NCBI RefSeq assembly: GCF_900659865.1
Contig: NZ_LR213809.1
Location: forward strand, 1-35,257
Length of the DNA: 35,257 bases
Direction: 5' to 3'
DNA from: Hyella patelloides LEGE 07179
Lineage (GTDB): Bacteria; Cyanobacteriota; Cyanobacteriia; Cyanobacteriales; Xenococcaceae
Shown piece by piece: positions 1-35,257 of the stretch (position 1 is the stretch's first letter; every line of letters starts with the position of its first letter). Made by a program: the position numbers and the translations under genes. Below the pieces are notes generated by a model. The model searched no databases. It saw nothing but the letters and a program-made list of their open reading frames with translations, and was not told where the DNA came from.

Positions 1-48
1 TTTTCTTAAATCGTAGCTATAGGGAGCAGGCATTATTTTTCTGTTTTG

Positions 49-81
49 GCGATCACGCAGTGGCAGGCTTCGCCTGATCGC
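49..81. repeat. Inverted repeat around a HIP1-like core
   Basis: GCGATCA at 49-55 is matched by TGATCGC at 75-81, with a small GGCTTCGCC hairpin inside the loop. This resembles the short palindromic elements scattered through cyanobacterial spacers. It lies in the 112 bases upstream of the truncated intron ORF, where no gene was seen. Its function is unknown and it may be only a dispersed repeat. Confidence 0.4.
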
Positions 82-112
82 TTTAATCTTAGCTGGTTTT
101 GTCCTAACTTAG

Positions 113-982
113 CCACGTATTGCTATACATACCTTGAAATCATATCAAGGGTCACTCCCTGGATTTGACTTTCTGGGTTTTAACATTAGGCAGTATCCAG
201 TAGGGAAATATCATTCTCGACGGGGTTACAAAACCCTTATTAAGCCCAGTAAAGATAGTCAAAAAGTACACTATCAAAGGCTACGACAGATTATTGATAA
301 ACGTAAAGCAGTATCTCAAGACGATTTGATTGCTGCTTTGAACCCGATTATCAAAGGATGGTCAAACTACTTTTCATCAGTCTGTAGTCAGAAAATCTTT
401 AACAGATTAGATGAACTTGTGTACCACAAACTCTGTCGATGGGCGAAACGTCGTCATCACAATAAATCGTGGCAATGGATATCCCGTAAATACTGGAAAA
501 CCATTGGTAACAATCACTGGTGTTTTGCTAGTAATGATTTCGATAAAAAGTACAAACTCTTTAACCATGCTGAGACAAAAATCATCAGACATACTAAGGT
601 TAAAGGCGTTGCTTCTCCTATGGATGGGAACTTGATTTACTGGAGTTCCAGATTGGGAAAAAATCCTCAAATGCCTCGAAGTAAGGCTTTTCTTCTTCGT
701 AAGCAGAAAGGGAAATGTAATAAGTGTGGATTGTATTTTCTCCAAGGAGACAGATTAGAACTCGACCATATTCTGCCCAAATCTAATGGGGGAACAAATC
801 GAAGGGATAATCTTCAACTTCTACATAAACACTGTCACCACTCAAAAACCAGAAAGGATATTCAAAATCTGGTTATCAATACAGGTACTCATGACAAGGG
901 CTGTACTACCGAGGAGCGGAGTGAAGGGAAACTTTCATGCTCCGTTTTGCAGACGAGTCGGAGAGGTGACTCTTCGGCTTAG
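113..982 (+). pseudogene. Group II intron maturase, 5'-truncated (RT tail, maturase domain, HNH)
   Basis: This is the C-terminal part of a group II intron-encoded reverse transcriptase/maturase. The frame is open from just after a stop at 110-112. Its only initiator is a TTG at 134, and the residues before it (HTL) still match the usual context upstream of the PGFDFLGFNIRQ block, so the gene was cut rather than started here. The remainder shows that block, a maturase X/GIIM region (about residues 65-121 counted from the TTG) and a C-terminal HNH endonuclease with CNKCG (C195, C198), LDH (D211, H212) and CHH near residue 234. The RT palm with its YADD catalytic motif is absent, so reverse transcription and mobility in cis should be lost. 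The stop codon lies inside intron domain VI. The junction of the truncation is near 110-130; the sequence before it does not encode RT. Confidence 0.85.
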
Positions 983-990
983 TTCAACCT
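914..990 (+). mobile_element. 3' end of a group II intron (domains V and VI)
   Basis: Bases 914-949 fold as a domain V-like hairpin: it begins GAGCGGAG with the AGC triad near 915, has a GGAAA loop, and returns through GCTCCG. Domain VI follows: 956-965 pair with 970-979 (ten pairs, two of them G-T) across a GTGA tetraloop, and an unpaired A near 981 is the likely branch point. The intron should end within about 988-992. The 3' exon junction lies only about 20 bases from the convergent stop codon of the flavodiiron gene. The RNA 3' end looks intact although the 5' part of the element is gone. Confidence 0.75.
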
Positions 991-1012
991 ATTTTCGCCG
1001 TTTCACCAACGT

Positions 1013-2740
1013 CTAATAGCGATCGCCTGATTTGCGATGGTGAACGGCGGTAACACCTTCAGATTGTAAAAGTTTGCCTAGATCTGCGGTAGCGTAAATT
1101 AACCAATGATCGCCACACTCCATTTTATTAGCAATACGACATTCTACATAAGCTAAGGCATCACTAAGAATGGGACAACCGTTATTTGCGGTTTCTAACT
1201 CCACATCTTGAAAACGATCTTCTCCTGGTGCAAAAGGTTTTAAAAATTGCTTCATCAAACCAATATGATTTCCTTGCTGAAGAATATTTAAGACGAAAGA
1301 ATTACCCTTGTGCAATAAAGACTCGATCGCTCTTTCTTTGGCAACTGCTATGGTTAGCCCAGGAGGATTAAAGGTGGCTTGGGATACCCAAGAGGCTAAC
1401 ATTGCTCCTGAAAGTTCTTCTTGTTTGGTGGTGACAACACATAATGAGCCGACAATTCTACCTAATGCTTGTTCGGTACGTGCTGTTTGTGATGTTCCGC
1501 TAACGGTTTTTGGTTTACGAGCGCGTTGGGCTTTTTTCAAAGCTTGAGCAAAATCTGTCCCTGCTTCTTCACAGGATTTCAAAACAGCATCGGTGGGCTT
1601 AAATTTAACTCTAATCGGCTCAAAACCAAAGCTATAACCAGCGTTACGGAATTTACTTTCTAAGATATCAATGGCTTCACCACTCCAGCCAAAAGAGCCA
1701 AATACCCCAGCTAATTTGGTTTTATTGGTGTTGGCTAACACAGTCCCCAAAGCGGTTTGTATCTGAGTGGGTGCGTGTCCTCCCAAAGTAGGTGAACCCA
1801 TGATAAAACCACTAGCATTTTCCACTGCTTGCTTAATAGTATCGGGGTCGGCAAATTCTGCGTTAATTGATTCTACCCTAACTCCTGCTTTACTAATACC
1901 TCTTGCGATCGCCTGTGCTATAGTAGTAGTGTTTCCATAGGCAGAAGCGTAGATTAAAGCTGCGCTAATAGAAAGCTCTTTTTGATTACTCAGCCAGGTT
2001 TGATAATCGCTTGTTAGTTCTTTCAAGCTGTATTTTACTAAACATCCGTGACCTACAGCGTATATTTTGGCTGATTTTTCGGCGATTTTTTCTAAAGCGG
2101 TTTTAACTTGCTTGGCGTGAGGAGCCATAATGCAATCGAAATAGTAACGACGATCCTCAGTATCTACTGTCCAGCCTTCATCAAAAACGCGATCGCCACA
2201 AACGTGCATTCCAAACAATTTATCTGTATATAATACCCCCGTAACAGGATCGTAAGTACACATCAAATCTGGATAACGAGGATTAGGAGTCAAGATAAAT
2301 TCTAGATTATGACCCTGACCTAAATCGAGAGTATCCTCTTTTTTAATGACTGTGATATTTAATTCTTGGTCTTCCAGAATTTTTTGTAAGGAAATCGCAG
2401 CAGGATTAGAACAAACAATAGTTAACTGAGGCGCAATTTCTAGCAGCTTGGTTAAAGTACTGGCGCGATTAGGGTTAATATGTCCCAGAATAATATAGTC
2501 TAGCTGTTGTGGAGCGATTCTTTCTTTTAGCGCATTGAGAAAAATATCTGTAAACGATTCTCCAGGAATATCAACTAAAGCCTTTTTATCTCCTTCAATA
2601 AGATAAGAATTAGCTGTAGTCCCTTTTTGCAAAGAATATTCTATTTCAAATTTTAAACGATCCCAAGTACGCGATCGCAGTACGCGAGTATCATCTGCAA
2701 CGGGAAATACCTGCACATCTTTAGCTCGATCTTTTGACAT
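1013..2740 (-). CDS. flv1: Diflavin flavodiiron protein, Flv1/Flv2 type with altered metal site
   Basis: Cyanobacterial class C flavodiiron protein. These proteins pass electrons from photosystem I to oxygen, usually as heterodimers. The 575 residues contain a metallo-beta-lactamase-like domain (about 30-250), a flavodoxin domain (about 255-400, YASAYGNTTT loop) and a C-terminal flavin reductase domain (about 425-575, ending in the SGDRY tail). The canonical diiron motif HxExDH is replaced by HINPNR (residues 87-92). The later His of LHWPD is Arg in NPRYPD, and the next ligand Asp is Lys in TDKLFG. Such changes define the Flv1/Flv2 group, which works with a canonical Flv3 or Flv4 partner. No partner gene is in the window. 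Flv1 is preferred because Flv2 normally lies beside flv4, but Flv2 is possible. Its stop is about 20 bases from the convergent intron remnant. Confidence 0.88.
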   Translation of the reverse strand: MSKDRAKDVQVFPVADDTRVLRSRTWDRLKFEIEYSLQKGTTANSYLIEGDKKALVDIPGESFTDIFLNALKERIAPQQLDYIILGHINPNRASTLTKLLEIAPQLTIVCSNPAAISLQKILEDQELNITVIKKEDTLDLGQGHNLEFILTPNPRYPDLMCTYDPVTGVLYTDKLFGMHVCGDRVFDEGWTVDTEDRRYYFDCIMAPHAKQVKTALEKIAEKSAKIYAVGHGCLVKYSLKELTSDYQTWLSNQKELSISAALIYASAYGNTTTIAQAIARGISKAGVRVESINAEFADPDTIKQAVENASGFIMGSPTLGGHAPTQIQTALGTVLANTNKTKLAGVFGSFGWSGEAIDILESKFRNAGYSFGFEPIRVKFKPTDAVLKSCEEAGTDFAQALKKAQRARKPKTVSGTSQTARTEQALGRIVGSLCVVTTKQEELSGAMLASWVSQATFNPPGLTIAVAKERAIESLLHKGNSFVLNILQQGNHIGLMKQFLKPFAPGEDRFQDVELETANNGCPILSDALAYVECRIANKMECGDHWLIYATADLGKLLQSEGVTAVHHRKSGDRY

Positions 2741-3154
2741 AAGACCTACTGAACCTCTTGCTATAAGATCTCTAACCTATCTTAAGTGTACCTTTCTCAC
2801 TGCCTGATAGTTGGAGAGGAAGTCAAATATATCAGATTTGTAATGGTCTATCAGTGATTGACAAAGAAAAGCCAGCTTACTCATTATTTAGTCATAACAA
2901 AGATATTATTTGTAGTTTTTTTCTGTTTGCACACAGCTTCGCGGAGCTCTTCGAGATTGGCTATAAATGACTATAATCAAACAAATTCATTTAAGTATTT
3001 TCTTGAGGAAATTATCTGTGGAATGTCAGTTTAAGGTTAGCAAATATCAATTGCAACCCAATAACGTAATTAAAAACTAAATTTGCCCACCCTAACTTTA
3101 TGCTTACTAACAACTAACAATCAGCAACTAACTAACTGATAAGGTGATAACTGT
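2741..3154. other. Spacer between flv and gun4
   Basis: This 414-base AT-rich spacer holds the promoter region of the flavodiiron gene and the downstream region of gun4. I see no ORF or RNA gene. An AGCTTCGCGGAGCT snap-back near 2936-2949 and runs of TAACTAAC-like simple sequence at about 3108-3137 are the only structure. Confidence 0.5.
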
Positions 3155-3844
3155 TCATTGTTTAGACCAAGCTGGATGATTTAAAATAGCGTTGATAACC
3201 CGCACTCCCCTTAACTGGTTAGATAAAGGAAGATGACCTTGAGGCGCACTTAAATCCCAAATAAACTCATTAGGGTAGCGAGTCCAGTTGTTACCATCTT
3301 TCCACTTAATTTTTGGCCAAAGTTTAGTAAAGTCTTTACCTACAGAAATCCAGATTTTTCTTTGTACGGAAAATCCAAATTTACCTTCTGAGTGAACCCG
3401 CCACAACCAATCTATTGTCTGTAAATCGGTAATAGGAAAACTACTTACTTCCGTAAAATAGAGCCATTTGCGCTCCATAGCCGAAGAGCCTGCTAATTCA
3501 CATAATTTTTGAATAGTGACTACATCTGCTTGCTGAAAATCTTGTTGTGCTAGAAGCTGTTGCAGATTAGTGTAGTCAATATTTTTATCTGATACCAAAG
3601 GAACAACGCCCTGGGGAAAATTGGTTTGCAAAAATTTCTTGGTTTCGGGAGTATTGGCTTGATAAAGAGCTTGATAAGCTTTGCCTATAGCTAGATTTAC
3701 AGGATTACCTTGACAAGAAGACATCCATATCATTAAAGACTGGTATCCAGACTCACCAGTTTCCACAAGCTGAGGAATCAGTTTGAGTTGATTTTTTTCT
3801 GATTCTGATTTCAATTTAGAACTCAGATTGTTAATATCCTGCAT
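3155..3844 (-). CDS. gun4: Gun4, porphyrin-binding activator of magnesium chelatase
   Basis: Gun4 binds protoporphyrin IX and Mg-protoporphyrin and stimulates magnesium chelatase through ChlH, controlling entry into the chlorophyll branch. The C-terminal half carries the GUN4 core signature: GKFGFSVQRKIW, then KDFTKLWPKIKWK, then WDLSAPQGHLPLSNQLRG. The N-terminal half is the helical extension seen in cyanobacterial Gun4. The protein aligns along its length with what I remember of Synechocystis Sll0558. I chose the ATG at 3844 (MQDINNLSS, 229 residues) because it matches that protein's length. A possible upstream start at 3907 would add 21 residues (MQAFFEYFYW) that do not look like Gun4. The gene is divergent from pdhA. 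Many cyanobacteria also have paralogous GUN4-domain proteins, but the full-length match favours the true orthologue. Confidence 0.88.
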   Translation of the reverse strand: MQDINNLSSKLKSESEKNQLKLIPQLVETGESGYQSLMIWMSSCQGNPVNLAIGKAYQALYQANTPETKKFLQTNFPQGVVPLVSDKNIDYTNLQQLLAQQDFQQADVVTIQKLCELAGSSAMERKWLYFTEVSSFPITDLQTIDWLWRVHSEGKFGFSVQRKIWISVGKDFTKLWPKIKWKDGNNWTRYPNEFIWDLSAPQGHLPLSNQLRGVRVINAILNHPAWSKQ

Positions 3845-4086
3845 ACACTTATAATTTGCTCTGGAGCTACATCCGATCCAGTAAAAATATTCAAAAAAAG
3901 CCTGCAATTTAATTTTGCTCGACTATAATTGTTGTCAAATCCAATCCTACCATGATTAATAAAGCATCAGAGACAGATCGTCAAAGGCAATAAATTAGAA
4001 TTTGCCCCATCTCTAAAGATAACTTGTAGGTGCTTGTTTTATGATTGAATAGATATTTACGATTTATTTTAGACACTACAGAACCT

Positions 4087-5118
4087 ATGGTTGCTGAAAG
4101 AACTGTACCCAAATTTGACCGCTCCTCTATCAAAATTACTAAAGAAGAAGGTTTAATGCTCTATGAAGATATGGTTTTAGGACGGTTGTTTGAAGATAAG
4201 TGTGCTGAGATGTACTATCGCGGTAGAATGTTTGGCTTTGTCCATCTTTATAATGGTCAAGAGGCTGTTTCTACTGGTGTAATTAGAGCTTTGCGTCGTG
4301 ATGAAGATTTTGTAAGTAGTACTTATCGCGATCACGTTCATGCTTTAAGTGCTGGTGTTCCCGCAAGAGAGGTTATGGCAGAGCTATTTGGAAAAGCAAC
4401 AGGCTGTAGTAAAGGTCGTGGTGGTTCGATGCATATGTTTTCGGCAGAACACAATCTTTTAGGAGGTTATGCTTTTGTTGCCGAAGGTATTCCTGTAGCA
4501 ATGGGCGCAGCATTCCAATCTAAGTATCGTCGCGAAGCTCTCAAAGATAATAATGCAGATCAAGTAACTACTTGTTTCTTTGGTGATGGTGCAAGTAACA
4601 ATGGTCAGTTTTTTGAATGCTTAAATATGTCCGCATTATGGAAACTGCCGATTATTTATGTAGTAGAGAATAATAAATGGGCGATTGGCATGGCTCACGA
4701 TCGCGCTACTTCTCAACCAGAAATTTATAAAAAAGCTAGTGTCTTTGATATGGAAGGCTATGAAGTAGACGGGATGGATGTCTTAGCTGTACGTGATGTG
4801 GCTCAAAAAGCGATCGCTCGCGCCCGTGCTGGAGAAGGACCTACTCTGATTGAAGCTCTAACCTATCGTTTTCGCGGTCATTCCCTCGCCGATCCTGATG
4901 AATTGCGTTCGGAAAAGGAAAAAGAGTTTTGGGCTTCTAAAGACCCAATTAAGAAGCTAGCAAAAGATCTAACTAATATGGGTTTGGTGGTGTCAGAAGA
5001 ATTAAAAGCGATTGAGGAGAAAGTACAGGCGATCGTTAATGATGCTGTAGAATTTGCGGAAAATAGCCCCGAACCCGATCCTGATGAATTGCGTCGTTAT
5101 GTTTTTGCCGAAGACTAG
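4087..5118 (+). CDS. pdhA: Pyruvate dehydrogenase E1 component, alpha subunit
   Basis: The E1 alpha subunit works with the beta subunit to decarboxylate pyruvate on thiamine diphosphate and pass the acetyl group to the E2 lipoyl domain. The thiamine-diphosphate motif is present: GDG at residues 166-168 and NN at 195-196 in the segment ending YVVENN. The [14 protein letters not shown] and [18 protein letters not shown] blocks are typical of E1 alpha. The ATG at 4087 ([10 protein letters not shown], 343 residues) fits known cyanobacterial PdhA starts. A TTG at 4045 would add 14 residues and is unlikely. The gene is followed by a hairpin. As is usual in cyanobacteria, pdhB and E2 are not adjacent. 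Confidence 0.95.
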
Positions 5119-5150
5119 ATTCAATTATCAGAAAGAGATTGAGACTTTCA

Positions 5151-5182
5151 TAAGGTGGGCAATGCCCACTTTACAATTTTCT
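5151..5182 (+). terminator. Hairpin downstream of pdhA
   Basis: GTGGGC (5155-5160) and GCCCAC (5164-5169) pair across an AAT loop, and flanking TAAG/TTTA extends the stem to about ten pairs including one G-T. A short T-rich stretch follows. It sits 30 bases after the pdhA stop, so it can serve as a terminator. The same GTGGGC...GCCCAC element recurs elsewhere in the window (15392-15437), so it is also a dispersed repeat. Confidence 0.55.
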
Positions 5183-5249
5183 AGAAAACTAAAATTACAC
5201 AACAATCTCAATCTTTTAGATATAAACAATAGCTGAAGTAGCAACTATC

Positions 5250-5936
5250 TTAATTTTCACTTAGTAAATCAACTAATTTTTTCTTATTTAATTTTCCGTA
5301 ATTAGTTAATTTGCGCTTTTTAGCTATTTTCTTTAACTCTGTAACGGTTAAGCTATTTAAAACTTGTGAATTTTTAAGATCATCGGGTATGGATTGGGGA
5401 GTTAAATAAAACACTTTTTCCAAGGCTTGTAATTTTTTACCTTTTGTAATACCGCATTTCAAGTTAGTAATGGGACTTAAATCTTGCCAATATTGGCGAG
5501 GTGCTTCATCAATCCGATTAGTGGCTACGGGAATTTTTACCCCTTTTAAATTAGTATTTGGTTGTTCGACAAGATATTCTAATGCAGATTTAATTTCATC
5601 TCTCGAAGCAGTTGATAAATTAATTTTAGGAATTGCTTCACCCGCAAGCATTTTAGTGACTTTCTCAGTAGCTTCACTATTGTCAGCAATGATACACCAA
5701 ACTTTTTCTAATCCTGCTGCTTCTGCTACGGCATAAACAAAATAATTGCCAATAATTTGATATTCGTCTTCAGCTATTTCTTTAACAATTAAAGGTATCC
5801 AGTTTCTACCATCTGTATTACTCAATTCTTTTGCCGTAGCATTAATTAAGTATTCCGAAGTATTAGTTACATCACCAGATTCGATAATATCTAAATCGAG
5901 ATACATTAAATTGCCAACATCACTCAAATTACTCAT
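5250..5936 (-). CDS. ParB-like protein with C-terminal Rho-N/SAP-like motif
   Basis: Probable partner of the ParA-like protein encoded just upstream; the two genes overlap by four bases (ATGA), so they are translationally coupled. Residues about 45-85 (WIPLIVKEI through YQIIGNYFVYAVAEAAGLEKVWCIIAD) resemble the ParB/Srx fold core, where the usual GxxR is replaced by GNYF. The C-terminus (LTVTELKKIAKKRKLTNYGK then KKKLVDLL) matches the short helix-extended-helix of Rho-N/SAP-type nucleic-acid-binding motifs. No helix-turn-helix DNA-binding domain typical of plasmid ParB is visible. The middle (about 95-185) is not recognised. A DNA-binding adaptor for the ParA/nuclease-like protein is an inference. 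Confidence 0.6.
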   Translation of the reverse strand: MSNLSDVGNLMYLDLDIIESGDVTNTSEYLINATAKELSNTDGRNWIPLIVKEIAEDEYQIIGNYFVYAVAEAAGLEKVWCIIADNSEATEKVTKMLAGEAIPKINLSTASRDEIKSALEYLVEQPNTNLKGVKIPVATNRIDEAPRQYWQDLSPITNLKCGITKGKKLQALEKVFYLTPQSIPDDLKNSQVLNSLTVTELKKIAKKRKLTNYGKLNKKKLVDLLSEN

Positions 5937-7333
5937 TGTAAAAAATACTCCTTAGCTAATTCTGCATAATAACTGTAAGCAATTTTATTTTTGTAAGCAG
6001 CAGGAATTTTTTCAAAAGCTGCATACCCTATATATGCATTACTTGGTAGTTCAAATATTTTGATACCTGTTTTAGACTCTAAGTAAGGACTTAAATCTAA
6101 TCCAGATTCTTTTTTAACTTGTTGAATAATTTTTTTTATAGCATTTGTTGCTTTAATTCTTGCTGCATCTGTTATTTTTTCTCCATTAAAGAAAATCGGT
6201 AAAGCTGTTGCACCCCATTCTAATCCTTGAGTTTTCTCCTGTCGAGTTTTTTGGATTTCTGGAATATATTTCTTAATGGTTACTGCTGCATTTTCTAACG
6301 AGCAGATATTATTATGCTTGGTAGGAATTAAGACGACATCAGAAGCATAAACAGCACTGATACTGTAAAATCTCCAGTTGGGAGAAGCATCAATTAAGAT
6401 ATAGTCATAATCGTTTTTTAAAGTTTCTAATTTTTTTCTTAAACTATGAGTACTAAGTTCCGTTTTTAATTTATCTTCAGGAATGTTAGCTAGCTGTAGA
6501 TCGACAGGAAGAACATCAAAACTGAAAGTGATTACATTATTTTTACTTTTAAATTTTTTAGTATATGGAACAATAGCATTTTTCAAATTGATGCTATTTT
6601 TTTTATCTTTTAGGCACTCATATAGTGAAGTTTTGCCTGCTTGAATACCTAAAGAATTAGTTAAATCTTGTTGATTGGGGTCGAAATCAATAATTAAAAC
6701 TTTTTTCTTGTGTCTGGTTAAAACAGCAGCTAAATTAATGACAGTGGTTGTTTTACCAACACCTCCCTTATTATTGTAAACAGCAATAGTTAAGGCTTTT
6801 GGTGTGTTTTTAATTCTCTTTCTAATTCGATCAGTTAGTTCGTCAATATTATCGGGTTTAATATCTAAACACGGTGTTGCGGGATAAATTGTTTTACCAT
6901 GTTTTCTAAACAATTGAATGTGCTTGGAGTTAGTAATGATACCCCATTGCACGCTTTTACAATTAGGTGCGAGTAAATATTTTTTTATTTGCTTAACTGT
7001 TGCTTTATAACTTGTACTATTATAAGTAAGATCGATATCTCTTCCTTTTAATTCAACTAAAACATGAGGACTTGCTTGAGTGTTTAGAAAAATATTTTCA
7101 TCAGTGTTATGTCTGAGTGCATAATCAACCTTTTGATGACCTTTACCTGTTCCAAACTCAGGAACTCTTTCTTCTAAACTAAAGCCTAACGCATCAAAAA
7201 AAGGTGTTACTATAAAATTATTATTTACAATAGCTTCTGGTGCATCTTTAGGTAAAGCTACCAATGCACTTCGTAAAGTATTTGCTTCTGGTCGATCACC
7301 TTTTATATCTTCTCTCGTTATTGCTTGTATCAT
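5933..7333 (-). CDS. HsdR-N/PD-(D/E)xK-like domain fused to ParA ATPase
   Basis: This protein joins two modules. Residues about 10-175 resemble the N-terminal domain of type I restriction HsdR subunits: an acidic residue in HQKVDYAL (D70), then VLVELKG (E94, K96), then Q115 in KQIKKYL, which together fit a PD-(D/E)xK nuclease core. Residues about 180-466 are a ParA/MinD-type ATPase with deviant Walker A KGGVGKTTT (189-197), Walker A' IDFDPNQQD (215-223) and Walker B ILIDASPNW (312-320). ParA proteins move DNA cargo by ATP-dependent nucleoid binding, usually with a ParB. The gene overlaps the ParB-like gene downstream. It lies between housekeeping genes and is lysine-, asparagine- and isoleucine-rich, suggesting an acquired module. 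Whether the nuclease-like domain cuts DNA or only binds it cannot be told from sequence. Confidence 0.75.
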   Translation of the reverse strand: MIQAITREDIKGDRPEANTLRSALVALPKDAPEAIVNNNFIVTPFFDALGFSLEERVPEFGTGKGHQKVDYALRHNTDENIFLNTQASPHVLVELKGRDIDLTYNSTSYKATVKQIKKYLLAPNCKSVQWGIITNSKHIQLFRKHGKTIYPATPCLDIKPDNIDELTDRIRKRIKNTPKALTIAVYNNKGGVGKTTTVINLAAVLTRHKKKVLIIDFDPNQQDLTNSLGIQAGKTSLYECLKDKKNSINLKNAIVPYTKKFKSKNNVITFSFDVLPVDLQLANIPEDKLKTELSTHSLRKKLETLKNDYDYILIDASPNWRFYSISAVYASDVVLIPTKHNNICSLENAAVTIKKYIPEIQKTRQEKTQGLEWGATALPIFFNGEKITDAARIKATNAIKKIIQQVKKESGLDLSPYLESKTGIKIFELPSNAYIGYAAFEKIPAAYKNKIAYSYYAELAKEYFLQ

Positions 7334-7755
7334 TATCTATACTGGCTCATTTATTCCCATATTATTCTTTTGTAATATAGAAAACATCAGAGCTATTTCT
7401 GAAGAACCAATATAATTAATTCTTGAAGTTTAGGTAAATACTACAAAAAATTAAGAAATTCAGGTTGAACAAATGATGTAGATTTTATTATAACGATCTA
7501 GATTAGATTGGCGATCGCTGCTAAAGTACTAAAAGCAGATTATCTCAATCTCTAAAGTTGATTTGACAATTAAAACAATCGCTATTTCGCTCTTTATATT
7601 CTTTTATTGTATTGTATGTTATGAGGTAAATTGTAATCAGCTATATCAGTAATCATTTATTAGCAATCGTGCGCTTAATTGGTTATGAAATAATGTGTTT
7701 TTTGAGTATTTTATTCAAATATTCCACTTTAGTTAATTCAAACTAACATTAAAAT
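7334..7755. other. Divergent promoter spacer
   Basis: This 422-base, very AT-rich spacer separates the divergent ParA-like gene and the Spx/ArsC-like gene and should hold both promoters. A HIP1 site lies near 7511. No ORF of useful length and no RNA gene were seen. Confidence 0.45.
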
Positions 7756-8136
7756 ATGACACTCAAAGTTTACGGTATTCCCAATTGTGGAACTTGCAAA
7801 AAAGCGATGCAATGGCTAGACAAGAATGATGTCGCTTATGAATTTATTAACACTAAAGAAAATCCTCCCAGTAAAGAAAAAATAGCCAATTGGGTAAATA
7901 CTTTAGGCTTTAAACCAATGCGCAATACTTCAGGAAAGTCTTATCGTGCTTTGGGCGAACAAAGAAATACCTGGGAAAGCGATCTCGCTAGCGAGGCACT
8001 GCGCGATCGCTGGATTACCGAATTTAGTCAAGATGCAATGTTATTAAAACGTCCTTTATTTGTCAAAAATGAGCAAGCAATATTAGTTGGTTTTAGAGCT
8101 TCAGAAGAAGAATTAAAAACTAAATTACTAGATTAA
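7756..8136 (+). CDS. ArsC/Spx-family thioredoxin-fold protein
   Basis: A 126-residue protein of the ArsC/Spx/YffB family. It opens with the beta strand KVYGIPNC and a CGTC redox pair (C11, C14), followed by the helix KKAMQWLD. The later RPLFVKNEQAILVGF segment is the conserved cis-proline region of this family. Members include glutaredoxin-type arsenate reductases, Spx regulators and proteins of unknown role. There is no ars operon around it, so arsenate reduction is not supported by context, and Spx-type RNA polymerase binding has not been reported to my knowledge for such cyanobacterial forms. The ATG at 7756 follows an AT-rich leader without a clear ribosome binding site. Confidence 0.8.
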   Translation: MTLKVYGIPNCGTCKKAMQWLDKNDVAYEFINTKENPPSKEKIANWVNTLGFKPMRNTSGKSYRALGEQRNTWESDLASEALRDRWITEFSQDAMLLKRPLFVKNEQAILVGFRASEEELKTKLLD

Positions 8137-8228
8137 AAAACTAGAATATTGATTTTTTTAAGCAAATAATTTTTGAGAAAATAAACTATCAATAATATTA
8201 AGGCAATCTAACCAAAACAATAGTGTTT

Positions 8229-8492
8229 TTAAACTGCACTTTTGATGTTCCAGATACAAGACATTCCCGCAGGAAAAGTAACCAAATCTCCTTTACCCAT
8301 AGTTACTGGCTCTCCCTCATCAGGAGTAACTACTACATCTCCTTCAAGAAAATAGCAAGTTTCAGCTTCTCCATAGTTCCAAGGAAATTCCGAGGTTTCT
8401 TTAGTCCAAATAGACCAATCAAAAACTCCTAATTGTTGTAACCTTTCTTGGCTGGGTTGGTGTTCGATAGTAATGGTTTGAATCGAAGGCAT
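8229..8492 (-). CDS. DUF861-type small cupin with premature stop
   Basis: A single-domain cupin of the DUF861 (EutQ-like, cupin_3) family. It has the WSIWTKE, FPWNYGEAETCYFLEGDVVVT and GKGDLVTFPAGMSCIWN blocks, with acidic and Cys residues where other cupins have metal ligands. The ATG at 8492 (MPSIQTITIE) is the likely start; a TTG at 8504 would add four residues. The frame stops at TAA (8229-8231) after CIWNIKSAV. Beyond this stop the same frame reads KHYCFG and then TAG at 8208-8210. Homologues, as I remember them, end in a conserved KHY-F tail, so one base change (AAA to TAA) seems to have removed it. The role of the family is unclear; a small-molecule-binding or enzymatic function is possible. 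Confidence 0.75.
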   Translation of the reverse strand: MPSIQTITIEHQPSQERLQQLGVFDWSIWTKETSEFPWNYGEAETCYFLEGDVVVTPDEGEPVTMGKGDLVTFPAGMSCIWNIKSAV

Positions 8493-8670
8493 AATTTGTA
8501 TCAATTAATTTTTTTAAGACAAAAACTTCGAGAACAATCTAAATTATCCTCAAACTGGATGATTTAGAAAGAGGGAATAAATAAAAGTTAGAGACTTATC
8601 AGCGAATGTTGAATAGTGCCAAAACCTATAACCTTAGATATTTACTCAATCCCTCATGATTCTTTACTAC

Positions 8671-10254
8671 TTACAGGGGGCGATAAACGCGGTAGTTAAT
8701 ACTGGGGAAAATATTATCAACTGCTTCAACTTTTTCCAGCCAACCAGAATCAATTTTACCTGCCAAGATTTCTTCATACAGCTTATTAAATCTTAATAAG
8801 TGCGATCGTGTTCTCCGAACAGCATAGGGTACCATTGTTCCAGTACGCATGATAAATGCCCAGTCGGAAGATTGTGCCAATAACAACTCTCTAGCTGCTT
8901 GATTTAAAGCCTTCCATTCTAATTCATCTTTGGGTTCGCGTTTTGCTAGCTGAATCATTCTTTCTGCTGCTTTGTGCAGGTGGGGATAAACCCAAACATT
9001 GGTTTCATTGAGCCAATATTCGTGAAAACCTTTGTAACCCCAACTAGATTGAGAAGGATGACATACTTGTTGTGTAGGATTACCTATTAAATAATCCGAC
9101 AGGTGAGTCATATCATAAGTATTTTGGTCGTACCAACTCTTACGGAAGAGAAAATCGATAAACCAAGGACCTTCATACCACCAATGACCAAATAATTCAG
9201 CATCATAAGGAGAAACCACAATGGGTGGTCGATTCATCACTCCAGCTAAATGCCTGACCTGCTCTTCCCTGTTATACATAAAGTTAGCAGCGTGTTCTGC
9301 TGCTTTCTCTCTCGCCCAATAGGGATCGTAAAGAGCTTTATCTCCTCCATCTTTGGAAGTGATGCGATGATATTTAATACCAGTATTTTTTCTTTGTCCG
9401 TTAGGCATAATATAGGGCTTAATGTACTCATATTCTGCTTCCCAGCCCAAATCTTTATAAAATTCCCGATACTCTACTGCCCCAGGATAACCAACTTTAG
9501 AAGACCATACTTGTTGAGAAGATTCATGGTCACGACCAAAAGCAGCTACACCAGTTTCCGTAAAAATAGGCGAGTAAGCCCCAAAACGAGGACGAGGACG
9601 AGCATATAAAAGTCCATGTCCATCCATTAAAAAATAGCGTAAACCCGCATCAGCGAGCATTCTCTCTAGACCTTCATAGTAAGCGCACTCAGGCAGCCAG
9701 ATACCTTTAGGAGGACAACCAAAATTTTCCTCATAATGTTCGCAAGCAACCTGAATTTGAGCCCAAACAGCTTCAGGATACATCTTCATTAAAGGAAGAT
9801 AACCATGAGTAGCCCCACAAGTAATAATATCCAGATTATTACTATCAAGAAACTGTTTGAAAGCTTTTACCAAATCACCGTCATAACTCTCCCAAGTGTG
9901 ACGAATTTGACTAAAAGAGTTAGCATAATACTCCGCCAGATAACGAATATGACCGTTATGTTCATTGTGAGCAACTTCTTTTTCTGCTAACTCTTGAAGT
10001 TTTGCTAAATGTTCATCATATCGTTCCTGCAAGAGAGAGTCTCTCAACATCGACACCAAAGGAGGTGTCATGCTCATGGTCATTTTGAAATCAACACCAT
10101 CTCGCTTTAAGTTTTCAAAAACTTGTAGCAAGGGAACATAAGTTTCTGTAATAGCTTCAAATAACCATTCTTCCTCTAAGACATAATCATTTCCAGGATG
10201 TCTGACAAATGGAAGGTGGGCATGAAGCACTAGGGCAAGATAACCAACAGACAT
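8671..10254 (-). CDS. GH57-family 1,4-alpha-glucan branching enzyme
   Basis: A glycoside hydrolase family 57 protein of the branching-enzyme type (DUF1957 C-terminal domain), 527 residues, normal length for the family. It would introduce alpha-1,6 branches into glycogen in the cytoplasm. The five GH57 motifs are visible: HAHLPFV near residue 11, GATHGYLPL near 147, WLPECAY with the predicted nucleophile E189, and SPYDAELFGHWW with the predicted acid/base D351. The helical C-terminal region includes SSWGYKGFHEYWLN. Cyanobacteria also have the GH13 branching enzyme GlgB, so this would be a second enzyme; its in vivo activity has been questioned in some GH57 members. It stands alone, with no glg gene nearby. 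Confidence 0.9.
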   Translation of the reverse strand: MSVGYLALVLHAHLPFVRHPGNDYVLEEEWLFEAITETYVPLLQVFENLKRDGVDFKMTMSMTPPLVSMLRDSLLQERYDEHLAKLQELAEKEVAHNEHNGHIRYLAEYYANSFSQIRHTWESYDGDLVKAFKQFLDSNNLDIITCGATHGYLPLMKMYPEAVWAQIQVACEHYEENFGCPPKGIWLPECAYYEGLERMLADAGLRYFLMDGHGLLYARPRPRFGAYSPIFTETGVAAFGRDHESSQQVWSSKVGYPGAVEYREFYKDLGWEAEYEYIKPYIMPNGQRKNTGIKYHRITSKDGGDKALYDPYWAREKAAEHAANFMYNREEQVRHLAGVMNRPPIVVSPYDAELFGHWWYEGPWFIDFLFRKSWYDQNTYDMTHLSDYLIGNPTQQVCHPSQSSWGYKGFHEYWLNETNVWVYPHLHKAAERMIQLAKREPKDELEWKALNQAARELLLAQSSDWAFIMRTGTMVPYAVRRTRSHLLRFNKLYEEILAGKIDSGWLEKVEAVDNIFPSINYRVYRPL

Positions 10255-10646
10255 AATAGTATTTTCCGCAACTTTGTTTGTTATTGACGAGTGACCCTGC
10301 GTCGCCGACAGATGGATCTTGTAGCTGACTTAGCAAGGGAACGCATGAGTCGTGACGAGTTCAAGGCTGAAGCAATTATGGGTAAATTTTATGATATCTT
10401 AAGACTAATGTTAATAAAAGTTTAATTAAACACATCAGCTTTTACTACCAACATCAAATAAATAAAGTGGGTGAGTGAGCGATCTGTTTCAATCAAATTT
10501 TATGTAGTAAATAGACATTTAGGTGACATCCATGTAAATATATGTTTCATATCAAAAGTAAAGATAAATAAGCGTTAAGTAATGTTTATAATCTTTCATG
10601 GCAATTGTACGAGTTACAGAAAGGCTTTAAGAAAGGAATTTCCGAA
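10255..10646. other. Spacer between GH57 gene and sasA
   Basis: Nearly 400 bases separate these divergent genes. Apart from the possible small ORF at 10291-10425, the stretch is AT-rich and presumably holds the promoters of both neighbours. No RNA gene was seen. Confidence 0.4.
10291..10425 (+). CDS. Possible small ORF, 44 residues, unknown
   Basis: A GTG-initiated frame (or 37 residues from the ATG at 10312) encodes a charged, helix-prone peptide including RRRQMDLVADLARERMSRDE and FKAEAIMGKFYDIL. Base composition is more GC-rich than the surrounding spacer, and the amino-acid content looks protein-like. I do not recognise it. It could be a genuine small protein or the remnant of a larger gene. 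No clear ribosome binding site precedes the GTG. Confidence 0.3.
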   Translation: MTLRRRQMDLVADLARERMSRDEFKAEAIMGKFYDILRLMLIKV

Positions 10647-11786
10647 GTGAGTTTTCTCAAATTACTTTTATTTGTAGATGATCGTCCCGCTCACAGAGAA
10701 AATATTAGGTCTATTCGAGGCTATTTAGAAAGCTTACAAGCTGAAAACTATTTTGAGTTAGATATCATTGAAACAAGAAAGCAACCCCATTTAGTAGAGC
10801 ATTTTAAGCTAGTAGCTACTCCAGCCCTAGTTAAAATTGCTCCTTCCCCTAAGCAAACTCTTGCAGGTAGTAATTTAGTAGCTCAACTGGAAGAATGGTG
10901 GCCCAGATGGAAAAACTCTCTGAAGGAAGCTCAAGAAAATTCGGCTTCTCAGTTAAAAAATAGTGACACAGTAGTCTCTAAAAAAAGCTCCTCTAGTAAC
11001 CAATCTGTTTTCTATGATGAGAAATCTCTTCGTCTCTCTGATGAAATATTTCGTTTACAGCAAGAAAAAGAAGAATTAAAAGAACAATTAAATTTCAAAG
11101 ATCAAATCCTTGCTATGTTAGCTCATGACCTTCGTAGTCCTTTAACGGCTGCTTCTTTGGCAATGGAAACTTTGGAGTTATCAGAATCTTATGAAGCTAG
11201 TGAGCAAAAGCGTAAATTACGGAAACAGCTTTTCAAACAATCTCGTAAGCAGTTTGGTATTATGAAGCGGATGATTACTGAGTTATTAGAAACTTCTCGT
11301 AGTGTAAGTGCCAAACTAGAAGTTAGACCACATAAATTGAATTTAAGAGATTTATGCCTCGAAATTATTAGTCAATTTAGAAAACAAACTACAGTAAAAT
11401 TTCAAACAATAGTACAGGATATTCCGCAAGATACACCTACCGTCTATGCAGATGAAGAGTTATTACGTCAATTGTTGGTCAATTTGCTAGACAATGCTCT
11501 TAAATATACTCCTGAAGGTGGTGAAATATCTCTGTCAATACTGCATCGCACCAGCCAAAAAGTTCAAGTAAGTGTTTCTGATACAGGTCCAGGAATTCCT
11601 CCAGAAAAACAAGAGCGTATTTTTGAAGGGCATTTTCGCTTACAAAGAGATGAAGCACAAGAAGGTTATGGCTTAGGTTTAGCACTGTGTCGTCGCATAG
11701 TTCACGCTCATTATGGTCAAATCTGGGTAGATAGCTCACCTAATAGTGGTAGCTCTTTTCACTTTACTTTGCCTGTTTATCGTTAA
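10647..11786 (+). CDS. sasA: SasA, KaiC-interacting circadian output histidine kinase
   Basis: SasA senses the KaiC state and passes phosphate to RpaA, driving circadian gene expression. The N-terminal KaiB-like thioredoxin-fold domain is clear (LLLFVDDRP... through LVATPALVKIAP). A charged linker follows, then the dimerisation/phosphoacceptor helix with AHDLRSPLTA, and an HATPase domain with N box DNALKYTPEGG, G1 DTGPGIPPEKQ and G2 GYGLGLAL. I chose the GTG at 10647 because AAAGGAA lies about nine bases upstream and because it puts the phosphoacceptor at H160, close to H161 of Synechococcus elongatus SasA. A TTG at 10605 would add 14 residues. kai genes are not in the window. Confidence 0.93.
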   Translation: MSFLKLLLFVDDRPAHRENIRSIRGYLESLQAENYFELDIIETRKQPHLVEHFKLVATPALVKIAPSPKQTLAGSNLVAQLEEWWPRWKNSLKEAQENSASQLKNSDTVVSKKSSSSNQSVFYDEKSLRLSDEIFRLQQEKEELKEQLNFKDQILAMLAHDLRSPLTAASLAMETLELSESYEASEQKRKLRKQLFKQSRKQFGIMKRMITELLETSRSVSAKLEVRPHKLNLRDLCLEIISQFRKQTTVKFQTIVQDIPQDTPTVYADEELLRQLLVNLLDNALKYTPEGGEISLSILHRTSQKVQVSVSDTGPGIPPEKQERIFEGHFRLQRDEAQEGYGLGLALCRRIVHAHYGQIWVDSSPNSGSSFHFTLPVYR

Positions 11787-11865
11787 TTGTTAGTGGTTAG
11801 CATGGGCAAACAGCCGTTCGCCTCTACTGGTTAAAACTCCTGACTCAGTGACTCTATTAAATTAA

Positions 11866-12873
11866 ATGATGCAAATAATATTTTTCGGTACACCTCAGTT
11901 TGCTGTCCCTACTTTAGAAGCTTTGATTAAACATCCCGATTTGAAAGTTATAGCAGTAGTTACTCAGCCAGATAAAAGAAGGGGTAGAGGAAATAAAACA
12001 ATCCCCTCTGCGGTTAAAAAAGTGGCAGTAGAACACAATATTGAAGTGTGGCAACCTAAAAGTGTCAAAAAAAATCGAGAAACTTTAGATAAACTGCAAC
12101 AAGTTCAAGCAGATGCTTTTGTGGTAGTAGCTTATGGACAAATATTGTCTCAAGAAATTTTAGACTTGCCAAAATTCGGCTGTATTAATGTTCATGGCTC
12201 GCTTTTACCTCAATATCGTGGTGCTGCGCCGATTCAGTGGAGTCTTTATCATGGGGATGCTGAGACAGGAATTACCACCATGTTGATGGACGAAGGTTTG
12301 GATACGGGGGATATGTTGCTTAAAGCACAAATTCCGATTAATTTACTAGATAACGCTGTGGATGTCGCGATTAAGTTGGCAAATCAAGGTGCGGATTTAT
12401 TAATTGAAACTCTTCAAAAGTTAAAAGCGAATACTATTACTCCGACACCTCAAGATGATGCACTATCTACTTATGCTCGTTTAATTGAAAAATCTGATTA
12501 TAAAATTGATTGGCAACAAGAGGCTTTAACTATCCACAATCAAGTGAGAGCTTTTTATCCTAGCTGTGTAACTACTTTTCGAGAACAACAGCTTAAAGTT
12601 AAAGCTACTGTACCTTTAATAGAGTCAAAACTGGATTTATTGCCATCAGAGTGTCAAGTCATTAAACAAAAGTGGCAAGATTTAGTAAACTTATCTGGTA
12701 GTAATGGAGAAGTGGTTGCGATATTGAAAAATTTGGGTGCAGTTGTTCAAACAAAAGCAGGTTTGTTGTTGCTTAAGGAAGTGCAACTTGCAGGTAAAAA
12801 AGCGCAATCAGGTTGGGATTTTGTTAATGGAATGCGAGTTACCGAAGGAGAAAGGATGAATGAAGAAGAATAA
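11866..12873 (+). CDS. fmt: Methionyl-tRNA formyltransferase
   Basis: Formylates initiator Met-tRNA using 10-formyltetrahydrofolate. The N-terminal formyltransferase domain begins [12 protein letters not shown] and contains the catalytic residues N108 and H110 in [18 protein letters not shown] and D146 in the LDTGDM segment. The C-terminal OB-like tRNA-binding domain spans about 210-325. At 335 residues it has the normal length. Two adjacent ATG codons begin the gene; the second (11869) would also serve. It follows sasA by about 80 bases in the same direction and may be read with it. Confidence 0.95.
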
Positions 12874-13086
12874 TATCAAGTAAGGATAATTACTTTCAAT
12901 CAAGTTTCCCTATAATTAATCGTCATCCACGGCAAATAAGCTGTTCAACTGAAGCTGATATGAGGGATAAGGAAGTAAAAGAGTTAGAAGAAATAGCAAA
13001 AATTTATATTCAATATTTTATTAAATGAAGCTAGCTAAAGAAACAACACAAATAAACTTTGATTAATATATTTATTGGCTTTTAAA

Positions 13087-13626
13087 TTACCAAGTAGATT
13101 GATAATCATCTGCTGTTAGCCGCCATTGTTTGCCATATACATGAATTTGTTTTGTCTCACCAGAACTATTGACTAATTCTCCATCAATATGACTCCAAGC
13201 TAAGAGACTACCTTCAAGATTAAAAATACTTAAACCTTGTTTCAACAGCTTTTGGGCATATTTACCGCTACGATAACCAATAGTACAATAAGCAACAATT
13301 GGATAATTTTTATAACGGTCAATATTTTGCTCAAATTCAGCTTGGGAGATGGCACCTGGAATAATTGACACTACTCGTTCTTCGGGCGAACGAACATCGA
13401 CAATAATTGTTTTATTTTGCTGTTTTAGCTGTCTAAATTCCTCCACTGTTATCCCTGTAACTTCAGGAAAATTATTGACGTACTCATCATACATAGAGGT
13501 AATTTTTTGCTGTTTCCATGCTTCAGATCGAGTAGTAGTTTGTTGAGAGCAAGAAACTGTTAGCAAAAATAAGCCAGTAAAAATTGTTAACCAATAATTT
13601 CGCTTTAAAAACAAAAATGATATCAT
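13087..13626 (-). CDS. Rhodanese-domain lipoprotein
   Basis: A 179-residue lipoprotein with a positively charged N-terminus, a hydrophobic stretch (11-22) and a lipobox LTVSC ending at C26, so it should be anchored facing the periplasm or lumen. The rhodanese domain spans about 55-150, with IIVDVRSPEE and the active-site loop CTIGYRSG (catalytic C114). Rhodaneses transfer sulfane sulfur or act as thiol/persulfide handlers. The C-terminal tail (HVYGKQWRLTADDY) resembles tails of other cyanobacterial lipid-anchored rhodaneses. Substrate and partners are unknown. Confidence 0.85.
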   Translation of the reverse strand: MISFLFLKRNYWLTIFTGLFLLTVSCSQQTTTRSEAWKQQKITSMYDEYVNNFPEVTGITVEEFRQLKQQNKTIIVDVRSPEERVVSIIPGAISQAEFEQNIDRYKNYPIVAYCTIGYRSGKYAQKLLKQGLSIFNLEGSLLAWSHIDGELVNSSGETKQIHVYGKQWRLTADDYQSTW

Positions 13627-13753
13627 AAAGACTTAGTAAAGGGCAGGAATTCAAAAATCACCGAGTTAAAATTAGTAGCATCGTCAAGATTTAATTATAG
13701 TAAAAATAATTGAACTATCTAGTAAATGCATGATAAACAGCATAATTAGTTAT

Positions 13754-15100
13754 TTAACGACCTACAAAATCTAATTGATTGGATAAATCTGCTACAAATT
13801 TTTCTTTATTAAATTTATAGCCCTTTCCTAAAAAACCAATCAAGCTTTCTGTATCATCTTGAGCATTTTGTAAGCAAGTTGAAGCCCCAGGAGAGGGTGT
13901 AATATTAAATAGGATATTATCTCCTAAAATTTTGGCTTCTCCTAATTCTAAACTACGAGTATTGAGATTAACTATTTGAGGGCGAACACCACCATAACCT
14001 CGAGCAAACTTTAAATCTTTTAAGGTAATTGAGGGTATAATTTTTCTGACTTGTTTAATAAATAGTCTTTTGCCAATAACAGGTAGATCGTAGATTAAAT
14101 TTAGGATAATGTATCTCAAAACTGTAAAATCAGAAAGTATTTTGAGAAAACTTGCGATCGCTTTTACCCTCAATCCTGCGGTTTGAAAATATTCTAAAAC
14201 AGTAGCGTAATTGCGTCTTTCTAACATTGGTAATACTTTTGCGGTAGGGCCAAAACGAGTAAGATCGGGATTGTCTACTTCTGGATCGCCGTGAATAGCT
14301 GCAAAGGGTAATTTTTTCAATTGTACTGTATAAACTTTTCCTTTGAGCATTTTGGGGGCAAAATAAAAACTTCCCGCAACACTTAATAAAGCATAATCGC
14401 GACCATATCCTAAAGATTTAGCTAGTAATAAACTGTGCGCTCCTGCTTCTACGGCTATAGCTTTAGCTCTAATAGTTTTTTCTGGAGTTTTAATTACATA
14501 AATATCATCTTGCTTAGTAATTTTAGTAACTTGATGGTCAAAGAAAATATCAATATTTTTTGAGATTTTATTAATAGCATGACCGAGAAATAACTGAGAC
14601 AAATTCTGAAAATTAATAGTATAGCCTTCCTCTGTAAAGAGTGCTAAAATGTCTTCTGTTGTTTCTCTTTCCTCTAAAATTTTTGGTTCTAATTCGGCAA
14701 TTTTTTCTTTGTCAATTAACTTTAAAGTAGGAAATAATTGCTTAAATTCTTCATATCTATTTTTTAACTTTGCCACTTGTTCTTCGCCAACAGCCAATAC
14801 CATTTTGTGATATTTAGTATAAGCTTGCTGTTGAGAATCGTTGTTTAATAAATAATTTTTTACTAGAGTTGCTGCACGATTAACTTTACGTGCTTTTTCT
14901 AGGGTATAGTTGGTTTCAATATCCCCAAAATGAAGCGTCTGACTATTATTGCTTTTACAAGAATTAACTAAAGCAACGGCGGAATTCTTTTCAATTAAAG
15001 CAATGCGATCGACATTAGTATAATTGCTTAAAGTGTAGAGTAATGCCGTACCGCAAACTCCACCACCAATAATGGCTATTTCGTAGGTATTTTGACTCAT
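13754..15100 (-). CDS. FAD-dependent oxidoreductase, malate:quinone oxidoreductase-like
   Basis: A flavoprotein of 448 residues. The Rossmann dinucleotide motif GGGVCGTALLYTL lies near residue 12 and ends in an acidic residue (ALIEK). The NNSQTLHFGDIETNYTLEKA segment corresponds to the NNAGTGHA...NYTP block of malate:quinone oxidoreductase, and the C-terminal region contains a GGVRPQIVNL motif and SPGASTCLQNA. It therefore belongs near Mqo and the DAO superfamily. The sequence is divergent at the substrate block, so malate is not assured; another 2-hydroxyacid is possible. If it acts like Mqo it would be a membrane-peripheral enzyme feeding electrons to quinone. It stands alone. Confidence 0.7.
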   Translation of the reverse strand: MSQNTYEIAIIGGGVCGTALLYTLSNYTNVDRIALIEKNSAVALVNSCKSNNSQTLHFGDIETNYTLEKARKVNRAATLVKNYLLNNDSQQQAYTKYHKMVLAVGEEQVAKLKNRYEEFKQLFPTLKLIDKEKIAELEPKILEERETTEDILALFTEEGYTINFQNLSQLFLGHAINKISKNIDIFFDHQVTKITKQDDIYVIKTPEKTIRAKAIAVEAGAHSLLLAKSLGYGRDYALLSVAGSFYFAPKMLKGKVYTVQLKKLPFAAIHGDPEVDNPDLTRFGPTAKVLPMLERRNYATVLEYFQTAGLRVKAIASFLKILSDFTVLRYIILNLIYDLPVIGKRLFIKQVRKIIPSITLKDLKFARGYGGVRPQIVNLNTRSLELGEAKILGDNILFNITPSPGASTCLQNAQDDTESLIGFLGKGYKFNKEKFVADLSNQLDFVGR

Positions 15101-15391
15101 AACAGATTATTGATTCGTAATTAGGGAACAATCTTAACCACAGTATCTATCTTTACTATAGAGTAAATTTTATCTACGTCTTAATTTTGTTATGAAATAC
15201 AATCTTCGTAATATTATCTTGGCAGTACTATAAATTTGTTTATAAAGATAATAATTTATTAATTCATGGCTTATATACGGTGTTACTAATTTTAGGGATG
15301 AAATCAATAATAATATGGTTGGTAACTATAAACTGTAAGCGATTAGCTTTTTCAGTACTTATAAGAAAATAAGAAACTCTAAAAATAAGAA

Positions 15392-15437
15392 TAGGGTGGG
15401 CATTGCACTAAAGTACTTCCTTCGGTCGCCCACCCTA
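15392..15437. repeat. Dispersed inverted repeat, GTGGGC family
   Basis: TAGGGTGGGC (15392-15401) is the exact reverse complement of GCCCACCCTA (15428-15437), with a 26-base interior containing CTTCCTTCGG. A shorter version of the same arms occurs after pdhA (5151-5182), and half-sites occur near 3082 and 23511. This looks like a small palindromic dispersed element of the kind common in cyanobacterial spacers. Confidence 0.6.
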
Positions 15438-15747
15438 GTAGCTATATTTAATTTAAAGTCTTCTCAATCTATTGATAGTTTGTGATTTATGAACCTCATA
15501 CAATAGCAAACTTCTTGCTACTGCTAAGTTTACAGAATATCCTTTTCCTACCATCGGAATCCTAATTAAATAGTGAGATAAATTTTGTTGATTAATTCTG
15601 AATTCTGTTGTTCTTCTCCTAAAAATAGTATTGTAAAATGGGGAGATTTAAAGCGATTTTACCCATCACTCAATCAAGGTAATCGATCGCCTTTCACAGC
15701 TTAGTTTCGTGTCATTTTCTCACTCTTTCGGCGATTAGCTTTCGACT

Positions 15748-15797
15748 GGTAAAAAGCGATCGGGCTTCGCCTGGCACGTTCGCGATCGCTTTTTACC
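15748..15797 (-). terminator. Perfect 15-bp inverted repeat after the CcsA-type gene
   Basis: GGTAAAAAGCGATCG (15748-15762) is perfectly complementary to CGATCGCTTTTTACC (15783-15797), with a 20-base loop that itself contains a GGCTTCGCC mini-hairpin. Read on the minus strand it forms a strong stem whose 3' arm ends in a T run, 46 bases after the stop codon, so it probably terminates that transcript. Each arm contains a HIP1-like GCGATCG. Confidence 0.65.
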
Positions 15798-15842
15798 GTT
15801 CCTTCAAACCCCCTATTTAAAAATCAAATTCGAGATAGAGAA

Positions 15843-17558
15843 TTATTTTTCAGTTGTTGCTAATTCTGGCTCTTTGGTAATGGTTAACTCTTCTTGAGGT
15901 GCAGATTTAAACCAACCTTTGTATTTGGCTGCTGCGACTAACACAAATAACAAATCTAAACCAACAAACGCAGCTACAGTAAGAATGGAATCACCTGTAC
16001 CAAAACCGTAACTGTGTAAACCAGTACCTAGCACGAAGTTAACTCCATACCAAGCCATTAGTACTGCATTGAAAGAAACTACGCTAGTAACAGCCATCCC
16101 AAAGTTAGCGAGCCAACCTACTAAACGCCCATGAAGGGGTACAACGTAACACATTAAAGCAATTAAAGCCCAGGTTTCTTTAGTATCCCAACCCCAAAAA
16201 CGCCCCCAAGCAAAGTGCGCCCAAATTCCACCAAGGATAATACCTGTGGCGAGCAGCAAAACTCCTACTTGAACAACGCCGTAATTCCATTTAGAAAGGC
16301 TACGAATTCTCGCTGTTGCTTGGGGTGCAAATAAGTAATGTCCTAAAATTATGTGACCTAACCCTAAAGCTAGGGCAAAGCTAGCATAACTCAGGGTAAT
16401 GGTGGGAACGTGAATACTCAACCAGAAATTGTCTCGTAATACGGGTACTAAGGGTTTAATAGTAGGATCGAGTACCGCAGGTAAGCTATCGGCAAGAATT
16501 AAACAGACTATAGATAAAGGTGCAGCAGCTAGTAAATAGTATTTGGCGCGATAAATTCCTTCAAAGAGTAAAGCGATCGCCGAAATACCAAAACCGACCC
16601 AAATTACTGACTCATACATATTAGTCACTGGAGGTCTACCCGCAATCTGCATTCTTTCTAAGAAGCCGTAACCGTGAATGGCTAAACCTGTACCAAAAAT
16701 GGCGATCGCAGTTTCGTAGAAATTAAAGGAGCTAAATAATAGTACTCCCAACATGACCACAAAACCCAAACCATAAAGTATCCAAGCTTTAGCAAAGGGA
16801 TGCAAGTTGTAAAAACGGACTTCTCTAGCTAGAGTAGCTTGTTCGGGATATATATCAGGACTTAAGGCTTCTAGTTGAGTATGTAAGTCATTTGCGATCG
16901 CCCCTAAACTAGCCAGATATTCAGGGTGATTTTTGTAGCTTTGTCTGAGGCGATCGTAACTACTAGCAATGGGAAGTAAAGCATCGCGATCGTAATACTG
17001 ATTAGCTTCTGTAATTCCTACCCAAGCACCTTTAATATCTGTAGGATGGGGTACTAAAGGCAAGCGATCGTTACCTACTGTTTCTACCGTTAAAGCTAGA
17101 CGATCTTCGATGGTTAAAGCTTCTCTTTCATCACGATTTAAATCTATCCCTGCTACTTGTTTTTGCTGGATATTTTTGATAAATTCACCCAAATCGGAGC
17201 GAATTAACTCAGAAAAGCTAAAATACTTGCTTTCAGGATCGAGTCCTACTTTTTCTTTTAAAGGACGATAACTCAAGAGAATGAAAGGTTCTTCATTCCA
17301 ATTGCGGTTATTTAACCACATAGAAAGATAAGTGTTTAAATAATCCAAATTTTCGCCGTTATCTGCTTGATAGCTAGTTCTACCATGAATTTGCGCTACA
17401 GTTTCTCTAGCAACAGTATCTAAAGGTTTTTTTCTTCCTTCTAGCTGTACAGCTAAATCTTGCAAAGGTGCAACGGGTGATGTTTGAAACTGGCTCAAGG
17501 GAATTATCAAAATTGCGATTCCCAGTACCAGACCGATAATAAATTTAGCTATTTTCAT
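15843..17558 (-). CDS. CcsA-type cytochrome c assembly protein with long N-terminal domain
   Basis: System II cytochrome c assembly component (CcsA/Ycf5 family; databases often write CcsB) that moves and holds heme for attachment to CXXCH motifs outside the cytoplasm. The WWD heme-handling segment is present (WAHFAWGRFWGWDTKETWAL, residues 446-465), with candidate heme-ligand histidines H383 (SIHVPTITLSY) and H515 (GLHSYGFG). About eight membrane helices follow residue 255. Ordinary cyanobacterial CcsA is roughly 320-350 residues; this protein has 571, with an N-terminal signal-like helix (7-24) and a soluble region (about 25-250) beginning LEGRKKPLDTVARETV, a block I associate with extended CcsA forms of other phyla. 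It is divergent from the globin/multiheme cytochrome genes, so a dedicated maturation role for those cytochromes is a reasonable inference. The ResB/Ccs1 partner is not here. Confidence 0.85.
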   Translation of the reverse strand: MKIAKFIIGLVLGIAILIIPLSQFQTSPVAPLQDLAVQLEGRKKPLDTVARETVAQIHGRTSYQADNGENLDYLNTYLSMWLNNRNWNEEPFILLSYRPLKEKVGLDPESKYFSFSELIRSDLGEFIKNIQQKQVAGIDLNRDEREALTIEDRLALTVETVGNDRLPLVPHPTDIKGAWVGITEANQYYDRDALLPIASSYDRLRQSYKNHPEYLASLGAIANDLHTQLEALSPDIYPEQATLAREVRFYNLHPFAKAWILYGLGFVVMLGVLLFSSFNFYETAIAIFGTGLAIHGYGFLERMQIAGRPPVTNMYESVIWVGFGISAIALLFEGIYRAKYYLLAAAPLSIVCLILADSLPAVLDPTIKPLVPVLRDNFWLSIHVPTITLSYASFALALGLGHIILGHYLFAPQATARIRSLSKWNYGVVQVGVLLLATGIILGGIWAHFAWGRFWGWDTKETWALIALMCYVVPLHGRLVGWLANFGMAVTSVVSFNAVLMAWYGVNFVLGTGLHSYGFGTGDSILTVAAFVGLDLLFVLVAAAKYKGWFKSAPQEELTITKEPELATTEK

Positions 17559-18072
17559 GATTTATAAGGGTTTGTTCTTAGATTAGTTTATACCAATCGA
17601 AGGAGTCACCGAGTCAACTAAGGAGTGAGGAAGAAGGACTTGCACCTTTAATATATGGAGCAGATGGATATCCGAATCGCGATCGCCCACCAAGAGATTC
17701 AAAAATCAGAAGGGATGAAGAATTATTAGTAAATAGTAATTATCCACCACCAACTAACAAAACTAAAATGTCACAATATCAAAACATTTTTTTAGTAAGA
17801 AGTACAGACTTTTGAATCAATTTAACTGTTTAAGAGAATCTTTTTTCGTAAAAACTTGCAAATAAGTTATACATAACTACTATTGTTTCAGGATTTATAA
17901 CTATTGATAGTTGCTGTTTTGATTTTTCTGCATTGTTTCGATGCAAAAAAAGGATTTAAAAGCCATAAATCAAGATACCAAAACATTTTTAGTAACAAAA
18001 GATACGGTTCAACCATAGTAATAGACCTATAAGGTATATAGTCTGTTGGTGGAATAAAGATTCCTATCTAAA
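17559..18072. other. Divergent control region of the heme-protein cluster
   Basis: This 514-base spacer lies between the divergently read CcsA-type and globin genes. It contains an NtcA-type promoter near its right end and an imperfect direct repeat: 17780-17806 and 17979-18005 share CAAAACATTTTT followed by AGTAA and TAC. Between them, TGCAT...ATGCA near 17929-17945 can form a short hairpin. No ORF or RNA gene was seen. Confidence 0.5.
17992..18035 (+). promoter_or_regulatory. NtcA-activated type promoter upstream of the globin gene
   Basis: GTAACAAAAGATAC at 17992-18005 is an exact GTA-N8-TAC palindrome, the consensus for the nitrogen regulator NtcA. A TAAGGT box (TAN3T form) begins at 18030, exactly 24 bases after the TAC, within the usual 20-24 base spacing of NtcA class II promoters. 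The predicted start of transcription would be about 25-30 bases before the globin ATG. A site and a spaced -10 box together are much less likely by chance than the 6 fixed bases alone, but binding is unproven. Confidence 0.55.
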
Positions 18073-19134
18073 ATGTCTTTACAAGTAGAGTTACTAGAAG
18101 AAAGTTTTGAGGCTGTTAAACCTCAAGCGGATGAATTTGTAAATAGTTTTTATAATAATTTATTTACAACTTATCCAGAAGCACAGCCACTATTTGCCCA
18201 TTCTAATATGGCAGAACAGAAAAAAAAGCTTTTAGCTTCTTTGGTTTTAGTGGTTGAAAATTTAAAACAACCTGATATTTTAAGCGACACTTTAAAAGGA
18301 TTAGGTGCAAGACACGTTAAGTATGGCGCGTTACCAGAACACTATCCTTTAGTGGGTAATTCTCTTTTAACTACTTTTGAACAATATTTAAAAGAAGATT
18401 GGACACCACAAGTTAAACAGGCTTGGGTAGATGCTTATGGCGCAATCACAGAATTAATGCTTGATGGGGCTGATTATTCCTCATCAGAAATTGCCTTAAA
18501 AACTCCTGCTGCTACTGAACCAGAGCCAGAAAAATCTGGTTTACAAGCAGGGCTATTAGAGTCGAGTTTTGAAGCAGTAAAGCCTCAAGTAGATGAATTT
18601 GTAAATAGTTTTTACAACAATCTATTTACTATGTATCCAGAAGCCAAGCCTTTGTTTGAGCATTTAGATATGGCAAAACAAAAGAAAATGCTGCTTAATT
18701 CTTTGGTTTTAGTAGTAAACAATCTGAGAAAGCCTGATGTTCTAAGCGACACTTTAAGAGGGTTAGGCGCAAGACACGTAAAATATGGTGCGCTACCAGA
18801 ACACTATCCTTTAGTCGGTAGTTCTCTGTTGACTACTTTTGAACAGTATTTAAAAGAAGATTGGACACCACAAGTTAAACAAGCTTGGGTAGATGCTTAT
18901 GGTGCAATCACAGAGCTAATGCTTGATGGGGCTGATTATTCCTCATCAGAAGTTGCGCTACAATCTGATGTTTCTTTAAACGAGCCAGAAATCGCCAAGT
19001 CAAATTCTGGTTCTAGTCTCGGAACTGATGGTAGTGCAACTCTTAACAATGAAAGTAACTCCCAAGCAGGCTTGCTAGCTCTCGTCGGCGGTGGGGCTAT
19101 AGGGATTATCGCCCTACTACTGCTTTTTCTGTAG
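18073..19134 (+). CDS. Tandem globin with C-terminal membrane anchor
   Basis: Two bacterial-hemoglobin-like globin domains (about 1-138 and 157-294) in one chain, then a Ser/Asn/Glu-rich linker and a C-terminal hydrophobic helix (LLALVGGGAIGIIALLLLFL, ending at residue 353). Each domain aligns with Vitreoscilla-type and flavohemoglobin globin domains: proximal His in RHVKYG (H81, H235), Tyr at the B10 position (Y27, Y181) and Gln at E7 (Q49, Q203), a distal pocket suited to tight oxygen binding and NO dioxygenation. There is no FAD/NAD reductase domain. With no signal peptide and a C-terminal anchor, both globins should face the cytoplasm. Reducing power would have to come from elsewhere, perhaps the membrane cytochromes encoded downstream. 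An NtcA-type promoter precedes the gene, and the next gene begins 33 bases after the stop. Confidence 0.85.
   Translation: MSLQVELLEESFEAVKPQADEFVNSFYNNLFTTYPEAQPLFAHSNMAEQKKKLLASLVLVVENLKQPDILSDTLKGLGARHVKYGALPEHYPLVGNSLLTTFEQYLKEDWTPQVKQAWVDAYGAITELMLDGADYSSSEIALKTPAATEPEPEKSGLQAGLLESSFEAVKPQVDEFVNSFYNNLFTMYPEAKPLFEHLDMAKQKKMLLNSLVLVVNNLRKPDVLSDTLRGLGARHVKYGALPEHYPLVGSSLLTTFEQYLKEDWTPQVKQAWVDAYGAITELMLDGADYSSSEVALQSDVSLNEPEIAKSNSGSSLGTDGSATLNNESNSQAGLLALVGGGAIGIIALLLLFL
18091..18955 (+). repeat. Internal 462-bp-offset duplication in the globin gene
   Basis: The two globin-coding segments repeat with an offset of 462 bases (154 codons). The 3' halves are nearly identical at nucleotide level (compare 18397-18490 with 18859-18952, including synonymous positions), while the 5' halves differ more. 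This suggests a fairly recent duplication or local gene conversion within the gene. Confidence 0.8.
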
Positions 19135-19167
19135 CCAACAAGATAGTAAGTAAGGCTGGGTAAGATT

Positions 19168-19797
19168 TTGCTTTTACAACTAGGTAAATTATTACAATCT
19201 AAATTCGTCATTATTGGGGCAATGGTGCTGTTACTTACTTGGTTTTCTGCTGCTTTTGCTGTAGATCGGCGTAGTATCTTTCTCCCTGGAGAAACTTCTA
19301 ACGGTCATGTTCTGTTTGAAAACTCTTGTAAATCTTGTCATGAAGGCTTTAAACCAGTAACTAACGAAACGTGCAATCGTTGTCATGAGGCTGAATTGGC
19401 TACTGATTTTCATAGTGAAAAGAAATTTCGCGATCCTCGTTGGGCGGAGTTACGGGAAAATCTTGATGTATTAACTTGTACCGCTTGTCATGAAGAACAC
19501 GTTCATATGTTTGGTAGAGGAGTACATCTCCAGCCAGATTTATGTATGGCTTGTCATCAGGGAGTTATTGAAGGAGAACTAGCCAGCCATAATGACTTTA
19601 CCCCTGACGGTTGTTGGACTGGTGGCTGTCACAATTTCCACGATCATCGCTCGATTTCGACGGGGTTTTTACGGAAAAATCTCGATCGACCTTGGATTTT
19701 ACCCGAACCTGCTCTTCCAGAAAGAACAGTGGAAGTCAAGTTACAAACTCCTCCTGAAGCAGATTTGATTGAAGCATTTCTGAAGGAGGGAAAATAG
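19168..19797 (+). CDS. Pentaheme cytochrome c (c3-like), membrane-anchored or exported
   Basis: A multiheme c-type cytochrome of 209 residues. Residues about 12-31 form a signal/anchor helix ending SAAFAVD, where signal peptidase could cut after AFA. Heme motifs are CKSCH (54), CNRCH (69), CTACH (104), CMACH (126) and an atypical CWTGGCH (149-155, CX4CH), the latter type known from tetraheme cytochrome c3. Extra histidines (H81, H111, H158, H160) could be sixth ligands. The start is a TTG at 19168; the ATG at 19222 would cut into the signal helix. The gene ends one base inside the next start (TAGTG), so the two cytochromes are coupled. The sequence resembles, from memory, periplasmic c3-family proteins of proteobacteria more than known cyanobacterial cytochromes. 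Confidence 0.87.
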   Translation: MLLQLGKLLQSKFVIIGAMVLLLTWFSAAFAVDRRSIFLPGETSNGHVLFENSCKSCHEGFKPVTNETCNRCHEAELATDFHSEKKFRDPRWAELRENLDVLTCTACHEEHVHMFGRGVHLQPDLCMACHQGVIEGELASHNDFTPDGCWTGGCHNFHDHRSISTGFLRKNLDRPWILPEPALPERTVEVKLQTPPEADLIEAFLKEGK

Positions 19798-19799
19798 TG
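19785..19799 (+). promoter_or_regulatory. Strong ribosome binding site and overlapping stop/start
   Basis: GGAGGG at 19785-19790 sits six bases before the GTG at 19797, whose first base is also the last base of the pentaheme stop codon (TAGTG). This fixes the GTG as the start of the hexaheme gene and points to coupled translation. Most other genes in this window lack so clear a site. Confidence 0.75.
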
Positions 19800-20654
19800 A
19801 AGAAACGAGGATTAAGGAGCGAGAAACCAGGAAAAATACCCTTTCTCAAGAAAAGAATCCAAATTAAGGCTCTATTTTCTAGTTTATTTGTAATTGTTCT
19901 TTTAATCGTTATTAACTGCTTTTTTATAGCGGAAGAGGCGAAAGCTGACAAAGTAACTCAGAGCCAGTTAGAAGAGATTGAGCAGCAGTGGCAAAGTAGC
20001 GCGCACGCTTTAGCCGAGGTTAACTGTTCTAGCTGTCACCAAGACGAAGCTACCAAACAATTAGTAGCCAAGCCCACAGCAGAAAGTTGTCGTAGCTGTC
20101 ATGAAAACTCTGTAGAAACTTTTCTACTAGGAAAGCATGGTATTCGTACTTTAGAATCTTTATCGCCTTTAACTCCAGCGATGGCTCATTTGCCGATGAA
20201 AGACTCAGCTAAAGATTTACAAATGAATTGTAATAGCTGTCATAATGTCCACTCGGTAAATACTGCTGTTGCAGCAACAGATTCTTGTTTGACTTGTCAC
20301 AATGACAATCATTCTCTGAATTATCAAAATTCTCCCCATGGGGGAATAATAAAAAACCTTAGTACTTTACCCCGTCCCAACGAACGAGCTGTTACCTGTG
20401 CTACCTGTCACTTACCCAGAACGATAGTCGGCGAAACAGTTTTAGTCAATCACAATAATACTTACACTTTACTACCACGCGATCGCATGGTCAAAGAAGT
20501 TTGTCTGAATTGTCACGGTGTAGAACACGCCTACAACAGTATCTTCGATGATGAGATAGTCGAAGCTAACTTTGCTCATCCCCCCACTCAAAAGATGCAA
20601 ACCTTTGAACTGGTAAGAGCATTAGAGAAGAAAAGATCGAGCAAAACTGAATGA
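19797..20654 (+). CDS. Hexaheme cytochrome c, membrane-anchored or exported
   Basis: A 285-residue multiheme cytochrome. A basic N-terminus is followed by a hydrophobic helix (about 24-44) and AEEAKAD, either a signal peptide or an uncleaved anchor. Six CXXCH motifs occur at C77, C98, C145, C164, C201 and C236. Histidine-rich segments between them (KHGIR, NVHSVN, NHSLNYQNSPHGG, NHNNTY) probably supply axial ligands. The arrangement is reminiscent of multiheme relays in the hydroxylamine oxidoreductase/NrfA superfamily, but no CXXCK or catalytic Lys motif is present, so it is more likely an electron carrier than a nitrite reductase. It is translationally coupled to the pentaheme cytochrome, and the pair probably works together on the outer face of the membrane. 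Confidence 0.87.
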   Translation: MKKRGLRSEKPGKIPFLKKRIQIKALFSSLFVIVLLIVINCFFIAEEAKADKVTQSQLEEIEQQWQSSAHALAEVNCSSCHQDEATKQLVAKPTAESCRSCHENSVETFLLGKHGIRTLESLSPLTPAMAHLPMKDSAKDLQMNCNSCHNVHSVNTAVAATDSCLTCHNDNHSLNYQNSPHGGIIKNLSTLPRPNERAVTCATCHLPRTIVGETVLVNHNNTYTLLPRDRMVKEVCLNCHGVEHAYNSIFDDEIVEANFAHPPTQKMQTFELVRALEKKRSSKTE

Positions 20655-20657
20655 TCG

Positions 20658-20683
20658 AACCCTAGCTGCAACTAGGTTTTTTG
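20658..20683 (+). terminator. Terminator after the globin-cytochrome operon
   Basis: CCTAG (20661-20665) pairs with CTAGG (20672-20676) and AA/TT flanks extend it, followed at once by TTTTTT. It lies just after the hexaheme stop codon and marks the end of, or a weakening point in, the globin-c5-c6 transcript before the DUF3365 gene. Confidence 0.65.
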
Positions 20684-20729
20684 ATTATTCAACATCACTC
20701 AATCCTTTAAAACTAAGATCATCCTAATA

Positions 20730-21380
20730 ATGAAAAATATCATTCGTACGATAAAAACTCGAACAATTGGCTTAATTGCTGTAGCCGTCACTGTCGCTTT
20801 TACAGCGATCGCTTGTAGTGGTAGTGGCACAACTCAATCTACCACAGAAGTGGGCATTGCGCCTGAAAAAGTAGTAGACTACATCCACACTGTATTACTA
20901 GCAGATCGTACCGCATACACTAAACACGTAGTTAACCGCCTCACCAAATTAGAAGGAAAAGAAAAACCTGAAGGAGTAGTCGATGCAGAAGCTACTGAAG
21001 GTTGGCAAGAAACAGGTGGTGTACCTCTTCCCGCACAAATGTTCCGTTTAGGTTCAGAAGTAGCTTTAGAAAACACTACTGAATTTACTTATGGTCTAAT
21101 TTCCACTTGGAATATTAACGATAGCCACAAGCCTCAAACTGAATTTGAACAAAAGGCAATGGAAGAAGTCAATCAAACTGGTGAACCTTACAAAGACTAT
21201 CAAGAAATCGGTGGGCAAACCTATTATTCTGCTGTTTATCCAGATAAAGCAGTGGCAGAAGCTTGTGTAACTTGTCACAATACTCACCCCGTTCATTTAG
21301 AACGTTATCCCGATAAGAAATTTACAATGGATGATGTTATGGGTGGCATTATTATCAATCTACCTGTAGATCAATCATAG
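20730..21380 (+). CDS. Tll0287-like DUF3365 monoheme c lipoprotein
   Basis: A 216-residue protein with a lipobox (TAIAC, C29), so it should be lipid-anchored outside the cytoplasm. The remainder is a DUF3365 domain, a PAS-like fold known from the cyanobacterial heme protein Tll0287, ending with one c-type heme motif CVTCH (C179, C182, H183) followed by NTHP. In Tll0287 a His/Cys axial pair has been described; here the only Cys outside the heme motif is the lipobox Cys, so the axial ligand must differ or the lipobox is not used. A redox sensor or single-electron carrier role is inferred. It follows the multiheme operon after a terminator, so it may have its own promoter. Confidence 0.82.
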   Translation: MKNIIRTIKTRTIGLIAVAVTVAFTAIACSGSGTTQSTTEVGIAPEKVVDYIHTVLLADRTAYTKHVVNRLTKLEGKEKPEGVVDAEATEGWQETGGVPLPAQMFRLGSEVALENTTEFTYGLISTWNINDSHKPQTEFEQKAMEEVNQTGEPYKDYQEIGGQTYYSAVYPDKAVAEACVTCHNTHPVHLERYPDKKFTMDDVMGGIIINLPVDQS

Positions 21381-21586
21381 TCTATTTATTTCCTTGCTTA
21401 AGGTGAGCAATTTATCAACTATTAGTTTAAGAATTCCCGATCGAAGAAGCAATAAATAGATAAAAAATATAGATAAAAAATATATTGAATATATCTTTTG
21501 TTTCTAGCTTCTAAATTTTATTTAGAAGTAACTGGTAACTAATAACTGACTATTCATGCTCGCCTTTTCTTATTTCAAAGATTGTT

Positions 21587-22201
21587 ATGAAACCTAAATT
21601 TACTACTTTAATAATATTAGTATTTCTTTCCGCAGCAATTCTTGCTCCTTTTGCTGTTAGTCACTTGTACGAACCAATCATTAGGGAACAATCATTTGAT
21701 TTTTTATTATTTATTAAAGGTAATCTTTATAAACAAATTACAGGTTATATTTCTCTAGTTTTTGTAATTTTAGAAATGGTTTTAGTTGCTAGAAAAAGAG
21801 GTAGAGGCTGGATTATAAAAATCAAAATACCTGGTTCAATTAAGTTGTGGCGCAAACTTCATATCTTTTTAGGTGTTGGCTTGTTAGCAATAGTATTAGT
21901 CCATACCATTGGACTTAACGGTTTAAATTTTAATGCTATTTTCTTATCGATATTTTTTGCTGTTAGCCTATCCGCATTAGTAGGAGTGACCGCAGAGACA
22001 GGCGTTGTAGAATCTCCTCAAAGAAGATTTTTTAGCTGGCTACCAAATAAAAATGTTCAAGAAAAAGCTATCCCAGGTATTTCTAAAAGTACCCTAATTC
22101 GTAACTTAAGAAGTTTTTGGTTGGGTACTCACATTATTTTAGTTGCCATGTTTTTTGTAATGCTAGCATTTCATATATTTTTAGCTTATTATTATCAGTA
22201 A
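21587..22201 (+). CDS. Small diheme cytochrome b-like membrane protein
   Basis: A 204-residue membrane protein with about five hydrophobic helices (near 6-26, 49-67, 90-110, 115-135, 179-202). Two helices each carry histidines separated by 13 residues: H92 and H106 (KLHIFLG...LVHTIG) and H182 and H196 (GTHIIL...AFHIFL). HX13H in two neighbouring helices is the arrangement that binds two stacked b hemes in ferric reductase and cytochrome b families. It is too short for NADPH-oxidase flavin domains. Placed after two multiheme cytochromes and a heme lipoprotein, it is a good candidate for the quinol-side membrane entry or exit of electrons. Family assignment beyond this pattern is uncertain. Confidence 0.72.
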   Translation: MKPKFTTLIILVFLSAAILAPFAVSHLYEPIIREQSFDFLLFIKGNLYKQITGYISLVFVILEMVLVARKRGRGWIIKIKIPGSIKLWRKLHIFLGVGLLAIVLVHTIGLNGLNFNAIFLSIFFAVSLSALVGVTAETGVVESPQRRFFSWLPNKNVQEKAIPGISKSTLIRNLRSFWLGTHIILVAMFFVMLAFHIFLAYYYQ

Positions 22202-22748
22202 CTTCATTAAGTACATTGCATAACAAACAAGGACATTTATCAATTGGATTATCGGGAAAACCAATTAATCTATCTGTGTCCATCTGTGTTTATCTGCGGA
22301 CTAATATTGTTCTATATTAAAATGCAAACCGCCGTAAGTACCCGTGCAAAATAAATTACGAGCGTGGAGATAGGCAAGAGTCAAGACTCGCGCGACGCGC
22401 GCCCCGAAGGAATTCCTTTAGGGAAGCTATATGCGGAGCGGTATCCTTTAGGAGTCCTTTAGGGCGTTCCGACAGCACGAAGAAACCTTATCCCTTCGGT
22501 GTATCCTTTAGGGCAGCAGGTTCACTCGTCAATTATGAGTGTGTAAATAATTATGCCCAAATACTTATTTTTCAAATCAATTAATTTTGTTTAGGTAATT
22601 ATCTATCATAAAGACAGTTTGAGCAAAAACTATACAAAATCAAACTATCAAGAATTAACTAATTGCTTAACTTTTAATCCCTAATTTCTAATTCCTCGAA
22701 TAATCATTTTAAAAACTACAGGGTTAAATTTGAAAGCGGTTAAGCAGT
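22202..22748. other. Spacer holding an iterated GC-rich repeat block
   Basis: This 547-base spacer follows the heme-protein cluster. Apart from the repeat block at 22370-22535 it is AT-rich. I see no real ORF; an open stretch at 22117-22320 overlaps the cytochrome b gene in another frame. Confidence 0.5.
22370..22535. repeat. Iterated CCTTTAGG block with GC-rich palindrome
   Basis: CCTTTAGG occurs four times (near 22415, 22445, 22455 and 22505), mixed with CCGAAGGAATTCCTT and CCCTTCGG units and a CGCGCGACGCGCGCC palindrome near 22389-22403. The base composition is far from the surrounding sequence. It looks like the short iterated palindromic blocks found in spacers of many filamentous and coccoid cyanobacteria, and its transcript would fold strongly. 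Confidence 0.65.
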
Positions 22749-23414
22749 TTAAATCTTCCATTTCTCTAGTTGATAAGCACTATCCCAGAACATCCATTCA
22801 AATTGCGATGCGCGGTAGAAAACTTGATTCATTAATTCGAGTTCTTTAACTGAAGCTTTTTCTGCTTCTCGATCTGCTACTTGAATAACATAATTAACTG
22901 AAGCTTCAAAATCAGCATCGATATAAGTATCAATCCATTTTTGATAAGAATTAGCCTTGGCACTTGCTGTTTGATAAATATGTTTTCCTACTTCTAAATA
23001 AATCCAAAAGCAGGGTAAAACCGCAGCTACTGTAATAGCAAAATTATATTGATAAGCAGTAGCAATTAAAAAATTTGTGTAATTTAAACAAGTAGGAGAG
23101 GGATTCGTTGCTAAAGCGTCTTGGGCTTTAATGCCAAATTCGACAAAGAAGTTTTCATGTAAAAGACGTTCCACCACAATAGCTTCTCTAACACTGTTAG
23201 CAAACTTTAATTGTGTATCTGGTTGTGGTGCTTTAGCTGAGATAATAGCTAAAACGCGAGCAAATTCACCAAGATAAATGCCATCTTGAATTATGTAGTG
23301 TTGAAATATTTGTTTATCCAAAGAACCTGATTCAAGTTCTTTAACAAAAGGCATTTCTAAGATAGCTTGGTAGATATTTTCAATGTTTTTCCAAGCTTGA
23401 ATCGAAAATTGCAT
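22749..23414 (-). CDS. tenA: TenA-family aminopyrimidine aminohydrolase (thiaminase II)
   Basis: TenA hydrolyses aminomethyl-HMP to HMP in salvage of degraded thiamine. The 221-residue all-helical protein has the active-site set expected from the Bacillus enzyme: D44 in YIIQDGIYL, C135 in AVLPCFWIYLEVG, and E206 in QFEWMFWDSAY, plus the YYRAS-type helix. No thiamine-pyrophosphate riboswitch is visible in the 120 bases before it. A BT1-family transporter lies 123 bases upstream in the same direction, so the two may share a transcript. Confidence 0.88.
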   Translation of the reverse strand: MQFSIQAWKNIENIYQAILEMPFVKELESGSLDKQIFQHYIIQDGIYLGEFARVLAIISAKAPQPDTQLKFANSVREAIVVERLLHENFFVEFGIKAQDALATNPSPTCLNYTNFLIATAYQYNFAITVAAVLPCFWIYLEVGKHIYQTASAKANSYQKWIDTYIDADFEASVNYVIQVADREAEKASVKELELMNQVFYRASQFEWMFWDSAYQLEKWKI

Positions 23415-23537
23415 AATATCTTAGTTTCTATAGTACAGGATTTCTGCTTTTTGGCGATCGCTAATTATAACAAGAGTAGCAAAAGTTAAGGCTTAAAAAA
23501 AAGATTAGTATTGCCCACCCGACACTTTAATTAACAA

Positions 23538-25010
23538 CTAATCGCTATCTTTTTGAGATGATTTGTTAATAATAAACTCTGGGACAAGATCGGGCATTAA
23601 AGATGATTCTATAACAGAGCCTACTAAACGATGGGGTGCTGCTTCACCAGGAGAAAGCATGGTATCGGAAACATTTGCTTCTTCTGATGATTGAGGATCT
23701 TTTTCTGGTAGCCAACCAATAAAAAATAGGGGTAAAAGAGTAGAAAGATTTGTGATAATTACTAACAACCAGAGTCGATCAAAATTAGTTTCGGTAATGC
23801 CTAAAGCAGAAGTTAACAAAGCACCAAATTCATTTGATAACAATAAAGATAAATTCCAGATAGACATTAACAGCGCGAACAGAGTTGCTTCCACACCTTT
23901 AGGACATAAACGAGCGGATAAAACTAATACTGGCATCCAGGTAATTTGTCCCATAACTGTTAAAATGAGGCTATCACCCAAACTAAACAAGCGATCGTCG
24001 ATGCCCAAGGCTCGGTTAGCGTGAGTTACCAGTAAAAGAGTTGTCATACCTAATCCAGCAGCAATCACTGTACTCCAGCCCAAGATTTTACGAAAGGGAA
24101 CTTGTTTAAGATATTTCTGAAAAATAAAGATACCTGCTAAGGAAGCCAAGCTACTAACTAAACGAACTCTTCCTAAAAATTCTGGTTCAAATCCTAATTC
24201 GTTGGTAGTAAAGAAGAAAAAAGCTGATTCTGCATTAGGGGTAGCTTGCCATATAAAAAGAAAGAGTGCAGGTAGCCAAATTGATTTTTGTTTTACAGCA
24301 TTCCAGAGTTGAGTTATTTGATTGCTAACTACAGATTGAGATGTTTCTGCTTGTTTTTCGGTGGCGGAGATTTTTTCTTCAGCAATTAACCAAGCAACCG
24401 CAGATACCAATAAAGGGAAAGTAGCCGTAATTTCAAAAACAATACTAATACTGAGATGCTCTAGTAGCCAACCACTTAAATAAGCCGTTATCAAACCTCC
24501 CAATGCAGAAAAACCCCAACAGAGAGATTGTAAAGAGCCAGCTTGTCCGACGGATTCTTCTCTAGCTCTAGCTACTACCAAAGAATCTACAATAACGTCG
24601 CTAATGGCAACAGAAAGAGATGTTATTAAAATGGCAATGGTAGCGGTTAAACTACTATCTACGATAAATGCTAAAGCTAACCAGGATAATGTGCCTAAAA
24701 AGCCTGATAAGATGAGATAGGGTCGTCTACGATAGCCAAAAATGGGTATCCCATCAGAGAGAAAACCAAAGACAGGTTTAATTATCCAAGGTATCGAAGA
24801 AATTCCTGTCAGTGCTGCTACTTCAGCAGGAGTCAATCCAATATTGTCTTTCAGAAAAAAGCTGACTGCTAAACGGGCTAATCCTAAAATCCCTTGAACA
24901 AAATAAACGGTGAGAATTGCGAGTAATTCTGGAGTTGGTTCGTTTCCAAATAAAACTTTCTCTTGTAGTAGTTTTTTAAAATCTTTTAGTTCAACGGAGG
25001 ATACAGCCAT
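23538..25010 (-). CDS. BT1-family folate/biopterin-type transporter
   Basis: A 490-residue major-facilitator protein with about twelve hydrophobic helices. The signature region GLTPAEVAALTGISSIPWIIKPVFGFLSDGIPIFGYRRRPYL is typical of the folate-biopterin transporter (BT1/FBT) family, whose cyanobacterial member Slr0642 has been shown to transport folates. It should lie in the plasma membrane. tenA follows in the same direction. folC is also in this window but 8 kb away and not linked. The true substrate could be another pterin or pyrimidine-related compound. Confidence 0.88.
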   Translation of the reverse strand: MAVSSVELKDFKKLLQEKVLFGNEPTPELLAILTVYFVQGILGLARLAVSFFLKDNIGLTPAEVAALTGISSIPWIIKPVFGFLSDGIPIFGYRRRPYLILSGFLGTLSWLALAFIVDSSLTATIAILITSLSVAISDVIVDSLVVARAREESVGQAGSLQSLCWGFSALGGLITAYLSGWLLEHLSISIVFEITATFPLLVSAVAWLIAEEKISATEKQAETSQSVVSNQITQLWNAVKQKSIWLPALFLFIWQATPNAESAFFFFTTNELGFEPEFLGRVRLVSSLASLAGIFIFQKYLKQVPFRKILGWSTVIAAGLGMTTLLLVTHANRALGIDDRLFSLGDSLILTVMGQITWMPVLVLSARLCPKGVEATLFALLMSIWNLSLLLSNEFGALLTSALGITETNFDRLWLLVIITNLSTLLPLFFIGWLPEKDPQSSEEANVSDTMLSPGEAAPHRLVGSVIESSLMPDLVPEFIINKSSQKDSD

Positions 25011-25066
25011 GAAATATCTTTAAGTTTTGTAATCTTATCTATTTATCATAAGCAATCTTACTTATT

Positions 25067-25747
25067 ATGACTTCTCTCTTTCGTCAGAAAGCTTTATTTT
25101 TAGGACGTAAAAGATTATCTCTCTCTATTTCTCAAATACTATTTTCTGTGGCTAGTGGTGTAGCTAGTGGTTTTATAACAACCATGGTTGTAGCTTTACC
25201 AGTTAATCATCTTGATGCAGTGGTAGAGCATTTGCAAGGAATCATGACAGCATCTGTGCAAGTAGCAGAAAAGCCAAAAATTCAGGTACAGATGACTACT
25301 TGCCAAGTTAATGTTCCAGAAAACGATCAGGCTAATTCAGTATTTTTGTACCAAGAGCAAGGAATTGTCGGAAGATTGGATCGACCTTATCGTCAAAGAT
25401 TTTTAGAAATTACAACATCGGAAGAAGCGAATAATTTGGTGTACTCTCATTCTTACAAGCCAAGCAATTTAGAACAGTGGACTAATTTTTGTAACTCTGA
25501 AACCAGAACCGCATCACAAACACAATTAGGAGAATTAATCTGTACTGTAACTCTCAAGCCTTTTTTAAGTATTTATGCTGGTAAAACGCAATCAGGAGGC
25601 TGTCCCGCTCAGGTTCGGGGTGCAGTAAAGATCACCAACCAGATCATTTTGCATCAAGATGGTATGGATACCTGGGATCGGGGTTTTGATGAGTGGGGTA
25701 ACCAAGTATGGGGTGCTAAAGATCGAGCTTATCAGTTTCGTAGATAG
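25067..25747 (+). CDS. CpcT/CpeT-fold protein with N-terminal membrane or signal segment
   Basis: Residues about 75-226 match the CpcT/CpeT family of phycobilin lyases: PYRQRFLEI, YSHSYKP, then MDTWDRGFDEWGNQVWGAKD near the end, which aligns with the LDRGYDPETNERVWGS block of CpcT. Unlike cytoplasmic CpcT, it has a hydrophobic N-terminal segment (about 19-46) after a basic stretch, and four cysteines in the domain (TTCQV, NFCNS, LICTV, GGCPA), which would suit disulfides in an exported protein. A lyase role on phycobiliproteins therefore seems doubtful; this may be a repurposed ligand-binding barrel. It is divergent from the BT1 transporter gene. Confidence 0.72.
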   Translation: MTSLFRQKALFLGRKRLSLSISQILFSVASGVASGFITTMVVALPVNHLDAVVEHLQGIMTASVQVAEKPKIQVQMTTCQVNVPENDQANSVFLYQEQGIVGRLDRPYRQRFLEITTSEEANNLVYSHSYKPSNLEQWTNFCNSETRTASQTQLGELICTVTLKPFLSIYAGKTQSGGCPAQVRGAVKITNQIILHQDGMDTWDRGFDEWGNQVWGAKDRAYQFRR

Positions 25748-25788
25748 GGATCGATTCATGAATTAACCCGACAATTTTAGACAATAAA

Positions 25789-26232
25789 CTAATTAATTGT
25801 TGCTTGAACTCTAATAAATTCGAGGGGTAAATTATCAGTATCAGCAATAAAAGCTACTTCATAAACACGATCGCCGATCGCTTGTTGAGTAGGTTCTAAC
25901 AATACTTTGAGGGGAAGATCTAAGTTAGGATTATCTGCCATTGCTGCGGTGTATTTGGCTCGAAAATCAGCTAACCAAGAGGGCAAATCGGGGGTAATCT
26001 CTGTAAGATCGAAAGAAAGATGATAATACCCCACATAATGCTCATCGTTAAAAGCATCGGGGGCTGGTTTAGGTTCTGGTATTTGAATAAGCTCGATTCT
26101 ACCGTTTACTCCTGTCATCCAACAGGCTAGAGTATAACCTGTGGTAAAACGTTCATCAACGGTAAAATCCAGTAACTCATAGAATGCGATCGCTCTATGA
26201 ATATTAGCGGTACGAATCGAAGCGTGATGCAT
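25789..26232 (-). CDS. VOC/glyoxalase-like protein
   Basis: A 147-residue vicinal-oxygen-chelate fold protein. It opens HHASIRTANIHRAIAFYELLDF, the usual first VOC module with metal-ligand His and the FY helix, and has a second module ending LPLEFIRVQ. Family members include glyoxalase I, dioxygenases and resistance proteins; the sequence does not identify the substrate. Its start overlaps by one base the stop of the upstream TIGR02652-like gene (TAATG), so the two are co-translated and may act on a shared pathway. Confidence 0.8.
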   Translation of the reverse strand: MHHASIRTANIHRAIAFYELLDFTVDERFTTGYTLACWMTGVNGRIELIQIPEPKPAPDAFNDEHYVGYYHLSFDLTEITPDLPSWLADFRAKYTAAMADNPNLDLPLKVLLEPTQQAIGDRVYEVAFIADTDNLPLEFIRVQATIN

Positions 26233-26738
26233 TATTCAAATAAAAAACGATAGGGGTAATGACGGGGAACTCCAGGCTCTTTATCCAGGGCAAAATTGAT
26301 TACTTCCCAACAAGATTCTTCTTCAGAATCGGGACTAAATGATACGGGTAATCCATACAATCTGGGAGTTTTAACTGTTCCTTCCTCTTGCCAAGGATGA
26401 CTGCGCTCTAGATAAGAACTTACTAAATCTTTGTAACGACTAGCAATAGTTACTTGAGTTGCTCGAAAACCTTCTGTATAAAGCCGATCTAAAGCTTCAT
26501 GAATTTCAAAACGAATCCCGTCAGGATGGGTATGTTGACGATACCATTTGTTATCCCAGCGTCGCCAGCATCTTCCAGAGGGTAAATGCACCAATTCTTC
26601 TGTTTTGGGGTCAGCCTCAAACGCTCCGTGACGGGGACAAAGATAGGTATCCGTCAAAGTCAATGCAGGAATTGTTTGACGACAGTGGGGACAACTGATT
26701 TCTGAACCAAATATAGGATACTGTAAACTGAGATTCAT
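26232..26738 (-). CDS. TIGR02652-like cyanobacterial zinc-ribbon protein
   Basis: A 168-residue protein with an N-terminal CPHC (residues 16-19) and a second LCPRHG motif (about 33-38), consistent with a small zinc ribbon. The remainder is rich in Trp, Arg and Glu, with blocks such as GRCWRRWDNKWYRQHTHPDG and ITFALDKEPG-like text. It resembles the conserved cyanobacterial family TIGR02652, which has no known function as far as I recall. It forms an operon with the VOC protein and is divergent from the carbonic-anhydrase-like gene. Confidence 0.72.
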   Translation of the reverse strand: MNLSLQYPIFGSEISCPHCRQTIPALTLTDTYLCPRHGAFEADPKTEELVHLPSGRCWRRWDNKWYRQHTHPDGIRFEIHEALDRLYTEGFRATQVTIASRYKDLVSSYLERSHPWQEEGTVKTPRLYGLPVSFSPDSEEESCWEVINFALDKEPGVPRHYPYRFLFE

Positions 26739-26833
26739 TTTTAAAAGTGTTTCTTTTAGCTTAATAACTATCGTCCAATATTGTTAGAGATTTAATTAAA
26801 TAATACCGATTATTTACAGACTTTGCGATCGCT

Positions 26834-27376
26834 ATGAACAAATCTTTGATACCTACTACCTCCTTTTGGCAACCTGTAGATGTTTCTCAAGCAGCCTTTA
26901 TCGCTAGTAATGCTGTGGTTATGGGCAGAGTTACGATTCAAGAAGGAGCAAATATCTGGTACAGTGCAGTGGTTAGGGGAGATGTCGAAAAAATTATTAT
27001 TGGTAAATACAGTAATGTTCAAGATGGTGCAATTTTACACGGCGACCCAGGAAAGCCCACTATATTAGAAGATTATGTAACTATTGGTCATCGTGCTGTA
27101 GTCCATTCCGCTCACATTGAAACAGGCTGTTTAATTGGCATTGGTGCGGTGGTTTTAGATGGGGTTAGAGTAGGCGCAGGAAGCATTATCGGCGCAGGAT
27201 GTATTGTAACAAAAGATGTCGAATCGCGATCGCTGATGGTAGGAGTTCCCGCCAGAAAAGTCAGAGCAATTACTGATGAGGGAGTAGCGGAATTAATCGA
27301 ACACGCTCAACGTTACCATAAGCTAGCTTTAGTTCATGCAGGACAGGGACACGATCTCGGATTTGTGTCACAATAA
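26834..27376 (+). CDS. Gamma carbonic anhydrase-like left-handed beta-helix protein
   Basis: A 180-residue hexapeptide-repeat protein of the gamma carbonic anhydrase/PaaY/YrdA group. The zinc-binding histidines are in place: H69 in AILHGD, H86 and H91 in IGHRAVVHSA; R48 and D50 in VVRGD correspond to the conserved trimer contact pair. Hexapeptide turns run from about 20 to 145 and a C-terminal helix follows. It lacks the RbcS-like repeats of CcmM, so it is a stand-alone member; such proteins may act as carbonic anhydrases or as assembly partners. Catalysis is not certain from sequence. Confidence 0.88.
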   Translation: MNKSLIPTTSFWQPVDVSQAAFIASNAVVMGRVTIQEGANIWYSAVVRGDVEKIIIGKYSNVQDGAILHGDPGKPTILEDYVTIGHRAVVHSAHIETGCLIGIGAVVLDGVRVGAGSIIGAGCIVTKDVESRSLMVGVPARKVRAITDEGVAELIEHAQRYHKLALVHAGQGHDLGFVSQ

Positions 27377-27502
27377 AAGACTATAGACCAGATGAAATTA
27401 GGAAGTAATCTAGGGTTATTTCCATGGTAAATTTGGATCGACAAAACATTAAGATTTTGTTATTTTTTAGGATAAATTTAAAAATTGAGAGGAAGAATAA
27501 CT

Positions 27503-27622
27503 ATGGATTTTCGTCTTGTACTCGTTCTTGGACCTTTGGCGATCGCTGCTGGATGGGCTTTATTTAACATTGGTGCTGCTGCTCTGAGACAATTACAAAA
27601 TTATCTGGGTAGAGAAGCCTAA
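27503..27622 (+). CDS. psbY: Photosystem II protein PsbY
   Basis: A 39-residue single-span protein ([20 protein letters not shown] then [19 protein letters not shown]). It matches PsbY in length, in the hydrophobic N-terminal half, and in the NIGAAA-RQLQ--LGREA ending. PsbY sits at the edge of photosystem II near cytochrome b559. GAGAGGAAG about ten bases upstream is a good ribosome binding site. The gene is followed by a strong terminator and stands alone. Confidence 0.93.
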
Positions 27623-27672
27623 ACCATAGACCGAAAGTAATTACAAAAAAATTATTTTTAAATAATCATCAG

Positions 27673-27707
27673 CCGATTCTTGCTCACTATAGTAGGAGTC
27701 GGTTTTT
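27673..27707 (+). terminator. Rho-independent terminator after psbY
   Basis: CCGATTCTTGC (27673-27683) pairs with GTAGGAGTCGG (27692-27702) along eleven positions, three of them G-T, across an eight-base loop, followed by TTTTT. It lies 50 bases after the psbY stop. Confidence 0.8.
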
Positions 27708-27815
27708 AAGTTTACTGTGAACATCTGTTAACAAAATCATTGAGAATCAAGATTCTAGAGTTAAGATTCTTGCGTTCTCTTAAAGGTTCATTACTCAGGA
27801 GGAAACAATAAAAAT

Positions 27816-28208
27816 ATGTTTAACACTGTTCTTTTTCCCGTAGATCGCAGTCGAGAAGCCAGAGAAGCAGCAGAGGTAGTTAGTAATATTGTAAAGACTT
27901 ACAACAGCCGTCTAGTTTTACTTTCGGTTGTTGAAGCCAAACCAGATAATGACATGAATTCTGAACCAGAAGTAGCCAAACTGCTTCAAGGAGCAAAAGC
28001 TTTGTTTGGAGAGCAGGGAATTACCGCAGAAATTCTCGAAAAAGAAGGAATTCCCTCTTTTACTATCTGTGATGTGGCTGATGAAATTAATGCGGATTTA
28101 ATTATCATGGGTTCTCGCGGTTTAGGTTTAGCTCAAGAAAATCCCAACGAAAGTGTCGCTCATAGAGCGATCGATCTTGCTCCCTGTCCAGTAATGATTG
28201 TTCCCTAA
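27816..28208 (+). CDS. Universal stress protein, UspA family
   Basis: A 130-residue single Usp domain. It begins FNTVLFPVDRS, the usual first strand with its Asp, and ends IIMGSRGLG...CPVMIVP. ATP-binding members have a GxxGx9G(S/T) loop; here the first glycines are kept (GSRG) but the final G(S/T) is replaced by ES in NESVAHRAID, so nucleotide binding may be weakened. AGGAGG about 12 bases before the ATG is a good ribosome binding site. Role: general stress resilience, not specified further. Confidence 0.88.
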   Translation: MFNTVLFPVDRSREAREAAEVVSNIVKTYNSRLVLLSVVEAKPDNDMNSEPEVAKLLQGAKALFGEQGITAEILEKEGIPSFTICDVADEINADLIIMGSRGLGLAQENPNESVAHRAIDLAPCPVMIVP

Positions 28209-28333
28209 CATTTGTGGCAATTTATACATACAATCTGGACAGTAAAACTAAAGATTTCAAATATTCTTTGGGAATCAAACTAGCTTATGGTTTAATTTCT
28301 GTACTACCTGTTGTCTAGCTATCTGTATTTGGT

Positions 28334-29647
28334 ATGACTAATTCATCACCCCAAAATCCCCCACCTTCATCAGATGAGCAACGAATACGTCTGCAAACTC
28401 GTAATCGAGTTCGTCAAGAAACTATGGATGAATGGATTGCTATTATCGTCGCCTTTGGTACTATTGGAGCAATTCTTTTCTGGTCTTTAGGTTTTAGAGA
28501 ACATAGTTTTTTATCTACTCGGTGGAATAAAATTTTTGCTCGTTCAGGAGATATCTTAGAAAATGATCAAAATATAGATAGGGAAGTATTTACAACAGCA
28601 GACAATTTAGAAACTACAGATACTCAGTTAAGAACTTTTGAGGAAGAAACCTTTGCTTTATCACCACCATCTTTTTTTAGTGACGCTCTCTATAGCGCAG
28701 AAAGTAGTGCTGATAACCAAGGACTGAAAAATTCTTTAATTGTTGCTGTGCCTTTAATTGGTGCTACTAGACCAGAAATAACTAGACCAGAAACTACTCC
28801 ACCAGAAACTACTCCACCAGAAACTACTCCACCAGAAATAACTAGACCAGAAATAACTAGACCAGAAACTACTCCACCAGAAACCGAGCCAGAAGCTACC
28901 GCTCCAGAAACCACTGCTCCAGAAACTACTCCACCAGAAACCGAGCCAGAAGCTACCGCTCCAGAAACCACTGCTCCAGAAACTACTCCACCAAAAACCG
29001 AGCCAGAAGCTACTACACCAGAAACTACTCCACCAGAAACCGAAACGGTAGTTTCTTTTACAGACGTAACAGATACACATTGGGCGTATCCATTCATTCA
29101 AGAATTAGGAGAACAGCAATTAGTTGCAGCCACCTCAGACAACAATTTTGAACCCGATGATTTAATTACTAGAGCGGGAATGGCAACTTTAATCAGTCAA
29201 GCCTTCGATCGACAACAAACTATAGACAGCAAAGATTTCCAAGATATCGATGATGGTAATGTTATTGCCGAAGATATTGATAAAGCCGTAGGAATTGGTT
29301 TTATGAAAGGCTATTCTGATGACGAATTTCGTCCCGCAGTAAATATTACCCGATATCAGGTATTAGTTGCTTTAGCTACTGGTTTAGGATTAGAACCATC
29401 TGGCGATCCTTTATTTATTCTACGAGACTTTAGCGATCGCGATCGAATACCTAAATGGGCAATCAGCCAAGTAGCTGCTGCTACCGAAGCGGGTTTAGTA
29501 GTTAATCGTCCTGATTTTGATTTACAGTCTCTCAACCCTCAAGAACCAGCAACCCGCGCTGAAGTTGCAGCGATGATTTATCAGACTTTGGAGCAAATGG
29601 ATCGAGTAGAGGGAATAGATTCTTCTTATATTGTGCCAAATCCATAA
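28334..29647 (+). CDS. SLH-domain protein with membrane helix and Thr/Pro/Glu spacer
   Basis: A 437-residue envelope protein. A cytoplasmic Asn/Pro/Arg-rich head (1-33) leads to one membrane helix (about 34-53), a soluble segment, a low-complexity spacer of repeated PETT/PEIT/PEAT units (about 145-238), then three SLH modules: FTDVTDTHWAYPFIQ with ITRAGMATLI, FQDIDDGNVIAEDIDKA with ITRYQVLVAL, and FSDRDRIPKWAISQV with ATRAEVAAMI. SLH modules bind peptidoglycan-linked polymer, so the protein may tie the plasma membrane to the cell wall, with the Thr/Pro/Glu segment as a stiff periplasmic spacer. It lacks the porin barrel of the better-known cyanobacterial SLH porins. Confidence 0.87.
   Translation: MTNSSPQNPPPSSDEQRIRLQTRNRVRQETMDEWIAIIVAFGTIGAILFWSLGFREHSFLSTRWNKIFARSGDILENDQNIDREVFTTADNLETTDTQLRTFEEETFALSPPSFFSDALYSAESSADNQGLKNSLIVAVPLIGATRPEITRPETTPPETTPPETTPPEITRPEITRPETTPPETEPEATAPETTAPETTPPETEPEATAPETTAPETTPPKTEPEATTPETTPPETETVVSFTDVTDTHWAYPFIQELGEQQLVAATSDNNFEPDDLITRAGMATLISQAFDRQQTIDSKDFQDIDDGNVIAEDIDKAVGIGFMKGYSDDEFRPAVNITRYQVLVALATGLGLEPSGDPLFILRDFSDRDRIPKWAISQVAAATEAGLVVNRPDFDLQSLNPQEPATRAEVAAMIYQTLEQMDRVEGIDSSYIVPNP
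28765..29046 (+). repeat. Tandem Thr/Pro/Glu-coding repeat
   Basis: Twelve-base units close to CCAGAAACTACT run through the stretch, and a larger 57-base unit (PETTPPETEPEATAPETTA) occurs twice in succession, then once in degenerate form. Such arrays expand and contract by slippage, so spacer length probably varies between strains. Confidence 0.88.
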
Positions 29648-29728
29648 ATTCATAAATTAAGAAATAAGAAGTAAGGAGTGAGTATTATTTCATTCCTTAG
29701 CCCTTATCCTTCATCCTTCATCCTTTAT

Positions 29729-30280
29729 CTATCCTTCTTTTGGTGGTGCTTTGCGAATTTCTGAATAGAAGGAGGTATTAGTAATTCCTGTAGAATTTTT
29801 AATCACAGTAGTACGTAATCTTAGATTATTGCTAGCAAACCAGATGCGTTCTTCTACACCAATTTCTTCTGTCTCTATGGTTAAAGTCAAAGCCTCATCT
29901 TGACCAATAACATAAATACCAGAAGCTTTTGCGACAGCCTTGGGAGTTACATTAGTTAATAATTTCCCTGTAGTAGTATCATCACCATCAGAAACAAAAA
30001 CGATCAAAGAAGAACCTTGCTGTTTAGGTTTTCCCCAGTCTACAGAAGTATCCCAACTGTATGATAAACCGCCTAAACTTTGTTTAGGGTCAATGCGATA
30101 TTGTTGACAAAGTTGAGTAATTTTGGAGTCTTCAGGAGGAATCGTCGCAATATTTAAGTCTGCTTTGCCACTTTCGGTTTTTTCGCCACCTAAGCTGTAA
30201 TTAGTGCGTTGGCTAAACCAGTTACCCGAACAAAGATTTAAAAAAGTTTTGATATCCATCTGGGTTGCAGTTTCAGTCAT
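29729..30280 (-). CDS. CpcS/CpeS-family phycobiliprotein lyase
   Basis: A lyase that attaches phycobilin to the Cys-84-type position of phycobiliprotein subunits. The N-terminal MDIKTFLNLCSGNWFSQRTNYSL and the later RIWFASNNLRLRTTV and SFYSEIRK blocks are typical of the CpcS/CpeS/CpcU lipocalin-like family. I chose the ATG at 30280 (MTETATQMDIKTF, 183 residues); a TTG at 30304 would add eight residues. CpcS and CpcU are paralogues that can work as a pair and cannot be told apart here. No phycobiliprotein genes lie in the window. Confidence 0.87.
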   Translation of the reverse strand: MTETATQMDIKTFLNLCSGNWFSQRTNYSLGGEKTESGKADLNIATIPPEDSKITQLCQQYRIDPKQSLGGLSYSWDTSVDWGKPKQQGSSLIVFVSDGDDTTTGKLLTNVTPKAVAKASGIYVIGQDEALTLTIETEEIGVEERIWFASNNLRLRTTVIKNSTGITNTSFYSEIRKAPPKEG

Positions 30281-30420
30281 AGTAGTATCTATTTTTCTGA
30301 GCAATAATTTTGATTAAACAAAAAGACTCTGTTGTCTACTGAAAAATTGTATAGAATTATAGACGCTATGTATACAATGCTGTGGCTGTAGGATAATTCC
30401 CCTTTATTATTATTTATTCA

Positions 30421-30993
30421 ATGATCTATCAAGAAAAAACTAGAGATTTAGTCGCCGAATACATTTCTTTATCATTAGCGATTAGCAAGCTTATAGAAAA
30501 GCAAGAAAAAGATTGGGGATGTTTTCAAGTCAAAAAAGAAGGAGATTTTTCTTCTTTATATATTCCTAGTTTACCTAGTTTTAAGCTTTATCAAAACCCT
30601 AAAAGTTTAATTTATCGAGGCTATTGGCGACAAGCTAATGAACTTCCAATTCCGACGGACACAAAAAGTTTTCCTCCTGATTTCTGGATTAAGAAAAAAC
30701 AAAAAAAAGTTAGAATTACTCAAGGTGCAGAATCAAAAAAAGTGGAAGATAGAGAACAAGAATTAATTTATGAATTCAAATCTGAGACAAAAGATAAGCC
30801 ACTTAAAAAAGTAATAACAGTAGATAAAAAACAACGTATTTATGAAATTGTTTATCGTTACAATTCTATTTTAGAAATTAGGGTTGTCAATCAATTAGTT
30901 GCTAATTTTTTAAAAGAAAAAATTATCGCGAGTATCGTTGCTGTTCCTGAAGGAGAAATATTTCCTTTAGTTTTAGTAAGTAATCCTGAATAA
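30421..30993 (+). CDS. Conserved-looking protein of unknown function
   Basis: A 190-residue soluble protein without signal peptide or membrane helix. It is rich in Lys and Glu, with a central charged stretch (WIKKKQKKVRITQGAESKK, then VEDREQELIYEF) and a C-terminal alternation of hydrophobic residues (YEIVYRYNSILEIRVVNQLV) that suggests beta strands. I do not recognise a family. The gene is divergent from cpcS. A promoter would lie in the 116 bases between them. Confidence 0.65.
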   Translation: MIYQEKTRDLVAEYISLSLAISKLIEKQEKDWGCFQVKKEGDFSSLYIPSLPSFKLYQNPKSLIYRGYWRQANELPIPTDTKSFPPDFWIKKKQKKVRITQGAESKKVEDREQELIYEFKSETKDKPLKKVITVDKKQRIYEIVYRYNSILEIRVVNQLVANFLKEKIIASIVAVPEGEIFPLVLVSNPE

Positions 30994-31072
30994 TTCTGAA
31001 TGAAAATATCTCTAATCTCATATGGTAATCAGCAAAAGATTAGTTTCATGTTGTTAGCAAAACCCCAAAATC

Positions 31073-31107
31073 TTGTAGGGACGTTTCAAAAAAACGCCTC
31101 TCTACAA
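31073..31107. repeat. TTGTAG...CTACAA hairpin between convergent genes
   Basis: TTGTAG (31073-31078) pairs with CTACAA (31102-31107), with ACGTTT and AAACG inside extending the stem with mismatches. It lies between two convergent genes and could end both transcripts, but it also matches the common cyanobacterial TTGTAGGGGCG-type dispersed repeat. Confidence 0.5.
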
Positions 31108-31130
31108 TTCTGATAATTATGTTAACGAAC

Positions 31131-32885
31131 CTAGCCGTTAATATCGGGCAAAATAAAGTTAGAAGTACCATCGTTAGCAGCACTATAAACGATCGCCGAA
31201 TCTAAAGCAGAAATCACACCATCACTATTAACATCAGCCACCAATAAAGGATCGATACCCTCATAGGCTTGAAACTCAGTGATTAAACCTGCTGCTGCAC
31301 GAGAAATTCCGTAAGCATCCGCGTTAGTGTAAGCACCATCATTATCAACATCTCCTAAATTTTCAATGCGACCAAAAACCACATAAGCTTCCCCTGCATC
31401 ACGGATTGCATCGGACTGACCCACTGGAAAATTATTAGCTTGAGGCGCACCAACTAAAAGATCGTCAAGACCATCACCATTAACATCTCCTAGATTGCTA
31501 ACAGATTCTCCAGAGCGATCGGCAATTGTTAAGTCTTGACTACCAGTAATTCCATCAATAGCAAAGCCTTGATTAATATTGAGGTCGGCTAAATTGAGAG
31601 TGGGAGCAAAAGCTTCTCCTGATTCTTGACCAAAAACAACATAGCTAGTTCCTCGATTATTTCCAGTACCAACAGCACTAACTACGAAATCATCTACGCC
31701 ATCATTATTCATGTCTCCCGCAGCAGAGATCGAAGTACCTAATTGATCGTCAACTCCAACACCATTGACAGTAAACCCATTGCTACCATCAAGACTAGAC
31801 AGAGACAAAGAGGTTTCTGGAAAGCCGTTTTCTGTCCCAAAAACAACATATCCTTGTCCTGCATTGTCATTGCCTACATCAGCAACAGGTGCGCCAATAC
31901 CAATATCATTTCTACCATCACCATTGACATCTCCTAGGGCTGATATTGAAGCTCCAGAAGAATCTCCCGCAGCAACCCCATCAATAGTAATACCATTAGA
32001 ACCCAAATTAGCAAGATCGAGTTCACCAGCAGCAAATCCTCCAGCTTGACCGAAGACAACATAAGTTGTTCCTGCATTCTCTCCTGCATTGGGATCGGCA
32101 CGGTTAGCACCAATCAAGAGATCGTCTACGCCATCACCATTAAGATCTCCTGCGCTACTAACGGAGAATCCTGAAAAATCGTCAGGGCTAATTCCATTAA
32201 TGACCAAGCCATTAGTACCATCTAAAGTAGTTAAGTCTATATTTTCGGTAAATCCTCCCCCATCTCTACCAAAAATCACATAGCTTGCTCCAGCATCTTC
32301 AATGCCATTAGCATCAACAAAGTTAGCACCGATTACGACATCAGCAATGCCATCACCATTTAAGTCCCCTGCATCGCTAACTGCACCACCAAGGCGATCT
32401 CCTTCGCTAATCCCGTTCACTATAAAGCCGTTTGTGCCATCTAAAGCGTTTAAATCGACTCCACTACCAATAGAAGGGTTACCAAAAACAACGTAGCTAC
32501 TTCCTCGGTTATTAGCAGTACCGTCAGCACCGATAATCAGATCGTCAGTACCATCACCATTAATATCCCCTGCATTACTTACAGCGTCTCCTAAGCGTTG
32601 TTGATCGCTAATACCATTGATGTTAAAGCCACTACTTTCATCAAGGTCTGAAACTGCAACACGACTGGCAAAATCTTCGTTGCTACCAAAAATTATTGAG
32701 ACTTGTCCTTCATTGTTGCTACCAGTAATATCTACGTCTCTAGCACCGACTAGAATATCTGCAAGACCATCCCCATTAATATCTCCTGCACTACTCACAG
32801 CGTCTCCTAAACGCCCATCTGGAGATACACCCTGAATAAGAAAACCGTTACGTCCGTTTAATACGGATACATTGATATTAGTCAT
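31131..32885 (-). CDS. Seven-repeat FG-GAP (integrin-like) protein with dockerin-like tail
   Basis: A 584-residue acidic protein with seven FG-GAP repeats of about 65-75 residues, each with an L-G-AVS-AGDINGDG-DD-LIGA calcium loop and a SYVVFG strand, enough for one seven-bladed integrin-alpha-like propeller. Two further calcium-type loops follow at the C-terminus (GDVDNDGAYTNADAYGI and ADVNSDGVISALDSAIV), the pattern of a type I dockerin pair. There is no N-terminal signal peptide (MTNINVSVLNG), so secretion by a type I system, or an internal location, should be considered. Adhesion or surface binding is inferred from the fold. Cohesin domains are not in the window. Confidence 0.85.
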   Translation of the reverse strand: MTNINVSVLNGRNGFLIQGVSPDGRLGDAVSSAGDINGDGLADILVGARDVDITGSNNEGQVSIIFGSNEDFASRVAVSDLDESSGFNINGISDQQRLGDAVSNAGDINGDGTDDLIIGADGTANNRGSSYVVFGNPSIGSGVDLNALDGTNGFIVNGISEGDRLGGAVSDAGDLNGDGIADVVIGANFVDANGIEDAGASYVIFGRDGGGFTENIDLTTLDGTNGLVINGISPDDFSGFSVSSAGDLNGDGVDDLLIGANRADPNAGENAGTTYVVFGQAGGFAAGELDLANLGSNGITIDGVAAGDSSGASISALGDVNGDGRNDIGIGAPVADVGNDNAGQGYVVFGTENGFPETSLSLSSLDGSNGFTVNGVGVDDQLGTSISAAGDMNNDGVDDFVVSAVGTGNNRGTSYVVFGQESGEAFAPTLNLADLNINQGFAIDGITGSQDLTIADRSGESVSNLGDVNGDGLDDLLVGAPQANNFPVGQSDAIRDAGEAYVVFGRIENLGDVDNDGAYTNADAYGISRAAAGLITEFQAYEGIDPLLVADVNSDGVISALDSAIVYSAANDGTSNFILPDING

Positions 32886-33082
32886 AGTTTTGACAATGCT
32901 AGTTTAGTTAATAAAAAAAAATTTAGTTTGATATTAAGTCCCAATAGTAAATTAACTGAAATTTTCTGTTTCGTCAGCATGGTTATTCTGAGCTATTCTA
33001 GCTTTACAAAGTTCCAAATATTTTTTAAAGAGATATTTTGTGAATTTTAATTTTAATTTTATTGGTAAATTGGGATCGCGTA

Positions 33083-34351
33083 ATGACCACTGTTAATTCT
33101 CTTTTAAAGCCTTTTCAACGTTTTGGCGTTAATTTAGGTCTAAAACGAATTGAGCAATTGTTAACCGACTTAGGAAATCCCCATCATCGTGTTCCGATTG
33201 TCCATGTAGCAGGCACTAATGGTAAAGGTTCGGTATGTGCTTACTTATCTTCGGTATTAACTGAAGCAGGGTATCGAGTAGGACGTTATACCTCTCCTCA
33301 TTTGGTAGATTGGACGGAAAGAATTACTCTTAATGAACAATCGATCGCAGAAGATGCTCTCATTGCCGTATTAAAAGAGGTCATTGCTAACGCTAGCCTA
33401 GCTAAAGATACCCCTACTCAATTTGAGGTAATTACCGCAGCAGCATGGCTTTATTTCGCGCAATCACGGGTAGATGTAGCGGTGATGGAGGTGGGTTTAG
33501 GGGGTAGATTGGATGCCACTAATGTTTGCGATCGCCCTTTGGCTAGTATTATAGTATCTTTGAGTAAAGAACATTGGCAACGTCTCGGCCCTACAGTAGG
33601 GAAAATTGCTCAAGAAAAGGCGGGTGTCTTAAAAAAAGATTGTCCTGCTATTATTGGCTCTCTACCTCACGAAGCAGCAGTCGTTGTTCAAGCAAAAATT
33701 ACCGAGTTAAATTGTCCTGCAATCTGGGTTAAACCAGCAGTGGAAATTGAATCTCAGGGCGATCGCAGATGGGCGCGATACCAAGATATTGACTATCCTT
33801 TACCCTTATTAGGGGAGATGCAATTAAACAACTCGGCAATTGCGATCGCAACTTTCCAAATATTACAACAACAAGGCTGGCAAATCAATACCCAAGCAAT
33901 TATAGAGGGTATGGCAAAAACTCAATGGCAGGGTAGAATACAGTGGTCAAGCTGGCGCGGTTACAAGATGCTCATTGATGGAGCGCATAATCCAGCAGCA
34001 GCTAAGTTTTTACGACAATATGTAGATACCCTGAAACAGCCTGTAACCTGGTTGATGGGAATGCTTTCGACTAAAGATCATCAGGATATTTTTCAAGCTT
34101 TATTACGCCCTGGAGATCGATTATACCTAGTGCCAGTGCCAGATCATAGTAGTGCTGAGACTCAAGATTTAGCACAATTGGCTTTACAAGTTTGTCCCAA
34201 TCTAGAAAAATGCCAAACAGAAACAGATTTATTGACTGCTTTAAAAAATATTACTCAAGAAACAGATAATCAAGAGAAATTAATTGTGTTTTGTGGTTCT
34301 CTTTATCTTATTGGTTACTTTTTTAGACATGAAAACGATTTAAAAAGATAA
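33083..34351 (+). CDS. folC: Folylpolyglutamate synthase / dihydrofolate synthase
   Basis: Adds glutamate to dihydropteroate and to folates, in the cytoplasm. The Mur-ligase-type ATP loop GTNGKGS is at residues 44-50, followed by YTSPHLVDWTERI, MEVGLGGRLDATNV and IDGAHNPAAA, all FolC signatures. The ATG at 33083 gives 422 residues and fits the family start (a short helix then FQRFGVNLGLKRIEQLL). A TTG at 33062 would add seven residues. It is divergent from the FG-GAP gene. Confidence 0.95.
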   Translation: MTTVNSLLKPFQRFGVNLGLKRIEQLLTDLGNPHHRVPIVHVAGTNGKGSVCAYLSSVLTEAGYRVGRYTSPHLVDWTERITLNEQSIAEDALIAVLKEVIANASLAKDTPTQFEVITAAAWLYFAQSRVDVAVMEVGLGGRLDATNVCDRPLASIIVSLSKEHWQRLGPTVGKIAQEKAGVLKKDCPAIIGSLPHEAAVVVQAKITELNCPAIWVKPAVEIESQGDRRWARYQDIDYPLPLLGEMQLNNSAIAIATFQILQQQGWQINTQAIIEGMAKTQWQGRIQWSSWRGYKMLIDGAHNPAAAKFLRQYVDTLKQPVTWLMGMLSTKDHQDIFQALLRPGDRLYLVPVPDHSSAETQDLAQLALQVCPNLEKCQTETDLLTALKNITQETDNQEKLIVFCGSLYLIGYFFRHENDLKR

Positions 34352-34654
34352 TTATCTCTTAAAAAAATCAATTATCTCATAGCAATTTTCATTTGTCTAA
34401 GGTAAATCTTGGTGAATTTAGCGAAGAAGACTTTCGCTGTTTTTCACGCTTGTTTAAGCTTGTAGTTTATGAGTTTAAGAACCACATCGCGATCGCTTAA
34501 ATTGTCTTTCATTAAGTTATTGTGAATAATCGATATACTATTCTAATTTATTTATAGATTTGATTGCATTTATTTATAGATTTGATTGCAATCAAAAAAA
34601 ACAAAAATTCAGATATTAAGAAGAAAAGTTATTAGCTGATAACTGATAACTGAA
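34352..34654. other. Spacer between convergent genes folC and EAL gene
   Basis: About 300 AT-rich bases with a HIP1 site near 34491, a perfect 2 x 22-base tandem repeat (34546-34589) and simple TAACTGATAACTGA sequence near 34638-34652. No ORF or RNA gene was seen. Confidence 0.45.
34546..34589. repeat. Perfect 22-base tandem duplication with palindrome
   Basis: Bases 34546-34567 are repeated exactly at 34568-34589 (unit starts ATTTATTTATAG and ends TTTGATTGC). The end of the second copy forms the 16-base palindrome TTTGATTGCAATCAAA with the following bases. This looks like a recent slippage duplication. Confidence 0.8.
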
Positions 34655-35257
34655 TTACTGAAAACAAAGAGGTGCTGGTTTATCAATCCCGTAACCTTGA
34701 GCGTAATTAACCCCAATTTCTTTTAACTGAGCGATGATATCATCATTTTCCACAAATTCAGCGATCGTTTGAATATTCATAACTTCCCCAATACGATTAA
34801 AACATTCAACCGTTGCCCGATCTATAGGATCGTTAACAATATTTTTGACAAAATTACCATCAATTTTCAGGTAGTCTACAGGAAGATTTTTTAAATAGTT
34901 TAAAGAACTCATTCCGCTACCAAAATCATCCAGAGCAAAAGAACAACCCAACTCTTTAATTTCACTAATAAATCTAGCTGCTTTACTTAAATTATTAATT
35001 GCAGCAGTTTCCGTAATTTCAAAACAAATTTTCTCAGGAGCAACATTATGAAAAGCAAATTGTTCTTTGAGAAATACAAAGAATTGATCGCTATTAATAC
35101 TAGCTCCAGATAGGTTTATTGTATAAATTGTGTCACAAAATTTCGATGTCTTGTTTAATTGACAATAGTTTTGATAGCTATCAAGAAATTTACTAATTAC
35201 CCAACGATCTATAGTAGGCATTAAATCATAACGTTCTGCTGCGGGAATAAATGCCAT
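34655..35257 (-). CDS. EAL-domain c-di-GMP phosphodiesterase, C-terminal part, cut by window edge
   Basis: The 200 residues seen are the C-terminal two thirds of an EAL domain, which hydrolyses cyclic di-GMP. Visible catalytic or metal residues are in CFEITETAA (Glu), FALDDFGSG (paired Asp), YLKIDG (Lys), IAEFVEN (Glu) and QGYG, so this part of the active site is complete. INLSG corresponds to the Asn-containing strand. The EAL signature itself and any GGDEF, PAS or GAF modules lie upstream, beyond 35257. The apparent Met at the edge is internal (AFIPAAERYDLM is mid-domain). Confidence 0.9.
   Translation of the reverse strand: MAFIPAAERYDLMPTIDRWVISKFLDSYQNYCQLNKTSKFCDTIYTINLSGASINSDQFFVFLKEQFAFHNVAPEKICFEITETAAINNLSKAARFISEIKELGCSFALDDFGSGMSSLNYLKNLPVDYLKIDGNFVKNIVNDPIDRATVECFNRIGEVMNIQTIAEFVENDDIIAQLKEIGVNYAQGYGIDKPAPLCFQ

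Follow-up and report, generated by a model that had tools for sequence, protein, structure and literature searches.

What do six heme-related genes that lie together in the cyanobacterium Hyella patelloides LEGE 07179 do, and do they act as one system? In the window (the whole stretch analysed, 35,257 nucleotides of contig NZ_LR213809.1), these genes encode a CcsA of extended type, a tandem globin with a tail anchor, a pentaheme and a hexaheme c cytochrome, a monoheme lipoprotein of the Tll0287 type, and a protein of five helices that carries two HX13H pairs. The initial annotation had listed these six, and all are present where it placed them. Its list is sound but incomplete, as it lacked the NtcA-type promoter at 17992–18033 and the ResB, thioredoxin, and Rieske genes found in relatives.

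Gene order and distribution

The order globin, pentaheme, hexaheme, Tll0287-like protein, cytochrome b is complete in 48 of 58 distinct loci, and the other 10 end at contig ends. This supports the earlier proposal of one conserved unit; homologues scattered without linkage, the outcome that would have spoken against it, were looked for and linkage was found instead. The 58 loci, all cyanobacterial, comprise the window, one further genome, and 56 GTDB loci. L012 and L013, duplicates of L021 and L026, are excluded, but they remain among the 60 stretches in which recurrent linked families were counted. In L044 the Tll0287 gene was recovered with tblastn at a place that also holds an antisense ORF, and the locus is complete. 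From 57 and 56 distinct sequences, alignments A6 and A7 retain 47 and 48, respectively, with extended, cut, and near-identical ones excluded. Across loci the globin is retained as tightly as the cytochromes. Frequent partners in relatives' loci are ResB, the extended CcsA, a thioredoxin, and a Rieske lipoprotein. Cluster-type thioredoxin occurs in 37 of 58 stretches, a count that excludes 3 of 40 distinct thioredoxin-family genes with other motifs and a location apart.

Only 4 of 386 sampled genomes have this rare cluster, and two more carry it in decayed form. Its hosts are dozens of cyanobacteria, mostly seabed or mat-forming; judging in part from record titles, many presumably inhabit mats and reefs or are otherwise benthic. 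The hexaheme cytochrome has no relatives in viral_contigs or among PLSDB plasmids, and five of the cluster proteins have no PADLOC match; a viral origin, a plasmid origin, and a defence system were thus rejected. No structured RNA reaches the Rfam gathering threshold within the cluster. In agreement with the initial annotation, no described system of this composition was found in the open-access literature, among the matches listed.

Globin arrays

The globin gene (18073–19134, forward strand; PF00042, E 3e-37) encodes two domains and a C-terminal membrane segment. PF00042 is above its cut-off in two stretches; the domains span residues 1–140 and 156–294, the hydrophobic C-terminal segment spans residues 334–352, and the two domain-coding stretches share 84% DNA identity. 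The 58 distinct homologues have one to five globin domains and are mostly tail-anchored, with the membrane segments called by a plain hydropathy rule. A C-terminal hydrophobic tail is present in all 33 multidomain globins and absent in 16 of 25 single-domain globins, among them second globins located behind the b gene.

Among 101 aligned globin domains, Tyr27 is conserved in 96, Gln49 in 98, His81 in 100, Tyr91 in 101, and an acid at position 131 in 82. These positions (27, 49, 81, 91, and 131) are taken here to correspond to B10, E7, F8, G5, and H23 of flavohaemoglobin. Nearly all of these domains thus have the pocket residues of flavohaemoglobin-type NO dioxygenases (Tyr27, Gln49, and His81). 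The nearest solved chains are the Methylacidiphilum globins 3wfw, 3s1i, and 3ubc, followed by Vgb (1vhb), and SyNOS (9q05) also matches. The cluster globins therefore share domain family and pocket residues with flavohaemoglobin-type NO dioxygenases such as Hmp, Vgb, Hell's Gate globins, and the SyNOS globin domain. In contrast, they have one to five tandem domains, are mostly tail-anchored, are fixed beside multiheme cytochromes, and have no reductase domain. An FAD/NAD(P)H reductase domain is absent from the window globin and from both L014 globins, and the non-domain length in the homologues consists of linker and tail.

The five-helix protein and its Rieske partner

The gene at 21587–22201 (forward strand) encodes a five-helix membrane protein that is predicted to be a diheme b-type cytochrome. 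Its two HX13H pairs, H92/H106 and H182/H196, are the sole invariant histidines in 53 distinct homologues. The positive-inside charge distribution predicts that H92 and H182 lie near the cytoplasm and H106 and H196 near the outside. The histidine spacing is that of quinol-oxidising cytochrome b. No Foldseek match to the fold was found at E <= 0.001. VIA-align placed talin first among generic helical bundles (Z 13.1), with superoxide oxidase at 10.1, b561 at 9.4, and b6f at 8.2–8.3. A search of the PDB with the alignment gave one implausible match, a designed PPR protein (E 0.0088).

A Rieske lipoprotein accompanies the cluster in 24 of 58 stretches; the Rieske motif is present in all 25 distinct proteins from these, PF00355 matches with E 9e-13 in L013, and the window has none linked. 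The two HX13H pairs on separate helices and the Rieske lipoprotein are shared with cytochrome bc and b6f quinol oxidases. Unlike these, the cluster has no cytochrome f/c1 or subunit IV (PEWY) family recurring in the fetched stretches, and the 53-row alignment has no profile similarity to the petB product of the genome, cytochrome b6, compared as one sequence. Membership of the bc type is therefore unsupported by profile.

Multiheme cytochromes and the lipoprotein

The pentaheme cytochrome (19168–19797, forward strand, TTG start) has four CXXCH motifs and one CX4CH motif, whose Cys, Cys, and His are unchanged throughout all 56 distinct homologues. Its structure model is poor (pLDDT 51.6). The hexaheme cytochrome (19797–20654, forward strand) has six CXXCH motifs and begins with a GTG that overlaps the pentaheme stop. 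PF14537 and PF14522 are above their cut-offs, and the best NCBIfam matches, far below cut-off, are DmsE- and GSU2203-type decahemes. The conserved histidines outside the motifs would be enough for bis-His ligation of all five and all six c hemes. With enough of them to bis-ligate each heme, none of the hemes appears to be left vacant for catalysis.

The hexaheme protein thus has c3/c7-type Pfam domains and weakly resembles the DmsE/GSU2203 decahemes, which places it near MtrCAB-like porin-cytochrome conduits and other c3/c7-type multiheme cytochromes. The cluster differs from these in that its cytochromes have five and six hemes and no porin or surface cytochrome recurs nearby: no outer-membrane porin or surface multiheme cytochrome is among the linked families present in at least 5 of 60 stretches.

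The monoheme c lipoprotein is encoded at 20730–21380 on the forward strand and has one CXXCH. It matches PF11845 with E 8e-19 and 68.9 bits against a cut-off of 24.1. The lipobox Cys29 and the CXXCH are present in 56 of 56 homologues, His53 and His66 are conserved, and there is no conserved Cys besides those of the lipobox and CXXCH. A four-sequence profile found no real relative in the PDB. Tll0287 is reported to be Cys/His-ligated (PMC12889525). The cluster protein shares the stand-alone PF11845 domain and CXXCH with the Tll0287/sCache_heme family but differs in being a lipoprotein with conserved His53 and His66 and no extra conserved Cys. Judged from conservation, Cys/His axial ligation as in Tll0287 is not expected in it.

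Cytochrome c maturation

The extended CcsA-type assembly protein (571 aa; 15843–17558, reverse strand) is divergent from the globin gene. PF01578 (E 5e-28) covers residues 312–510, Pfam gives nothing for the N-terminal half, and the match to TIGR03144 (E 2.6e-44) is below cut-off. The extended CcsA is linked in 31 of 58 loci, a raw count that includes contig-cut loci. The initial annotation listed CcsA as an assembly factor within the cluster. The gene is indeed present, but it is not a mere accessory, since no other PF01578 match was found in the genome; it presumably also serves ordinary c cytochromes. The single ResB match of this genome is of the cluster type and lies on a different contig. 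A dedicated second copy of CcsA is seen in 28 of 42 scanned cluster genomes (mostly drafts); nine have the extended form only and five the canonical form only, and the idea was not retained as a general rule.

CcsA, ResB, and a thioredoxin-like protein are the components of System II (Ccs/Res). All three occur in relatives' clusters, and the window links CcsA only. The cluster CcsA differs from that of System II by its long unmatched N-terminal half and its score below the TIGR03144 cut-off, and it is often a second copy and sometimes the only one found. In part of the Pleurocapsales, this second, extended CcsA/ResB system seems to have become the one that matures c cytochromes in general.

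A candidate nitrogen-responsive promoter

The region upstream of the globin gene contains the site GTAACAAAAGATAC (17992–18005, forward strand), which matches GTAN8TAC, the NtcA consensus. A -10-like box, TATAAG (18028–18033, forward strand), follows 22 nt past the site, and the strict TAN3T pattern of the window is TAAGGT, 24 nt from the site. The candidate promoter at 17992–18033 thus has the arrangement expected of the NtcA regulon, namely GTAN8TAC centred about 41.5 nt upstream of a start together with a -10 box.

The pattern recurs among 46 distinct loci with a usable globin upstream region. GTAN8TAC is the top spaced palindrome there and lies within 250 bp in 19 of 46 loci, against 1.5 expected; it was found in 30 of 46 cluster upstream regions, compared with 25 of 227 control genes. 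Of the 46 loci, 19 combine the site with a correctly spaced -10 box, where 0.24 would be expected (control genes 8 of 227), and the spacing across loci peaks at 22 nt. When the upstream regions are divided into 28 groups unlike one another, 15 groups have the promoter pattern, and the strict pattern is absent from 27 of 46 loci. An FNR-like site is seen in only 1 of 46 upstream regions. The cluster is probably nitrogen-controlled, as far as promoter sequence can tell. NtcA is reported to bind very many genes outside nitrogen metabolism (PMC3898017), so nitrogen control is no proof of a nitrogen substrate.

Proposed function of a putative relay

The best explanation, put forward tentatively, is that c-heme wires and a two-heme b conduit feed cytoplasmic, membrane-tethered flavohaemoglobin-type globins that convert NO to nitrate. 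The cluster would be one heme relay across the membrane, probably switched by NtcA. Outside the cytoplasm, the two multiheme c cytochromes, the monoheme lipoprotein, and, in relatives, the Rieske lipoprotein would form a wire. The five-helix protein would move electrons across the membrane, with one heme near each face. Globin domains, one to five in number and in most cases anchored through the C-terminal helix, would take up single electrons at the inner face, the membrane chain replacing the flavin reductase domain. NO dioxygenation (NO + O2 to nitrate) would be the likeliest activity of the globins, and in a nitrogen-limited mat NO would be removed and its nitrogen regained as nitrate. Directly established are which genes are present and linked, the conserved residues that could ligate heme, the residues of the globin pocket, and the pattern of the promoter. 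The earlier view of a heme relay across the membrane with the globins inside fits the topology, which is predicted. From these we infer that NtcA binds, which way the electrons move, that the globin contacts the b protein, and that the substrate is NO. There are two precedents: the SyNOS globin domain was proposed to convert NO to nitrate (PMC6104048), and haemoglobin is reduced by cytochrome b5, with one electron needed per NO dioxygenation (PMC3820574). The multiheme wires exceed the need of a simple globin reductase, which counts against this reading, as do the tail-less single-domain globins and the loci without the strict promoter pattern, and no quinone or globin docking site was identified.

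The wires would also suit an electron outlet, which is possible though rather doubtful. Nitrogen starvation would over-reduce the photosynthetic chain, the b protein and Rieske protein would take plastoquinol electrons, and the multihemes would deliver them to an acceptor beyond the cytoplasm or cell, with the globins merely buffering or sensing O2 or NO. The Rieske protein, the quinol-oxidase-like His spacing, and the decaheme matches of the hexaheme protein, distant as they are, would suit such a role. However, the 60 stretches have no recurrent family of porins or outer-membrane cytochromes, the b protein has no profile similarity to cytochrome b6, and the globin is kept as tightly as the cytochromes.

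A Tyr/Gln globin pocket usually means tight O2 binding. Tethered globins might hence bind or remove O2 with electrons from the chain and shield O2-sensitive metabolism, including nitrogenase; this is unlikely, even though the NtcA-type promoter and the presence of nifH in the window's genome are in line with it. Protection of nitrogenase is not the general role, since the cluster is not confined to nifH-bearing genomes: of 45 scanned genomes with an intact cluster, only 23 have nifH above cut-off, similar to 51 of 103 same-order genomes (a hand count), and the cluster occurs in Moorena bouillonii PNG, where nifH does not reach the cut-off. O2 handling besides nitrogenase protection is, like the electron outlet, still a live rival.

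It is very improbable that the c cytochromes oxidise or reduce another small substrate (hydroxylamine, nitrite, or sulfur compounds) while the globins handle a gaseous product: parts of the hexaheme protein have weak profile matches (E 1e-8 to 3e-3) to HAO-like chains and to octaheme or pentaheme nitrite reductases, and benthic hosts would suit it, but every heme could be bis-His-ligated and no dehydrogenase or oxidase gene is recurrently linked in the 60 stretches.

Implications

Returning to globins supplied by a membrane relay, the cluster may, with considerable doubt, represent an undescribed class of membrane-powered globin enzymes. An NtcA-controlled trans-membrane cytochrome chain would drive tail-anchored globin arrays, harvesting NO as nitrate, or reducing NO or O2, with no flavin reductase involved. 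A second system for cytochrome c maturation would belong to the cluster and, in one lineage, would have replaced the ancestral one. The apparent CcsA/ResB takeover bears on why some bacteria retain two maturation systems. As the hosts include the named strains Xenococcus PCC 7305 and Leptolyngbya PCC 7375, the cluster is directly testable. It is a candidate donor chain for a whole globin family, tied to nitrogen status through a conserved promoter.

Gene organization and linkage

The window comes from contig C44 of an 8.06-Mb cyanobacterial draft genome. Five genes follow one another on the forward strand. A tandem globin of 353 aa (18073-19134) comes first, then two multiheme c cytochromes, one pentaheme (19168-19797) and one hexaheme (19797-20654). 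A monoheme lipoprotein resembling Tll0287 (20730-21380) and the b protein, a membrane protein of 204 aa carrying two HX13H pairs (21587-22201), complete the row. An extended CcsA of 571 aa (15843-17558) is encoded divergently from them, adjoined by genes for a Mqo-like flavoprotein (13754-15100) and a rhodanese lipoprotein (13087-13626), both on the reverse strand. Neither these two genes nor the other flanking ones, for TenA and a BT1-family transporter, belong to the gene families found recurrently beside the cluster in other genomes. At the window edge, an ORF that resembles maturase and HNH sequences is directly followed by a group II intron RNA match (RF00029, 50.8 bits, 912-988), the whole covering 134-988 (+).

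Of 386 genomes sampled from the phylum, six have pentaheme matches at E ≤ 0.001; four of these are strong (E ≤ 1.2e-92), and the other two are marginal and partial. GTDB r220 genome contigs, searched by pattern with a four-sequence pentaheme alignment, yielded 56 loci whose record titles are all cyanobacterial. With the window and G170, this makes 58 distinct loci. The gene linkage claimed in the initial annotation recurs in these: the order globin-pentaheme-hexaheme-Tll0287-cyt b is whole in 48 of the 58 (47 from ORF calling, and L044 after one uncalled gene was added), and contig ends cut the other 10. Median intergenic gaps along this order are 25, -4, 75, and 150 nt. Counted in the fetched stretches without correction for contig ends, a pentapeptide-repeat protein is found in 38 of 58, a cluster-type thioredoxin in 37, ResB in 33, extended CcsA in 31, Rieske in 24, and ChaN in 10. 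All 25 distinct Rieske proteins have the [2Fe-2S] motif, and a twin-arginine leader and lipobox were detected in 22.

The gene set has no description by title or abstract among the matches listed in the open-access PMC literature, and it may be described elsewhere, for instance in subscription papers. The title of PMC8940962 names multi-heme genes in mats; globin is missing from the text and a cluster of this kind from the passages retrieved. Those of PMC1457004 do not mention a membrane-tethered cyanobacterial globin.

Distribution, descent and loss

The four cytochromes have correlated pairwise distances (r 0.73-0.83), the pattern expected of a jointly inherited unit. A quick tree built from four concatenated cluster proteins (49 loci) places the window among Pleurocapsales, Xenococcus included (SH-aLRT 98-100). 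Taxonomic orders are partly grouped (17 label changes, against a minimum of 11 and a shuffled mean of 27.7), which suggests an old cluster with a patchy distribution. It may have been transferred between orders.

The b protein is present in six of the 386 genomes, namely the four cluster genomes, G054, and G211. The same six give strong matches to the extended CcsA N-terminus (E ≤ 3.1e-96), and four further genomes match the extension weakly (24-26% identity). In G054 (locus L089), a transposase gene splits the b gene and ccsA contains a stop; globin, multiheme, and Tll0287 genes were searched for in the 19-kb stretch and none was found. In G211 (L090), a b fragment is accompanied by an intact ccsA and by genes for thioredoxin, pentapeptide, and ChaN. 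Both are decayed clusters, so the cluster is accessory and lost as a set.

Globins

The 58 distinct globins have one domain in 25 cases, two in 26, three in 5, four in 1, and five in 1; contig ends truncate a few of them, and the single-domain class includes some second globins located behind the b gene. A C-terminal hydrophobic tail is found in 33/33 multidomain and 9/25 single-domain proteins. As the window protein has no evident signal peptide, the globin domains should face the cytoplasm. The pocket residues are of the flavohaemoglobin type, and the closest solved chains are Methylacidiphilum globins, with SyNOS matching too.

Second globins behind the b gene (L014:4831-5361; also L033, L045, L053, L061, and L069) lack a membrane tail and have their own C-terminal extension, with a motif like ELTFYEWLDLYGE. 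A globin remnant of 48 residues in Pleurocapsales cyanobacterium LEGE 10410 (L067:2985-3563), probably left over from a second globin, runs in frame into the Rieske gene's TAT leader.

Cytochromes and the b protein

The pentahemes (n=56) have five heme motifs, the fifth being CX4CH, and six additional histidines, all invariant. The hexahemes (n=57) conserve all six motifs and six additional histidines, one of them at 98%. With this many conserved non-motif histidines, every heme in both could be bis-His, and a vacant catalytic heme is not apparent. The lipoprotein conserves cysteine solely at the lipobox and CXXCH, and His53 and His66 at 98% each. It lacks an extra conserved cysteine, whereas Tll0287 itself is Cys/His-ligated according to a preprint (PMC12889525), which assigns redox-related roles to stand-alone family members and NO sensing to fused ones.

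Known-family matches of the b protein are weak: DUF4405 in 41/53 members (best 7e-6) and PF01292 in 40/53 (best 0.0012). Only four of its histidines are invariant, those forming the HX13H pairs, and the same spacing occurs in bc-type cytochrome b and ferric-reductase/NOX proteins. The AlphaFold model has five long helices (pLDDT 79.9), and fold searches with it gave no decisive match. Mean K+R is 5.8 and 6.5 in the loops at 69-88 and 141-176, compared with 1.7 in the short N terminus and 2.1, 0.2, and 0.2 in the remaining three. This charge bias predicts an inside N terminus, with H92/H182 towards the cytoplasm and H106/H196 towards the outside, and hence a two-heme conduit. No similarity was obtained between the b-protein profile and petB of the window's genome. 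That genome also encodes a divergent cytochrome-b6-like protein of 321 aa (PF13631, 64 bits; L088:645-1941 on contig C17), immediately behind a PadR-like regulator gene and separate from the normal petBD.

Cytochrome c maturation

The PF01578 census covers 42 cluster genomes (the window's own, 30 others, and 11 of a batch of 16). Canonical (332-398-aa frame) and extended (565-656-aa frame) CcsA occur together in 28, while among mostly draft assemblies the extended form is alone in 9 and the canonical in 5. Seven of nine Pleurocapsales cluster genomes, including the window's and PCC 7305, show only the extended form. The single ResB match in the window's genome is of the cluster type (contig C6, L071). 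From these two features, the ancestral maturation system seems to have been replaced by that of the cluster in this lineage.

Promoter

At 46 usable loci, the 250 bp in front of the globin gene were scanned for 64 x 9 spaced trinucleotide palindromes. GTAN8TAC ranks first, at 19/46; 100 dinucleotide shuffles gave 1.47 +/- 1.12, with a maximum of 5. ATGN9CAT (13/46, 3.1 expected) and TGCN7GCA (10/46, 2.0 expected) come next and are likewise enriched. In a wider region (400 bp upstream and 60 bp within the gene), GTAN8TAC is found in 30/46, compared with 25/227 for other genes at these loci. The longer pattern GTAN8TAC-N20-24-TAN3T is present in 19/46, compared with 0.24 expected (200 first-order resamplings, max 2) and 8/227 controls. 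Fisher p values against controls, which ignore relatedness, are 6e-14 and 5e-11, respectively. Likeness of the flanks is not the cause, since of 28 blastn groups of upstream regions 21 contain GTAN8TAC and 15 the full pattern. The commonest distance from site to box is 22 nt (13 sites). By sequence pattern, the window has a candidate NtcA-type site, GTAACAAAAGATAC (17992-18005), and a -10-like box, TATAAG (18028-18033). According to PMC3898017, the canonical NtcA-activated promoter has GTAN8TAC centred ~41.5 nt before the start, and nitrogen-metabolism genes are a small share of NtcA-bound genes.

Possible function

The leading reading, a tentative one, is that the cluster may be a heme relay to membrane-tethered NO-dioxygenase globins. 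Reduction of the globin by the b protein would be the step that distinguishes such a relay from a plain electron outlet, a role only slightly less likely. Handling of O2 is rather improbable. Protection of nitrogenase as a general role was rejected because nifH exceeds the curated cut-off in 23/45 genomes with an intact cluster (24/47 of all scanned), compared with 51/103 same-order genomes counted by hand and 59/386 in the phylum sample. There is a slim chance that the function lies outside all these readings, and action on another small substrate is slimmer still. The relay to NO-dioxygenase globins has two precedents: haemoglobin is reduced by cytochrome b5, with one electron per NO dioxygenation (PMC3820574), and the SyNOS globin domain is proposed to make nitrate as a nitrogen source (PMC6104048).
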